A stretch of 64,000 nucleotides of DNA, from NCBI GenBank assembly GCA_903873705.1, contig CAIQPK010000007.1, positions 1 to 64,000 of the forward strand, read 5' to 3'. Position numbers and translations under genes: made by a program. Shown here one piece after another: positions 1-64,000 of the stretch (positions within the stretch are counted from its first letter, which is position 1; the number at the start of each line of letters is the position of its first letter). Below the pieces are notes generated by a model. That model searched no databases. It was not told the DNA's origin and was given only the letters and a program-made list of their open reading frames with translations. This DNA comes from an uncultured Acidobacteriota bacterium (GTDB lineage: Bacteria > Acidobacteriota > Terriglobia > Terriglobales > Acidobacteriaceae).

Positions 1-579
1 ATCTCCGCCCTCATCATCGGCGGCCGCCGCCCCACCACCATGCCCCTCGTCTACCAGGCCTTCAACTGGTCCGGTGGAGTCTACACCGGAGCCACCATGG
101 GCTCTGAAACCACCGCCGCAGCCGGCGCTCCCGTCGGCACCGTCCGCCGCGATCCCATGGCCATGCTGCCCTTCTGCGGCTATCACATGGGAGACTACTT
201 CCGCCACTGGATCAAAATGCAGCGCAGCCTCTCCTCCACGCCCCGCGTCTTCCACGTCAATTGGTTCCGCAAGGACGAAAAAGGTAAATTCATCTGGCCC
301 GGCTACTCCGAAAACATGCGCGTCCTCAAGTGGGTAGTTGACCGCGTCCGCGGCCGCGCCCTCGGCAAGGAAACCGCCATTGGCTGGACACCCTACTACG
401 AAGACATCAACTGGAAGGGCCTCGACTTCCCCAAGGAACGCTTCGAAGAACTCCAGAAGGTAGACCGCGCCGCCTGGAAGCAGGAAGTCATCGGCCACGA
501 AGAGCTCTTCATCATGCTCCACGACCATCTCCCCCCGGAAATGATCTACGAGCGCGAACTCCTCATCCACCGTCTATGA
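1..579 (+). CDS. pckG: Phosphoenolpyruvate carboxykinase (GTP), C-terminal part, truncated by window start
   Basis: Frame 1 is open from base 1 ([23 protein letters not shown]...) and contains [30 protein letters not shown], typical of GTP-dependent PEPCK. Confidence 0.95.
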
Positions 580-600
580 TCCCACCGCAAGCCAAACACC

Positions 601-630
601 AAAGGCGTCCGATGCAAATCGGACGCCTTT
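601..630 (+). terminator. Perfect hairpin after pckG
   Basis: AAAGGCGTCCGAT-GCAA-ATCGGACGCCTTT, 13-bp perfect stem just downstream of the pckG stop. Confidence 0.8.
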
Positions 631-654
631 CGCTTTACGTCACCAACCAACCTC

Positions 655-711
655 GTCATCTCGACCGAAGGCCGCCACTTTGTGGCCGTAGTGGAGAGAT
701 CTCTGCATTAG
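655..711 (+). repeat. Dispersed intergenic repeat family A, copy 1
   Basis: GTCATCTCGACCGAAGGCCGCCACTTTGTGGCCGTAGTGGAGAGATCTCTGCATT; near-identical to 10858-10914 and 11046-11102. Confidence 0.8.
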
Positions 712-880
712 CTGATGCTGTTGCATTGGACAGCAGGAACCCGCACTCCCACCGGCCATTGCTTGTTTCACTTCGCGAAACTTCGCGTTTAAACTTCGCG
801 CACTCAGCGTCAAGTTTTTCGCTCTCCCCACCCCGGCCTTGACACTTTGCCCCACAAAGCATAACTTTGCATCACAAAGC

Positions 881-1504
881 ATGAATGACTACCACCGAGC
901 CCTCGGAGACATCCGCACCATCCGCCGCCAACTGGCCTTGAACACGGCCTTTCGCGGCTTCGGCCCGCTCACGCTCGCGCTCACAGCCATCCTCGCCGCG
1001 GCCGCAGGCGTCGCCCAGGCCCTCTGGGTGCCTTCGCCCGTCACACACCCCCTGCGCTACGTCACCGTCTGGGCCGCCGCCGCCTTCCTCTCCCTCGCCA
1101 TCATCGCTATATCGACCCTCACCCGCACTCGCCGCATCCACTCCGGCATCGCCAACGAAATGATCCGCATGGCCGCCGAGCAGTTCGCCCCCGCCTTCAT
1201 CGCCGGCGCCGCACTTACTATCGTCGTTCTCATCTCCGCGCATCACGCGCCGTCCACCGTCTGGATGCTCTCCGGCCTCTGGCAGATCATCTACAGTCTC
1301 GGCATCTTCGCCTCCTGCCGCTTCTTGCCCCGCGCCATGCTCGCCGCCGGCGCCTGGTACCTCGCCACCGGCCTGCTCTGCATCTCCCTCACCGACGCCC
1401 GCGCCCTCAGCCCCTGGCACATGGCCTTCGCCTTCACCATCGGCCAGACCCTCATGGCCCTCATCCTCCACATTTTCTCCCCGGAGGTATCCGATGAAGA
1501 CTAA
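881..1504 (+). CDS. Hypothetical multi-pass membrane protein
   Basis: Start at MNDYHRALGDIRTIRRQL; several hydrophobic segments; 3' end overlaps the next ORF. Confidence 0.7.
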   Translation: MNDYHRALGDIRTIRRQLALNTAFRGFGPLTLALTAILAAAAGVAQALWVPSPVTHPLRYVTVWAAAAFLSLAIIAISTLTRTRRIHSGIANEMIRMAAEQFAPAFIAGAALTIVVLISAHHAPSTVWMLSGLWQIIYSLGIFASCRFLPRAMLAAGAWYLATGLLCISLTDARALSPWHMAFAFTIGQTLMALILHIFSPEVSDED

Positions 1505-1892
1505 GCCCAACGACACCCGTTTCCCCAACGAAGGCCGCTTCGCCTACGATGGTCTCGACCGCGTCATCCACGAGCGCGCCCGCCTCTCGGTCCTCACTTC
1601 CCTCATCACCCACCCCAAAGGCCTCAGCTTCGTCGAGCTCAAAAAGCTCTGCACTCTCACCGACGGCAATCTCGCCCGCCACCTCCAGGTCCTCGAAGAA
1701 GAAGGCCTCGTCCGCATCGACAAGAATCAGGAATCCGCCCGCACCCAGACCATCACCCGCATCACCGCCACCGGCCGCAAGCGCTACCTCGAATACCTCA
1801 ACACCCTCGAACAAGTCATCAAGGACGCCGCCAAAGCAGCCAAGCAGCAAGCATCCCCCGAAACCCCCCATCTCAAGCCCATCAAGACCTAA
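1494..1892 (+). CDS. Winged-helix DNA-binding transcriptional regulator (ArsR/MarR-like)
   Basis: RARLSVLTSLITHPKGLSFVELKKLCTLTDGNLARHLQVLEEEGLVRIDK is a typical wHTH. Confidence 0.85.
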   Translation: MKTKPNDTRFPNEGRFAYDGLDRVIHERARLSVLTSLITHPKGLSFVELKKLCTLTDGNLARHLQVLEEEGLVRIDKNQESARTQTITRITATGRKRYLEYLNTLEQVIKDAAKAAKQQASPETPHLKPIKT

Positions 1893-1943
1893 AATTTTTA
1901 CCCGCCAACTTTTCAATACAAAGTTACTTCTCAAGGAGAAAAA

Positions 1944-2651
1944 ATGACGATCCTCAACCCCTCACCCACTCGCGGTTCGTTTTCAATTGGCGCAAAGTTC
2001 TTCCTGCTCTTTGCCCTCGCCGTCCTCATGAGCATCCCCGGCTTCTTCGTGCACAGCCTCGCCACCGACCGTGCCGGACAACACCACATCGACACCAACT
2101 CAGTCAGCGTCGAACAACCGCAGCCGCATCGCAGCCTCCTCGGCGTTCCGCTCGCCGACTCCTACCGCTCCACCGAGCGCGCCACCAAATACATCACGCT
2201 CTTCCTCGGCCTTGTGTTTCTCACCTACTTTCTCTTCGAGCTCACCACCGGCAAACGCGTCCACGCCGGCCAGTACGCGCTCGTCGGAATCGCCCAAACG
2301 ATCTTCTACCTCCTGCTCCTCTCGCTAGCCGAGCACGTGGGCTTCGACCTCGCCTTCCTCATCGCCGGCCTCGCCACCGTCCTCCTCTTCTCCATCAACG
2401 CCGAATGGATCTTCCGCAGCCGCGCCGTCGCTCTCCGCGCCTTCGCCGTCTTCACCCTGCTCTACAGCTTCATCTACGTCCTCCTGCGGCTGGAAGACTA
2501 CGCCCTCCTCGTCGGCTCCATCACCAGCTTCGCCGCCGTAGCCATCACCATGTACATGACCCGCACCATGGACTGGTACAGCTCCGGCGCCCAACCCACG
2601 CCCGCCCCCGCGGGCGCTCCCAACCCCACCCGCGAATCCTGGCTGGACTGA
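1944..2651 (+). CDS. CreD-family inner membrane protein, short form lacking most of the periplasmic domain
   Basis: N-terminal TM plus GVPLADSYRSTERATKYITLFLGLVFLTYFLFE...YALVGIAQTIFYLLLLSLAEHVGF, matching the CreD C-terminal membrane domain; 235 aa against about 450 aa for E. coli CreD. Confidence 0.8.
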   Translation: MTILNPSPTRGSFSIGAKFFLLFALAVLMSIPGFFVHSLATDRAGQHHIDTNSVSVEQPQPHRSLLGVPLADSYRSTERATKYITLFLGLVFLTYFLFELTTGKRVHAGQYALVGIAQTIFYLLLLSLAEHVGFDLAFLIAGLATVLLFSINAEWIFRSRAVALRAFAVFTLLYSFIYVLLRLEDYALLVGSITSFAAVAITMYMTRTMDWYSSGAQPTPAPAGAPNPTRESWLD

Positions 2652-2680
2652 CCCACTCAAAGCCACCCCACCACAACGCC

Positions 2681-2727
2681 CGGGTGCCCATTCGTACCGC
2701 GCACCATGCGCGACGGGTGGGGAACCA
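2681..2727. repeat. Intergenic hairpin repeat family D, copy 1
   Basis: GGGTGCCCATTCGT-[ACCGCGCACCATGCGCG]-ACGGGTGGGGAACCA; flanks shared with 4058-4103. Confidence 0.65.
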
Positions 2728-2804
2728 CAGGAGCCAAACCCACCTCGTCGGCCTTTTCGGTTCTTGGCTTGGTTTGCTGTTCCCGTTGTCCTTCAGGAGG
2801 GAGC

Positions 2805-2822
2805 AGGGGCCTTCAGGCCCCT
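2805..2822. repeat. Short hairpin within an intergenic repeat element
   Basis: AGGGGCC-TTCA-GGCCCCT perfect stem, followed by GGGCTTTAGCCCC at about 2844-2856. Confidence 0.6.
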
Positions 2823-2931
2823 GAATACCAACCCGCAAGACATGGGCTTTAGCCCCGGGTCGTTTGTCCGACATGGCGAAAAGCCGTGTCTGACTCACTA
2901 CAATGGCAACAGCTTCACCCAGGAGTCCACC

Positions 2932-3897
2932 ATGCCCACACTCGGTCCCACCAAAACCCTCGGCAACTCCGACATGAACCTCACCGCCATCGGCTTCGGT
3001 GCCTGGGCCATCGGCGGCGGAGGCTGGCAGTTCGGCTGGGGCAGCCAGGAAGACACCGACTCCATAGCCGCCATCCACCGCGCCCTCGACTCCGGCATCA
3101 ACTGGATCGACACCGCCGCCATCTACGGCCTGGGACACTCCGAAGAAGTCGTCGGCAAGGCCCTCAAGTCCGCCAGCGCCAGGCCCTACATCTTCACCAA
3201 GTCCACCATGATCTGGAACGACCAGCGCGAGATCAGCCGTTCCATGAAACACATCCACCGCGAGTGCGAAGACAGCCTCCGCCGCCTAGGCGTCGATGTC
3301 ATCGACCTCTACCAGATCCACTGGCCCATTCCCGACGAGGAACTCGAAGAAGGCTGGACCGCCATGGCCGAGCTCCAGCGCCAGGGCAAAGTCCGCTACA
3401 TCGGCGCCTCCAACTTCTCCGTAGCCCACATGGAACGCGCTCAGAAGATAGCCCCCATCACCTCACTCCAGCCGCCCTACTCCATGATCAACCGCGCAGT
3501 GCAGGACGAAATCCTGCCCTTCTGCCTCCAGCACAACATCGGCGTCATCAACTACTCCCCGATGCTTTCCGGCATGTTGACCGGCGCCATGACCAAGGCC
3601 CGCGTCGCCGCCATGCCCGACGACGACTTCCGCCGCAACACCAGGCAGTTCAAGGAGCCGTACCTCACCCACAACCTCGAACTGGCCGCCCACCTCACCG
3701 AGATCGGCCAGCGCCACAACGTCTCCGCCGGCGTAGTAGCCGTGGCCTGGACACTTCACAACCCCGCCATCACCGCCGCCATAGTAGGCGGCCGCAACGC
3801 CAGGCAGGTAGAAGGCCTGCTCCCCGCCACCACCTTCCGCCTAACCGAACCCGAGTTCCAGGAAATCAACGACCACCTGGCAAAAATGCCCGCCTAG
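2932..3897 (+). CDS. Aldo/keto reductase
   Basis: MNLTAIGFGAWAIGGG...GINWIDTAAIYGLGHSEEVVGKAL...DLYQIHWP...YIGASNFS, AKR family motifs. Confidence 0.93.
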   Translation: MPTLGPTKTLGNSDMNLTAIGFGAWAIGGGGWQFGWGSQEDTDSIAAIHRALDSGINWIDTAAIYGLGHSEEVVGKALKSASARPYIFTKSTMIWNDQREISRSMKHIHRECEDSLRRLGVDVIDLYQIHWPIPDEELEEGWTAMAELQRQGKVRYIGASNFSVAHMERAQKIAPITSLQPPYSMINRAVQDEILPFCLQHNIGVINYSPMLSGMLTGAMTKARVAAMPDDDFRRNTRQFKEPYLTHNLELAAHLTEIGQRHNVSAGVVAVAWTLHNPAITAAIVGGRNARQVEGLLPATTFRLTEPEFQEINDHLAKMPA

Positions 3898-3913
3898 CCC
3901 TAAGCCGCACCAT

Positions 3914-3958
3914 CCGGGCGCCCCATGTCCCTCGCACTTGGGGACATGGGCTGCCACC
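3914..3958. repeat. Hairpin after aldo/keto reductase; probable family D member and possible terminator
   Basis: GGGCGCCCCATGTCCC-TCGCACTTG-GGGACATGGGCTGCCACC, 10-bp perfect stem. Confidence 0.6.
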
Positions 3959-3993
3959 ACCAACTGTCATCTCGATCAGAACCACCTCAAAAC

Positions 3994-4040
3994 TGTCATC
4001 TCGACCGAAGCGCAGCGCAGTGGAGAGACCTGCAGCTTTC
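3994..4040 (+). repeat. Variant of intergenic repeat family A
   Basis: GTCATCTCGACCGAAGCGCAGCGCAGTGGAGAGACCTGCAGC. Confidence 0.6.
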
Positions 4041-4057
4041 ACAAGAGCAGCACCATG

Positions 4058-4103
4058 CGGGTGCCCCATTCGTGACAGTCCCACCGTCACGGGTGGGGTT
4101 CCA
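4058..4103. repeat. Intergenic hairpin repeat family D, copy 2
   Basis: GGGTGCCCCATTCGT-[GACAGTCCCACCGTC]-ACGGGTGGGGTTCCA. Confidence 0.65.
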
Positions 4104-4148
4104 CCTCCGCAACACCCCCACCAACAACTAACAACCGACAACCGACAA

Positions 4149-5777
4149 CTACCTCACCCCCATATCAAACGTCCCCATCCTCCCCGTCCCCGTATCTCGC
4201 ACCACAAACCGCAGCGAAGCAACATTCTTCGCCGCCTTCCCAGCCGGTTCCACCGTAAACGCAAAATCCGCCGTCTTCGCAGCATCGCGCAGATTGGTCC
4301 CTTCACGGGCATGAGCCGTCATACCATGCAGCGTATGCGCCACCATCTTGCCCTTCTTATCCAGGTAAACCGCCAGCACCGCCACCGAAGCCGTAGACGA
4401 CCCATCATCCACCGGCTTCCACGTCAGCTCCGACGCGCCCACATGCACCACAAACGTCTGCGCCGGCACGCTCACCGAGTTCGTCGGCTCCACCCGCACA
4501 TGCAGCCCATTCAGCGGCACCGTACTCTCCGCGGCATTCGATAGGTCATACGAAATCGTCACCGCGGCCTTCTGCTGCCGCGTCTCCTCCGCAAAGTACC
4601 CATCGCGCGTCTTCAGCGTCAGCCCCGGACGCTTGCAATCCACCCGTATCCGCCGATACTTCACATCCGCATTGCTGCCGTTCGAAGGCGAGTACCCGAT
4701 CGTGTAGAAGCTCCGCCCCAGCGCCACACTCAGCGCAATCTGCTTGCCCACGTTGTTCATCCCGCGTACTACGCGCCCACCCGTCACCGGTGCCAGCCGG
4801 TCAAAATCCTCACCCCCATCAAACCCCGACAGCGACCCATTGCTGCTGTCCGAGTTCGCCTCGGCGAACGCCGCCTGCTGCTCGTCGGTCACCTCCACCA
4901 TCCCCGCCGCCGAGCTCGAAGGATCAACCGCGTACATCGTCACATGCGCATCCATCAGTGTGTTGGTCACATGCTGCATCGTGTCCTTCACTTCCTGCAG
5001 TTCCGATCCATCAATCGTCGTCGGGTCCAGCGTCGGAAACCCACCCCCCACCCAGATCATGTTCTTCCGCCCCGGAATTCGCGCCGAGCTCTGCGCAATC
5101 TGCTCCAGCGCACGCAGGCTCTGATCCAGCCGCGAAATCGGTCCATTCTCTGACGCACCCAGCAGGTCCAGCGTCCAGCTCTTGTGCGTCGGCTCCGCGG
5201 CCAGCGCCTTCAGCAGTGCATCGCGATCCCGCGTATAGGCCTTCACGATCTTGAAGTGGTTGTCGTACACCGTCACCAGCGTCGTCGGCTGCGGCAGCAA
5301 CGCCGGCTGCTGAACCAGGAAGTCATGCAACGATTTCCGCGCAAACGCGCTGTCGGAAAAGTGTGTATTCAGCTGGTCCAGCACCAGCACCGTCACCGGC
5401 GACTGCCCAAACGCCGCCGGCTGCGCCGCATCGAACACCGCATTTGGATCCGACGACGCCGCCATCGCCTCCGGAAGCACATGCGCCGACGGCGGCTCGA
5501 ACGACGCAATCCGCTGCGCCTTGCCATCCTCGTACACCGTAAAGTCGTCGCGCGTCAGCCCTTCAACAGGATTACCCGCCTTATCCGTCACCACTACATC
5601 CAGCACCACCAGCCGAGCATTCACCGTCAGTGTCGACGTATGCGGAGCCTCACCAGCCTGCGCCGACTGCCCCACGGCACAAACATTCAAAAATAACGAG
5701 GCCGTAACAAGGGTTGCCAGAAATGGCTGCGAGCGGCGATAAGTAGCTGTCCTAAAAAGCAAGTCGAGTCCCTTCAA
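4149..5777 (-). CDS. Acidobacterial VWFA-related domain secreted protein
   Basis: N-terminal signal, LVVLDVVVTDKAGNPVEGLTRDDFTVYEDGKAQRIASFEPPSA, then a VWA-like core (VTVLVLDQLNTHFSD...RIPGRKNMIWVGGGFP). Confidence 0.9.
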   Translation of the reverse strand: MKGLDLLFRTATYRRSQPFLATLVTASLFLNVCAVGQSAQAGEAPHTSTLTVNARLVVLDVVVTDKAGNPVEGLTRDDFTVYEDGKAQRIASFEPPSAHVLPEAMAASSDPNAVFDAAQPAAFGQSPVTVLVLDQLNTHFSDSAFARKSLHDFLVQQPALLPQPTTLVTVYDNHFKIVKAYTRDRDALLKALAAEPTHKSWTLDLLGASENGPISRLDQSLRALEQIAQSSARIPGRKNMIWVGGGFPTLDPTTIDGSELQEVKDTMQHVTNTLMDAHVTMYAVDPSSSAAGMVEVTDEQQAAFAEANSDSSNGSLSGFDGGEDFDRLAPVTGGRVVRGMNNVGKQIALSVALGRSFYTIGYSPSNGSNADVKYRRIRVDCKRPGLTLKTRDGYFAEETRQQKAAVTISYDLSNAAESTVPLNGLHVRVEPTNSVSVPAQTFVVHVGASELTWKPVDDGSSTASVAVLAVYLDKKGKMVAHTLHGMTAHAREGTNLRDAAKTADFAFTVEPAGKAAKNVASLRFVVRDTGTGRMGTFDMGVR

Positions 5778-5907
5778 ACAATTACGCCGAAAGCTGCATC
5801 CCGTTACGACCGAATCACGCTCCCGGATTTACCAGCCTACACCCGAAGACGTTCCGATTACGCCGCAAGTTGCGGCCAAACCCAGCGCCAAACCGTTACC
5901 ATGACCC

Positions 5908-8900
5908 ATGCTCACTCTGTTCAAGCAGCACCCGGCCCTGCGTCTCCTTTCGGTCCTCCTCTTCTCGCTCCTCTTCGCTCCACAGATCTGGGCAGCCGGA
6001 TCCACCACGGTCGTCATCAGTCAGCTCTATACCGCTGGTGGCAATAGCGGGGCAACCTATAACGCCGACTACGTGGAACTCCACAACATCAGTTCCACTC
6101 CGCAGACACTGACCGGCTGGTCCCTCCAATACTCGTCCGCCACCGGAACCACCGCCGCTGCCAGCGTCATCTCCATCCCCGGAACAGTGACCATCCCTGC
6201 CGGCGGTTATTACCTCGTTCAGGGCACTGCAGGAAGCACCGGCGCCGCTCTCCCCGTCACCGCCGACGTCACGCTCAGCGGCCTCGCCATGGGCGCCAGC
6301 GGCGGCCGCATTTATCTCACGAATTCGTCGACCGCCATCGCCGTCGGCAACCTCTGCACACCAGGCGCAGTGGACTGGGTAGGCTACGGAAACGCCGTCT
6401 GCTTCGAAGGCACCAAGGCCGCGCCAACCCCCACCACCACGGTCGCTTCCATCCGCGCCGGCAACGGTTGCACCGACACCGACGACAACGGCGCAGACTT
6501 CGCCACCGGAACGCCCGCACCCCACAACAGCTCCTCCGCCATTACCTCCTGCAGCACCGGCCCAGCCAGCCTCTCCGTTGCCGGATCAGCCAATCCCTCT
6601 TCCGTATATCAAAACGCCACCACCCTCCTCACGGCAGCCGTCACACCCGGAACCGGCTCCACCGGCATCACCGTCGCCGCTAATCTCAGCGCCTTTGGCG
6701 GCAGCTCCACCCAGCCCATGTTCGACGACGCCACCCACGGCGACGCAACCGCCGGCGACGGTATCTACAGCTACCTCCTCGCCGTCCCCACCTCCGCTCC
6801 GCTCGGCGCCAACACCATCGTCGCCACCGCAGCTGACGCGCAAGCCCACACCGCCACCGCCAACATCGCCGTCACCGTCCTCGCCCCGGTCACCCTCGTC
6901 CCCATCCACACCATCCAGGGCAGCGTCGCCGGAACGGCCGCCTATAACGGCCAGACTGTCATGACCTCCGGCATCATCACCGGCGTCAAGGTCAACGGCT
7001 TCTACCTGCAAGCCAAAGATGCCGACGCCGACTCAGACCCCAGCACTCCCGAAGGCATCTTCGTCCACACCGGAACCGGCCTCGTTCCTGGCAGCGCCAC
7101 CGTCGGCACCGCCATGCAGGTCACTGGCACGGTCACGCTCTTCCCCACTGCTGGCCCTCTGCCCGGCACCGAGCTCGACAGCCCCACCGCCTTCACCGTC
7201 CTCAGCACCGGCAACTTACTGCCCAACCCCATCACCCTCACTACCTCGAACCCCAGCCCCTCCGGCGGCTTCGCACAGCTGCAGCGCTATCAGTCCATGC
7301 GCGTAGCAGTCCCCAGCTTCACCGTTACCGGTCCCACAGAGGGCGTACTCACTGAGACCGCCGAGACCTACGTCTCCACCGGCCAGTTCTGGGGCACCGT
7401 CACCGGCACGTCTCGCCCTGTCCGCGAACCCGGCCTCGAAATCCTCGACCCCCTCACCGCCAGCGAGCCCTCCACCATCCCCCGCTTCGACGACAACCCC
7501 GAGCTCTTCGAAGTCGACTCCCTCGCCCTCGTCCCCACCCCCGGTCCGCTCGACCTCGCCACCGGTACCACCCTCACCAACCTCTCAGGCATCATGGACC
7601 TCTCCAGCGGCACCACCCTCTTCCTCATCGACGCCGCCACCCGCCCCACCGTCACCGGCGGTCTCACCGTCGTTCCCGTCCCCGCTCCCAACGCCGGCGA
7701 AATCACCATCGGCGACCAGAACTTCGAGCGCTTCTACACCACCGCCCGCAACGCCACCGGCGCCACCATCATCACCCAGGCCGCCTACGACCTCCGCAAG
7801 GCCAAGGCCTCGCTCGCCATCCGCAACGTCATGCGCATGCCCGACATCATCGCCATGGAAGAAATCGAGGACATCGCCACCCTGCAGGACCTCGCCGCCA
7901 AGGTCAGCACCGACGCCATAGCCGCCAGCCAGCCCGACCCCCACTACGCCGCCTACCTCGTCCAGGGCAACGACACCAGTGGCATCAACGTCGCCTTCCT
8001 CGTCAAGCCCGCCACGGTCAACGTCGTCGACGTCACCCAGTTCGGAAAAGCCACCACCTTCACCCAGCCCAGCACCGGCAACCAGGCCGAGCTCAACGAC
8101 CGTCCCCCGCTGGTCCTCCACGCCGGCATCAAGCGCACCGGCACCACCGACTACCCCCTCACCGTCATCGTCAACCACCTTCGCTCCCTCAACGGCGTCA
8201 CCGACAACACCGGCTCAGGCCAGAACACCCGCGCCAAGCGTGAGCAGCAAGCCGAGTACCTTGCCAACCTCGTCCAGGGCTACCAGGCCGCCGGTGAGCA
8301 CGTCATCGTCGTCGGCGACATGAACTTCTTCGAGTTCAGCGACGGCATCGTCGACTCCGCCGGCATCATCAAGGGCACAGCCGCCCCCGCCAGCCAGGTC
8401 ATCGTGCCCGGTCCCTCCGGCCTCGTCACACCCAACCTCGTCGACGTCGCTCCCACCAACCTCGCCACCAACACCTATAGTTACAGCTTCGTCGGCAACG
8501 CACAGAGCATCGACCACTTCTTCGTCACCTCCAATATCGCCAGCATCGTCCGCACCGCGCCGGCACATTACAACGCGGACTTCCCGGCAATCTACCGCAA
8601 CGATTCCACCCGCCCTGAGGTCGGCTCCGACCACGACGGCATCGTCGGCTACATCAAGATCCCCGGCACCACCGTCCTTTCCATCACCCCCACCACCCTC
8701 ACCTTCCCCTCGCAGGTACTCAGCACCACCTCCACGCAGACCGTGACGGTCACCAACAACGGCACGGCGCCGATCACCGTCACCACCATCGTTTCTTCCA
8801 ACGCCAACTTCACCATCCCCGCAACGCCCTGTGGCGCGCAGATCGTCTCCGGCACACCCTGCGTCATCACTGTCACCTTCAAGCCCACGGCAACCGGCCC

Positions 8901-9771
8901 CATCACCGGCACGCTCACTCTCACTGACTCCGACGTCACCGGCACCCAGACCGTCACGCTGAACGGCACCGGCGCCGGCATCTTCAGCGCCGTCGCTCTC
9001 ACCGCTACTCCCGGAGGCGTATTCGGAAGCACGATCAACCTCAGCGCGACCGTCACCGGCAACGCGGGAGCCACACCCACCGGAACCGTCAACTTCCTCG
9101 ATGGCGCCACCGTCATCAAGAGCGCGGCCGCCCTCAACACCAGCGGCATCGCCACCTTCAGCACCACAACCCTCGCCGTCGGCACCCACAGCATCACCGC
9201 GGTCTACAGCGGCGATGCCAGCTACCCCACTTCCACGTCAACCGCATCGAGCGTCCTTATCACCGCACCGCCCGTGCCCGACTTCACCTTCACCGTCGCC
9301 AACGGCTCGCTCGTCGCCAACTCCGGCGCCCGCACCGCCAGCACCGTCCTCCACGTTGCCATGGTCAACGGCTTTACAGGAACGGTCAGCTTCGCCTGCA
9401 CCGGCCTTCCCTCCGGCGCCCGCTGCACCTTCTCCCCCGCCTCGCTCTCCGCCACCGGCGACAGCACGCTCACCGTCGGCATCGACGGCGCCGCGCTCCA
9501 CGCGCCGCTGGACTTCGGTGGCACCGGCACCATGCTCGCCTTCGCTCTGCTTACCCTGCCCTTCCTGGCCCGCCGCAAGGTCCGCGCCGCGCTCGGCAAG
9601 GCAGGCACGCTCATGGCGCTGCTCCTCCTCGCCGTCGGCTTCGCTGCCCTCACCGGCTGCGGCGGAGGCGGCTCGTCGAACTCAACCCCCACCGGAGCCA
9701 GCACCATCACCGTCACCGCAACCTCGGGAAGCGTCAGCCACTCGGGAACGTTCACCCTCAATGTCCAATAG
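5908..9771 (+). CDS. Secreted multidomain nuclease: lamin-tail domain, endonuclease/exonuclease/phosphatase domain (ExeM/NucH-like), choice-of-anchor-D and Ig-like domains, C-terminal anchor
   Basis: LTD-like VVISQLYTAGGNSGATYNADYVELHN; EEP motifs VVGDMNFFEF, SIDHFF, GSDHDGIVGYI; Ig_3-type repeat; C-terminal TM segments and TGCGGGG. Confidence 0.88.
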   Translation: MLTLFKQHPALRLLSVLLFSLLFAPQIWAAGSTTVVISQLYTAGGNSGATYNADYVELHNISSTPQTLTGWSLQYSSATGTTAAASVISIPGTVTIPAGGYYLVQGTAGSTGAALPVTADVTLSGLAMGASGGRIYLTNSSTAIAVGNLCTPGAVDWVGYGNAVCFEGTKAAPTPTTTVASIRAGNGCTDTDDNGADFATGTPAPHNSSSAITSCSTGPASLSVAGSANPSSVYQNATTLLTAAVTPGTGSTGITVAANLSAFGGSSTQPMFDDATHGDATAGDGIYSYLLAVPTSAPLGANTIVATAADAQAHTATANIAVTVLAPVTLVPIHTIQGSVAGTAAYNGQTVMTSGIITGVKVNGFYLQAKDADADSDPSTPEGIFVHTGTGLVPGSATVGTAMQVTGTVTLFPTAGPLPGTELDSPTAFTVLSTGNLLPNPITLTTSNPSPSGGFAQLQRYQSMRVAVPSFTVTGPTEGVLTETAETYVSTGQFWGTVTGTSRPVREPGLEILDPLTASEPSTIPRFDDNPELFEVDSLALVPTPGPLDLATGTTLTNLSGIMDLSSGTTLFLIDAATRPTVTGGLTVVPVPAPNAGEITIGDQNFERFYTTARNATGATIITQAAYDLRKAKASLAIRNVMRMPDIIAMEEIEDIATLQDLAAKVSTDAIAASQPDPHYAAYLVQGNDTSGINVAFLVKPATVNVVDVTQFGKATTFTQPSTGNQAELNDRPPLVLHAGIKRTGTTDYPLTVIVNHLRSLNGVTDNTGSGQNTRAKREQQAEYLANLVQGYQAAGEHVIVVGDMNFFEFSDGIVDSAGIIKGTAAPASQVIVPGPSGLVTPNLVDVAPTNLATNTYSYSFVGNAQSIDHFFVTSNIASIVRTAPAHYNADFPAIYRNDSTRPEVGSDHDGIVGYIKIPGTTVLSITPTTLTFPSQVLSTTSTQTVTVTNNGTAPITVTTIVSSNANFTIPATPCGAQIVSGTPCVITVTFKPTATGPITGTLTLTDSDVTGTQTVTLNGTGAGIFSAVALTATPGGVFGSTINLSATVTGNAGATPTGTVNFLDGATVIKSAAALNTSGIATFSTTTLAVGTHSITAVYSGDASYPTSTSTASSVLITAPPVPDFTFTVANGSLVANSGARTASTVLHVAMVNGFTGTVSFACTGLPSGARCTFSPASLSATGDSTLTVGIDGAALHAPLDFGGTGTMLAFALLTLPFLARRKVRAALGKAGTLMALLLLAVGFAALTGCGGGGSSNSTPTGASTITVTATSGSVSHSGTFTLNVQ

Positions 9772-9879
9772 CCAGATCCTCCAGTAAGCTGGAGGAGCAT
9801 CAACGGGCGGCGCAGCCACAGGCAGCGCCGCCCGAACGATTTGCCGCCACGTGCTGCACAGATAGTTTTGAGGTTTCCA

Positions 9880-10740
9880 ATGAACAGAACGCTCCTCCGC
9901 TCGCTCGCCACCGCCGCCATGCTCCTGTGCATCTCAACTCAGCCCACCTGGGCCTGGGGACGCGCGGGCCACCGCCTCGTCGCCCTCGTAGCCGACAGCT
10001 ACCTTACGCCTGAAACCCGCGCCGCCGTCGAGGAGCTCCTCGGCAAAGACTCCATGGCCGACGTAGCCTCCTGGGCCGACCAGTATCGCCAGCAGCATCC
10101 CGAAACCGGACCCTGGCACTTTGCCGACACCCCGAAAAGCGAAACCGCCTACGTCCGCGACCGTGACTGCCCCGTCGCCAAAGACGGCGGCCCCACACGC
10201 GACTGCGTCGTCGACCGCATCGTCTACTTCGAAATGCGCCTCGGAGACAAGTCCCTCTCCCACGACCAGCGCGCCGAAGCCCTCAAGTACCTCATCCACT
10301 TCATCGGCGATATCCACCAGCCTTTGCACATGATCCAGGACGCCCGCGGTGGCAACGACATCGCCGTCAACTTCATGGGCTCCCCGGTTTGCGGCAACTA
10401 CAAGTGCAACCTCCACGGCGTGTGGGACGAGGAACTCCTCGACCATCACGACATGAAGGAAAAGCAGTACGTCGCCTTCCTGCTCGACGACATCAAGCAG
10501 CACAACTGGGAGAAGCTCGCCGGCGGTTCACCCTTCGCCTGGGCCAACGCCTCGCACCAGTACGCGGTCAACGCCTTCGCCCCCAACGGCGCGCTCATCA
10601 CCAAGGAGTACTACACCGAAGAAATCCAGGTAGTAGACTCCCAGCTGGCCCTCGGCGGCCTCCGCCTCGCCCGCGTCCTGAACACCATCCTCAGCCACCA
10701 ACCCGTCCCACCCCCGCCCACCGCGCCAGAACAGAAGTAA
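9880..10740 (+). CDS. Secreted S1/P1-type nuclease
   Basis: AWGRAGHRLVALVADSYL... YLIHFIGDIHQPLHMIQDARGGNDIAV... NLHGVWDEELLDHH, zinc-ligand motifs of S1/P1 nucleases. Confidence 0.93.
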   Translation: MNRTLLRSLATAAMLLCISTQPTWAWGRAGHRLVALVADSYLTPETRAAVEELLGKDSMADVASWADQYRQQHPETGPWHFADTPKSETAYVRDRDCPVAKDGGPTRDCVVDRIVYFEMRLGDKSLSHDQRAEALKYLIHFIGDIHQPLHMIQDARGGNDIAVNFMGSPVCGNYKCNLHGVWDEELLDHHDMKEKQYVAFLLDDIKQHNWEKLAGGSPFAWANASHQYAVNAFAPNGALITKEYYTEEIQVVDSQLALGGLRLARVLNTILSHQPVPPPPTAPEQK

Positions 10741-10857
10741 GACGTCACCAGTTCCTTCCGAACAACCCAAGAGCCTCGGCAGCTGCATGTGCAACTTGAA
10801 ATCCTGCACATGCACATGCTGTTGCTGTCGCTGTCGCCCTCCCTACCCCAAGCAACC

Positions 10858-10914
10858 GTCATCTCGACCGAAGGCCGCGCACTTTGCGGCCGTAGTGGAG
10901 AGATCCCTGCATTG
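10858..10914 (+). repeat. Dispersed intergenic repeat family A, copy 2
   Basis: GTCATCTCGACCGAAGGCCGCGCACTTTGCGGCCGTAGTGGAGAGATCCCTGCATT. Confidence 0.85.
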
Positions 10915-11036
10915 GCACTTGCTCTTGCATTTGCATTTGCTTTTGCTTTTGCTTTTGCTTTTCTTGCTGTCATTCCCGAAGGGAATCTGCTTCTTCTTTT
11001 GCTGTTGCAGTTGCAGTTGCGGTTGCCCTCCCCACC
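10915..11036. repeat. Hexanucleotide (TTGCNT)-like low-complexity tract interrupted by GTCATTCCCGAAGGGAATCTGCTT
   Basis: CTTGCTCTTGCATTTGCATTTGCTTTTGCTTTTGCTTTTGC..., period-6 pattern. Confidence 0.8.
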
Positions 11037-11045
11037 CCACCACCC

Positions 11046-11102
11046 GTCATCTCGACCGAAGGCCGCGCACTTAGCGGCCGCAGTGGAGAGATCCCTGCAT
11101 TG
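11046..11102 (+). repeat. Dispersed intergenic repeat family A, copy 3
   Basis: GTCATCTCGACCGAAGGCCGCGCACTTAGCGGCCGCAGTGGAGAGATCCCTGCATT. Confidence 0.85.
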
Positions 11103-11124
11103 GCAGTTGCCGTTGCCGTTCTTA

Positions 11125-11150
11125 GACAATTTCTCGAAAGAGAAATTGTC
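11125..11150. repeat. Perfect hairpin with GAAA tetraloop
   Basis: GACAATTTCTC-GAAA-GAGAAATTGTC, 11-bp stem. Confidence 0.8.
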
Positions 11151-11282
11151 ATCCTGAGCGCAGCGAAGGACCTGCTTCACCGCTTTTGCTTTCTCCCGTT
11201 CTTGCCGTTGCTTGTTCTTGCCGTTGTTCCCTTCCAAACAAGAACAACCTCGTCATCCTGAGCGAAGTCGAAGGACCTGCAC
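11148..11282 (+). repeat. Two copies of GTCATCCTGAGCG...GAAGGACCTGC repeat (family C)
   Basis: 11148-11175 GTCATCCTGAGCGCAGCGAAGGACCTGC and 11252-11280 GTCATCCTGAGCGAAGTCGAAGGACCTGC. Confidence 0.75.
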
Positions 11283-11647
11283 AACAGCCCACGCCCCAGC
11301 AAGCCCACCCGGACCTTTCAACCACCGGAGCAGCCCTTGCCGTTGCTAGAAGGACCCCGAAGGCTTCAGCCCTCGCTACACCTCCACCCAGCCACCCCCC
11401 CCAACCTGTCAAGCCCCCCACCCGGTGCAAATCCCCCCAAACCCCTACCAACACAGGCGATTCCAACGCCAGAAGATTGGCGTACTTATTCCTTCGCCCA
11501 ACTAAAATAGAAGTAGAGCCGTCCACAGATTCCGCACCGTACCCCACGGTGTACTTCCAAAAGTACCCTGGCCGAAGCCGACAGAAGCAATACTTTACGC
11601 CAAAAGTCCCGGGGGGGGATCCTCCCCGGCAGACCGGCGCAACAAAC

Positions 11648-11683
11648 GCCATGAAGGCGGCCCGCATGGGCCGCCTTCATGGC
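11648..11683 (-). terminator. Perfect hairpin downstream of TonB receptor gene
   Basis: GCCATGAAGGCGGCCC-GCAT-GGGCCGCCTTCATGGC, 16-bp perfect stem just 3' of the minus-strand gene. Confidence 0.8.
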
Positions 11684-11706
11684 TCTACCGATCGTATGTT
11701 CAGCCT

Positions 11707-14700
11707 TTAGAAGTGCAGCCGGACCGCCAGTTGCAGCTGCCGCGGTGTGTACGTGTAGTTGCTGTTGGAGTTGTTATACGTTCCGAAGTTCGGCTGCAGC
11801 GTCATCGTGTCCTGGAAGCCGGTCGGGAACGCAGCCGAAGGCGTCACCGCCACGCTGGTCAGGTTGTAAGCCGTGTTCTGAATGCCGGTGATGTTCTGGT
11901 GGTTGGCCACGTTGAACACTTCAGCAAAGAACTCCAACCGCAACCGGTCAATGCCGTAGTGGTTGAAGTCCATGTAGAAGTTCTTGCCCACACGAACATC
12001 AGCCTTGGCCGTCTTCGGCCGCGTGTACTGGTTACGCCGAATGGCATCGATACGCCCTGACGTGCCGCCCGCGCCATTGGCGCTGCGTACACCGGAAACG
12101 CTCTCACCCGGATAGCCGCTCACGAACGGCGAGTACGGATTGCCACTCTGCACCTGCAGGATCGGAGCAATGCGCCAGCCACCGGCAACCGCATCCTTCC
12201 AGCCACGGAAGTGCGTCTGTGGCTGATACGTGATCGCCATGACGAACCGGCGACGCACATCCAGCGAGCTGTTGCCGTAGTCCTTCCTCACGTCGCCCGG
12301 ATCCAGCGTGCTCGGCCCGGGGATGCCGGTGCCGATGTAAGGATTGAAGTCCAGCGCATGCGCCCACGTAAAGTTCGAAAGCAGCGAGAAGCCGTTCCGG
12401 TAGCGCTTGTTGATCTGGAACGCCAGCGCGTTGTAGTTCGAGTTGACGTTCGACGCAATCCGCAGCACGCGATAATAGTCGCTGTCATAACGCGCCTGTG
12501 CCGAGGTCAGCTTGTTCACCGCTCCGGTCGTCGGATCGATGCTCGTGCCGTAAACCTTCACACTCGTCGTACCGGAAAGCAGCGGTGCCGGCTTGCCTCC
12601 ATGCGGCAGCACCGGGTCCTTGATGCCAGGCCCCGGAGGCGTGTTGTTCACGATGTAATTCACCGTCGTGGAGTTCGCCAGGTTCACATTCGCATCGGTC
12701 GCGCTGTTCAACTCACGGCCGAACGAAGACATGTAAGTAATGCCCAGCGTCACCCCATGCCCCAGGTCCTGTTCCAGCGCAAGATCCGCTTCGTGAACCT
12801 GCGGATTCTGCAGGTGGGAATCAAGATAAGAAATGCTGGGGTGCGAGCTGGCGTTGTTAGTCGCCAGCGCGCACGCATAGGCCTGCGTGTAGCTGGTAAC
12901 CACCTGCGGGAAGTGAATTTCGCAGACCGACTTGGTCGATGTGGTCGCATCGGAGAACAGCCCGGAGATGTTCACCTGTGAGCCCGGCCCGCCGGAGTTC
13001 TGGTAGGACTGCTCGATGTTCGCATTGATGATGCGGCCGAAGTACATGCCGTATCCACCGCGCAACATCGTTTTGTTGTTGCCGAAAACGTTCAACGCGA
13101 AGCCGAAGCGAGGCTGAACATTATTCCGGTCATCCGGACGAGCCGTCGTGTCCGGGTGGAAGCGCGTAGCAGCAAACAAGCCGCCGCCGCGCGTCGCCGA
13201 CGATCCAACCAAGTCAGGATTGGGCGTCGGATTAGCCGGAATGTACTCGTACTCATAACGCACGCCCAGCGTCAGCGTCAGCTTGGGACTGATGCGCCAA
13301 TCATCGGTCGCGTAGCCGGCGTACTCACGGGTCGTCAGCTGGCTCTTGGAGCCCACGTTGTCCGGCGTTCCAGTGTTGGCCGTCCGGTTATAGTCCTGCG
13401 GCACCGTGTATCCCTGGCTGAAGCTGGAGTACAAGCCATAGTTGTAATCCGTGGAGCTCGCGTTGAATACCGTACCTGCGCTGCCCGCGTAGTTACCGCC
13501 GCCCAGGCCAGTCGTCGCATGAAGATAGTCGCCGATAAAGCTGTAGGCCCAGTCGAAGTTATAGGTACCGTACCCGTTGTAAAGGTTGTTGATGTAGTCC
13601 GAGACCTTGTTGTAATCCAGGCCGAACTTGAAGACGTGCAGGCCGTGCGACCAGGTCAGGTCGTCCTTGAGCTGCAGACGGCGCTCATCAGGCAGCGCGA
13701 AGCGATTGACGAAGTTGACCGTGCCTCCGTCAAATCCAGCCGCGTCATAACCAAAGCCGATGCTCAGATCAGGAGCCGCTGCCAGGCACGGACCATTGTG
13801 CGGTGCCGAGCACTCGCCGGGCGAAAGCGCGTTGACCAGTGGCTTTTCATTGGGCAGCGTCTTCGACGGAAACTCGGTCTCCATGTCGCGCCCGTACTGT
13901 ACGAGAAACGAGTTCACGATCGTATTCGTCACCACGCTGCTCAGCCGCATGATGCCGACATCGGCCTTCACATAGTCGCTGCCATACGATCCGCGTCCGT
14001 AGAAGTTCGACGTCTGCGTCTGGACGCCGTTGGGTGAATCCCACCGCAGACGGTTGTACTGCGCCGTAACCCGGTTGCGCTCGTTCACCTGGTAGTCGAC
14101 CTTGGGGAAGTTGATCACCTGGTCGCCCGTGCGCGGCACCGGGCCAAAGAACGTAGCCAGCACGCCGAGACCCTGGTTGTAGTAAGCCATACCCTGCTGA
14201 TAGTTCACCGCGCTGGGGCTGGTGGTTCCAGCGATAGCAACCGCCAGCGCGCAGGCTGCAAAGTTGCCCTGGTACGACTGCCCAAGCGGATAGGCCACCG
14301 AACCCCCGGTAGCCGGCGTGGACAGGTTCGCCGTGATGGCGAAGGTGCCATTGGTGCTGGTGCCGTCCGGCGAAACATAATTCGCCTGGGGCGCCCCGAA
14401 GTTGTTGCCGCCAGGGTTGCTGCAGGACTCTTTCCCGCTCAGCGGCGTCGCCAGCGTGAACATGTCATTCGGATCGGTCGTGCGCGCGATGCCGGGGAAG
14501 TTACGCCGCGACTGGTCATACGCATAGAACCAGAACAGCTTGTCCTTCAGGAGCGCTCCGCCCATACCGAAGCCCCACTGCTTGCGCCAGTCCTTCGGCT
14601 TTACCGTTTGAATGTGAAGGCCGGTGTTCTGGTCGAAGTTATAAATCTGCGTGTAAGGATTCGTCGCTCCGCCCAGGCCGTTGTCACGGTCATAGAAGAA

Positions 14701-15462
14701 GAGCTCGCCGTGCAACTGGTTGGAGCCGGACTTTGTTACCGTGTTGATCACGCCGCCAGCGGCGCGGCCGTATTCAGCCGAGTAGTTCGAGGTGTTCACC
14801 TGGAACTCCTGCACAGCGCCCTGGGTAACCGTGTACGACGACCGCGTACGTCCACGCGCTTCAGAGAAGTAAGCCTGGTTGTCGTCGGCCCCGTCTACGG
14901 TGGAGTTGTTCAGCAGGTAGCTGATGCCGCGGAAACTCAGCAGGCCGAAGCCGTCAGAGTTCGAAACCACACCCGGCGTCAGCAGGGCAAAGTCCGACCA
15001 CCGCCGGCCGTTGATGGGCAGATTATCGATCGTGTTCTGATCGATCGTCGTCGAAATTTCAGAGCCCGCAAGGTGAATATCGAGATTGCCTTCAGCCGAG
15101 ACATCGACCTTTTCGGTATTGGCACCAACAGAAAGCTTGGGCGAAAGAGACGTAACGCTGCCGACTGTGACCGTAATCAGGTCCTGCTGCAGGACGCCAA
15201 ACCCGTCGGCCGTAAACACAGCCGTGTAAACACCCGGCTCCAGTTCCGGAACGCGGAACTCGCCGGATTTGCTGGTCGTCACGGTACGTTCCTGGCCGGT
15301 TGCGCCGTTGGTCACCTTGATGGTCACATTGGGCACCAGCGCGCCGTTGGCGTCGGAAACCGTGCCGCTGATCGCGCCACTGGTGGCCGACTGCGAGTAA
15401 GCCGCGGGAATGAAGCTGAGGATGAAGAGCAGAGCTGTAAAAATCGCAAACTTGCGGGGCAT
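11707..15462 (-). CDS. TonB-dependent receptor, Oar-like with N-terminal carboxypeptidase-regulatory-like domain
   Basis: MPRKFAIFTALLFILSFIPAAYSQSATSGAISGTVSDANGALVPNVTIKVTN...; ATG preceded by AGGAGACACAAGAA. Confidence 0.92.
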   Translation of the reverse strand: MPRKFAIFTALLFILSFIPAAYSQSATSGAISGTVSDANGALVPNVTIKVTNGATGQERTVTTSKSGEFRVPELEPGVYTAVFTADGFGVLQQDLITVTVGSVTSLSPKLSVGANTEKVDVSAEGNLDIHLAGSEISTTIDQNTIDNLPINGRRWSDFALLTPGVVSNSDGFGLLSFRGISYLLNNSTVDGADDNQAYFSEARGRTRSSYTVTQGAVQEFQVNTSNYSAEYGRAAGGVINTVTKSGSNQLHGELFFYDRDNGLGGATNPYTQIYNFDQNTGLHIQTVKPKDWRKQWGFGMGGALLKDKLFWFYAYDQSRRNFPGIARTTDPNDMFTLATPLSGKESCSNPGGNNFGAPQANYVSPDGTSTNGTFAITANLSTPATGGSVAYPLGQSYQGNFAACALAVAIAGTTSPSAVNYQQGMAYYNQGLGVLATFFGPVPRTGDQVINFPKVDYQVNERNRVTAQYNRLRWDSPNGVQTQTSNFYGRGSYGSDYVKADVGIMRLSSVVTNTIVNSFLVQYGRDMETEFPSKTLPNEKPLVNALSPGECSAPHNGPCLAAAPDLSIGFGYDAAGFDGGTVNFVNRFALPDERRLQLKDDLTWSHGLHVFKFGLDYNKVSDYINNLYNGYGTYNFDWAYSFIGDYLHATTGLGGGNYAGSAGTVFNASSTDYNYGLYSSFSQGYTVPQDYNRTANTGTPDNVGSKSQLTTREYAGYATDDWRISPKLTLTLGVRYEYEYIPANPTPNPDLVGSSATRGGGLFAATRFHPDTTARPDDRNNVQPRFGFALNVFGNNKTMLRGGYGMYFGRIINANIEQSYQNSGGPGSQVNISGLFSDATTSTKSVCEIHFPQVVTSYTQAYACALATNNASSHPSISYLDSHLQNPQVHEADLALEQDLGHGVTLGITYMSSFGRELNSATDANVNLANSTTVNYIVNNTPPGPGIKDPVLPHGGKPAPLLSGTTSVKVYGTSIDPTTGAVNKLTSAQARYDSDYYRVLRIASNVNSNYNALAFQINKRYRNGFSLLSNFTWAHALDFNPYIGTGIPGPSTLDPGDVRKDYGNSSLDVRRRFVMAITYQPQTHFRGWKDAVAGGWRIAPILQVQSGNPYSPFVSGYPGESVSGVRSANGAGGTSGRIDAIRRNQYTRPKTAKADVRVGKNFYMDFNHYGIDRLRLEFFAEVFNVANHQNITGIQNTAYNLTSVAVTPSAAFPTGFQDTMTLQPNFGTYNNSNSNYTYTPRQLQLAVRLHF

Positions 15463-15561
15463 TTCTTGTGTCTCCTGACCGTTGACCGAGCCTGAAAGCA
15501 AACCGAAAAAATAAAAGTTGTCACGGGCAGAGGCGTCGTGCCCTCTGCCCGCCGAGTCGAT

Positions 15562-18153
15562 CTACTTGACCGTGAGCGGAACCGTAAAGGTTGAAACCGT
15601 ACCCGCAGATCCCGTCGCCGTGACGGTAACAGTGCTGGTTCCTGAAGGCGTCGCCAGCACAGTCGGGCCGCCGCCGCCGACCTTGCCGCAAGCGACCATT
15701 CCGGAAGTAATCAGCAGCAATGCCAGCGCCATCCACACCTTGCCGAACCGCAACACATGCTTGCGGCGGCGGATACCGATCCACATCGCAAGCAGCAACC
15801 CAGGCAGGATCGCCAGCGCCTGCCACGGCCCTCGACCGGAACCATACCCTGAGCCGGTAACCGAGATCGGCTGCGGTGCCGCCTGCGTCGTTAGAATGCT
15901 GAGCGCCACCGTGGACGACGTTGTGCAACCCGTTGCCGTAATCGTCGACGGGCTGAATACGCAGCTGCTGCTGGCCGGCAGGCCGGAGCACGAGAATGAA
16001 ATCGTTCCGCTGTAAACGTTCTGCGCCAGGCTGAACGAGTAAAGCGCCGTTCCACCAGCGACTACGCTGCTCTCCATGGTGCTGTTGGCAGTGGCCACAA
16101 AGTTCGGCGTCGAGCTGATGATGTTGGTCACCGACGATGTCGATCCATTGAAGCTGCCATCGCCGCTGTACTTAGCTGTGATCGCATACGACCCGGGAGT
16201 ACTGAAGGTGTTCGTGAGCGTCGCCTTGCCAGCGCTCGAGAGCGTCTGCGGAGTCCCAATCTGGGTACCATTAGCGAAGAACGTGATCGTTCCGGTAGGT
16301 GTTCCCGTGCTCACCACCTGCGCCGTAAACGTGACGGCCGAGGTCGACGACAAGGTGCTAGAAACGCACGTCGAACTCGTCGTGTACCCCAGCGTAGTAC
16401 GCGTCAGGGGCGAAGTAATGTAGGTGCCGCTCAGCGTGAAGTTACCCTTCGCACCCTTCGAACTGGTCGCGGTCAGGGTTCCTGTGAAGGGTCCCAGTGT
16501 GGAAGGCGTTGCTGTCACAGTCACGGTGCAGTCAATCGTCCCGTCCGAATTAGCCGCCAGGCAGCTGAACGCGCCGAGTGAGAAGTTCGCCGAACCTGCG
16601 GTGATGCTGAACGGCGTGGCCGCCGGTGGGTCCGCTGCGGCAAAGTGCACAGCCACAAGCTGGCTTGGCTGATTCGCACCAACGGGGCCAAAGAACGCAC
16701 CGGCTGCTGCCTTGCGGACCGTGCCGGTGGTGGTGTCGGTGATCAACAGATCGCCGTAAGGGTTCACGAAAATACCGGCGGCGCCGCCGGGAACCAGTGT
16801 CGCTCCAGAGCCGCTCAGCTTCGAAAACACAGCCTGCGTGGCCGGGCAGCCGTCACCAACAGCGTCCGTTGCTGCAGCGCAGGGCGCCGTTGCGCCGCCG
16901 GCGACGGGATACATCGCCAGGGTGCCGGCATCCACGCGCCACACGATGCCGTTCGATCCATCCTCAACGTAAAGATTGTTAGCCAGGTCCAGCGCAACGT
17001 CGAACGTGTTGCCGATGCCGAAGCTGCCCGCCTTGCCGCGAGTAACCGTCGTACCCTTGGTGTTCAGAATGCCGGCATATGTCGAAATGATGTTGGCCGG
17101 GGTCACCTTGCCGGTGTTGTAGTTGAAGTAGTTCGCAAAGTAGACATTGCCCGAAGGATCGACAGCCACATCGTAAGGATTGTCCACGTTGGACACGTTC
17201 GCCACAGCGCCATCCAGCCAGCCCGGAACACCGGTCGGGGCGAAGTAGCATCCGCCACGCGACCCCGTTGCCGCCGCTGTAAAGTTCGGGCAGTCGCCCG
17301 AGTTATAGATCTTGGTGTTCAGGTTGCCGTAACCCACAAACTTGTAGATCGCACCCGGAACGATCGTCTGTCCCTGCAGCGTGATCGTCGTTGTACCCAG
17401 GTTCACCACTTCAACGGCCTGGTTGCCTTCATCGGCGATGTACAGATTGCCCGCAGCGTCAAAGGCAATCCCGTAGGGAAAGTTCAAGTAAGACTGCGTC
17501 GCTGCGTTCACCGGCCCGGTGCTGGACGTGTTGCTCGTCTTGTATCCGAAGGCGGGAAAGCCGCTAGCCACGCTATTGCCGGCAATGTTGGTAATCACGC
17601 CGGTGACGTGATCGATTTTGCGTACATCGTCGTTGCCGTTGTCAGAGAAATAGAGGTCACCCGCCGGAGAAAACGCCAGCCCCATGGGTTTGGAAAGCTT
17701 CACCAGGGTAGCCGCGCAGCCATCGCCCAGCGAGTCCAGCGCCACGCCAGTGCCGCAAGCAGCGCCGGTCGCCGGATTCACCGTCGCCCCACCCGCCACC
17801 GTGCTGATCACACCTGTCAGCGGATCGATGCGGCGCACCAGCGCATTCGCAGTGTCCGAAAAATAAATGCCGCCGGTATGGTCCGTGGTCACGAAGCGCG
17901 GCGCATTCAATGCAACCTCCGTGGCCAGACACCCATCACCTACGGCATCGGTGGACTTGAACCCCGACACCGGGCAGGTCGCGCCCGCCGCAGGACTCGA
18001 CGTCGCTCCGCCGGCAACAATGCTCAGCGAGTAGGGGAGAAGGGTGGGCGTCACCTGCGCCGAAGACGCCAGGCTCAAACAGAGAACGGCGGCGGAAACA
18101 GCGAGGAAGCGTGGTGCGAGGCCTTTAAAACCATTGCGGGGAAAAGTGGACAC
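15562..18153 (-). CDS. Secreted NHL-repeat / Ig-like domain protein with C-terminal membrane anchor
   Basis: Repeated NHL-like units (GVAFDAAGNLYIADEGNQAVEVV); Ig-like repeat; C-terminal TM segments and ACGKVGGGG. Confidence 0.85.
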   Translation of the reverse strand: MSTFPRNGFKGLAPRFLAVSAAVLCLSLASSAQVTPTLLPYSLSIVAGGATSSPAAGATCPVSGFKSTDAVGDGCLATEVALNAPRFVTTDHTGGIYFSDTANALVRRIDPLTGVISTVAGGATVNPATGAACGTGVALDSLGDGCAATLVKLSKPMGLAFSPAGDLYFSDNGNDDVRKIDHVTGVITNIAGNSVASGFPAFGYKTSNTSSTGPVNAATQSYLNFPYGIAFDAAGNLYIADEGNQAVEVVNLGTTTITLQGQTIVPGAIYKFVGYGNLNTKIYNSGDCPNFTAAATGSRGGCYFAPTGVPGWLDGAVANVSNVDNPYDVAVDPSGNVYFANYFNYNTGKVTPANIISTYAGILNTKGTTVTRGKAGSFGIGNTFDVALDLANNLYVEDGSNGIVWRVDAGTLAMYPVAGGATAPCAAATDAVGDGCPATQAVFSKLSGSGATLVPGGAAGIFVNPYGDLLITDTTTGTVRKAAAGAFFGPVGANQPSQLVAVHFAAADPPAATPFSITAGSANFSLGAFSCLAANSDGTIDCTVTVTATPSTLGPFTGTLTATSSKGAKGNFTLSGTYITSPLTRTTLGYTTSSTCVSSTLSSTSAVTFTAQVVSTGTPTGTITFFANGTQIGTPQTLSSAGKATLTNTFSTPGSYAITAKYSGDGSFNGSTSSVTNIISSTPNFVATANSTMESSVVAGGTALYSFSLAQNVYSGTISFSCSGLPASSSCVFSPSTITATGCTTSSTVALSILTTQAAPQPISVTGSGYGSGRGPWQALAILPGLLLAMWIGIRRRKHVLRFGKVWMALALLLITSGMVACGKVGGGGPTVLATPSGTSTVTVTATGSAGTVSTFTVPLTVK

Positions 18154-18493
18154 GAAGTGAAGCTCCTGAGCACTGCGGGTTGAAGAAGAGGAAGGGCATA
18201 CTTTGCACCATTCCCAGCGACTTGGTCAAGCCAGCCATAAGGCAACCGCTGCGTACATCCGGATTCCAGCAACGCTGAAAATGCTTTGAGGAACCGCCGG
18301 AAGCGATGGTGCCAGATCACAAAAATGCAATCGATGCCTCAAGGTTAGCACCGTGACAGCCGGTCTAAACGGCAATGACATGAAAATATCGCACACCGAT
18401 GTAACGTTTTCGTCATCTTGAGGAAATCTGCGCCGCAATAACCCAAAACCTCTTAAAGGGCAGCTTCTTTCGCCGCATTGCGGCACACCAGCT

Positions 18494-19168
18494 CTACTCG
18501 TCGCTTTCACCCTCTTCGATGAGCGAACTCGTCCCCACCACATCAAAAGTAATCGGCTCGCCACCATTCGGCTGCAACGTGGCCCGTATAGGCAATCGCT
18601 GCCACCGGCTCGGCCCACAGGCCGGATGAGGCGTTGAAGGCAGGGGCCACTTGCTGATCACCCTCTCCGCCACGGCCTTGCGCGATCCCACCTGCGCGAC
18701 CACGGCAACCAGCCCACCGCGCGCCGTGGTCGTAATCCCACAATAGGCCGCGTAATCCCGAAACCACGTCACCTCAGACACTTCAGGGTCGAACGCGGGC
18801 AGATGCAGCGCCGTAATCCGGCCCGTCGACCGGTCCACCAGCAGCCACGGCCCCGGTTGCCAGCTCCAGCGGGCGGCCTCGCCCGGCAGGGCATCGTTCA
18901 GCCGTAACGCCCGCCGTATGGTAAAGCTGCGGTCCGTCACCTCGTGCAGATCGCCCACCGTCCACTCGCGTTGCACATTATCGACCAGCAACGGACGCAC
19001 TCTTAGCATCGCCGAAGTCTCTGCTCCAGGTCCCGCATCTGCTGGTATATAAGGCACTTTGCGCGACGGACCGAGCGCGACGACGTGGATCCGCGGAGCC
19101 GCCTTCGCAGAGGCACCCAGACATCCGTACAACAGCAGTGGCACAACAGCCCGAACAAGTTTCTGCAT
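18494..19168 (-). CDS. Hypothetical secreted protein
   Basis: Start MQKLVRAVVPLLLYGCLGASAKAAPRIHVVALGPSRKVPY; signal peptide; no family recognised. Confidence 0.6.
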   Translation of the reverse strand: MQKLVRAVVPLLLYGCLGASAKAAPRIHVVALGPSRKVPYIPADAGPGAETSAMLRVRPLLVDNVQREWTVGDLHEVTDRSFTIRRALRLNDALPGEAARWSWQPGPWLLVDRSTGRITALHLPAFDPEVSEVTWFRDYAAYCGITTTARGGLVAVVAQVGSRKAVAERVISKWPLPSTPHPACGPSRWQRLPIRATLQPNGGEPITFDVVGTSSLIEEGESDE

Positions 19169-19429
19169 GGCGAGCAGGGTAGTCCAATTGCCACAGCCCG
19201 GCAAGGCCAAACGTCTTCCACCGCCTTTCCACAGGGAGGTATCCAATCAGGCGCGGGTACCCCTCAACGGAACAGAAATGCCCGCTCTCAAAGGAGTATC
19301 GTTGACCAGAAGAGCGGTGTTCCAGCCACAGACGACGCGGCCGCGAGCAAATTCAAGCAGCATCGGTCAAGGCACGCCAGCACCGAGCAAAAGACCCCAG
19401 AACCAGGAACACGAAAGGAAACAGTGACT

Positions 19430-19951
19430 ATGTGGAAACCCAATCAGCCCGCCGGCGGAAGCTCGTCCACTCCGGAGCCAGTGCGTCCGGCAACACCTGC
19501 AGCGCCCGGCTACACCGGCGCAACCCCCGCCGCTAGTGGCGCCGCTGGTGCCGTACCCGCCGGGGAACAGGCCACCATCGGCAAAAGCCTGGTCGTAAAG
19601 GGCGAGGTCTCCGGTTCCGAGTCCCTGTACATCGACGGCAAGGTGGAAGGCGCCATCAATCTTCCCGGCAACCGCGTCACTGTCGGCCGCAACGGCCAGG
19701 TAGCCGCCAACATCATGGCCCGCGAAGTGGTCGTGCTGGGCAAGGTCCGCGGCAACGTCCACGCCTCTGACCGCGTCGACATTCGCAGCGAAGGCTCGCT
19801 CACCGGCGACGTCATCGCTGCCCGCATCTCCATCGAAGACGGCGCCTTCTTCAAAGGCGGCATCGACATCCGCAAACCCGGCGCCGAAGCCAAGCCCGGA
19901 ACCCCCGGAGCGGCGGCGGCAGCCGAGCCCATTCCCGCAACCGAAAGCTAA
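19430..19951 (+). CDS. Bactofilin / polymer-forming cytoskeletal protein
   Basis: ATIGKSLVVKGEVSGSESLYIDGKVEGAINLPGNRVTVGRNGQVAANIMAREVVVLGKVRGNVHASDRVDIRSEGSLTGDV. Confidence 0.93.
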   Translation: MWKPNQPAGGSSSTPEPVRPATPAAPGYTGATPAASGAAGAVPAGEQATIGKSLVVKGEVSGSESLYIDGKVEGAINLPGNRVTVGRNGQVAANIMAREVVVLGKVRGNVHASDRVDIRSEGSLTGDVIAARISIEDGAFFKGGIDIRKPGAEAKPGTPGAAAAAEPIPATES

Positions 19952-19970
19952 ACTACTCCGCCAACAGCAC

Positions 19971-20001
19971 AAAGCCCCGGCGACATGCGCTCCGGGGCTT
20001 T
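19971..20001. terminator. Hairpin terminator between convergent genes
   Basis: AAAGCCCCGG-CGACATGCGCT-CCGGGGCTTT. Confidence 0.75.
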
Positions 20002-20017
20002 GCTGCGTCTGGAGCTG

Positions 20018-20686
20018 TTACAGATGCGCAGGCTGCGCAGCGGCACGCCGCAGCTCGTTGATGCGATTGAAGTGGTACTGAAAATAGAGGCCGCCAAAAA
20101 CCAGCGTCATGAACCAGGAGAGCGTTAGCCCAATCGGCTCCTCCCGCGAGAAGTGCGTGCGCAGTGTCCGGCGCATCGAGAAGCGCGCCAGGATGCGCAT
20201 GAAAAATGTTGCCACACCAATCACCGTCGCATGGGTCGAAACCAGACGCGGCATACCGGAGAAGTCGTGCACCACGAAGGAGTACAGCGACGGAGAATTC
20301 ACGATGAACAACAACGCCGCAACGCAGAAGTAAAGCAGCGCCCTGCTCTCGGGTTCAACACGTCTCAGCCAGAAGCCTTCGTAAATGTCCCACATGACGA
20401 AGAAAGAGCCCAGCGTAATGCACTCCAGCACCAACGCCATGACCCACGGAATATCTGGCGGCGCCGGTAGATCCAGCCGCAACCCCGCAGGATCCAGCGG
20501 CGGGCTCTTCGACTTCTTCGCCTTCTTCTGCTTGGGCAGCAGCTTGCTCAGCGGCACCCACTTCGTCATGCCGTCCGTGCACGCCAGGTCCGTCTCTACC
20601 AGATAGCCGCTGCTAAGGTACGTGCGCACCTCTGCTTCGGTATAAGGACCGTACGTCTGACCTTCGCGGGCAATGCGATATTCCAT
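20018..20686 (-). CDS. GYF_2-like domain membrane protein
   Basis: MEYRIAREGQTYGPYTEAEVRTYLSSGYLVETDLACTDGMTKWVPL plus several TM helices. Confidence 0.75.
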   Translation of the reverse strand: MEYRIAREGQTYGPYTEAEVRTYLSSGYLVETDLACTDGMTKWVPLSKLLPKQKKAKKSKSPPLDPAGLRLDLPAPPDIPWVMALVLECITLGSFFVMWDIYEGFWLRRVEPESRALLYFCVAALLFIVNSPSLYSFVVHDFSGMPRLVSTHATVIGVATFFMRILARFSMRRTLRTHFSREEPIGLTLSWFMTLVFGGLYFQYHFNRINELRRAAAQPAHL

Positions 20687-20738
20687 GGACTTCCCTGAAC
20701 TGAGAGCGTTAGGGAAATCCTATCGCACTGCACCCGCT

Positions 20739-21185
20739 TTAGGATTTAGCGGCAGCTTCCAGCACAGCGACATCAAGCTTGATCATGCTCATCATCGCCT
20801 TCATCGATGCCGGGTGGCTCACCAGTTCCGCGATGTTCTCCGGCACCACCTGCCAGCACAGCCCGAACTTGTCCTTGATCCAGCCGCAGGCCAGCGGCGT
20901 CCCTTCCAGCTTCTCCCAGTAGTCATCAATCTCGGCCTGATCCCGGCAGGCAAGCGAGAACGAAAACGCTTCGGTCAGCTTTTGCGACGGGCCGCCGTTC
21001 ATGAACGTCATTTCCTGGCCCGCAAGCTCGATCGAAATCGTCAGCAGCGACCCTTCCGGAGCCTGTCCACCAGGCCCCCAGCGCAGCTCATCCGTCTTTT
21101 TCGCATCAGGGAAAATTGAAAAGTAGAAGTTGGCTGCATCTTCCGCTTCGTTGTTGAACCAGAGAAAGGGAGTGATCTTGTTCAT
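20739..21185 (-). CDS. VOC-family / PhnB-like protein
   Basis: MNKITPFLWFNNEAEDAANFYFSIFPDAKKTDELRWGPGG...FSLACRDQAEIDDYWEKL...CGWIKDKFGLCWQVVP. Confidence 0.9.
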   Translation of the reverse strand: MNKITPFLWFNNEAEDAANFYFSIFPDAKKTDELRWGPGGQAPEGSLLTISIELAGQEMTFMNGGPSQKLTEAFSFSLACRDQAEIDDYWEKLEGTPLACGWIKDKFGLCWQVVPENIAELVSHPASMKAMMSMIKLDVAVLEAAAKS

Positions 21186-21204
21186 GGCATTCCTCGTTGG
21201 AAAG

Positions 21205-21684
21205 TTATGTGTTTTTGACACGCGCCACAAGCAGACGCCGCAACTCATCCGCCTGCTCAGAACTTAGGACGCGCTTCGGGATAAACTGCGCTGCACCCTT
21301 TTGTACAAATAAAAGAAACAGCTTCGGCGTTTCCCGATAGCGAAGGAACGCCTCCCACTTGACGTCGGCGCTGCTCACGTTAGTGTCCACATGCACGCCG
21401 GCAGCGCCGAACGTCCACGTCATCTCACGCAGGATCATACGCCGAGCCCGATAGTATGGGCCTCCCCAGGCGAGCAGTAAAAAGATGACTCCGCAAAAAG
21501 TAATGGGTGTCATGACAGCGATCCGCTGCGCTCCGGAACCGTGAAGCAACTCGTCGAAATTCGACCATGCCGAAAACACCAGCAAGGCCGCCCATAAGCA
21601 AAAAAGAAACCAGCGCGTCTTCCCGCTCATGGCAATATTGGCATCCACGAAGTCGCGGCGCGTGATCTGGTAAGACACAGTCAT
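21205..21684 (-). CDS. YcxB-like membrane protein
   Basis: Two TM helices followed by MTWTFGAAGVHVDTNVSSADVKWEAFLRYRETPKLFLLFVQKGAAQFIPKRVLS. Confidence 0.7.
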   Translation of the reverse strand: MTVSYQITRRDFVDANIAMSGKTRWFLFCLWAALLVFSAWSNFDELLHGSGAQRIAVMTPITFCGVIFLLLAWGGPYYRARRMILREMTWTFGAAGVHVDTNVSSADVKWEAFLRYRETPKLFLLFVQKGAAQFIPKRVLSSEQADELRRLLVARVKNT

Positions 21685-21840
21685 GCCGACATATTATCCG
21701 AGATGAGCTATCCCACACGCGACGCCGCCGGCTTGATCTTTCCGAACGGCACACACGCAGAAACACAGAAGCCCGGCGGTTACCGGGCGGCTGGTCGTTC
21801 TCGTCACCGGTGGTTGACCGGCGGTGCCTGGGGTGGGCGA

Positions 21841-22932
21841 TCAATGCTTCCGGAAGTCGATAACCACGCGCGCGGCGACATCGCCATGATGAAGGCGTGC
21901 AAAGACATCGTTAATGGCCGAGAGCGGCTGGAGTTCGATATCGGCCTTGACCTTGCCGTCGACCGCGAACTGCAGCGCTTCCGCCATGTCCTTGCGCGTG
22001 CCGACAAACGACCCACGCACCGTGATGCAGTTTGCCACCACGTCGAACAGCGGAAACGGAAAGTCCCCCGCAGGCAGCCCGACCAACACGCAGGTGCCAT
22101 GCTTGCGCACCATCGCCACACCCTGTTTGAACGCAATGAGCGATGGCGCGGTAATGAGCACGCCATGCGTCCCGCCGCCAGTCCCAGCCTTTACCGCCGC
22201 ACCTGCGTCGGGGACCGTGCGTGCGTTCACGACCAGCTCCGCACCCAGCGCGGTAGCGTGCGCCAGCTTCGCGTCGTCGATATCCACCGCGCAGACACGC
22301 AGCCCCATCGCGATCGCATACTGAATGGCAAGATGCCCCAGTCCGCCACAACCGGAAATCGTGACCCACTCCCCAGGACGCGCGCCGGTCTCCTTCAACC
22401 CCTTGTAGGTGGTAACGCCTGCGCAGATAAGCGGCGCCGCCTCATCCGGTCGGAGCCCTGCCGGAATATGCGCCACGTACTTCGGATCAGCCAGCACGTA
22501 CTCAGCGAAACCGCCGTTACGCGTATACCCACCGAACTGCGCGCCCGGACATACCGTCTCCCACGCACTCAGGCAATACTCGCAATGCCCGCACGCGGAG
22601 TAGAGCCAGGGCACACCGACACGGTCACCCACCTTCACAAGGCTGACGCCCGCGCCCACCTCGGTCACCATACCGATGGCCTCGTGGCCGGGAATGAATG
22701 GCGGCACGGGCTTCAGCGGCCAGTCCCCATCCGCGGCGTGAAGGTCGGTGTGGCACACCCCGCAGGCTTCCGTCTTAATCAGGATCTGGCCCGGTCCAAC
22801 AGTGGGAATTTCTACCTCCCGCAGCACCAGCGGATGTCCGAACGCTTCGACCACAGCGGCATGCATGGTGCGCTTGAAGCGCGATGGGTTGGGAGTTGCG
22901 ACGACGGTGGGATCGAATGTGAGCGCAGCCAT
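21841..22932 (-). CDS. Zinc-dependent alcohol dehydrogenase
   Basis: KTEACGVCHTDLHAADGDWP...GHEAIGMV...GVPWLYSACGHCEYCLSAWETVCPGA...SGCGGLGHLAIQYA. Confidence 0.93.
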   Translation of the reverse strand: MAALTFDPTVVATPNPSRFKRTMHAAVVEAFGHPLVLREVEIPTVGPGQILIKTEACGVCHTDLHAADGDWPLKPVPPFIPGHEAIGMVTEVGAGVSLVKVGDRVGVPWLYSACGHCEYCLSAWETVCPGAQFGGYTRNGGFAEYVLADPKYVAHIPAGLRPDEAAPLICAGVTTYKGLKETGARPGEWVTISGCGGLGHLAIQYAIAMGLRVCAVDIDDAKLAHATALGAELVVNARTVPDAGAAVKAGTGGGTHGVLITAPSLIAFKQGVAMVRKHGTCVLVGLPAGDFPFPLFDVVANCITVRGSFVGTRKDMAEALQFAVDGKVKADIELQPLSAINDVFARLHHGDVAARVVIDFRKH

Positions 22933-23057
22933 GGTGGAACCTCCCGAATCAACGGCTAGAGTTGCCGCGAATCACGATGCAGGATGAGCCTAGGCCCGCG
23001 CCCTGAGCGTTGGCTGTGATGCCAAGCACGGTTGTTGTGTGCTGTTTTGCTCGTGGA

Positions 23058-23684
23058 TTAGTGAACGAGCGCGCCGGAAATGTCTTCCGGCCCCGGCAAA
23101 TTGCCGCCAGCGTGACGAAGCCATCCCAGCGAAATTGCCTCGACGACCTGCAGGTCCGTGACTTCGAACCCGAGCCGTGCGGCTTCCGGTGAGAGAGCAT
23201 CGAGTAAAGCAGTGGCAAAGCTGCTGGGCGCCAGGACGATGTTGGCGCTCGCGTGCTGTCGCGCGGTAACAATCAGCGCGCGACGAACCTGCACAAAAAG
23301 CGCATCGTTCGCGTTGGTGCTCCGGGTGTAGTAGACCCCCGCGTCCGCAATGCGGTATTCCACGGTCAGGCTGACGCGGACGATGCCATTATCAGCGCCG
23401 ATCACCTCCACGCCGGCCAGCTGTATCGGTCGTACCCGCATGTCGCAGAGGATGATGTGCTGCTTCGGCCGCACCCAAGCCGTGCCCGGTTCCGCGATGC
23501 GAACGATTCGATCCCCTTCAACGATGACGCCACGTTGATTGGGCAGGACCATCTCGCGTTTCGGAATCAGGAATCGACCGCTGAGGAAGCGATAAACCAC
23601 CCCCGCAACCATGACCAGCAAGCCCACTTCAACAGCCACGCCGGCAACAATTTCCGAGACCGATTCCAGGAGCACCATAGCCAT
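23058..23684 (-). CDS. SPFH/stomatin-like membrane protein, short form
   Basis: Single N-terminal TM then VLPNQRGVIVEGDRIVRIAEPGTAWVRPKQHIILCDMRVRPIQLAGVEVIGADNGIVRVSLTVEYRIADA. Confidence 0.7.
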   Translation of the reverse strand: MAMVLLESVSEIVAGVAVEVGLLVMVAGVVYRFLSGRFLIPKREMVLPNQRGVIVEGDRIVRIAEPGTAWVRPKQHIILCDMRVRPIQLAGVEVIGADNGIVRVSLTVEYRIADAGVYYTRSTNANDALFVQVRRALIVTARQHASANIVLAPSSFATALLDALSPEAARLGFEVTDLQVVEAISLGWLRHAGGNLPGPEDISGALVH

Positions 23685-23707
23685 GCTGAAAGTCTACTAG
23701 GGACGCC

Positions 23708-25363
23708 TCATCCTAACGCGATCAGAATGCCCTCGTTGCCTTCCACCATCTGCTCGGATTCCGTCGTCGCACCGGCTCCATCCAGGATCGTCGTCAGCAG
23801 CACGGTGCCGCGCGGCACATACGTCGTCACCGGCTCGTCGCCAAAATTCAACAGCACCAGGAAATCCGTGGAGTGACCATCCTCCAGCGCAACCCGGCGA
23901 TAACGCAGCAGCGTTCCCTCAACCGTCACGTCGGCGATCTCGCCCGCATGCAACGTGTCATGCTGCCGCCGCAGATGCAGCAGTGTGCGATACAGCGTGA
24001 ACAGCGAGCGCGAGTCTTTCGCCTGCGTCGCCGCATTCAGCGTCGCATAGCTGTCCAGCATCGGCAGCCACGGCTCGGACTCCGGTGGCGTGAACCCTGC
24101 GTGCGGTGCATCCACCCACAGCATCGGCGACCGCTCCGGGTCGCGTCCTCGTCCCTTGCCCGGCTCATTCTTCTCGGCAGGATCCTGCACCTGCTCGGGC
24201 GCAATCGGTACATCCGTCATACCCAGCTCATCGCCGTAATAGAGCGTTGGCGTTCCACGCAGCGTCAGCAGCAGCATCGCCGCCACGCGCGCCTGCGCCG
24301 CGCCTACACGCGTAGCCAGCCGCGACTGATCATGATTCCCCAGCACATAATTCGGCCACGCTCCCGCGGGCAGCAGTCGCTCGTACTCCTGCACAATCCC
24401 GGCCACAGCAGACGCCTCCCAGTGCGTCTGGATCAGGTGAAAATTAAACGGTAGATGCGCTCCACTCAACTGCGGCACAGCCTCATCCGTCTTCGTTCCA
24501 GGTCCGTAATAACGCACCAACTCCGGCAGCGGCAGGTAGATTTCCCCAATCAGCACCCGGCCTCCAGCATAGCCATCCATCATCGTCCGCATCTCGCGCA
24601 CAATGTCATGCGTCTCCGGCCGGTCAGACGTAAACTTCGGAACCACGCTGGCATGATCCTGCCAGCTGGGGTTCCAATCCGGGTTGCGCGGATTGCTGCG
24701 GAAATCCGCGTCCTTGATCAGCAGCCACAACACATCCATGCGAAAACCATCGACGCCACGATCCAGCCAGAACCGCATCGCCGCATACATCGCCGCGCGC
24801 ACATCCGGATTGCGCCAGTTCAAATCAGGCTGCTGCTTCAGAAACGAGTGCAGATAGAATTGCTCAGTCGCTTCATCCCACGTCCACGCCGAGCCACCGA
24901 AGTGCGACATCCAGTTGTTCGGCACGCGCTCACGGGCCGGGTGCCAGTCGTCCCCCGGAGGCGCAGGGTTGTGCCACAGGTACCAGTCGCGCTTGCGATT
25001 GCTCCGCGACGAACGCGACTCCAAGAACCACGGATGCTGGTCCGAAGTGTGGTTCGGCACAAAATCGAGAATGAGCTTGAGCCCGCGTTGGTGCGCCGCA
25101 GCGATCAACTCATCAAAATCAGCGAGCGAGCCGAACAACGGATCGACATCCGTGTAGTCAGCCACGTCATACCCGAAGTCCGCCATCGGCGACGGATAGA
25201 ACGGCGAAATCCACACCGCATCAACACCCAGCGTGACGAGGTAGTCGAGCCGCGCCGTAATCCCCCGCAGATCGCCCACACCATCGCCGTTTGTGTCTTG
25301 AAAGCTACGCGGATAAACCTGGTAGATAACGCCGGTCTGCCACCACAGTGGAGCATTTGCCAT
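23708..25363 (-). CDS. GH13 alpha-glucosidase / alpha-amylase family protein
   Basis: WWQTGVIYQVYPRSFQDTNGDGVGDLRGI...LDFVPNHTS...GVDGFRMDVLW...VLIGEIYLP...YVLGNHDQSR. Confidence 0.93.
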   Translation of the reverse strand: MANAPLWWQTGVIYQVYPRSFQDTNGDGVGDLRGITARLDYLVTLGVDAVWISPFYPSPMADFGYDVADYTDVDPLFGSLADFDELIAAAHQRGLKLILDFVPNHTSDQHPWFLESRSSRSNRKRDWYLWHNPAPPGDDWHPARERVPNNWMSHFGGSAWTWDEATEQFYLHSFLKQQPDLNWRNPDVRAAMYAAMRFWLDRGVDGFRMDVLWLLIKDADFRSNPRNPDWNPSWQDHASVVPKFTSDRPETHDIVREMRTMMDGYAGGRVLIGEIYLPLPELVRYYGPGTKTDEAVPQLSGAHLPFNFHLIQTHWEASAVAGIVQEYERLLPAGAWPNYVLGNHDQSRLATRVGAAQARVAAMLLLTLRGTPTLYYGDELGMTDVPIAPEQVQDPAEKNEPGKGRGRDPERSPMLWVDAPHAGFTPPESEPWLPMLDSYATLNAATQAKDSRSLFTLYRTLLHLRRQHDTLHAGEIADVTVEGTLLRYRRVALEDGHSTDFLVLLNFGDEPVTTYVPRGTVLLTTILDGAGATTESEQMVEGNEGILIALG

Positions 25364-25410
25364 AGGGATAGCATCCTACCGCAAACCCTCTGCAGGCGTA
25401 GCATAAAGCC

Positions 25411-26028
25411 ATGGCAACGCCCACCCTCGACGACCTGCTTTTTGACGCCGAAGCCGCCCACGGACACCTCTGCGCCGGCCAGATTCTCGGCGTGCGCATG
25501 GCCATGCTGGCGCTCGCCAGACTCGGCATCGGCGACCCCCGCGGCCAGCAGAGCCCCGACCGCAAACGCCTTGTCACCTTCGTCGAAATCGACCGTTGCG
25601 CCACCGATGCCATAGCCGTCGTCACCGGATGCCGTGTGGGCAAGCGCGCCCTCAAGCTGCGCGACTGGGGAAAGATGGCCGCCACCTTCATCGACCTGCA
25701 AGCCGCGCTCGGCGATGACCGCTACAAGGGCCTCCGCGTCGTCGCCCGTGAAGATTCCCGCGAACGCGCCGCCGAGCTCTATCCCGAACTCGAAAAACAT
25801 GCGCAGCAAATGAAGGCCTACCGTGACCTGCCCGACGACGCGCTCTTCGACCAGCAGTGGGTCAGCGTCGCGCTGCCGCGCAGCGAGTTTCCCGGCTACA
25901 AGGGTCAGCGACTCGCCTGCGCCCACTGCGGCGAAGGAGTCAGCTACGACCGCTTCATCGAACAAGCCGGCGAGCGTCTCTGCTTGGCCTGCGCCAACCC
26001 CGCCAGCCGCTACTACCAGCCCTTGTAA
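25411..26028 (+). CDS. FmdE-family protein with C-terminal zinc ribbon
   Basis: HGHLCAGQILGVRMAMLALARLGIGD...FVEIDRCATDAIAVVTGCRVGKRALKLRDWGKMAATF; C-terminal CAHCGEGV...RLCLACANP. Confidence 0.88.
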   Translation: MATPTLDDLLFDAEAAHGHLCAGQILGVRMAMLALARLGIGDPRGQQSPDRKRLVTFVEIDRCATDAIAVVTGCRVGKRALKLRDWGKMAATFIDLQAALGDDRYKGLRVVAREDSRERAAELYPELEKHAQQMKAYRDLPDDALFDQQWVSVALPRSEFPGYKGQRLACAHCGEGVSYDRFIEQAGERLCLACANPASRYYQPL

Positions 26029-26047
26029 CCCGTGCAAAAACATCGAA

Positions 26048-26067
26048 GCCGGCGCTTGCACGCCGGC
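26048..26067. terminator. Hairpin between convergent genes
   Basis: GCCGGCG-CTTGCA-CGCCGGC. Confidence 0.6.
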
Positions 26068-26092
26068 CTCGGGAACATCGGTTGAGCTTCAA

Positions 26093-26428
26093 TTAGCGAT
26101 GGTCGAACCGGTCGTGGTCGAAGCGGTCACGATCGTGGAAGCGGCGTTCACGCTCAAAGCGCTCACGGCGCAGGAACTCCTGGCGACGCAGCCATTGCTG
26201 GTGCTCCTCGAACTGGCGACGATCATAGTAGCCGTATCCGGGAGCAACATACACCGGCGCAGGAGCCACATAGCGCGGTCCGCCAAACTGTACCCCGACG
26301 GAGAAATGCTGGGCCTGGGCCGCGGGCGTCCCGGCGAGGGCTGCGCCTGCCAACGTGGCGGCGGCAAGAACTTTGAGTGCGCTGGACTTCACTGATGTAA
26401 GCTTCGCAGTTACATTCGATAGCTTCAT
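26093..26428 (-). CDS. Small secreted protein with charged Arg/His/Asp-rich C-terminus
   Basis: Signal peptide ALAGTPAAQAQ, then ERERRFHDRDRFDHDRFDHR tail. Confidence 0.65.
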   Translation of the reverse strand: MKLSNVTAKLTSVKSSALKVLAAATLAGAALAGTPAAQAQHFSVGVQFGGPRYVAPAPVYVAPGYGYYDRRQFEEHQQWLRRQEFLRRERFERERRFHDRDRFDHDRFDHR

Positions 26429-26543
26429 GACGTGCCTCCTGTGTTGCTTCTTAATGGCTGCCTATTTCTAAGCACAGTGAAGTAAACGCGAGTTCACGCA
26501 AAGCGTTGCGCGCAACTATTTCCTGCCACCGGGTTGCTGGAAA

Positions 26544-28604
26544 TCACTTCGAAAGCGTAAACCGAACCCCGCCCTGCACGATGCGCGGCGCAGCCAGCGT
26601 GGGCGTCGGTGTCTTACCCGCATCTATTGCCCGGTTCAACACGTTCTGAGAGCTCGCGTAGATCGAAAGCCCCCGCCCCAGCTTGCGCTCCGCATACAGG
26701 TCGAAGCGAGCGTAGGGGTGGAGCAGCTGGGTATTCTCGGCGTCGTCGAACTCATTGCCCTCATACAGCGCATTCACAATCAACGTTGCCAGCCGAGGAT
26801 GGTCATACCGCAGCTGCGTCGACACCGACTGCCGCGGCACCTGCGGAATCCGGTGGCCCAGCAGGTTGGTCTGTGCCGGGAACGCGTTATTGAACGCCGT
26901 CACGGTAGCAACAGCGAACTGATAGCTGACATCAGCCGACAAGCCGTCCCACGAAGCGGAATGCGCTTCCAGCATCATGCCCCGGCTGCGTATCTGCCCC
27001 AGGTTCTGCCGCTGATACGTATTCGTTGAAAGCAGGACAGCCGAGATCGGCCGGTTGATCTCCGTCCAGAAATAAGTCGACCGCAATGAACCCACATGCG
27101 CCCGAGACCGCTCGCCACCAAACTCAAAACCCGTAGCCCGTTCCGCCAGCAGCGTGTTGTTGGCGCGCGTCAGTTGCGCTCCAACCTGGAACGACCGATA
27201 CAGCTCATTGAGCGACGGCGCACGAAATGCACGGAACGCTGTGCCCGTCAGCGCCAACCCTCCGGGCAAATGCCGCACCAGCCCCAGTCGCGGACTCACG
27301 AACATCTCCGTCAGCGGCACCAACTCCGTGATCGCCGAGGTATTCGAAGCCGTTGAGCGGGCATCGAAGGTGCGGAAGGAATCGACGCGGACAGACCCTG
27401 AGGCAGACCAGCCTTTCGGCTGCCAGATCGCATCCGCGTAGCCACCGGCCCCACGCTGCCGCGCCCGCGTGCTTACCAGCACTTTGGTCGAAGGCGTCGT
27501 CTCGTTGTCCGTCGCCCGCACATCCCGCAGGTCGACACCCAGCGCCGCGCTCACGTTCTCCGGCAGTGCACGCGATCCCTGCAGCACAAAGCCGTATTCA
27601 TTCAGCGGTACCTTTTGCAGCTTCGTCAGCGACTCCGTCGCACGCGCCGGCAGCGGGACCGAAGTGAAGCTCTGGCTGTAAGTCTCACGCCCCCCAAAAA
27701 TCCGCACCAGCCCATGGCCCGCCCTGGCGTCCACATCGGCACCCCCCTGGTAGCGCCAGAAGTGTGTCGCATTCGTCTGCAGCGGCGTCCCGTTCCCGCG
27801 CTGCTCGGCCAGCACATTGCCACGCAGAAAAGCCGAGCCGTGGTCGCCCGAGAATGGCGCACGAACTTCGACGCGGCCCGCCTGCCCCTCGACCCCGGAC
27901 GGAACATCCACCACGCCCCGCGCAGCAGGAGCAGTAGGAACATAGCCGCTCGTCCGCAGCGCACTGCCCGCGCCAAGAAAAGCAACCCGTCGCGACCCAA
28001 ATGTGAATAAGCCGTCTTCCTGATGGGTGGCTTCACTCGCGCCAGAGGCATCGGCGCTGAAGCGGAAAGGAGCCGAGGCCTTGACCGGAATCAAATCGAT
28101 CGCTCCGCCAATCGCGCTCGACCCATATAGATCAGCTGCACCGCCGCGCATCATGTTCACGCGGTCCACCACCAGCAGCGGCACCTCGTTCCAGTGGACC
28201 CACCCGCCAAAGGGGTCGCCCATCGGCACCTCATCGCTCAACACCAGCGTGCGACTGACAGCCGTACTGCCCAGCCCCCGCAGGCTCACACCCTGCGACG
28301 TCGGGTTCAACGACCATGAACTCGTCCGTCGAAAAAGTTTGAAGCCCGAAACCGCATGCAGCGCATCGTCCAGTGAGAACCCCGCACTCTGCTCCAGCTG
28401 CTGCTGTGTCAGTACGGCGACGCTCGATGCCGAATCGTTCACCCCAACGATGCCGCGGTCAGCGGTCACGGTTACCTGCTGCACGGATTGCAGGCGCTGC
28501 GGCGGCGTTGCAGAGGTTGCGGGAGCAGTCGTCTGCTGTCCACCGGCCACCAACGCGCAAAGTCCAATCGCACCGCCACAACCGAACAGGCGTAACTTCA
28601 TCAT
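26544..28604 (-). CDS. TonB-dependent receptor, BtuB/FepA-like
   Basis: MMKLRLFGCGG signal region; VTVTADRG...SLDDALHAVSGFKLFRRTSSWSLNPTSQGVSLRGLGSTAVSRTLVLSDEVPM plug; C-terminal QNVLNRAIDAG...GGVRFTLSK. Confidence 0.9.
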   Translation of the reverse strand: MMKLRLFGCGGAIGLCALVAGGQQTTAPATSATPPQRLQSVQQVTVTADRGIVGVNDSASSVAVLTQQQLEQSAGFSLDDALHAVSGFKLFRRTSSWSLNPTSQGVSLRGLGSTAVSRTLVLSDEVPMGDPFGGWVHWNEVPLLVVDRVNMMRGGAADLYGSSAIGGAIDLIPVKASAPFRFSADASGASEATHQEDGLFTFGSRRVAFLGAGSALRTSGYVPTAPAARGVVDVPSGVEGQAGRVEVRAPFSGDHGSAFLRGNVLAEQRGNGTPLQTNATHFWRYQGGADVDARAGHGLVRIFGGRETYSQSFTSVPLPARATESLTKLQKVPLNEYGFVLQGSRALPENVSAALGVDLRDVRATDNETTPSTKVLVSTRARQRGAGGYADAIWQPKGWSASGSVRVDSFRTFDARSTASNTSAITELVPLTEMFVSPRLGLVRHLPGGLALTGTAFRAFRAPSLNELYRSFQVGAQLTRANNTLLAERATGFEFGGERSRAHVGSLRSTYFWTEINRPISAVLLSTNTYQRQNLGQIRSRGMMLEAHSASWDGLSADVSYQFAVATVTAFNNAFPAQTNLLGHRIPQVPRQSVSTQLRYDHPRLATLIVNALYEGNEFDDAENTQLLHPYARFDLYAERKLGRGLSIYASSQNVLNRAIDAGKTPTPTLAAPRIVQGGVRFTLSK

Positions 28605-28762
28605 CTTCCGATCCTTCCACGGCAGCGCCGCGCCTTCCGCGCCCGTGACGCCCCATCCCCTGACGGGTGCGCCCAGGCAAAAAAATCTGTGAACGTCCGG
28701 ATAGTAATGGAGACGAGACAGACCTGTTAAGGGCCGCAGCATACGGAAAAATGTTTCAGGGC

Positions 28763-30211
28763 CTAAACTTGCGCCGCCTCGATAGCGGCGCCAACCCGCA
28801 GCATCGTCGCCTCGCCAAAATGCGGCCCCAGTATCTGCACCCCGATCGGCAACCCCGCCGCCGTCGTTCCGCACGGCACACTCATGCCGCAAATACCGGC
28901 CAGCGACGCCGCCACCGAGTAAATATCTTCCAGGTACATCTTCACCGGGTCATCGGTCTTTTCGCCCAGCTTGAACGCCGGTGTCGGCGTCACCGGGCAC
29001 ACGATCGCGTCCACCTGCTCATACGCCGCCAGGAAGTCCCGCGTCAGCAGCGTGCGCACCTGCTGCGCTTTCAGGTAGTAGGCATCGTAATATCCCGCCG
29101 ACAGCGCATACGTCCCCAGCAGAATCCGCCGCTTCACCTCCGCGCCAAACCCCTGATCGCGCGTCTTGCGGAACATCGCAGCCAGCGTGTTCGACTCCGC
29201 CGCACGTAACCCGAACCGCACGCCGTCAAACCGCGAAAGATTCGAAGAAGCCTCAGCCGTCGCCACCACGTAATACGTTGGAATCGCGTACCGCGTATGC
29301 GGCAGCGAGACCTTGTGAATCGTGCACCCCGCACTCCGCAGCGCGTCGAGCGATTTCTCAATAGCGGCCCGAATTTCAGGATCCAGCCCCTCGCCGAAGT
29401 ACTCATCCGGCACACCGATCCGCAGCCCCGCAACCGGCTTCGCCAGCTCTGCCGTGTAGCGAGCAGGCACCGTCTGCGACGACGTCGCGTCCAGCGTATC
29501 CGGCCCCGCCAGCACTTCCAGCATCGTCGCCGCATCGGCCACGTTTTTCGTAAACGGACCCACCCGATCCAGCGATGACGCAAACGCAATCAACCCGAAC
29601 CGCGAAACCCGTCCATATGTCGGCAGCACGCCCACCACGCCGCAGAAAGCCGCCGGCTGCCGAATCGACCCACCCGTATCCGTACCCAGCGAAGCCACGC
29701 ACAGCCCAGCCGCCACCGCCGCCGCACTTCCGCCCGATGACCCACCCGGGACCCGGTCCAGCGCCCGCGGATTATGCACCGGCCCGTAAGCCGAGTTCTC
29801 GTTCGACGATCCCATCGCAAACTCATCGCAATTCAGCTTGCCCAGCAGCACCGCACCCGCCGCTTCCAGTTTGCCGACCACCGTCGCGTCGTAAGGCGGA
29901 TGATACCCCTTCAAGATCAGCGACCCCGCCGTCGCCGGCGAGCCCACCATCGTCAGCACGTCTTTCACGCCAATAGGCACGCCCGCCAGCGGCCCCAGCT
30001 CGGCACCGGCTTTCACGTCCGCATCCACCTTCGCCGCTTGCGCCAGCGCGCGGTCCCGGCTTAGCGCCAGGTAGCTGTTGATGTTCGGATCGACGGCAGT
30101 AATGCGCTCGTAGTGCTGCTCGGCCAACGCAGTGGCTGTAATGAGGCCAGAGCGAACGTGGTCGCGAGCGGCGGTAATGCTCAACGTTTCGAGATGGATA
30201 GCTTCGGACAT
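28763..30211 (-). CDS. gatA: Asp/Glu-tRNA amidotransferase subunit A
   Basis: GVPIGVKDVLTMVGSPATAGSLIL...RVPGGSSGGSAAAVAAGL...LGTDTGGSIRQPAAFCG amidase signature. Confidence 0.96.
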   Translation of the reverse strand: MSEAIHLETLSITAARDHVRSGLITATALAEQHYERITAVDPNINSYLALSRDRALAQAAKVDADVKAGAELGPLAGVPIGVKDVLTMVGSPATAGSLILKGYHPPYDATVVGKLEAAGAVLLGKLNCDEFAMGSSNENSAYGPVHNPRALDRVPGGSSGGSAAAVAAGLCVASLGTDTGGSIRQPAAFCGVVGVLPTYGRVSRFGLIAFASSLDRVGPFTKNVADAATMLEVLAGPDTLDATSSQTVPARYTAELAKPVAGLRIGVPDEYFGEGLDPEIRAAIEKSLDALRSAGCTIHKVSLPHTRYAIPTYYVVATAEASSNLSRFDGVRFGLRAAESNTLAAMFRKTRDQGFGAEVKRRILLGTYALSAGYYDAYYLKAQQVRTLLTRDFLAAYEQVDAIVCPVTPTPAFKLGEKTDDPVKMYLEDIYSVAASLAGICGMSVPCGTTAAGLPIGVQILGPHFGEATMLRVGAAIEAAQV

Positions 30212-30280
30212 GCGTTAAGTCGATTCCTTGGGCGCCGTCACGGCGCGTCTAGCTTGAAATGGTTGCAAATCCCAGCGTTT

Positions 30281-30607
30281 CTACCGCTCAATTACCTTCG
30301 GCACTTTGAAGAACCGGCCATCCGTCTCGGGCGCCTCGGCCATCACAGCGGTCCGATCGACCGACGCCCGCACCACATCGGCGCGCAGCGTCTCGCCATG
30401 AGCCGCAGCGGTCAAGCCCAGCATCTCGCCCACCTGCGCCATCGCCGGCACACCGGTCGTATCCAACTCATTTAGCTGCGCAATGTAGCCAAGGATGGCA
30501 TTCAGGTCGCGCGCCATGCGCGGCATCTCTTCGGCGGTCAGCTCCAGGTTGGCGAGCTCGGCCACCCGGGTCACATCTTCATTGGTCACCACCGCTGTTT
30601 CACTCAT
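30281..30607 (-). CDS. gatC: Asp/Glu-tRNA amidotransferase subunit C
   Basis: VTRVAELANLELTAEEMPRMARDLNAILGYIAQLNELDTTGVPAMAQV; upstream of gatA. Confidence 0.92.
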   Translation of the reverse strand: MSETAVVTNEDVTRVAELANLELTAEEMPRMARDLNAILGYIAQLNELDTTGVPAMAQVGEMLGLTAAAHGETLRADVVRASVDRTAVMAEAPETDGRFFKVPKVIER

Positions 30608-30918
30608 CGCACCCGTTCCTTTTCCTGTCTGCCGCTCATTTTGTCTGCGTTTTCAAAGTGTATCGCGGTCACCGGCACACCGGCGATTCGCCCCAGGTCG
30701 CTGGTCAGAATCCCCCGCATCTGGCCGAGCGGCTCCATCCACTCCGCCGACGCCACCACGATCCGCACCACGCCGCGCTCGTACGCCACAATCTCCGCAT
30801 GACCCGCCAGCGCCGACCCACACGCCACCGGCCACGCCGCAGCCAGCCGATCCAGCTCCGGCAACGGTCGCAGACTTCGCCCCAACTGGCTCCGCAGCAG
30901 CTCTCGCATCCCCTGCAT
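30604..30918 (-). CDS. DUF721 / DciA-like protein
   Basis: LAAAWPVACGSALAGHAEIVAYERGVVRIVVASAEWMEPLGQM; ATGA-type overlap with the gene before it. Confidence 0.75.
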   Translation of the reverse strand: MQGMRELLRSQLGRSLRPLPELDRLAAAWPVACGSALAGHAEIVAYERGVVRIVVASAEWMEPLGQMRGILTSDLGRIAGVPVTAIHFENADKMSGRQEKERVR

Positions 30919-32090
30919 CAGCGAGCCCTCACCACATCCGCTGCTTCAGCCGCCGAAAGTGCCACCCCGGCCGCCTCAGGGACATGCCGCAGCACGGCAG
31001 CACGATAGTGCTCCAGAAAAAGAGGCGTAGCGAAGCCCGCCGCCCATTCCCGCGCATCCGCCGCGGCAAATCGCGGCTCGCCATCAGCCTCCCACTGCGC
31101 GATGGCCGCCGCCGCCGACTCCGCCGTCTGCTCCCCAAAATAAGCACCCGTCGGCCGCACCTCACCCGCCGCTCCGCGTACCGTCTCCAGCGACCCGCCC
31201 GCCCCGTACGCAATCACCGGCCGCCCACACGCCTGCGCCTCCAGCGGCACCATCCCAAAATCCTCATCCGCCGCAAACAACAGCGCGCGGCAGCGCGCAA
31301 ACTCCGCCCACAGAGCCTCGGTAGAAAGCTCACCGAGAAACTCAACCAGCGGATCGCCCGCAGCCAGCCGCTGCAGTCTTGCCTCCTCCGGCCCCGTCCC
31401 CGCAATCCGCAACCGGCGCCCCAGCCGCCGGCAAGCCTCCATCAAAATCTCAGTACGCTTGTACGCCACCAGCCGCCCGGCGCAAAGGTAATGGTCGCCC
31501 GGAAGCTGCCCCGCCAACGCATCTGCACGATCCAGGTCAATCGGCGGATGCACCACCTCCGACTCCCGCCCATAGCATCGCCGAATCCGGTCAGCCACAT
31601 AAGCCGAATTTGCCAGGAAGTACGTCACCCGCTCCGCCGCCCGTCGGTCCCACTCCCGCACCCGTGGCACCGCCGCTGAAAACGCAGCCCGGGTAACCGG
31701 CCCCATCGCATCGCGGTACGCCTCGTATCCATCCCACAGGTACCTCATCGGCGAGTGGCAATAACAAATCTGCACCGCCCCGGCATCCAGCCGAACACCC
31801 TTGACCGGCCCGCTGTCGGACGACAGCACAAGGTCAAACCCCCGCAAATCGAGGCTCTCCGCCGCCGCCGGATAAAGCGGAAGAAAGTGGCGGTGATGCG
31901 TCCGGCCCAGCGGTAGTTTTTGCAGAAATGAAGTGTGAAGAGGACGCCCCGCCAGTGTAGCGGGAAGTCCGGCCGGCGAGGCTACCAGCGTAAACAACTC
32001 CGCGGTTGGAAACAGCGCAGCAATGCACTCCGCAACGCGCTCTCCGCCGCCACGCGTCACAAACCAGTGATGAACCACAGCAACACGCAC
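30918..32090 (-). CDS. Glycosyltransferase family 4 (GT-B)
   Basis: VAVVHHWFVTRGGGERVAECIAALFP...AGRLVAYKRTEILMEACRRLGRRLRIAGTGPEEARL...FAADEDFGMVPLEAQACGRPVIAYGAGG. Confidence 0.92.
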   Translation of the reverse strand: MRVAVVHHWFVTRGGGERVAECIAALFPTAELFTLVASPAGLPATLAGRPLHTSFLQKLPLGRTHHRHFLPLYPAAAESLDLRGFDLVLSSDSGPVKGVRLDAGAVQICYCHSPMRYLWDGYEAYRDAMGPVTRAAFSAAVPRVREWDRRAAERVTYFLANSAYVADRIRRCYGRESEVVHPPIDLDRADALAGQLPGDHYLCAGRLVAYKRTEILMEACRRLGRRLRIAGTGPEEARLQRLAAGDPLVEFLGELSTEALWAEFARCRALLFAADEDFGMVPLEAQACGRPVIAYGAGGSLETVRGAAGEVRPTGAYFGEQTAESAAAAIAQWEADGEPRFAAADAREWAAGFATPLFLEHYRAAVLRHVPEAAGVALSAAEAADVVRAR

Positions 32091-32108
32091 GCGGCAGAAA
32101 CCCCGTCG

Positions 32109-32879
32109 TTAGTATGCGCCATCCTGGTTGACCACCGAAAACGTGGTGCGCGAAAGTATCTTCGCATCGTTGGTCAGCGCCCATTCACGGACATAGCGGC
32201 AGTCAAGCTGCACGCGCTCCTCGTAGGTCACTTCGCTGCGCCCGGAAACCTGCCACAGCCCCGTCAGGCCTGGCTTCACCTTGCAGTAGTCGGCAAAGTG
32301 GTCGCCGTACTTTTCCACCTCCGCAGCCACAATCGGCCGCGGTCCCACCAGGCTCATCGTTCCCTGCAGCACATTCCAGAACTGGGGCAGCTCGTCCAGC
32401 GAAAACCGCCGCAGGAAAATTCCCACACGGGTCACCCGCGGGTCATGCCGCAGCTTGTGCGACTCCCGCCACTCCGCTCGTGCTTCGGGATTAGCCGCCA
32501 GGAAGTCCTCCAACACCTGTGCCGAGTCCAGGCACATTGTGCGAAACTTCCACATCGTAAAAAAGGCTCCGTGTTTGCGAATCCGGCGATGCGAAAACAA
32601 AACCGGCCCCGGAGAAGTAAACCGCACCGCCGCAGCTACCGCAAGGAACAGTGGAATCAGTACCGGACCGGCGAGAATCACCAAAACGATATCCATTGAC
32701 CGCTTGATCACGCGGTAACGGAACAAACGCTGAGGCCCGCTCTCGGCGCGCACAGCCGCCAGACTACTGGATACCGCCACGGTTTCAGGATAGGCATAAA
32801 TCCCAGCCACCGTACCCTGTGCCTCCAACGAAGGAAACTCTTCCGGCATACCGGTCCTCGGCTCCGCACTCGCACCCAA
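32109..32879 (-). CDS. Sugar transferase (undecaprenyl-phosphate priming glycosyl-phosphotransferase)
   Basis: IKRSMDIVLVILAGPVLIPLFLAVAAAVRFTSPGPVLFSHRRIRKHGAFFTMWKFRTM...RRFSLDELPQFWNVLQGTMSLVGPRP...KPGLTGLWQVSGRS. Confidence 0.95.
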   Translation of the reverse strand: MGASAEPRTGMPEEFPSLEAQGTVAGIYAYPETVAVSSSLAAVRAESGPQRLFRYRVIKRSMDIVLVILAGPVLIPLFLAVAAAVRFTSPGPVLFSHRRIRKHGAFFTMWKFRTMCLDSAQVLEDFLAANPEARAEWRESHKLRHDPRVTRVGIFLRRFSLDELPQFWNVLQGTMSLVGPRPIVAAEVEKYGDHFADYCKVKPGLTGLWQVSGRSEVTYEERVQLDCRYVREWALTNDAKILSRTTFSVVNQDGAY

Positions 32880-32997
32880 TACTATTGCGAAATCTGGAGT
32901 TTGCGTTGATCGTGCGTCTGGAGTTTCGGACCAGATTCCCAGCTAAGGAATTCTCACTGCGTGGCCCAACCAACCGTGCTTAAGCGATTGCCTTACA

Positions 32998-33034
32998 GGA
33001 TGATGCGGGTCTCTGCCGGACCGTTCCATCATCC
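32998..33034. promoter_or_regulatory. Two-tier inverted repeat in the divergent EPS intergenic region
   Basis: GGATGATG-cg-GGTC-tctgccg-GACC-gttc-CATCATCC between the minus-strand sugar transferase and plus-strand rfbC. Confidence 0.5.
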
Positions 33035-33241
33035 CAAGTCTGGTCTTGCTCAGAAGTCGTAGCCCGGTGGGCTCTTAGTGGTATATCTAGTGTACCTTCT
33101 CAAACGGTCAAGACGCCCGTAAATATACAATGACATTTTCGACAACTGATTACTTTCAACAACTTAGCGTCTACGCTCGGCCATAACGCCTCACTCTTCA
33201 TCCATCCAGCGCTGCCAGCTTATTTGTCTTATCGTTGTCTG

Positions 33242-33805
33242 ATGCACATTATCGACACCGGGCTGTGTGGCGTTAAGCGGATTCAGCCAAAACAATTTGG
33301 CGACGCCCGCGGCTGGTTCGCCGAGACCTACAACGCTGATCGCTTCCTGGCCGCTGGTCTCCCCGCCGAATTCGCACAGGATAACCAGAGCTTCTCCTCC
33401 CGTGGCGTACTCCGGGGCTTGCACTACCAGCTCGAACAGCCGCAGGGAAAGCTCGTCCGCGTGCTTTCGGGCCACATCTGGGATGTGGCCGTCGACCTGC
33501 GCCGCGACTCGCCCGACTTCCGCAAGTGGGCCGGTTTCCACCTCAAACCGCCCAGCCCTGACCAGCCGCTGGAAATGCTGTGGATTCCCGAAGGCTTTGC
33601 CCACGGCTTCCTCGTCCTCTCGGAAACCGCCGAAGTCCTCTACAAAGCCACCCGCGGCTACTATCCGGCCGGCGAGCGCTGCATTGTCTGGAACGACCCC
33701 ACGTTGGCCATCGACTGGCCCCTCGATCAGCTCGCCGGCCTCACGCCAGAGGTGTCTGAGAGAGACGCTCGCGGCGCGGCCTTCCTCGCGGCAGAGCTGC
33801 CCTGA
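33242..33805 (+). CDS. rfbC: dTDP-4-dehydrorhamnose 3,5-epimerase
   Basis: RGWFAETYNADRF...FAQDNQSFSSRGVLRGLHYQLEQPQGKLVRVLSGHIWDVAVDLRRDSP. Confidence 0.95.
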   Translation: MHIIDTGLCGVKRIQPKQFGDARGWFAETYNADRFLAAGLPAEFAQDNQSFSSRGVLRGLHYQLEQPQGKLVRVLSGHIWDVAVDLRRDSPDFRKWAGFHLKPPSPDQPLEMLWIPEGFAHGFLVLSETAEVLYKATRGYYPAGERCIVWNDPTLAIDWPLDQLAGLTPEVSERDARGAAFLAAELP

Positions 33806-33809
33806 CCCG

Positions 33810-34370
33810 CTAACCCTGCTCGCGCAGCCAGCTTTCCACTTCGGCCAGCGACGCGACCACGCGGTGCTCCCCGGGGCAGGCCCCCGCCTCTGTGCCCTGC
33901 ACAAGAAACGCCTGCCGCAACCCCGCAGCGTTTGCCGCCCCAATATCCGAACAACGGTCGCCGACCATCACCGACGCACTCAAGTCCAGGCCAAACTCCC
34001 GCGCCCCGCGCAACAACATCCCCGGCCCCGGCTTGCGGTCCTCATGCTCCCGCTTGTACTCCCCGATGCCGTGCTCCGGATGATAAGGGCAGCAATACAC
34101 CGCGTCCAGAAGGACACCCTGCCCCGCCAATTCAGCAAGCATCCAGTCGGTAAGGTCGCGGAACTGGTTCATCGTGTAGTACCCCCGAGCAATGCCGCTC
34201 TGGTTCGTCACCACGATGAGCTTATAACCCAGGGACGCCGCCGTCCTGCAGAGTGGCACAATCCCGTCGACCCAGCGAACTTCCTCGCTGCGGTGCAGAT
34301 ACCCCACCTCATGATTCACCACACCATCGCGATCCAGGAACAATGCGCGACCGTTAGCGTGTACCGTCAT
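33810..34370 (-). CDS. gmhB: D-glycero-beta-D-manno-heptose-1,7-bisphosphate 7-phosphatase (HAD-IIIA)
   Basis: RALFLDRDGVVNHEVGYLHRSEEVRWVDGIVP...VVTNQSGIARGYYT...YCCPYHPEHGIGEYKREHEDRKPGPGML...VMVGDRCSDIGAANAAG. Confidence 0.93.
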   Translation of the reverse strand: MTVHANGRALFLDRDGVVNHEVGYLHRSEEVRWVDGIVPLCRTAASLGYKLIVVTNQSGIARGYYTMNQFRDLTDWMLAELAGQGVLLDAVYCCPYHPEHGIGEYKREHEDRKPGPGMLLRGAREFGLDLSASVMVGDRCSDIGAANAAGLRQAFLVQGTEAGACPGEHRVVASLAEVESWLREQG

Positions 34371-35446
34371 GCCCGGGCCACCTGAATTTGAGCAAGCGGA
34401 GTATGTGATGGCAACACCACCCGAGGCAACAACTGCCGCCCTTCGCTTCGCGCTGTAAGTAGAGTCTCCGTTTCCACTACCACCATCGTCGGCGTCACTT
34501 GCTGCATGCACAGGTTGTTGCTGCACGGCGCGTAATTCCGGCCATCGTAACAAGGACGGCAGGCGAACCCTTCCCCTCCCCACAGTCCGACCACGTTGGC
34601 GCGTTGCGGTAGCCTTCCCCACGGGTCGGTCGGTCCGAAGATCGCAACGATGGCCGTACTCGTTAACCCAGCCAGATGCAGGGGTCCGGTGTCGTGGGTC
34701 AGTGTGACCGCAGCGCTATCGAGCAAAGCCAGCGTGTCTGCCAGCGCGAGCGTGCCGATTAAGTCCCCGACCGCCAGGCCGCTGAAAGCAGGCCGCACCC
34801 AAACATCGTCTGGCCCACCGGCAAGCACAACCTCGTGTCCCGCATCGAGCAGCGTGGCAGCAACCGCAGCATAGCTTTCGACCGGCCAGCGCCGCAGCGC
34901 ATCATCGCGAAGCATATTGCGAGCGCCGCCAGGAACCAGCACGATCCTGGCCTTTCCAGAAACCGGAGGAAGCGGAGAGGCAGGCAGAGATGGCGGCGGT
35001 AACGGCGCAAGTTGCGCCGGCGTCACATCATCGGGGCGGCCGCTGACTATGCGGGCGTACTCGTCGGTGTGATGGCGGCCGGGCAGTAGGGTCTTGGCGC
35101 GGTCCAGGCGAGACAGCATCACCTTACGCGTGGCGCGCACGGGCAGCGTCAGCAGCCGGTAGCGGCCATCGTAGTAAAGCGTAGCGCACACATCGTAATG
35201 CTTTCCTGCGAGCACACCCCACAGCGCCACCACAGCCTGTGAGCGACTGAAGATGCTGCCGTGCAACAGCGCACGGTCGTCCACCGGGATCACATTGATC
35301 CACGGATAGAGCCGGAGAACAGGCTCCGCCGCCCGCCCACACACCCAGTTCACGCAATATCCCGCGCGGTACATTTCATGTGCGGCCGGTAAGGCCATCA
35401 CGCAGTCGCCGATAGCGCCGAATTTGAGGATGAGGACGGAAGGCAT
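34367..35446 (-). CDS. Glycosyltransferase family 9 (heptosyltransferase-like)
   Basis: SVLILKFGAIGDCVMALPAAHEM...VLVPGGARNMLRDDALRRWPVESYAAVAATLLDAGHEVVLAGGPDD...DTGPLHLAG...FGPTDPWGRLP. Confidence 0.92.
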   Translation of the reverse strand: MPSVLILKFGAIGDCVMALPAAHEMYRAGYCVNWVCGRAAEPVLRLYPWINVIPVDDRALLHGSIFSRSQAVVALWGVLAGKHYDVCATLYYDGRYRLLTLPVRATRKVMLSRLDRAKTLLPGRHHTDEYARIVSGRPDDVTPAQLAPLPPPSLPASPLPPVSGKARIVLVPGGARNMLRDDALRRWPVESYAAVAATLLDAGHEVVLAGGPDDVWVRPAFSGLAVGDLIGTLALADTLALLDSAAVTLTHDTGPLHLAGLTSTAIVAIFGPTDPWGRLPQRANVVGLWGGEGFACRPCYDGRNYAPCSNNLCMQQVTPTMVVVETETLLTARSEGRQLLPRVVLPSHTPLAQIQVARA

Positions 35447-35493
35447 GAACGTATGGCGATGCCATTACAGTCTAGACGCACGCAATAACAGTC

Positions 35494-36390
35494 CTAAAGT
35501 TGCTGGCTGAACGGTACGCCTTTCTCCCGTCGATAGATACGTGTTCCCCGCCAGACGCCAGCCAGGTTTCCCCAGCGTCCGCGAAGCAAGCGGCTAAATG
35601 ATCGCAGACCGAGATACAGCGTCATGGAAACACCCGGGTACGGCGCATGGCGCTCCAGCAACCGCAATGTTGAGGTTGTGGCTAGTTGGTCGATCAATGG
35701 GCTGCGCTTAGGGCTGCTGGCACCTTCTCTGTGCCGTATGGCCGTCCCTTCGCACATCACCAGCGCGTAGCCCGCCTGCCGCACTCTCAGGCAGAAGTCG
35801 GAGTCATCGCAGTACATGAAGAACCCTTCATACAGCAGTCCAACGGCTTCGCAGACGCGCCGAGGGATCAGCATGCTCGCGCCAGTAAAGTAAGTGTCAG
35901 GCGCTGCAAAGGACGCCGGAGCCGTAAAGTGCGTCGTGTAGGCCGTGGTCAAATTTATCCTGCCGCCGCCCCACGCCTGCACCTGCCCCGCATCATGCAT
36001 GTAATACAACACTGCCCCGATCACGCCCGCCTCCGGATGATCGAGCGCCGTCCGCACCAGCAGGCGGGCTGTATCAGGCGGAGCGACGGTGTCGTTGTTC
36101 AGCAGCCAGATAAAATCTGCGCCGTTCTTATACGCAACCCGCGTACCCGCGTTGCAGCCCCCCGGAAAGCCAAGGTTTTGCCCGGTCTCAATCAGCGTCG
36201 CCCACGGATGGGCGGCGCGGATCTGTGCGACCGACTCGTTAGCCGATCCGTTATCCACCACAACCACGGTCAAATTCGGATAGTCCTGAACACGCAATGC
36301 GTCCAGGCAGGCTATCGTATCCTGCCATCCATTCCAATTCACGATGACGCAGTAAACCGAAGGAGTATCGCTATGGTCCGGCGATATCAA
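35494..36390 (-). CDS. Glycosyltransferase family 2
   Basis: VYCVIVNWNGWQDTIACLDALRVQDYPNLTVVVVDNGSANESV...NLGFPGGCNAGTRVAYKNGADFIWLLNNDTV. Confidence 0.93.
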   Translation of the reverse strand: MISPDHSDTPSVYCVIVNWNGWQDTIACLDALRVQDYPNLTVVVVDNGSANESVAQIRAAHPWATLIETGQNLGFPGGCNAGTRVAYKNGADFIWLLNNDTVAPPDTARLLVRTALDHPEAGVIGAVLYYMHDAGQVQAWGGGRINLTTAYTTHFTAPASFAAPDTYFTGASMLIPRRVCEAVGLLYEGFFMYCDDSDFCLRVRQAGYALVMCEGTAIRHREGASSPKRSPLIDQLATTSTLRLLERHAPYPGVSMTLYLGLRSFSRLLRGRWGNLAGVWRGTRIYRREKGVPFSQQL

Positions 36391-38294
36391 GGTTCGCTCC
36401 CCACCTCATCGCTCGCCCTAAGCCTCATCGTTATCTCTGTGCTGCGCGGGAGGAAAGAGGCAACCGACATCGTCCACGGAATGCTTCCGTCAGCAGCCGT
36501 ATCCCCTGCGCTGAAGCCGAAGCGGCCAAGCAGATCACGCATCATTCCATTCTTTGGCGTAGGGCGATAGATAGCCGTGATGCGCTGCACACCGGCCTTC
36601 TGAGCCGCCTCACCGAGCAGGTTGAATAGCTCGTCCTCAAGCCGCCGTCCCAGCACACGGCAACTCATCAACAGCAGCGTCAGCGCGCACTCGTCGCCAC
36701 ACACTCGCGCCGCCATTAGCGCCACCACGCCGTTGTCGCCAAAGCGATCGCATAACCGAATCTGCCAGGTGCGCATGCAGGCATCGGCCATCCACCCGCG
36801 GACCTCATCGTCAGAAACCCGCGGTGTCGTCAGGTTGAACTGGTTAGTCTTGTTGATCAGCTGCACGACGCGCTTGAGGCCACTCTCGTCAAAGGGCTGG
36901 GCACTGGCAAGCATTTTCAGGCTCGCAAGATAGCCGTGCACGTCCGTCGCGCTTCCGCCAAATGACTCCCGCAGCACATGGCGTGCGGCATTGGCCCGGT
37001 ATTGGTCCGCTCGCTCGAGATCTTCAGCAGTGCAACAGACCGCTTCAAAATAGCCGGCACGCGCAAGGCAACGGACGAACTCGGCCGGATCTTCCGGCAT
37101 CTCGGGTACTGCCACCTCCGGAAGCTCCTGGCGAATGAGCGCGCGCTCCGCGGGGTTATCGTCAACAAATACGAGAGAATCCAGCCCCAGGTTCAGCGTC
37201 CCAGCGATCATCCTCAGGTTCGCTGCTTTGTCCTGCCAGTTCGCGACAAAGCACGCGATGTCCTGTTCCCGCAGCACCATCGCTTCATGCTCACGAAAGG
37301 GCGCGCGCGCGTTCACGTCATCGTTTTTTGAGCACACAGCAATAGCGATGCCACGCTCCTTTAATTCCAGGCAATAGCGTTGAAAATCACAGAAGGCCTC
37401 ACCCACTGCACTCCCCTCGCCCAGCTGCAGACCACCCACTCCGTCGTCGCCCACCACGCCGCCCCATAACGTGTTGTCCAGATCGAGCACCAGGCACTTG
37501 GCCGAGCGACCGCGCAGTGCCGCCACAATCCGCCCTAGGTAATCGCCCCACACCGGCGCCGCCGACGGGTGAATTTCCTGCTTGGCCAGGTACCACAGCG
37601 CGGGGTCGTGGAGTGCATCCACGCCATAACTGTTCGCCAGAGCATCGGCGTCCAGCAACGCCACGCCCTGTTTGTCTGCCGCTGTAGGCAGCGCAACATT
37701 GATTTGCCGCAAACGGCTGGCCGGCGATCCTGCACCGCGATGCTCGTTCGACCCAAATACCCTTTCAAGTACCGGCAGCGCGGTTTGCTGGATGATGCTG
37801 GCCGAAAAATGTTCACGACACAGCCGCCAGCAGGTCGAAAGGTGATCGAGCGCGTCATCAGGGCCGTTACACGCCAGATTGGCGAGTTCCCGGGCGTCGA
37901 GCAGGAAGCAGCATACCTGGGGCTGAAAGCGCCGCAGGCCAGATGCTTCGTCCAACAACTCCTGCATGTACTGGCCATACGCCGTGACATAAATCTCCAG
38001 CCTCATCCCACGCCGCAACCCCGCCATCCGCAGCGACGGAATCAGGTGTTGCACCGTGCTCGAAGCTGCAAGGGCCACCCGGACTGAAAGCAGGTGTCCT
38101 GGAACGGCCAATCGTCCAGCCAGGTTCTCAACCAGCCGATCAAGCCGCCGCGTCTGCGCGAAGTTGAGGTTGGTTCGGGCCAGAACCTCTGCGTCGCGCC
38201 ATGCCTCATCGCCATTTCCCAATGCCTTTAATGCAGCCAGACGAGCGTCCGCGCCAGCGTCGGTCGCCAACCATGCCAGCACCGGTGCTGTCAC
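36387..38294 (-). CDS. FkbH-like HAD-IIIC family protein
   Basis: KCLVLDLDNTLWGGVVGDDGVGGLQLGEGSAVGEAFCDFQRYCLELKERGIAIAVCSKND...SLVFVDDNPAERALIRQELPEVAVPEMPEDP. Confidence 0.92.
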   Translation of the reverse strand: MTAPVLAWLATDAGADARLAALKALGNGDEAWRDAEVLARTNLNFAQTRRLDRLVENLAGRLAVPGHLLSVRVALAASSTVQHLIPSLRMAGLRRGMRLEIYVTAYGQYMQELLDEASGLRRFQPQVCCFLLDARELANLACNGPDDALDHLSTCWRLCREHFSASIIQQTALPVLERVFGSNEHRGAGSPASRLRQINVALPTAADKQGVALLDADALANSYGVDALHDPALWYLAKQEIHPSAAPVWGDYLGRIVAALRGRSAKCLVLDLDNTLWGGVVGDDGVGGLQLGEGSAVGEAFCDFQRYCLELKERGIAIAVCSKNDDVNARAPFREHEAMVLREQDIACFVANWQDKAANLRMIAGTLNLGLDSLVFVDDNPAERALIRQELPEVAVPEMPEDPAEFVRCLARAGYFEAVCCTAEDLERADQYRANAARHVLRESFGGSATDVHGYLASLKMLASAQPFDESGLKRVVQLINKTNQFNLTTPRVSDDEVRGWMADACMRTWQIRLCDRFGDNGVVALMAARVCGDECALTLLLMSCRVLGRRLEDELFNLLGEAAQKAGVQRITAIYRPTPKNGMMRDLLGRFGFSAGDTAADGSIPWTMSVASFLPRSTEITMRLRASDEVGSEP

Positions 38295-39643
38295 AGAGTC
38301 GCCTCAATCCTTCGCGAAAGAGGAACGACTGGAAGCTCCGAAGTGAGGGACGGTTGGTCGGGACAATACGCCAGGCCAAGCGCCAGCGCAGTAGCTATCC
38401 ACGGGTACGTCAAATTAAGCTGTCCACCGAAGATATGAACGATGGGTTGCCATAGCGCCACACTCAACGCATAAAAGGGAACACGCCGACGGCGAAGGTA
38501 TCCTGCAGGTAGGAAAAGACAGATCAACAGGAGAGCGATCAGCGGCAGACCAAGATCGGCCGCCGTCCCCAACAGCCCGAGCCCCGGCTCGTCGGCTAAC
38601 GGCACGAACTGCGATGCCCCGCGATACTCCGGGCTGTTACGCAGGATGCCGTAGTTGCCCCAGCCGATCCCCGTAAGAGGATGTGCCGCAATCATACGTG
38701 GCACTATAAAGCCGCCCGCAACCCTGCCATACACAAAGTTAGCATCGGTCCTGCGCATACGAGAGGCGCGCTCGTACGCCGCACTCTGCGTGCGGTACAG
38801 AACGATAAGCCTCGCCACACCAGTCGCTTGAAAAATGATGACGGCGATCACCCCGGCTCCGAGCAACATCGCCAGTTTCCGAGAAAGGCTACCCATCAGG
38901 AAAATTCCCATCACACTGAAGAACAGGATCGCACCGTACGCCGCTTTCGACTGGGACATCACCAGGGAAATGGTCAGCAGGCCGAACGCCCCGATCATCT
39001 TCGGTCCGCGCTCCCAATGCTTGCGATACAACGCGATACCCACCAGGATGAGGCTCACAACATACAGCCCATAAGGACCGCCTTCGTTGTAAAACCCCCG
39101 GAAACGGTGCGAATCCGAGTAGACGCCAAGCGACACGATGCCGGCAACGTCCAGCGGGTAAGAAAGCACTGAATAAAGCCCGCTGGCCACGCCCACCCAG
39201 AAGTAAACACGCATAGCGAACCGCAGCCAGTAGGCGTCCTGCCGAAACAGGTTGGCCAGGTAAAGCATCATGCTCACATTTCCCATCAACTCGATCGCTC
39301 GTGCCAGGCTCACAACCACCGGGCGCCTGAGTGGGGTGAGATCGTCACCCACATAAAAATCGAATCGCAGCGAGGCCACTGCCAGCGCCAGCGCGGCCAA
39401 GACAAACAGCGCATAAAGAGCACCGATCCGGAGATAGGGACGAAACCACGTCGCCTGGTATCCTCGCCGGACGAACGCAATAACCATGCTAAGCATCAAT
39501 CCAAGATTGATGACTTCCAGATACTGGACCTGCCCGATCTTGAGCAGGATCGTCGACGCCAGTGCGGCGAAGGCGAACACCAGAATGCGCTGGCCAAACG
39601 GATGCGAATCAGGCGAGAAAGTTGGAAGCGCTCGAGACGCCAC
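38291..39643 (-). CDS. O-antigen ligase / Wzy-type polymerase family membrane protein
   Basis: Polytopic protein with Wzy_C-like segments (SQSKAAYGAILFFSVMGIFL; HPLTGIGWGNYGIL), between Wzz and FkbH genes. Confidence 0.85.
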   Translation of the reverse strand: MASRALPTFSPDSHPFGQRILVFAFAALASTILLKIGQVQYLEVINLGLMLSMVIAFVRRGYQATWFRPYLRIGALYALFVLAALALAVASLRFDFYVGDDLTPLRRPVVVSLARAIELMGNVSMMLYLANLFRQDAYWLRFAMRVYFWVGVASGLYSVLSYPLDVAGIVSLGVYSDSHRFRGFYNEGGPYGLYVVSLILVGIALYRKHWERGPKMIGAFGLLTISLVMSQSKAAYGAILFFSVMGIFLMGSLSRKLAMLLGAGVIAVIIFQATGVARLIVLYRTQSAAYERASRMRRTDANFVYGRVAGGFIVPRMIAAHPLTGIGWGNYGILRNSPEYRGASQFVPLADEPGLGLLGTAADLGLPLIALLLICLFLPAGYLRRRRVPFYALSVALWQPIVHIFGGQLNLTYPWIATALALGLAYCPDQPSLTSELPVVPLSRRIEATL

Positions 39644-39646
39644 AGG

Positions 39647-40873
39647 TCACCTCGGCTCGGCCGGCAGTGGCTTCCGGACAGCTGCGACAAATTTCCGCAC
39701 CAGGCCCGCAGTCAGGATGTAAAGCACGCCGAAGAGAAATCCCAGCACCACGCCTACAATCACGATGATCTTGCGTGGCGGTCCAGCCTTGCGATTGGGA
39801 ACAAGCGCCCGATCGATGATCTGCAGCTGCGGCCCGGGATCGAGCGACGACAAACGCGCCTTCTCGTACTGCTGAACCAGCGCGTCGTACACCGCTTGCC
39901 GAAGCTGTACCTCGTGCTGCTTCTGCTGCGACTCCAGCGTGAACTCCGGCAAGCGCCCCTGTGGCGTCAAACCCGTCCGCGATCCCCGAGGCGCATCGCT
40001 GGCCTGCTGCCGGGCCAGTTGGCTGCGCAGTTGCGCAATCTGCGAGCGCAGTTGAACAACGGTCGGATTCTCTTCGGTCTCAGCCACCCGTAAACCCGCC
40101 AGCCGAGTTTCAGCCTGGTTGATTTCAAACTGCAATTGCGCCGTCGCACTAATGCCGGCCTGCGCCTCGCCCGCGGGCAGAACGATACCCGTGCGCTCCT
40201 GGGTGTTCCTCAGCTCAACTTCCGCATCGGACAGGGCTTTCTTCTGTTCCCGCAATTGCTCGTCGAAAAAGGACCGGCGATGGGACGATGCCGAAGCTAC
40301 CATCTGTCCGTTCAGGTCATACAAACCTTCAAGATAGGCATTGGCAATGTCGGACGCCAACTTACCCGTCTTAGCATCGACCTGCACAATGATGAGCGAA
40401 TTCTTATTGACACTGAAACGCGACGCACTGCTCAGTACCACCCTTGCCGCGTCCTCGTCCTTGACCTGAAACTGCGAGACGAGCCCCAGCTTATCAATCA
40501 CTTCGTCGGCCACCGTTCGGCTTCCCAACATGCCGAGATAGGTGTCGCTCAGATCGTCACCCGCCAGGGAAATCATGGTTGGGGTCACTGAAGTGGACGG
40601 ATCGTTCTTGGGCGGCAGAAATACTGCCTGCGCTGAATAGTAGGGCTTCCAAACAAGAACCAGCAGTAAGCTCAGCAGCAGCCCGACGGCACTGGAAATC
40701 AGAAGCGTACGTCTGCCATCCAGAACCCGCCGAACCACCGGTGCAAGATTCCAGCTAACCTCGGCATCGTCAACCTCGCGAGCAGCGTCCAGCATCGGTG
40801 CATGAACTCCGTGTGGTACTGCCGCCTTTGTAGACTGCTCTTGAATCGGTTCGTCTGGCATCGGCAACCTCAT
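39647..40873 (-). CDS. Wzz/GNVR-type polysaccharide chain-length determinant
   Basis: TM near N-terminus, Wzz motif, long coiled coil, C-terminal TM preceded by IDRALVPNRKAGPPRK. Confidence 0.9.
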   Translation of the reverse strand: MRLPMPDEPIQEQSTKAAVPHGVHAPMLDAAREVDDAEVSWNLAPVVRRVLDGRRTLLISSAVGLLLSLLLVLVWKPYYSAQAVFLPPKNDPSTSVTPTMISLAGDDLSDTYLGMLGSRTVADEVIDKLGLVSQFQVKDEDAARVVLSSASRFSVNKNSLIIVQVDAKTGKLASDIANAYLEGLYDLNGQMVASASSHRRSFFDEQLREQKKALSDAEVELRNTQERTGIVLPAGEAQAGISATAQLQFEINQAETRLAGLRVAETEENPTVVQLRSQIAQLRSQLARQQASDAPRGSRTGLTPQGRLPEFTLESQQKQHEVQLRQAVYDALVQQYEKARLSSLDPGPQLQIIDRALVPNRKAGPPRKIIVIVGVVLGFLFGVLYILTAGLVRKFVAAVRKPLPAEPR

Positions 40874-43368
40874 CGGGACAGAACGGCGATGGTAGCGGCA
40901 CCAATACCGAACTGACCTACAATAGTCGCAATGTCCACCAGCCGTTGCAGTACCGCTCGCTTGTCCAGGATGGGCGGAACAACGATCGTATCGCCCGGAT
41001 AGATAAGCGCCCGATCCACATTCGCATACTGACGGCTCACCACAGATCCATCCGCGCGCAACACAAAGGCACGCTTCCGGTCAGCCTGGCGATCCGGCCC
41101 GCCCGCCTGGCGCAGGTAGTCGATTACCCGCCGCCCGGGCGTGAATACGAACGCGTTCGCGCTGTAAACCTGTCCTTCCACATTCACATTTGAAGGAATC
41201 CGCGGCACGATAAAACGATCCCCATCTTCCAGCGCCAGGTCGGGAACCGCGTCAATACTTCCGCTGTCGGGCTTCAGGTCGAGAACGATCCGCCCGATCG
41301 GACTGATAGCCCTCAGCCGCGACACCGCACTCCGGGCATCGGCCGCAGATGCTGCCGCTGCAGCCTGGTCGGCCGGCGTAATAGCGCGGGCCTGGTTGGC
41401 GGAAGTAATCGCGGAAGCCTGCGCTTCGAGTTGGTCCGCATACTCACGCAGCCGCTGCGCTTCCACTCTCCGCGTCGATTCCCGCGTGAACTCGGACCCG
41501 TATAGGTAGGCGTCGGTCGTGAAGCCGCCCGCCCGCTTCAGCAGCCCGCGCAGCGTCTCTCCAGGGAGTACGCTGTACACACCGGCAGCAATAAACTCGC
41601 CCTCAAGTCGTACGAACCGTGTCTGTTGCTGCGCTGGCACGCGAAGGTCGGCCTTCGAAAAGATGGTCACCACATCGCCTGGCAAAAGCTCCAGGTTCTG
41701 CGCAGGATCGGCGTCCAGGATCACCTTGCCCAGGTTGAACGGGAGCAGCGACGTCGACAGGTCTTTCGTGCTCTGACGCTCAATTACCGCGTAACTCCAG
41801 TCAATGTCAGGGGCGCTCAGAATCACATCTGTCTGTGCGCTGAAGATACTGTTTTCCGCGGTAAGGGCGTTCCCAACCGAAGATCCGCCGGCGTCAGGGG
41901 TAGAGGTCGCGGCTTGGCTGTCATTACGGACACCGCGTGGCGTCGTCGCCGCTCCATGGGCATTCAAGGCGCCTTCAGCGTCGGTCGGATTGACCGCTCC
42001 ACTTGGGGTGTAATCCACGGCCAGTTGGCCCAGCAGGTTGCGCTTGCGCCAGTAATTACGCGTAATCAGCGCTTCCTTGTTGGGGATCAGGTCGCTCACG
42101 CGCATCCCCGGACGCCACACGTAGCGCCCTGGATTGGCCACGTTACCGCGCAGGGTCACGGCATCACGAAAGCGATCCACAATCGACGCCACCGAGATGA
42201 TGTCGCCGTTGCGAAGCGTCTGCGTCGCATTGTCCGCCACCGTAACATCCTCGACGCTCCGCATGCTGTGCTGGTAAATACGCTCCAGCCGCACGGACGC
42301 GCCAGCCGCAACATTGGTCTCGCCGCCGGCCAGCGCCAGTACCTGCGCTACCGTCGTTTCCGAGGCCACTTCGTAGATCGCCGGGTTACTAACGCTTCCC
42401 AGTACGGCCACCTGAGGTCCCACCACCGGGATAAAGATCACATCCCCGGTCGCCAGGCTTACGTCGTGAGTTTTGTCGCCATGCAGCAGAAGGTCGTAAA
42501 GGTCAAAGTGCGTCAGCACCTGACTCCCGCGCCTGACCTGTATATCGCGCATCGACCCCTGCGGAAGCGGTCCACCTGAAACAAACAGCGCGTTCAACAG
42601 CGTGCTCAGCGAACTGATCGTGTAGCTTCCCGGCTGCCGCGCCTGCCCCGTCACGAAGACTTGGATAGTACGCAACGAGCCCAGGTTCACACTCAGGTCG
42701 AAATTGCGGTAATACTTGCCGACCTGGTCCCGGAGAAACGTTCCTAGCTGCCCGAACGCAAGCCCCGCAACGTGCACTGTTCCCACCTGAGGAAGCGAAA
42801 TGGCCCCGGTTCGGTCGACCGTAACGTTATATTGCTCGTTCACCTGCCCGGAAAGCTGGAGCCGCAGCTCATCGCCCGGCCCGATGATGTATCCCGGCCC
42901 CACGTTCACATCAGTGACCGGTGCGAAGGTCGACGGCGGAGTTTGAAAGAGTGTCGCACCGTAGATAGGAAGCTGCCGCCCGGTTGTGGCGGCAACCATC
43001 TGCTGAAACTCCGTGAGATCGTCAGGGCGCACCGCCGCTCCGGCGCGGGTGCGGACGGCATCTCCCCCATCCGTCTGCCTGCGCGCATTCTCAGCGACGC
43101 CATTCCCTGCGGTAGTGCTGTTTGCAGATCCGTTGGCGGCATTGGCAGACGAGGGCGTCGTCGAAGGCGCTGCGATGGCTGCGGGCGCTACTGCTCCGCC
43201 CGCGGGCGCCTGCGCAAGCGCGTGCGGAAGAAGGCTTAAAACTACTCCTGCAGCGATCACAACCCAGGGTCGAGTTTGAACGCAAGCGCTTGAAAGTAAG
43301 CTTGTTTTAACTGGTTTCACAAACCAAGACTCCGCATGGACGGCCGTCAAGCGCAACCTCGCCGGCAA
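40870..43368 (-). CDS. Wza-type polysaccharide export protein with multiple SLBB domains
   Basis: VGPGYIIGPGDELRLQLSGQVNEQYNVTVDRTGAISLPQVGTVHVAGLAFGQL; several SLBB units (VFVTGQARQPGSYTISSLSTLLNAL; VTLRGNVANPGRYVWRPGMRVSDLI). Confidence 0.93.
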   Translation of the reverse strand: MPARLRLTAVHAESWFVKPVKTSLLSSACVQTRPWVVIAAGVVLSLLPHALAQAPAGGAVAPAAIAAPSTTPSSANAANGSANSTTAGNGVAENARRQTDGGDAVRTRAGAAVRPDDLTEFQQMVAATTGRQLPIYGATLFQTPPSTFAPVTDVNVGPGYIIGPGDELRLQLSGQVNEQYNVTVDRTGAISLPQVGTVHVAGLAFGQLGTFLRDQVGKYYRNFDLSVNLGSLRTIQVFVTGQARQPGSYTISSLSTLLNALFVSGGPLPQGSMRDIQVRRGSQVLTHFDLYDLLLHGDKTHDVSLATGDVIFIPVVGPQVAVLGSVSNPAIYEVASETTVAQVLALAGGETNVAAGASVRLERIYQHSMRSVEDVTVADNATQTLRNGDIISVASIVDRFRDAVTLRGNVANPGRYVWRPGMRVSDLIPNKEALITRNYWRKRNLLGQLAVDYTPSGAVNPTDAEGALNAHGAATTPRGVRNDSQAATSTPDAGGSSVGNALTAENSIFSAQTDVILSAPDIDWSYAVIERQSTKDLSTSLLPFNLGKVILDADPAQNLELLPGDVVTIFSKADLRVPAQQQTRFVRLEGEFIAAGVYSVLPGETLRGLLKRAGGFTTDAYLYGSEFTRESTRRVEAQRLREYADQLEAQASAITSANQARAITPADQAAAAASAADARSAVSRLRAISPIGRIVLDLKPDSGSIDAVPDLALEDGDRFIVPRIPSNVNVEGQVYSANAFVFTPGRRVIDYLRQAGGPDRQADRKRAFVLRADGSVVSRQYANVDRALIYPGDTIVVPPILDKRAVLQRLVDIATIVGQFGIGAATIAVLSR

Positions 43369-43446
43369 ACTTTTGCAGGCTCAGTGTACCGCAGTCAGGA
43401 ACGCCCAACCTGCCGCCAGAGGCGATTCAAACGTCCGTTTAGGCGC

Positions 43447-43479
43447 AAAAAGGACCGGCCATTCTCTTGGCCGGCCCTT
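43447..43479 (-). terminator. Rho-independent terminator of the small sorting-signal protein gene
   Basis: Minus strand: GGGCCGGCCA-agagaa-TGGCCGGTCC followed by TTTTT. Confidence 0.75.
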
Positions 43480-43503
43480 CGCCGATTTCAAAACCCTTAA
43501 TGA

Positions 43504-43668
43504 CTACCGCGAACGCAGACGCGCATAAAGCGCCGCACCAGCTGCTCCCACCACGCCTAGAACGGCAGTGGGGCATTCCGGCGAATTAATGCAACCGCCT
43601 TGAGCATGTGCCAGAACGGGAAGAAGGAATATCGAACCAAAGAATGCAAAGCGCAAAAACGTCTTCAT
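43504..43668 (-). CDS. 54-aa protein with signal peptide and PExPT-like C-terminal sorting signal
   Basis: MKTFLRFAFFGSIFLLPVLAHAQGGCINSPECPTAVLGVVGAAGAALYARLRSR: signal peptide, SPECPT motif, short TM, basic tail. Confidence 0.75.
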   Translation of the reverse strand: MKTFLRFAFFGSIFLLPVLAHAQGGCINSPECPTAVLGVVGAAGAALYARLRSR

Positions 43669-43994
43669 AGCGTTGTGGCCTTTTAGATAGATTGTGTGCC
43701 GTGCCGGGTGCTGGCTGAAGTATACAGGGACAACTACCAAAAGAAAGTGAAAGTTGCACCTCACTCATCTCGGTTCCCTGTGTGGTCGATATGACGCATA
43801 CAGCGTTATAAGGGTTGGCTGTAAACCTGAGCCGTTCACCGGCGTTTCAGAACTCTTTCAAAATCATCGGCTTACCCAGCCAATTCTTTAAGGCATTTCA
43901 GTTTAGAACACGCCCCGCTTCCCCGCCATCGCCCAAACCGGTTCAGACAGCCTCAATCCACCTGCTGACGTCTATCATGGACAGAGGAAACGCA

Positions 43995-44651
43995 ATGTCC
44001 AGAACCGAATCCACCATGGTGAAGCTTGGCACGGTCGCTCCCGCATTCGAGCTGGTCGACGCCATCTCCGGCCAGCCAATGAGCCGGGACGACGTAGCTG
44101 CACTCGCCTGGGACGACACCCTGCCCGACCGCGTCGTCACCTCCACCCACGGCGGCCCCAGCCAGAAGCACGGCCTGCTCGTCATGTTCGTCTGCGTCCA
44201 CTGCCCCTACGTCAAGCACGTCGAGCAGGAGCTTGCCCGCATCGGACACGACTACTTCGGCCCTGACGGCGAAGGCCCCATCGCCATCGCCGCCATCCAG
44301 TCCAACGATATCGCCGCCTATCCTCAGGACGGCCCCGGCCACATGCGCGAACAGGCCACGCGGCTCGGCTGGACTTTCCCCTATCTCCTCGACGACACTC
44401 AGGAGGTCGCCCGCTCCTACGGCGCCGCCTGCACCCCCGATTTTTTCCTCTTCGACGGCGAAATGCGCCTCGTCTACCGCGGCCAGCTAGACGACAGCCG
44501 CCCCCGCCGAGGCGACAGCGGTAACGACACCCCCGTCACAGGCAAAGACCTCCGCGCGGCGCTCGACGCCGTCATCGCCGGAAAAAGACCCGACACCAAC
44601 CAGCGCCAGAGCATCGGCTGCAACATCAAATGGCGAGAGGCCAACACCTGA
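43995..44651 (+). CDS. Thioredoxin-family / AhpC-TSA-like redoxin
   Basis: KLGTVAPAFELVDAISGQPMSRDDVAA...GLLVMFVCVHCPYVKHVEQELARIGHDYF...FPYLLDDTQEVARSYGAACTPDFFLFDGEMRLVYRGQLDDSRP. Confidence 0.88.
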   Translation: MSRTESTMVKLGTVAPAFELVDAISGQPMSRDDVAALAWDDTLPDRVVTSTHGGPSQKHGLLVMFVCVHCPYVKHVEQELARIGHDYFGPDGEGPIAIAAIQSNDIAAYPQDGPGHMREQATRLGWTFPYLLDDTQEVARSYGAACTPDFFLFDGEMRLVYRGQLDDSRPRRGDSGNDTPVTGKDLRAALDAVIAGKRPDTNQRQSIGCNIKWREANT

Positions 44652-44653
44652 TC

Positions 44654-45289
44654 ATGGATCCAGCGCTCGAAAACCTGAAAGACGGCGTCCGCCGCTTCCA
44701 TTCCAACGTCTTCGTCCGCAACGCGGAGATGTATGCCCGTGCTGCCATCGACCCTCAGCGCCCTCACACCCTCTTCATCGCCTGCGCCGACTCCCGCGTC
44801 GACCCCAACGAACTCACCCAGACCGGCCCCGGCGAAGTCTTCGTCACCCGCAACATCGGCAACATGGTCCCCGCCTACGGCGAAATGCTCGGCGGCGTCA
44901 GCGCCGTCATCGAGTTCGCCGTCAGCAGCCTCAACGTCCACCACATCGTCATCTGCGGACACTCCGACTGCGGCGCTATGAAGGCCCTCCTCCAGCCCGA
45001 GTCAGTAGAAGCCATGCCCACCGTCAAAAGCTGGCTCACCAACGCCCGCGCCGCCCTTACCGTCGCGGAAACTGTACACACCCGCATGGAGCTCGACCGC
45101 AGCCTCCTCTCCGTCCTGACCGAAGAAAACGTCCTCCTCCAGCTCCAGCACCTCAAAACGCACCCCTCAGTCGCCGGCGCCATGGCCATGGGCGAGCTCT
45201 CCGTCTCCGGCTGGGTCTACGACATCGGCACCGGCCGTGTCTGCATCGCCGAAGACGGTCAGCGAGAATTCGTCCCCGTCACCCCATAG
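44654..45289 (+). CDS. Beta-class carbonic anhydrase
   Basis: HTLFIACADSRVDPNELTQTGPGEVFVTRNIGNMVP...VHHIVICGHSDCGAMKALL. Confidence 0.95.
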   Translation: MDPALENLKDGVRRFHSNVFVRNAEMYARAAIDPQRPHTLFIACADSRVDPNELTQTGPGEVFVTRNIGNMVPAYGEMLGGVSAVIEFAVSSLNVHHIVICGHSDCGAMKALLQPESVEAMPTVKSWLTNARAALTVAETVHTRMELDRSLLSVLTEENVLLQLQHLKTHPSVAGAMAMGELSVSGWVYDIGTGRVCIAEDGQREFVPVTP

Positions 45290-45311
45290 CCCTTAACGCA
45301 TCCGCACGTAA

Positions 45312-45338
45312 AAAGCCCCGGCAACCAGCCGGGGCTTT
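45312..45338. terminator. Hairpin terminator
   Basis: AAAGCCCCGGC-AACCA-GCCGGGGCTTT. Confidence 0.8.
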
Positions 45339-45403
45339 CACCATTGATTCAGGGTGCCCTCTGTCCGGATTATCGGAGAGGGGGCACCCTGCGAAATCAA
45401 CCT

Positions 45404-46369
45404 CTACTGAACGTAAAGCGAATCGGCCAACCGGAACCGGATAATCGACTCCGAAGGAATCTCGATATCCCGATTCCCCGTAGTCCCGGCGATCAGCGTT
45501 CCAGCTCCCGCACCGGCAGCACCTCCAACGGCAAGGCCAACGCCGCCCGAAGCCAGCCCGCCAATCAACATACCCGCGCCCGCCATGCCGCCGATGAAGC
45601 CGGCAGTCCGCTTGCCCTTGCCCTTCTTGGTGCGCACATTGTCATGCGTGTCGAGCGCATAGCGGTTGCCGTTTAACTCCATCGACGTCAGCCGCAGCTC
45701 CAGGCTGGATGCACCCTTGAAGTGCCCCCGGCGATGCGCTTCATCAACGCGGCCCGCAACCGGCGTTCCTTTGGGGATAATCACATTGCCGTTCACGACA
45801 ACCGGCTCCACCAGCTCTCCGGTAAAGCGGTCACCAGCATGGTTGTACTTCACGCTGATGTGTTGATTGATCCGCATAGCCAGCGTCGTTCCCGCAGGAA
45901 CCGTAACATTCACGGCCGGTGCATTGGTCGAAATCGGCTGGTCCGGCGGCGGAACGTAACCTGCGTTGGCGGCATTGGTCACCGCCGGCGCACCCGGATC
46001 ATAAGATTGCACGGGCGCAGGCCCAGCAGCCGTATTCGCCAACGGTGCGGGAGCGCCGCCAACGGGAGTGACTACCGGATTCGTCCGCGCCGGCTTCGGC
46101 CCCGGAGAGGGCGGCGTAATTGCCGTCGTTACCTGCTGCGTCTGTCCGGGAGCAGGCGGGGTCACCGTTGTGATCACCGTATCGCCATTGCCGTCGATGT
46201 ACTGCACCTGCTGCGCCACGCCCGTCGATGCTGCGGCCTTCTTTGCCTGGTCGATCGCAGCCTGCTCTTTGCTCGCGCATCCCGTCAGCAGCGCCACACC
46301 CAAAAGACCGGCAGCGGCCAATCCGCGTACCGCGTAACCAAAATTCTTGACTTGCTTCATATCGTTCAT
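45404..46369 (-). CDS. Lipoprotein with glycine-zipper-like segment
   Basis: GLLGVALLTGCASKEQAAID lipobox; TAGFIGGMAGAGMLIGGLASGGVGLAVGGAAGAGAGTLIAG. Confidence 0.75.
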   Translation of the reverse strand: MNDMKQVKNFGYAVRGLAAAGLLGVALLTGCASKEQAAIDQAKKAAASTGVAQQVQYIDGNGDTVITTVTPPAPGQTQQVTTAITPPSPGPKPARTNPVVTPVGGAPAPLANTAAGPAPVQSYDPGAPAVTNAANAGYVPPPDQPISTNAPAVNVTVPAGTTLAMRINQHISVKYNHAGDRFTGELVEPVVVNGNVIIPKGTPVAGRVDEAHRRGHFKGASSLELRLTSMELNGNRYALDTHDNVRTKKGKGKRTAGFIGGMAGAGMLIGGLASGGVGLAVGGAAGAGAGTLIAGTTGNRDIEIPSESIIRFRLADSLYVQ

Positions 46370-46530
46370 CGTTCTCTCCTTGCGCTCATGCTGCATCGGG
46401 AACTCTAGGCCCACTGCACAGTTCCATTTGTCGCAACAGAGGTTGTGATGCCCTCCTTGATGGCGTTCGCTGCCTACGCGACCAGAAAAGGTTTAATATC
46501 GGGCCTGCGAAGCACAAAAGGAAATAACCC

Positions 46531-47762
46531 ATGAGCCTTCAGGAAAATAAACCCGCGCCCCCGGGCAACCGCCCACAGCTTGCCCACCTCACCGCGCAGC
46601 TCAATGACCTCCGCGAGCGTGGCACCTACTTCCGCCTCCGCGTGCTCGACGACGAGCAGGCCGCCGTTTGCCACTACGACGGCAAGCAGGTCACAACCTC
46701 GCCTCCAACAACTACCTCGGCCTCTGCAACCACCCCAAACTCCGCGAAGCCGCCATCGCCGCCACTCAGAAGTTCGGCGTCGGCTCCGGAGCCGTCCGCA
46801 CCATCGCCGGCACCATGCGCATCCACCTGGAGCTCGAAGAAAAGATCGCCGCCTTCAAAGGGGTCGAAGCCTGCGTCGTCTTCCAGTCCGGCTTCGCCGC
46901 CAACGCCGGCACCGTCTCCAGCATCCTCGGGAAAGAAGACTTCATCCTCTCCGACGAGCTCAACCACGCCAGCATCATCGACGGCGCACGCCTCTCCCGC
47001 GCGAAAATCAAGGTCTTCCGCCACAAAGACGTCGCCCACTGCGAAGAGCTGCTGAAAGAAGTCCAGAACGAACCCGGCCGCAAGCTCGTCATCACCGACG
47101 GCGTTTTCTCCATGGACGGCGACATCGGTCCCGTAGCCCAGCTCTCCGCGCTCTGTGAAAAGTACGGCGCCATCATGATGGTCGACGACGCCCACGCCTC
47201 CGGCGTCCTTGGCCGCAACGGCCGCGGCTCAGTCGATCACTTCCACTGCACCGACAAGGTCGACGTCCAGGTCGGCACCCTCTCCAAGGCTATCGGCGCC
47301 CTCGGTGGTTACGTCTGCGGCTCCCGCGATCTCATCGACTACCTCTACCACCGCGCACGGCCCTTCCTCTTCAGCACATCGCACCCACCCAGCGTCGCCG
47401 CCACCTGCATCGCCGCTTTTGACCTGCTTGAATCGGAACCCGAGCGCATAGCTCGCCTATGGGACAACACGCGCTACTTCCAGTCCGAGCTGAGGAATGC
47501 CGGCTTCAACATCGGAGGCGTTACCACGCCGGCCAGCGAAACGCCCATCACGCCCATCATTATCGGCGACGGCCGCCAGACCATGGACTTCAGCCGCGCC
47601 CTCTTTGCTGCTGGCGTCATGGCCACCGGCATCGCCTTCCCCACCGTCCCCGAAGGCAAAGCCCGTATCCGCTGCATCATGACCAGCGAGCACACCCGTG
47701 CGCAGATCGACCAGGCCCTCGAAACCCTTTCCACCACCGCAAAATCCATGGGCGTACTCTAA
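46531..47762 (+). pseudogene. kbl: Glycine C-acetyltransferase (2-amino-3-ketobutyrate CoA ligase)-like PLP enzyme, split by a single-base frameshift near 46693
   Basis: Frame 1 encodes MSLQENKPAPPGNRPQLAHLTAQLNDLRERGTYFRLRVLDDEQAAVCHYDGKQV; frame 3 continues NLASNNYLGLCNHPKLREAAIAATQKFGVGSGAVRTIAGTMRIHLELEEKIAAFKG... to the C-terminus. Confidence 0.85.
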
Positions 47763-47770
47763 CCAGCCGC

Positions 47771-48883
47771 CTACCAGGCCTGCTCGCGAGGCCCCGCCGG
47801 CAGATCGCCTTCCTTCTTCTTCGCACCCAGGAACGGCCGCTCAAAGTATCGGAAGAACAGGTAGCCAAAGACAAAGATCACCGGGACGCTGACCATCTCG
47901 GTTGCCTGTGGCAGCGCCGGCACACGCGTCCGTATCAACCGCACCGTCGACCAGAACAGATCGTTCATCGGCACATGCGTCAGGTACACCGAGTAAGAAA
48001 ACACACCCACAGCCACCAGCCATGGCCGTGTCAGCCAAGGCATCCTTGCCTCCCGCTCCAGGCACACCGCCAGCAGGCAGGCAAACGCCGTGCTCGCCAG
48101 AATGTCGCGGTAAGGAAGCGTCGCCGCCGTAAACACGCACCCCACCGCCATAGCCAGCAGCACCGGAAAAACAAATGCTGGCATGTTGATCGGCTTGCGG
48201 CTCGCAATACGCTCGGCCAGCAGCATCCCCAGAAACCACTCGAAGTAGCGAGTCAGCACAAAAGCTTTTAGCGAAACCGGGTGGACCGTGAAGAAAATTT
48301 CACAACCCAGCAACGCCAGCAGCGGCCACATAAACCCGGCTCTGCGGCAGAGCCAGAGCAGCACGGGATACAGAAGGTAGAACTGGGTCTCAAAAACCAG
48401 CGTCCAATACACGCCGTTGAAGTTGAAAGCAGGCGGATAAATCTGCTGCGCAAAAAACGCGCTGGCCACAAAGCTCCGCACATCCGCCACCGCTGCAAAG
48501 TGCAGCGGCTCGTGCTTGGCGAACGCCACAAACGTCGGTATCGCCAGCAGCACCAGCGACGTCCACACCAGGCTCGCGAAGTACGCCGGATACAGCCTGA
48601 AAAATCGCCGCTTCGCAAAGCTCTTCAGCCGCAGCTGGTCTGATCCCGTCGCATGAAACTTGATCGCCTGCGGCAGATGAATGCATAACCCGCTCAACAC
48701 AAAGAAAAGGTTGACCCCCAGGTACCCAAACCCAAAGAAAGCCGTATGCGGTCCCAGTCCATGCGGAACCACCCAGGGCGGCTTCTGCGTGCTGCCATCC
48801 GGATAAAATCGTCCCCACACGTGGAAGAACACCACGGCAATCGCGGCAATGCCACGCAGTGAATCAATGGACTTGAACCGCAT
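47771..48883 (-). CDS. Acyltransferase family 3 membrane protein
   Basis: RFKSIDSLRGIAAIAVVFFHVWGRFYP...NLFFVLSGLCIHLPQA; about 10 TM segments. Confidence 0.9.
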   Translation of the reverse strand: MRFKSIDSLRGIAAIAVVFFHVWGRFYPDGSTQKPPWVVPHGLGPHTAFFGFGYLGVNLFFVLSGLCIHLPQAIKFHATGSDQLRLKSFAKRRFFRLYPAYFASLVWTSLVLLAIPTFVAFAKHEPLHFAAVADVRSFVASAFFAQQIYPPAFNFNGVYWTLVFETQFYLLYPVLLWLCRRAGFMWPLLALLGCEIFFTVHPVSLKAFVLTRYFEWFLGMLLAERIASRKPINMPAFVFPVLLAMAVGCVFTAATLPYRDILASTAFACLLAVCLEREARMPWLTRPWLVAVGVFSYSVYLTHVPMNDLFWSTVRLIRTRVPALPQATEMVSVPVIFVFGYLFFRYFERPFLGAKKKEGDLPAGPREQAW

Positions 48884-48933
48884 CTCCGCAGTTTAGCCCG
48901 GATCGTGCCCATCGCCTTAGTGATTTCGAGTAG

Positions 48934-51381
48934 CTATATTTTCTGCATGCGCTGAATGTCCCGCACTCCGGGCACTTTACGCAGATTCTGCGTCAACCGT
49001 GTAAGGTGTCGCAGATCGACGGTCTCAATGACAAAGTCGCAGTAAACAGTCCCATCGCTGTTCGGCCGCGTCTCCACTGACTTGATATTCGTTCCATCGT
49101 CATAAATGATCGCCGTAAACTCTTTCAGCAACCCCGCACGATCGTCGCAGAACAAAATCAACCTCACCGGATAGGTCGCCTGCTTCGGAGAAGCAGCATC
49201 CGTCGGCGCCGCCGACCACTCCACCTCAATCCTCCGGTCCGCCTCATAGAGCAGATTTTGCACATTCGAACAGCTCCGCGCATGAACCGCCACACCCTTG
49301 CCCCGCGTTACGTAACCGATAATCTCTTCCCCACGAATCGGATTACAACAACGCGCCCGGTAGACCAGCAGATCGTCCTGCCCCTCCACCTGCAGCGAGT
49401 CCGCACCCTTGCCGAAGAAAACCCGCTTCACCGCATCCGACATATGCGACAGCGTGTTCGAAACCTTGCCCGCCTCCGCCGCCGGTGCCTCCGTGGCCAT
49501 CGTGCTTCCCGGTTCGAGCTTGTTCAGCACCTGCCGCGTCGAGTACTTGCCAAACCCAATCCCCGCCAGCAAATCCTGCTCATTGCCCAGCCCATAATCG
49601 CCAGCGATGCGATCAAAGTCCGCCATCTCAAACTTCGCCAGCGACAGCTTGTACTTCCGTGCCTCGCGCTCCAGCAGCTTCTTGCCGATCTCGATAGCCC
49701 GCGTCCGCTGGTGCTCATTCAGCCAGTGCTTGATCTTGTTCCGCGCTCGCGAGCTCTTCGCAAACGTCAGCCAGTCGCGCGAAGGAGCATGTCCCACCTG
49801 CGTCATGATCTCGACAATGTCGCCATTGCGCAGCTTGTGCTTCAACGGAACGATCCGGTTGTTCACCTTCGCTCCCGTCGTCGCATGACCCACATCCGTA
49901 TGCACCGCGTATGCGAAATCAATCGGGCTCGCGTCCTTGGGCAGCACCACTACCTTGCCCTTGGGTGTAAACGTGTACACCTCTTCCGGATAAAGGTCGA
50001 TGCGCAGCGTCGACATGAACTCGTTCGGGTCCGACATCTCCCGCTGCCACTCCATCAACTGCCTTACCCACGCCAGCCGCTGCTCGTCCTTCGCCGAAAC
50101 GTTATCGCTGGCCTTGTACTTCCAGTGGGCCGCGATGCCTTCCTCGGCAATCCGGTGCATCTCTTCCGTACGAATCTGCACCTCAAACTGGTGCCCACCC
50201 TCAGCAATCAGCGTCGTATGCAGCGACTGATAAAGATTCGGCCGCGGCATCGCAATAAAGTCCTTGAACCGCCCCGGCACCGGCCGCCACGTGCTGTGCA
50301 GTATCCCGATCAGCGCATAACACTGCGTCACCGTCTCCACAATCACGCGAATCGCAAACAGGTCATACACCTGGTCCACCGGAACCTGGTGCGCCGTCAG
50401 CTTCTGCTGAATCGAATACAGCCGCTTGATCCGCGACTCCACCCGCCCCTGTATGTGGTTCTCTTTGAGCTTCGTTTCCAGCGTCCCCACAATCTTGCCC
50501 AGGAAAACCTCGCCCTCACCACGCAGCGACTCCACCTGCTCCGTCAACTGCGTAAACGAAAAAGGATCGGTATATCGAAACGCCAGGTCCTCAAGCTCCC
50601 CGCGCAGCTTGCCCATACCCAGCCGGTGCGCCAGCGGCGCATAAATTTCCAACGTTTCGCGCGCAATCTTTTGCTGCTTCTCCGGCTTCAAATGCTCCAG
50701 CGTGCGCATATTGTGCAGCCGGTCAGCCAGCTTGATGATCACCACGCGCACGTCCGTCACCATCGCCAGCAGCATCTTGCGGATGTTCTCCGCCTGGTGC
50801 TCTTCGCGATTCGCAAACTTGATCTTGTCCAGCTTGGTCACGCCCTCAACAATGTGCGCCACCTGGTCGCCGAACCGCTTGGCAATCTCAACCGACGTCA
50901 CATCGGTGTCTTCCACCGCATCATGCAGCAACCCCGCAGCGATGGCCGTCGAGTCCATCTTCAACTCAGCCAGCACCTGCGCTACTTCCAGCGGATGAAT
51001 AATGTAAGGCTCGCCCGAGGCACGCTTCTGTCCCTCGTGCTGCAGTACCGTGAACGCCCACGCAGCGCGGATAATTTCGAGATCGTCTGCCGGTCGGTTC
51101 GCATGCACCGTCGTCAGCAGGTGCTCAAACTTCTCCGCCAGCGCCACACTCGGCGGCCCGGCAGGCTCGTCCGCAGCAGGTTCCACCGCGGCCGGAGGCG
51201 ATACCAGCTGTCCACTAGGTTCATCAAGGCTTGTGGCGGGCGCAGACTCAGGCGTCGCGGCCGCAGGCCGTGGCGGAGCGGCCGACAGAGCTGCTTCCAG
51301 CTCCATACCGGTATCGCTGGGTATCGACGTAAAAGTCGTCTCAGAGCCAGGCTTCTGACGGCCAGGCTGCGCGGGCACCAT
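48934..51381 (-). CDS. Bifunctional (p)ppGpp synthetase/hydrolase, RelA/SpoT homologue
   Basis: HD domain (YIIHPLEVAQVLAELKMDSTAIAAGLLHDAVEDTDV), synthetase domain, TGS and C-terminal ACT. Confidence 0.96.
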   Translation of the reverse strand: MVPAQPGRQKPGSETTFTSIPSDTGMELEAALSAAPPRPAAATPESAPATSLDEPSGQLVSPPAAVEPAADEPAGPPSVALAEKFEHLLTTVHANRPADDLEIIRAAWAFTVLQHEGQKRASGEPYIIHPLEVAQVLAELKMDSTAIAAGLLHDAVEDTDVTSVEIAKRFGDQVAHIVEGVTKLDKIKFANREEHQAENIRKMLLAMVTDVRVVIIKLADRLHNMRTLEHLKPEKQQKIARETLEIYAPLAHRLGMGKLRGELEDLAFRYTDPFSFTQLTEQVESLRGEGEVFLGKIVGTLETKLKENHIQGRVESRIKRLYSIQQKLTAHQVPVDQVYDLFAIRVIVETVTQCYALIGILHSTWRPVPGRFKDFIAMPRPNLYQSLHTTLIAEGGHQFEVQIRTEEMHRIAEEGIAAHWKYKASDNVSAKDEQRLAWVRQLMEWQREMSDPNEFMSTLRIDLYPEEVYTFTPKGKVVVLPKDASPIDFAYAVHTDVGHATTGAKVNNRIVPLKHKLRNGDIVEIMTQVGHAPSRDWLTFAKSSRARNKIKHWLNEHQRTRAIEIGKKLLEREARKYKLSLAKFEMADFDRIAGDYGLGNEQDLLAGIGFGKYSTRQVLNKLEPGSTMATEAPAAEAGKVSNTLSHMSDAVKRVFFGKGADSLQVEGQDDLLVYRARCCNPIRGEEIIGYVTRGKGVAVHARSCSNVQNLLYEADRRIEVEWSAAPTDAASPKQATYPVRLILFCDDRAGLLKEFTAIIYDDGTNIKSVETRPNSDGTVYCDFVIETVDLRHLTRLTQNLRKVPGVRDIQRMQKI

Positions 51382-51436
51382 AGGTCATTCTACATCGGAG
51401 GTGTTACGCCACTCTCTGCAGCCCGGTAACCGCCTG

Positions 51437-52609
51437 TCAGTGCAACAACCCCGGCACCGGCCGCACTCCGTGGTGCGTCCACTGCACCAACTCATCGAAC
51501 GTCCGCCCCACTTCCTCCGAGCTGAACGTGCAGTGCCCGTCCCGATGCACATACTGCTGCACCAGGTTCTCCCCGAACCCCGCCATCTCCACCTGCCGCG
51601 CATAAAGCGACAGCGTCGTCGCCGGTATCAGCGGATCGTAGACCGTGTGCAGCGCCAGCATCGGCTTCTCCAGGTGCCCGGTCGACGTGTAGTGGTGCAT
51701 CAGGTACTCCCGCGCCTTCGGGTCCGCGGCATAACGGCGTACGCCATCGTTCAGCGCATAATCGCCGGCGCTCATGCCCGGAGTAGTCCCCGTGTAGATG
51801 TAGTTGCGATTGTCAAAAGGATTGCCCCCCGCACGCTTCTGCATGTCCGACACGATAAACGTGAAGTAAGCAATGTCGTGGGCCACTTCATTATCCGTAT
51901 GCAGCCCCATCAACGACCGCATCGCCGATGCCCCTGACGGATTCGTCCGAATGGCCGCCAGTATCTTCTCGTGCAGCGCCGCCGACTCTTCGTAGTTCGC
52001 GGGCGTCATCACCAGCGGCGGCATCACGCCCGGATAGTAATAGTCGAACGCCGCGCGCCAGGCGAACCGCCGCTCGAACGCCTCATAGGTCGACCCCACA
52101 GCGCCGCACAAATCCAGCCCGCCCACATAAGGCTTCGGATTCAGTTCCAGTGTCACCATCACCAGCGCGCCACCCATCGACCCGCCGGCCACATACGTTT
52201 CTTTGGGCTGCCCATACTGCTTGACGAAGTACTTCCGCAACGCCTCGGTCTCGGGATACGCCTGCTGCAGCGCCCATCCCGCCGCCGAGTACTTGCTCTG
52301 CGCCACCGCATAGTGCCGCTGAAACAGCGGCAGCGCCTGCGAGTTCAGCCGTTCCGCAATCCGGAACTGCGACCGCTCCTCTTCGTAGCCGTGATAGTAG
52401 ACCACCAGCGAGTGGTTCCAATCCGCCGGTATGTCGATCCGGTAAGCGGCGCCATCCAGGAACCCGGCCTCGGTAGTCCCCAGGGGTGTGGTCAACACCT
52501 CGGGCTTCTCCACCGGCTTAGGCCCGCCTTTCTGCGCAAGCATGCTGCCACTTATGCCTGCGAGTAACAGCGCAGCCGACAAAAACCGGTAGTGGAGCAC
52601 AAATCGCAT
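51437..52609 (-). CDS. Secreted alpha/beta hydrolase
   Basis: Signal peptide; HSLVVYYHGYEEE oxyanion region; TYVAGGSMGGALVMVTLE nucleophile elbow; C-terminal HRDGHCTF. Confidence 0.85.
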   Translation of the reverse strand: MRFVLHYRFLSAALLLAGISGSMLAQKGGPKPVEKPEVLTTPLGTTEAGFLDGAAYRIDIPADWNHSLVVYYHGYEEERSQFRIAERLNSQALPLFQRHYAVAQSKYSAAGWALQQAYPETEALRKYFVKQYGQPKETYVAGGSMGGALVMVTLELNPKPYVGGLDLCGAVGSTYEAFERRFAWRAAFDYYYPGVMPPLVMTPANYEESAALHEKILAAIRTNPSGASAMRSLMGLHTDNEVAHDIAYFTFIVSDMQKRAGGNPFDNRNYIYTGTTPGMSAGDYALNDGVRRYAADPKAREYLMHHYTSTGHLEKPMLALHTVYDPLIPATTLSLYARQVEMAGFGENLVQQYVHRDGHCTFSSEEVGRTFDELVQWTHHGVRPVPGLLH

Positions 52610-52749
52610 CGCAGGTGTCCAGTGGGGCAGGCTTCATCTTACCGTGACGCCCGCCTTTATCAAGGACTTATCGCAACCGTTGCACCACCGGCAAGGTCAG
52701 CAGCCATATCCCTGCGGGGCGCTGCCGTACCTCGCCCTCCGGTCAGCAG

Positions 52750-53451
52750 CTACGCCGCCACAGCTAGGCTTGCCGACTCGCAGTGCTCCACCACGGGCTC
52801 GCTCTCCGGCTTGCTCCGGCGTCGCGAACCCCTGTACTTGATCCCCGCGAAGCCCAGCACGCCCGTTCCCAGCAGAACGATGCTGGAAGGCTCAGGCGTT
52901 GGCGCCGGCGCGAGGTTGTCGATAAAGACCTGCGGCGGACCATCGGTCCATCCCGTCGTATCGCCGGTCGGCGTAAAGATGGTGAAGTGCGCGTAGTTCA
53001 GGCCGGCATACGCTGAAAGGTTGCCGCTCTGGGCAGCCGCCAGCGCATCGGTCGCGATGGCCGCTGCTGCCGCAGTAAATCCGCTCTGCGAAGACACCGA
53101 AGCATCGAAGATCTCCCACGCGGCGAACTGATCGTCCGCAATGGTCTGGGCGTTGGTTTCGCTGCCTATCTTGTACGAGATGATCGCCGCAGCCCGCAGA
53201 TTGACCGAAGCCTGCGAATCATCCATCGGCACCGCGCTCTCCGTTGCCTGCCAGCTTTCCCCGCTGGTCACATGCAGGGCGAAGTCAAGGCACATCATCG
53301 GCGTGGTTGCAGCAGCCCCATCGACGCTGAGGTTGTAAGGGTAGACGTAAACCTGGTCTACCGCCTGTCCTCCGGTATTGACGAAGGTGAGTGTATCGGC
53401 GAAAGCGGTAGCAGAAAACAGAAGGCAAAGAGTGATGGCGAGTTGTTTCAT
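52750..53451 (-). CDS. PEP-CTERM sorting-domain protein
   Basis: Signal peptide LLFSATAFA; C-terminal TPEPSSIVLLGTGVLGFAGIKYRGSRRRSK. Confidence 0.9.
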   Translation of the reverse strand: MKQLAITLCLLFSATAFADTLTFVNTGGQAVDQVYVYPYNLSVDGAAATTPMMCLDFALHVTSGESWQATESAVPMDDSQASVNLRAAAIISYKIGSETNAQTIADDQFAAWEIFDASVSSQSGFTAAAAAIATDALAAAQSGNLSAYAGLNYAHFTIFTPTGDTTGWTDGPPQVFIDNLAPAPTPEPSSIVLLGTGVLGFAGIKYRGSRRRSKPESEPVVEHCESASLAVAA

Positions 53452-53943
53452 GGCTAGACCTTTTCTTCCTCAAAATTTTCTTCAGGAAGGGGAGGTCGAA
53501 TACACTCGCCCGCTCATCCTGAAGTTCAATCTGCGAAATCTCGTCTAACGGGAAACCGGGTTCTAGACCCCGGCTGCGTTGTCGGTGACTTACAGGAGCG
53601 AGTATGCATGGCTATGCGAATCGACAGTAAAATCAATGGTTTTAGCATTTTCGTTACCTGAGTTCGAAGAGTAACCACGGGGCATCTCCCGAAATATCCC
53701 AGCTGATTTCTCCTGGCTTACAAACGCGCCGCAGCATCACTCGGAACCGCAACCAGCAAGCAGGCACAAGCGTTTCTTGACGTCGGTAAGTCTTATGTAA
53801 GCAGAGGGAATAACCGGCTAGAAGCACCGCGCACTGTCACGCCGACGTTAACCAAGTTGAAAAATAGTCACCCGGGTTTCGCGCGCAGTAGCGCCCGCTT
53901 CGTCGTTGCCTCTTCCCAAATGGTTACCAAGTGGGTATGCAAA

Positions 53944-53979
53944 GGCCCAAAACAGCCCATTTTCAGGCTGTTTTCGGCC
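53944..53979. terminator. Strong hairpin in long intergenic region
   Basis: GGCCCAAAACAGCC-CATTTTCA-GGCTGTTTTCGGCC. Confidence 0.5.
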
Positions 53980-53988
53980 CTCAGGCGC

Positions 53989-54006
53989 CTGCAACTATAG
54001 TTGCAG
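53989..54006. repeat. 18-bp perfect palindrome
   Basis: CTGCAACTATAGTTGCAG. Confidence 0.7.
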
Positions 54007-54290
54007 TTGTTAGCTTGTGGTTAACATTTTCGCGATAACTTGCGCTACAAACCCGTCCGCAGCTCTAAGACCAACTTGTTCGTTGACCCCCTGCAGCGCC
54101 TTTACTCGATCACTTTCCTGTCCGTTCGAAAGTCAGCGGTTCTATAGATAACCACGTAGCCGATAACGCGTGCTGGACGCGTCACGTCCAACCCGCGCAG
54201 CGCGTTGCATAGAAATCAAATTACCCGAGCCGTTAGTATGGGGGCGCTGCTTCCCCTTGGATCTACGCGTAGAAAGGCACCCATCACTCC

Positions 54291-55781
54291 ATGATTTCGA
54301 GCGCTCCTCTATCCCGCCGCCGCTTCCTCACGACATCAGCAGGCGCCGCGGCAACCATGGCCGCTGCTCCTCTCCTGCCCAGTGCAACCTCACTCCCCGC
54401 ACAAGCCGAGGAGCCCCGGACCGCAGCCAAAGCCATACCCTTGCCCATCACCCGCACCCTCGCCGAGTGGGTCGTCGCCTCTCGTCCCGCCGACATCCCC
54501 GCCGCCGTCCGCAAGGAAGCAGTCCGCTCCATCGTCAACGTCATCGGCGCCACCGTCGGCGGCTCATCCGACCCCACTATCGCCACCGCCCTCCGCGCCA
54601 TCACGCCCTACTCCGGCCCCGCCCGCGCCGCGCTCTTCGGCCGCTCCGAGCGCCTTGACGGCATCAACGCCGCCGTCGTCAATGGCATCAGCTCCCACGT
54701 CCTCGACTTCGACGACACCGAGCTCAGCATGGTCATCCACCCTGCCGGCGTCGTCGCCTTCGCCCTCCTTGGCCTCGCCGCCGACCATCCCATCACCGGC
54801 GCCGACTTCCTCCACGCCTTCATCCTCGGCACCGAAGTCGAATCCCGCATCGGCCGCGCCATCTACCCCACCCACTACGACGTCGGCTTCCACATCACCG
54901 CCACCACCGGCGTCTTCGGCGCCGCCGCGGCCTGCGGCAAGATACTCGGCCTCGACACTCAGAAAATGGTCTACGCCCTCGGCACCGCCGCCGTGCAATC
55001 CGCCGGCCTGCAGGTCGCCTTCGGATCCATGGGCAAAGCCTTCCAGGTAGGCCGAGCCGCCGGCAACGGCCTCTTCGCTGCCCGCCTCGCCGAGCAGGGC
55101 TTCACCAGCTCCGACGCCTCGCTCGAAGGCTTCAATGGCTACTTCACCGCCACCACCCGCCAGCGCAACGACACTGCCGCCATCGCCAACCTCGGCCAGT
55201 ATTACGAAATCAGCCAGAACACCTATAAGCCCTTCCCCTGCGGCATCGTCATTCACCCTGTCCTCGACGCCGCCATCCAGCTCTACAAGGAAAACCACAT
55301 CCCCGCGGAACAGATCGCCTCCGTCACCATCAAGGGCAATCCGCTCATCCTCCAGCTCACCGGCAAAAAGACGCCGCAGACCGGCCTCGAAGGCAAGTTC
55401 AGCGTCTTCCACTCCACCGCCATCGCCCTCATACGCGGCCACGTCGGCCTCGCCGAATACAGCACCCCCGCCGTCCTCGACCCCGCAGTCGTCGCCCTTC
55501 GCTCCCGCGTCGAAGTCCTGCCCGACGCCGCCATCCCCTCCGACCAGGTCTTCGTCACCCTCAAAACCCGCGACGGCCGCACTTTCGACAAGCACATCGA
55601 ACACGCCATCGGCAGCGTCGAGCGCCCCATGACCAACGCCGATCTCGACGAAAAATTCCGCGGCCTCGCCGACGGCATCCTCACCAAACCTCAAGCCTCA
55701 AAACTTCTCGCCATGTGCTGGAGCGTCGAATCCCTACCCGACGTCGCCACTCTAGCCACCGCGGGAGCCAGGAGCGCCTAG
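54291..55781 (+). CDS. MmgE/PrpD-family protein with twin-arginine signal
   Basis: MISSAPLSRRRFLTTSAGAAATMAAAPLLP Tat-type leader; AVVNGISSHVLDFDDTELSMVIHPAG and later MmgE/PrpD motifs. Confidence 0.9.
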   Translation: MISSAPLSRRRFLTTSAGAAATMAAAPLLPSATSLPAQAEEPRTAAKAIPLPITRTLAEWVVASRPADIPAAVRKEAVRSIVNVIGATVGGSSDPTIATALRAITPYSGPARAALFGRSERLDGINAAVVNGISSHVLDFDDTELSMVIHPAGVVAFALLGLAADHPITGADFLHAFILGTEVESRIGRAIYPTHYDVGFHITATTGVFGAAAACGKILGLDTQKMVYALGTAAVQSAGLQVAFGSMGKAFQVGRAAGNGLFAARLAEQGFTSSDASLEGFNGYFTATTRQRNDTAAIANLGQYYEISQNTYKPFPCGIVIHPVLDAAIQLYKENHIPAEQIASVTIKGNPLILQLTGKKTPQTGLEGKFSVFHSTAIALIRGHVGLAEYSTPAVLDPAVVALRSRVEVLPDAAIPSDQVFVTLKTRDGRTFDKHIEHAIGSVERPMTNADLDEKFRGLADGILTKPQASKLLAMCWSVESLPDVATLATAGARSA

Positions 55782-55865
55782 CAACTCTGCTCGCAATTTT
55801 TGAAATTCTCACCTTGTCCACACGTCCGTGGATTGCTACCCTCGTCCTCATTACCCACAAAGACG

Positions 55866-56906
55866 ATGGCAAAGCACCCCAAGCTGGAGCTCAACACGGA
55901 GTACCCCGGGCCGACCGAAGAGGCGCTCGCCCGCAAAATGGCCGAGCAACTTCGCAAATCGGTAGAGCAGCGTTTCCTGCAGGGCATGACTTACCGCGGC
56001 GTCAACACCAAGTCCCACGCCGCCGTCCGTGCCAAGCTCGTCGTCAACCCCGACCTCCCGCCCGACCTCCGCGTCGGCCTTTACCGCGAGCCACGCACCT
56101 ACTCGGCCTGGGTCCGCTTCTGCAGCACCCTCCCCGACCCACTCCCCGACATCAAGCCCGACCTCCGCGGCCTCTCCATCAAACTCATGGAAGTGCCCGG
56201 CGAAAAGCTGCTCCCCTCCGATCCCCAAGGCACGACCCACGACCTCACCTTCATCACCCCCGACACCTTCTTCGTCCGCACCCCGGAGGAGTTCTCCGCC
56301 TTCGCCGCCGCCGGTGGCCTGACCGCGCACAAAACCCTCGCCGAGTTTCTCAAAACCACCCTCTTCCTCATCACCCACCCCGTCACCACCCTCACAATCC
56401 TGCGCTCACAAAAACGCATCGGCAGCCTGCTCGAAGTCTCGTGGAACTCCGCCACACCCTACCTCTTCGGCAACCGCGCCGCTAAACTCTCGCTCGCCCC
56501 ACTCCAGCCCGCCACCACTCCGATCCCACCCAAACCCGGCAGCAACTATCTCCGCGAAGACCTGATCACCCAACTTGCCGACCACGAAATCCGGTTCACA
56601 CTCCGCGTCCAATTCCAGCTCGACCCCGTCAAACAGCCCATCGAAGACGCGCTCGCCCCCTGGCGCGAAGAGGATTCTCACTGGCACAACCTCGCCACGC
56701 TCATCCTCCCCGTGCAGCAGATCGACTCGCCCGAGCAGCTGATGTTCTGCGAAAACCTCTCCATGAACCCATGGCGCTGCCTCGCCGAGCACCGCCCGCT
56801 CGGCGGCGTCAACCGCGTCCGCCGCCACATCTATTACGAAGGCTCAAAGCATCGCCATTACAAAAATGCCGTCCCGGTCCACGAACCTACATCCGACCAA
56901 CCCTAG
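55866..56906 (+). CDS. Catalase-superfamily protein
   Basis: FLQGMTYRGVNTKSHAAVRAKLVVNPDLPPDLRVGLYREPRTYSAWVRFCSTLPDPLPDIKPDLRGLSIKLMEV...DLTFITPDTFFVRTPEEF. Confidence 0.8.
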   Translation: MAKHPKLELNTEYPGPTEEALARKMAEQLRKSVEQRFLQGMTYRGVNTKSHAAVRAKLVVNPDLPPDLRVGLYREPRTYSAWVRFCSTLPDPLPDIKPDLRGLSIKLMEVPGEKLLPSDPQGTTHDLTFITPDTFFVRTPEEFSAFAAAGGLTAHKTLAEFLKTTLFLITHPVTTLTILRSQKRIGSLLEVSWNSATPYLFGNRAAKLSLAPLQPATTPIPPKPGSNYLREDLITQLADHEIRFTLRVQFQLDPVKQPIEDALAPWREEDSHWHNLATLILPVQQIDSPEQLMFCENLSMNPWRCLAEHRPLGGVNRVRRHIYYEGSKHRHYKNAVPVHEPTSDQP

Positions 56907-56938
56907 CACTCGAAGGCGCCCTCGAGCGACACCGTCAA

Positions 56939-58006
56939 CTACTTCTTCAGCGAATACTTTGCCAGGTCCTTCGGCCCCAGTTCGGCCCCATAAATATTGC
57001 CGTGCTGGTCCACGCCGATCCCCTCAGCGGTACTCGATCCCCCGCCCGGCGCCGGGTCAGGAATGAACGCGGTCACCTTCCCTGTTTTCGCGCTGCCCAC
57101 CCGAATCCCGCGCTGGCCGGCAGGGTAGTACCCGTAATCCACCTGCCCGGAAGCCGAAGTCGAGCGTTCCTTCTTCGTCTCCGAGTCGGCCACATACATC
57201 ACATCGCCCTTAGTAATCACGATCGAGCTCGGTCGGCTAAACTGCGTCCACGCAGTCAGGAATTTCCCATCCTGGTCAAAGATTGAAATCCTGTTGTTGT
57301 TGCGGTCTGCGACAAACAGCCGCCCCTTGGAGTCGGTCGTAATCGAGTGCGGACACAGCGTATCCCCGGGATTAGTCCCGGCATGTCCCCACTCCTTGAT
57401 GAACTTGCCGTTCTTATCGAGCTTGATAATCCGCGACGGCGCGCAGTTAGGCGAGTGGCTGTCCACCACAAACATGTCGCCATTCCTGCCAAACGCAATA
57501 TCCGACGGCGCAAAGAACGTGTCCGGCCCCGTAGCCGCAATGCCCGCCTTACCCAGCTTCAGCAGCACCTTGCCATCCGGGCTCAGCTTGGTGATCTGCG
57601 CACCCTTGCCGTCCTTGCTCACGCCTGTGTCGGTCACCCACAGGTTCCCGTCCTTATCGATGCGGATGTTATGTGGCACCACGAACAGCCCTGCTCCAAT
57701 GTCCTTAATAAACTTCCCGTTCGCATCGAACTGCACAATCGGCGCCACATCCGATTTGTCACAGCTGTTCGCCCCGCAACGCTCAATCGCCCACACATTC
57801 CCGTTGCGGTCGATGTCCACACCCGTGCTCCCGCCCCACTTACGCCCCTCCGGCAGCTTCCCCCAGTTCAGCGTCGACGCGTAAGGGTTCGGCCCATCAT
57901 TAACCGAGGGGTAGCTCGCCTGCCCGCGCGCCGCTCCCGCATGAATCGCAAGCATCACAGCTAAAGCCAGGGCGGACGTCAATCGTGGACGCAACATCGG
58001 TGACAT
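56939..58006 (-). CDS. Secreted NHL-repeat (six-bladed beta-propeller) protein
   Basis: Signal peptide; repeated GVDIDRNGNVWAIERCG / NIRIDKDGNLWVTDTG / SITTDSKGRLFVADRNNNRISIFDQDGKFLTAW. Confidence 0.88.
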   Translation of the reverse strand: MSPMLRPRLTSALALAVMLAIHAGAARGQASYPSVNDGPNPYASTLNWGKLPEGRKWGGSTGVDIDRNGNVWAIERCGANSCDKSDVAPIVQFDANGKFIKDIGAGLFVVPHNIRIDKDGNLWVTDTGVSKDGKGAQITKLSPDGKVLLKLGKAGIAATGPDTFFAPSDIAFGRNGDMFVVDSHSPNCAPSRIIKLDKNGKFIKEWGHAGTNPGDTLCPHSITTDSKGRLFVADRNNNRISIFDQDGKFLTAWTQFSRPSSIVITKGDVMYVADSETKKERSTSASGQVDYGYYPAGQRGIRVGSAKTGKVTAFIPDPAPGGGSSTAEGIGVDQHGNIYGAELGPKDLAKYSLKK

Positions 58007-58269
58007 GGTGACTCCTTCGAATCCGGAAAATTCTCTTGGAAACGGCAACCTGAATGCAAATTTTCGAAACACCTCACCATATACCTTCACCGCGCACCAG
58101 CCAAGGCCACGACGCACACCGCTCCCACCCCGCCCAGCTCCGCCATTGGCCGGACGTGTTCGAAGTCATGTAAGTTGTTGAGAAGAAATTAGTGGGAGCA
58201 AGGGGATCAGCAGCCATCCCACGTTGGCCCCAGACAAAGCGCAGCACCACAGGATTTGAGGAACTCAAA

Positions 58270-59112
58270 GTGAAATTTCACCGCATCATTCGCGACACCG
58301 GCTTCGCCCTCGCGCTGCTTTTGCTCATCTCAGCTCTCGGGCTGCAGGCTCAATCGGCCCCCAAAGCCTCCGCCAAGCCAGAAACCTACTTCTTCCTCGT
58401 CTTCAGCGATCCCGCCACCGGCAGGGAGGCCGAGTACAACAAGTTTTACGATGAACAGCACGGCCCCGACGTGACCTCCATCCCCGGCTTCATCTCCGGC
58501 CGGCGCTACGTCATGGCCGACGAGCAGCTCCGCCGCGTTCCTCTCATTAAGCCAAAGTACCTCATCCTCTATCGCGTCGAAACCGCTGACCCAGTGTGGG
58601 TCCGCGACGAGATCGCCCGCCGCCTCAAGAGCGGCGTCACCCGCCAAAGCTCCTCCGCCGTGAATTTCAAGATGTACACCTACCGCAAGTTCACTCCGGA
58701 ACAAACCGGCGTAGGCGGCGACCAGCCCAGCGCCAAGCCGGGCCCCAAGAACGAGTACGTCCAGATCGTCTTCGGCGACGCCACCCCCGGCCAGGACGAC
58801 GACTTCAACCACTGGTACAACACCGTCCACGAGCCCGAGCTGCTCGCCGTCCCCGGCTTCACCAAGGGCGACCGCGGCATCATCAGCCCAGTCCAGTTCA
58901 CCCACACCGACGAAGGCCCCACGCAGTCGAAGTACATCGCCATCTTCGAGCTACGCTCCTCGGCCATTCAGGCCGTCTTCGACGACAACGCCAAGCTCAC
59001 CAAGGTCCCACCATCCTTCGATAAGGAACGCACTTTCGGCTACACCATGCGAGCCGTCGGTCCCCCCATGCTCGGCGACAAGATTCGTGCAGAGCGCGCG
59101 AAACACCCGTAA
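58270..59112 (+). CDS. Secreted protein with two tandem EthD / dimeric alpha-beta-barrel-like domains
   Basis: GTG start; signal peptide; two parallel units: EYNKFYDEQHGPDVTSIPGFISGRRYV and DFNHWYNTVHEPELLAVPGFTKGDRGI. Confidence 0.75.
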   Translation: MKFHRIIRDTGFALALLLLISALGLQAQSAPKASAKPETYFFLVFSDPATGREAEYNKFYDEQHGPDVTSIPGFISGRRYVMADEQLRRVPLIKPKYLILYRVETADPVWVRDEIARRLKSGVTRQSSSAVNFKMYTYRKFTPEQTGVGGDQPSAKPGPKNEYVQIVFGDATPGQDDDFNHWYNTVHEPELLAVPGFTKGDRGIISPVQFTHTDEGPTQSKYIAIFELRSSAIQAVFDDNAKLTKVPPSFDKERTFGYTMRAVGPPMLGDKIRAERAKHP

Positions 59113-59129
59113 TAACATCTCCGCAAGAC

Positions 59130-59158
59130 AGAAGGCCTCCGCATGGCGGAGGCCTTCT
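59130..59158. terminator. Perfect hairpin between convergent genes
   Basis: AGAAGGCCTCCGC-ATG-GCGGAGGCCTTCT. Confidence 0.8.
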
Positions 59159-59185
59159 GCCTTGCCCTTCGAGATCATTCTCGCC

Positions 59186-59845
59186 TTATTTAGCTTTAGG
59201 TGGAGCAGCGGGTGTATCTATCCCAGGCTTCAGATCGGGCGGTTGACCCTTCAGAATCGGGTTCACATAACCGGAAGGCAACGCACGATCCGGATCGGGG
59301 CGAACGCTCAGGTACTCGACGTGCTCGTCGATCTTCTCCCAGCCATGCGGCGTATCCGGAGGAATGATGACAATATCGCCCGGATGCACCACTTGACGAT
59401 GGCCATCGCCCTGCTTCACCTTGCCCGAAGCCGTCGGTCCATTCAACGTGGTGTACATATACGCGGTGCTGGGAGTTTCATGGGCGTCATAGAGTGTCCC
59501 GCCCGTCGCAATCGTCCCTGTGCCCCCAATAACGACGAAGACCTCGGTCTGTTCATGGTGAGCCAGCATGCTGACCGACCCGTCCGGGCTCTCTTTCAGT
59601 GGACCCGCGCGGTGGATCACAGCAACGGAAACATTCAGCTTGCCAATGTTCACGTCCTTCAACGTCTGGTCCATCGCCGGAGCCGTGGCTTCGAACTTCT
59701 GAACCTCTTTTACCTCTTCGGCGGTAATGTAGACCGCATCATGAGCAGGCGGGGACTGGGGAACGGGATTCGAAGTTTTGGTCTGCGCATACATCATCGC
59801 CGGGAGTAGCGCCATGATGGCCAGGCCGGGCCGTATTGTCTGCAT
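59186..59845 (-). CDS. Secreted cupin-domain protein
   Basis: HHEQTEVFVVIGGTGTIATGGTLYD...HPGDIVIIPPDTPHGWEKI. Confidence 0.85.
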   Translation of the reverse strand: MQTIRPGLAIMALLPAMMYAQTKTSNPVPQSPPAHDAVYITAEEVKEVQKFEATAPAMDQTLKDVNIGKLNVSVAVIHRAGPLKESPDGSVSMLAHHEQTEVFVVIGGTGTIATGGTLYDAHETPSTAYMYTTLNGPTASGKVKQGDGHRQVVHPGDIVIIPPDTPHGWEKIDEHVEYLSVRPDPDRALPSGYVNPILKGQPPDLKPGIDTPAAPPKAK

Positions 59846-60093
59846 TCTTTTTTCCTTTGCATGACCAGAGATAGGAGTGATTCGAAATGAATCCTATCGC
59901 CAAGCAGCGTGCGCTGTACAGGCAAACGATTCCCGCATCATTCGCGACCAGCACACTTCAGCCGTTTCACCTTCTCGTATCGCGCGCCATGGCCGCTTCG
60001 GATGCGCGCCGAAAAATCCGGCGCCACTCACACCTCGCAGACCCATGACGGACCACGGGATGGCATCTGCAACGCAAAAATTGTGGAAGTAAA

Positions 60094-60170
60094 TGGTCGG
60101 GACGACTAGATTCGAACTAGCGACCTCACCCACCCCAAGGGTGCGCTCTACCAGGCTGAGCCACGTCCCG
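60094..60170 (-). tRNA. tRNA-Pro (anticodon GGG)
   Basis: Minus strand CGGGACGTGGCTCAGCCTGGTAGAGCGCACCCTTGGGGTGGGTGAGGTCGCTAGTTCGAATCTAGTCGTCCCGACCA; cloverleaf with 7-bp acceptor, CACCC/GGGTG anticodon stem, TTCGAAT T-loop and encoded CCA. Confidence 0.95.
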
Positions 60171-60265
60171 ACTGTGTTGCGGAAGCGCCGGCCGAAAGGC
60201 CCGCGCTGGGGTAAAACAAGTGTACTACGCGGCTCGGACTCCACCTAATCCAAGCCGCAACCCCT

Positions 60266-60538
60266 CTAGTGCGTCGGAGCCACGAACTCCTTCGGCAACT
60301 CACCGCCCGACCCGAAGAAGAACTCATTCATCTGCTCCACCAGGAACTCCTGCGCTTCGCGCGTCCACGGCTGCAGGCGATACTCATTCAGCAGCATCTT
60401 CTGCCGCTCCACCCACTCGCCCCACGCCCGCTGCGACACGTTCTTGTAAATCTTCTGCCCAAAATCGGAGTCAAACGGCGGCTCATCCAGGCCCTCCATC
60501 TCGGCTTTGTACTTCGTGCAGAAAACCATGTGCGCCAT
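60266..60538 (-). CDS. yggX: Oxidative damage protection / Fe(II)-trafficking protein
   Basis: MVFCTKYKAEMEGLDEPPFDSDFGQKIYKNVSQRAWGEWVERQKMLLNEYRLQPWTREAQEFLVEQMNEFFFG matches the YggX family. Confidence 0.9.
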   Translation of the reverse strand: MAHMVFCTKYKAEMEGLDEPPFDSDFGQKIYKNVSQRAWGEWVERQKMLLNEYRLQPWTREAQEFLVEQMNEFFFGSGGELPKEFVAPTH

Positions 60539-60562
60539 CGTCGTAGAACTCCTTTCCCCTAG

Positions 60563-64000
<3,438 letters not shown>

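Follow-up and report, generated by a model that had tools for sequence, protein, structure and literature searches.

A C-terminal module of secreted Acidobacteriota proteins is an Ig-like domain broken by a membrane hairpin with a lipoprotein-like signal

The stretch of DNA analysed here (64,000 nucleotides; hereafter the window) encodes a nuclease and an NHL-repeat protein that end alike, which raises the question of what this shared ending is and how it might hold its carriers on the cell. The first carrier, P0001 (1287 aa; 5908-9771, + strand), was read from its open reading frame and from domain scans, and comprises, in order, a Sec-type N-terminus (signal peptide judged by eye), a lamin-tail domain, an ExeM/NucH-like nuclease, a choice-of-anchor D domain, Big_3_5 and the C-terminal module. 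The second, P0002 (863 aa; 15562-18153, - strand), identified in the same way, consists of an NHL-repeat propeller, Big_3_5 and the module. The original prediction had quoted the C-terminus of the nuclease, which is indeed encoded at 9526-9768 (+) at the end of the 1287-aa frame, and had noted a related ending in the NHL protein, which was found to close the 863-aa frame. A search of the window's genome with the 81-aa nuclease tail aligned the two tails at 47% identity (65 aa; E 1.8e-7) and matched several more proteins besides the NHL copy. Directly 3' of the nuclease carrier, at 9841-10740 (+), lies an open reading frame resembling, as judged by eye, an S1/P1-type nuclease (WGRAGHRLVALVAD...); from the sequence, secreted nucleases of two different folds may thus adjoin at 5908-10740.

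Both endings belong to a family for which NCBI holds a named model, and the module can therefore not be called undescribed, as had been supposed. NCBIfam NF058595 (invert_tail, "lipo-invert putative C-terminal anchoring domain") scored 51.1 bits on P0001 and 42.2 bits on P0002, both above the curated cut-off, 37 bits, and it likewise matched each of the 22 sequences in our alignment A4; the anchoring function is, as the name says, putative. In the genome from which the window derives, 10 tails exceeded the cut-off and 16 proteins displayed the same layout when translations were read. As the tails of both window proteins are among those passing the curated cut-off, the likeness goes beyond generic transmembrane and low-complexity similarity, the outcome that an HMM search had been expected to decide. 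The module is also portable, as had been proposed, since these 16 proteins are varied carriers; own-genome carriers include nucleases, two Pro-kumamolisin proteins (kumamolisin-type proteases), a GDSL lipase, NHL propellers and Ig-repeat proteins. In samples of the phylum, the module was present in every listed genome of the same family (f1; 44 genomes in one sample and 31 in another), and was sporadic or rare outside it, with two genomes of family f43 scoring strongly. None of the control genomes exceeded the NF058595 cut-off, with sub-cut-off matches appearing at loose thresholds. The named relatives recovered in a search with the tail of a single relative were Acidobacteriota or Terriglobia records, one of them labelled Aminicenantes.

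What the module consists of becomes apparent when the region upstream of the quoted tail is included. The module proves to be the final Ig-like repeat of its carrier, with a membrane hairpin inserted after the sixth strand and ahead of the two remaining ones. In P0001, the N-half of the split domain (residues 1124-1195; 9277-9492, +) was delimited by HMM A1, which we built from N-halves, and by AlphaFold strands; A1, of which the P0001 sequence is itself a part, matched 9277-9486 with 85.7 bits. It is followed by the core of a first transmembrane helix, TM1 (about residues 1206-1221; 9523-9570), with the ARRK basic loop behind it, assigned from the AlphaFold helix and the sequence, and by a second, TM2, with the lipobox-like motif LTGC (9598-9660), assigned from the sequence, the tail alignment, AlphaFold and lipobox scoring; the lipobox-like Cys is residue 1251 (codon 9658-9660). 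A Gly/Ser tether, of like composition in relatives, is read from the sequence 3' of this Cys (9661-9684), and the C-half of the domain, its last two strands (residues 1260-1287; 9685-9768), completes the protein. The same order is found on the - strand in P0002, with an N-half at 15898-16107 (49.7 bits with A1, from which the P0002 sequence is absent), TM1, an RRRK loop, TM2, the lipobox-like Cys 822 (MVAC; 15688-15690), supported by sequence, lipobox scoring and a loop-TM2-Cys profile, and a C-half at 15565-15651, supported by the tail alignment and a C-half HMM. The N-half conforms to the consensus PDFxxxx...GFsGTVsxxCxGLPxgaxCxFSPaS...sTLTV, upstream of the hairpin, and the C-half, after the Cys, to TPxGTYTxTVTaTSGsxxhxxxxTLTVq. 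The two Cys of the P0001 N-half probably pair with each other, which could leave the lipobox-like Cys free. Hence the extent first given to the module (9496-9771) was right for its C-terminal part and too short at its start, the first Ig half at 9277-9492 belonging to it; likewise, the two helices, the basic loop and the Cys of the layout first described stand, while its independent Ser/Thr-rich beta tail turned out to be the missing half of the Ig-like domain. The hairpin itself varies in places: the TM1-TM2 loop is unusually long in L110 and L132, and in L123 the loop before the Cys (cytoplasmic) holds a stretch, GGGNQWVPAFAGTTG, like an in-frame translated repetitive extragenic palindrome.

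That one domain has been split, and that the split is conserved, is seen by comparison with uninterrupted repeats. A second HMM, made solely from the C-halves that follow the hairpin, matched uninterrupted Ig repeats in the fetched loci of relatives right behind their N-half, many at 25-43 bits; N-half and C-half thus match consecutive parts of whole repeats. In the tandem array of L091, for example, the sequence reads through with no hairpin (STLSVTTATT-TPAGTYTLTITGTNGTVTHTGTVTLIVQ-GPADFSISASP), and the C-half HMM matches there. Whole copies and a single terminal split copy occur side by side in the same protein in L092, L103, L082 and L098. Over all fetched loci, the C-half of split copies typically lies 60-104 residues past the N-half and, in 63 of 65, 0-3 residues from the end of the protein, as against mostly 1-11 residues past the N-half, and a mostly internal position, in whole copies. 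A tree of N-halves (73 columns, with labels assigned by a crude rule) was mostly unresolved with regard to a single origin of the split. In one locus of the window's genome, L073 (contig C6, 15863-16078), a 1516-aa open frame has a strong N-half close to its end, followed by neither hairpin nor C-half; this is perhaps a decayed or truncated copy.

The predicted structure agrees with this partition. In the AlphaFold model of the window tail, computed with a 22-sequence alignment, the strands within residues 8-75 had pLDDT values mostly of 94-98 and the two C-terminal strands (146-156 and 159-169) values of up to 98, with the helices at 55-78. Foldseek aligned the model, through the gap left by the hairpin, to solved Ig-like domains (e.g. 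2r39; 109 aa, target TM-score 0.65). Judging from model confidence and this fold match, the C-terminal strands are predicted to pair with the N-half and to complete the Ig fold.

A small group of proteins indicates how far apart the two halves may lie. In four subtilase-like proteins (by eye) from soil Acidobacteria (L113, L118, L129 and L130; three labelled gp2, subdivision 2), the N-half is followed by the hairpin, the lipobox-like Cys, at least two further Ig-like domains and finally the C-half, the two halves being 271-643 residues apart; the C-half scores 32-43 bits and still ends the protein. In L118, the remote C-half was modelled by AlphaFold with pLDDT 96-97, and in a further protein, L136, an FN3-like domain (by eye) stands between the Cys and the C-half. 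The retention of the C-half in the long-insert proteins is strong evidence that it must return to the N-half, and its position at their very end implies that what follows the Cys can be made up of several domains.

The segment between the halves carries a lipoprotein-like signal. Each of the 40 aligned tails has the Cys, which is preceded in them by Gly (30), Ala (7), Ser (2) or Val (1) and followed by Gly (30), Ser (5), Ala (3) or Asn (2). It was also found in all 80 distinct terminal C-halves, which had been collected with no requirement for a Cys: in 75 it lies no more than 75 residues upstream, and in the remaining five, which are the long-insert proteins, it is further upstream. Among 72 scored tails, 70 have G, A or S before the Cys, and 69 have their last basic residue 16-23 residues before it. 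A basic n-region, a hydrophobic stretch and a lipobox with an invariant Cys, the elements of a type II signal peptide, are accordingly all present; the -3 position, at which A, T, G and others occur beside L, V and I, is loose and counts against the lipobox reading. When a profile of basic loop, TM2 and Cys was run on the window's genome, the tails came first, and the next matches covering the Cys were mostly N-terminal lipoprotein signal peptides, such as MRLVPRLSAVAVFVALVSLTGCGAGT (L181) and MNRFGRYLVLLGGLLAVAGCSGGGS (L182). The N-terminal lipoproteins of the fetched loci amounted to 10 candidates, a small and noisy sample for a comparison of lipobox frequencies. The N-terminal placement of a type II signal was not found in the tails, in which the Cys lies inside the protein, typically with 34-49 residues between it and the C-terminus. 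It had been held that the tail does not fit classical lipoprotein sorting; this is correct for the abnormal position, and incorrect in that the basic loop, TM2 and the Cys together have the character of a type II signal.

Given this anatomy, the module is most likely an anchor, and we consider it fairly probable that the split Ig domain is served by an internal lipoprotein-type signal, with Lgt putatively lipidating the Cys, LspA cutting before it, and the strands acting as a clasp that anchors the carrier. TM1 would halt transfer of the secreted carrier, the Arg/Lys loop would remain cytoplasmic, and TM2 would recross the membrane like a type II signal peptide, the lipobox Cys emerging on the outer face of the inner membrane. 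Lgt would then add a lipid to the Cys and LspA would cleave before it; the freed, lipid-anchored two-strand clasp would complete the Ig domain and retain the carrier by strand complementation, at a final location that depends on the remainder. This TM1-loop-TM2 remnant could either be removed as well, which would permit outer-membrane transfer, or be kept as a second anchor. Since a cut at the Cys alone leaves TM1-TM2 on the carrier, the lipid clasp would be redundant unless TM1 were also cut, and no candidate enzyme for TM1 was identified. We also put forward, tentatively, a two-chain anchor: the hairpin would be excised on both sides (by LspA at the Cys and by another protease at TM1), and only the lipid-anchored two-strand clasp, by completing the split Ig domain, would retain the enzyme on the cell. 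In certain lineages, this clasp would form the distal end of a distinct multi-domain lipoprotein from the same gene.

The genomes were examined for the enzymes that such processing would use. LspA was found in 12 of 12 genomes tested and Lgt in 10 of 10, as well as in 58 of 61 genomes (several incomplete) of a wider family sample; because both are nearly universal, their co-occurrence with the module is uninformative. The genome of the window has four Lgt homologues, one of which follows a carrier in an operon-like arrangement (L196, contig C48: carrier 2984-6493, Lgt paralogue 6548-7384, 54 bases apart). In a genome of the same genus (G130; L199), an Lgt paralogue follows a carrier at about 82 bases, and in G241 one is divergent to a carrier. 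Across the family, a carrier adjoins 3 of 39 Lgt paralogue regions versus 0 of 33 main-copy regions, for a rough chance expectation of 1-2. Adjacency is thus not clearly enriched family-wide, and Lgt paralogues were set aside as dedicated partners, the arrangement being a hint only.

The main rival to the lipid-anchored clasp is a hairpin that is never cut and anchors the carrier permanently in the inner membrane; the Ig domain would rest on the membrane, its two helices would dip into it, and the Cys would be lipidated with no cleavage or have another role. The C-half is continuous in sequence with the hairpin and could fold back uncut, and the anatomy as such requires no enzyme; on the other hand, this leaves unexplained both the invariant lipobox-like Cys with its Gly/Ser tether and the match to lipoprotein signal peptides, and we regard it as rather unlikely. 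Another explanation would make the module a CTERM-type sorting signal, cut near TM1 by a dedicated protease (exosortase, rhombosortase or CAAX-type), with the Cys part secondary. TM1 and its Arg cluster do resemble the tripartite CTERM tag, 9 of the 12 genomes tested have exosortases, and in L150 (G257) a carrier (3211-5166) is followed about 500 bases downstream by an exosortase/archaeosortase-family gene (5672-6709; TIGR04178, 42.1 bits). However, two genomes that bear tails (G023 and G216) gave no exosortase match, rhombosortase (TIGR03902) was over cut-off in 0 of 12 genomes, and CTERM tags stop at the Arg cluster, whereas the conserved sequence of the module runs on. Moreover, P0001 and P0002 match no CTERM model in NCBIfam, PEP-CTERM included, which agrees with the original prediction that the tail does not fit PEP-CTERM sorting. 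We therefore rejected the exosortase explanation, and the CTERM-type reading as a whole appears improbable. Finally, G, S, T and V abound in the tails, and NF058595 gives its sub-cut-off matches at loose thresholds even in control genomes, as would be the case if only transmembrane and low-complexity composition were shared; yet with the curated cut-off passed by the tails and by no control genome, an invariant Cys, a fixed order, matching Ig halves, and a module found in all listed genomes of its own family and rarely elsewhere, such an account is hardly credible.

In the open literature, we found no paper with 'lipo-invert', nor with invert tail, internal lipobox or split immunoglobulin combined with related terms. 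NF058595 extends, in agreement with our description, from the strand that immediately precedes the hairpin through the hairpin to the tail, and differs in that the first half of the Ig domain is outside the model, which on P0002 starts at TVALSILTT. The splitting of the Ig domain, the architecture with long inserts and the hypothesis of a clasp exceed the name of this model and appear undescribed, although part may stand in NCBI's long description. In the sampled genomes, species of this soil Acidobacteriota family carry the tail on several secreted enzymes and other proteins, with numbers reaching a dozen or more. If the proposed mechanism is true, these proteins would be held on a Gram-negative cell by the standard Lgt and LspA together with strand complementation, with no dedicated sortase, and the module might find use as a display tag.

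Compared with known systems, the module has in common with type II (lipoprotein) signal peptides a basic n-region, a spacing of 16-23 residues to the Cys, G, A or S before it and a Gly/Ser tether after it, and differs in that its signal sits internally, behind another transmembrane helix and inside an Ig domain. The nearest described idea is that of MYXO-CTERM and myxosortase, likewise a C-terminal tag with an invariant Cys, for which Lgt-like lipidation and intramembrane cleavage have been proposed (PMC11980579). The MYXO-CTERM order of a Cys motif, one transmembrane segment and a terminal Arg cluster is not that of the module, which is reversed: a transmembrane helix, an Arg loop, a second transmembrane helix, the Cys and a folded tail. 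In the GAIN domain of adhesion GPCRs and in the donor-strand complementation of pili, a beta-sandwich is held non-covalently by a strand from a membrane-attached or separate piece; the likeness is one of working principle, with no homology claimed, and whereas the GAIN domain is cut by autoproteolysis, the cut proposed for the module would be made by LspA at the lipidated Cys, outside the fold.
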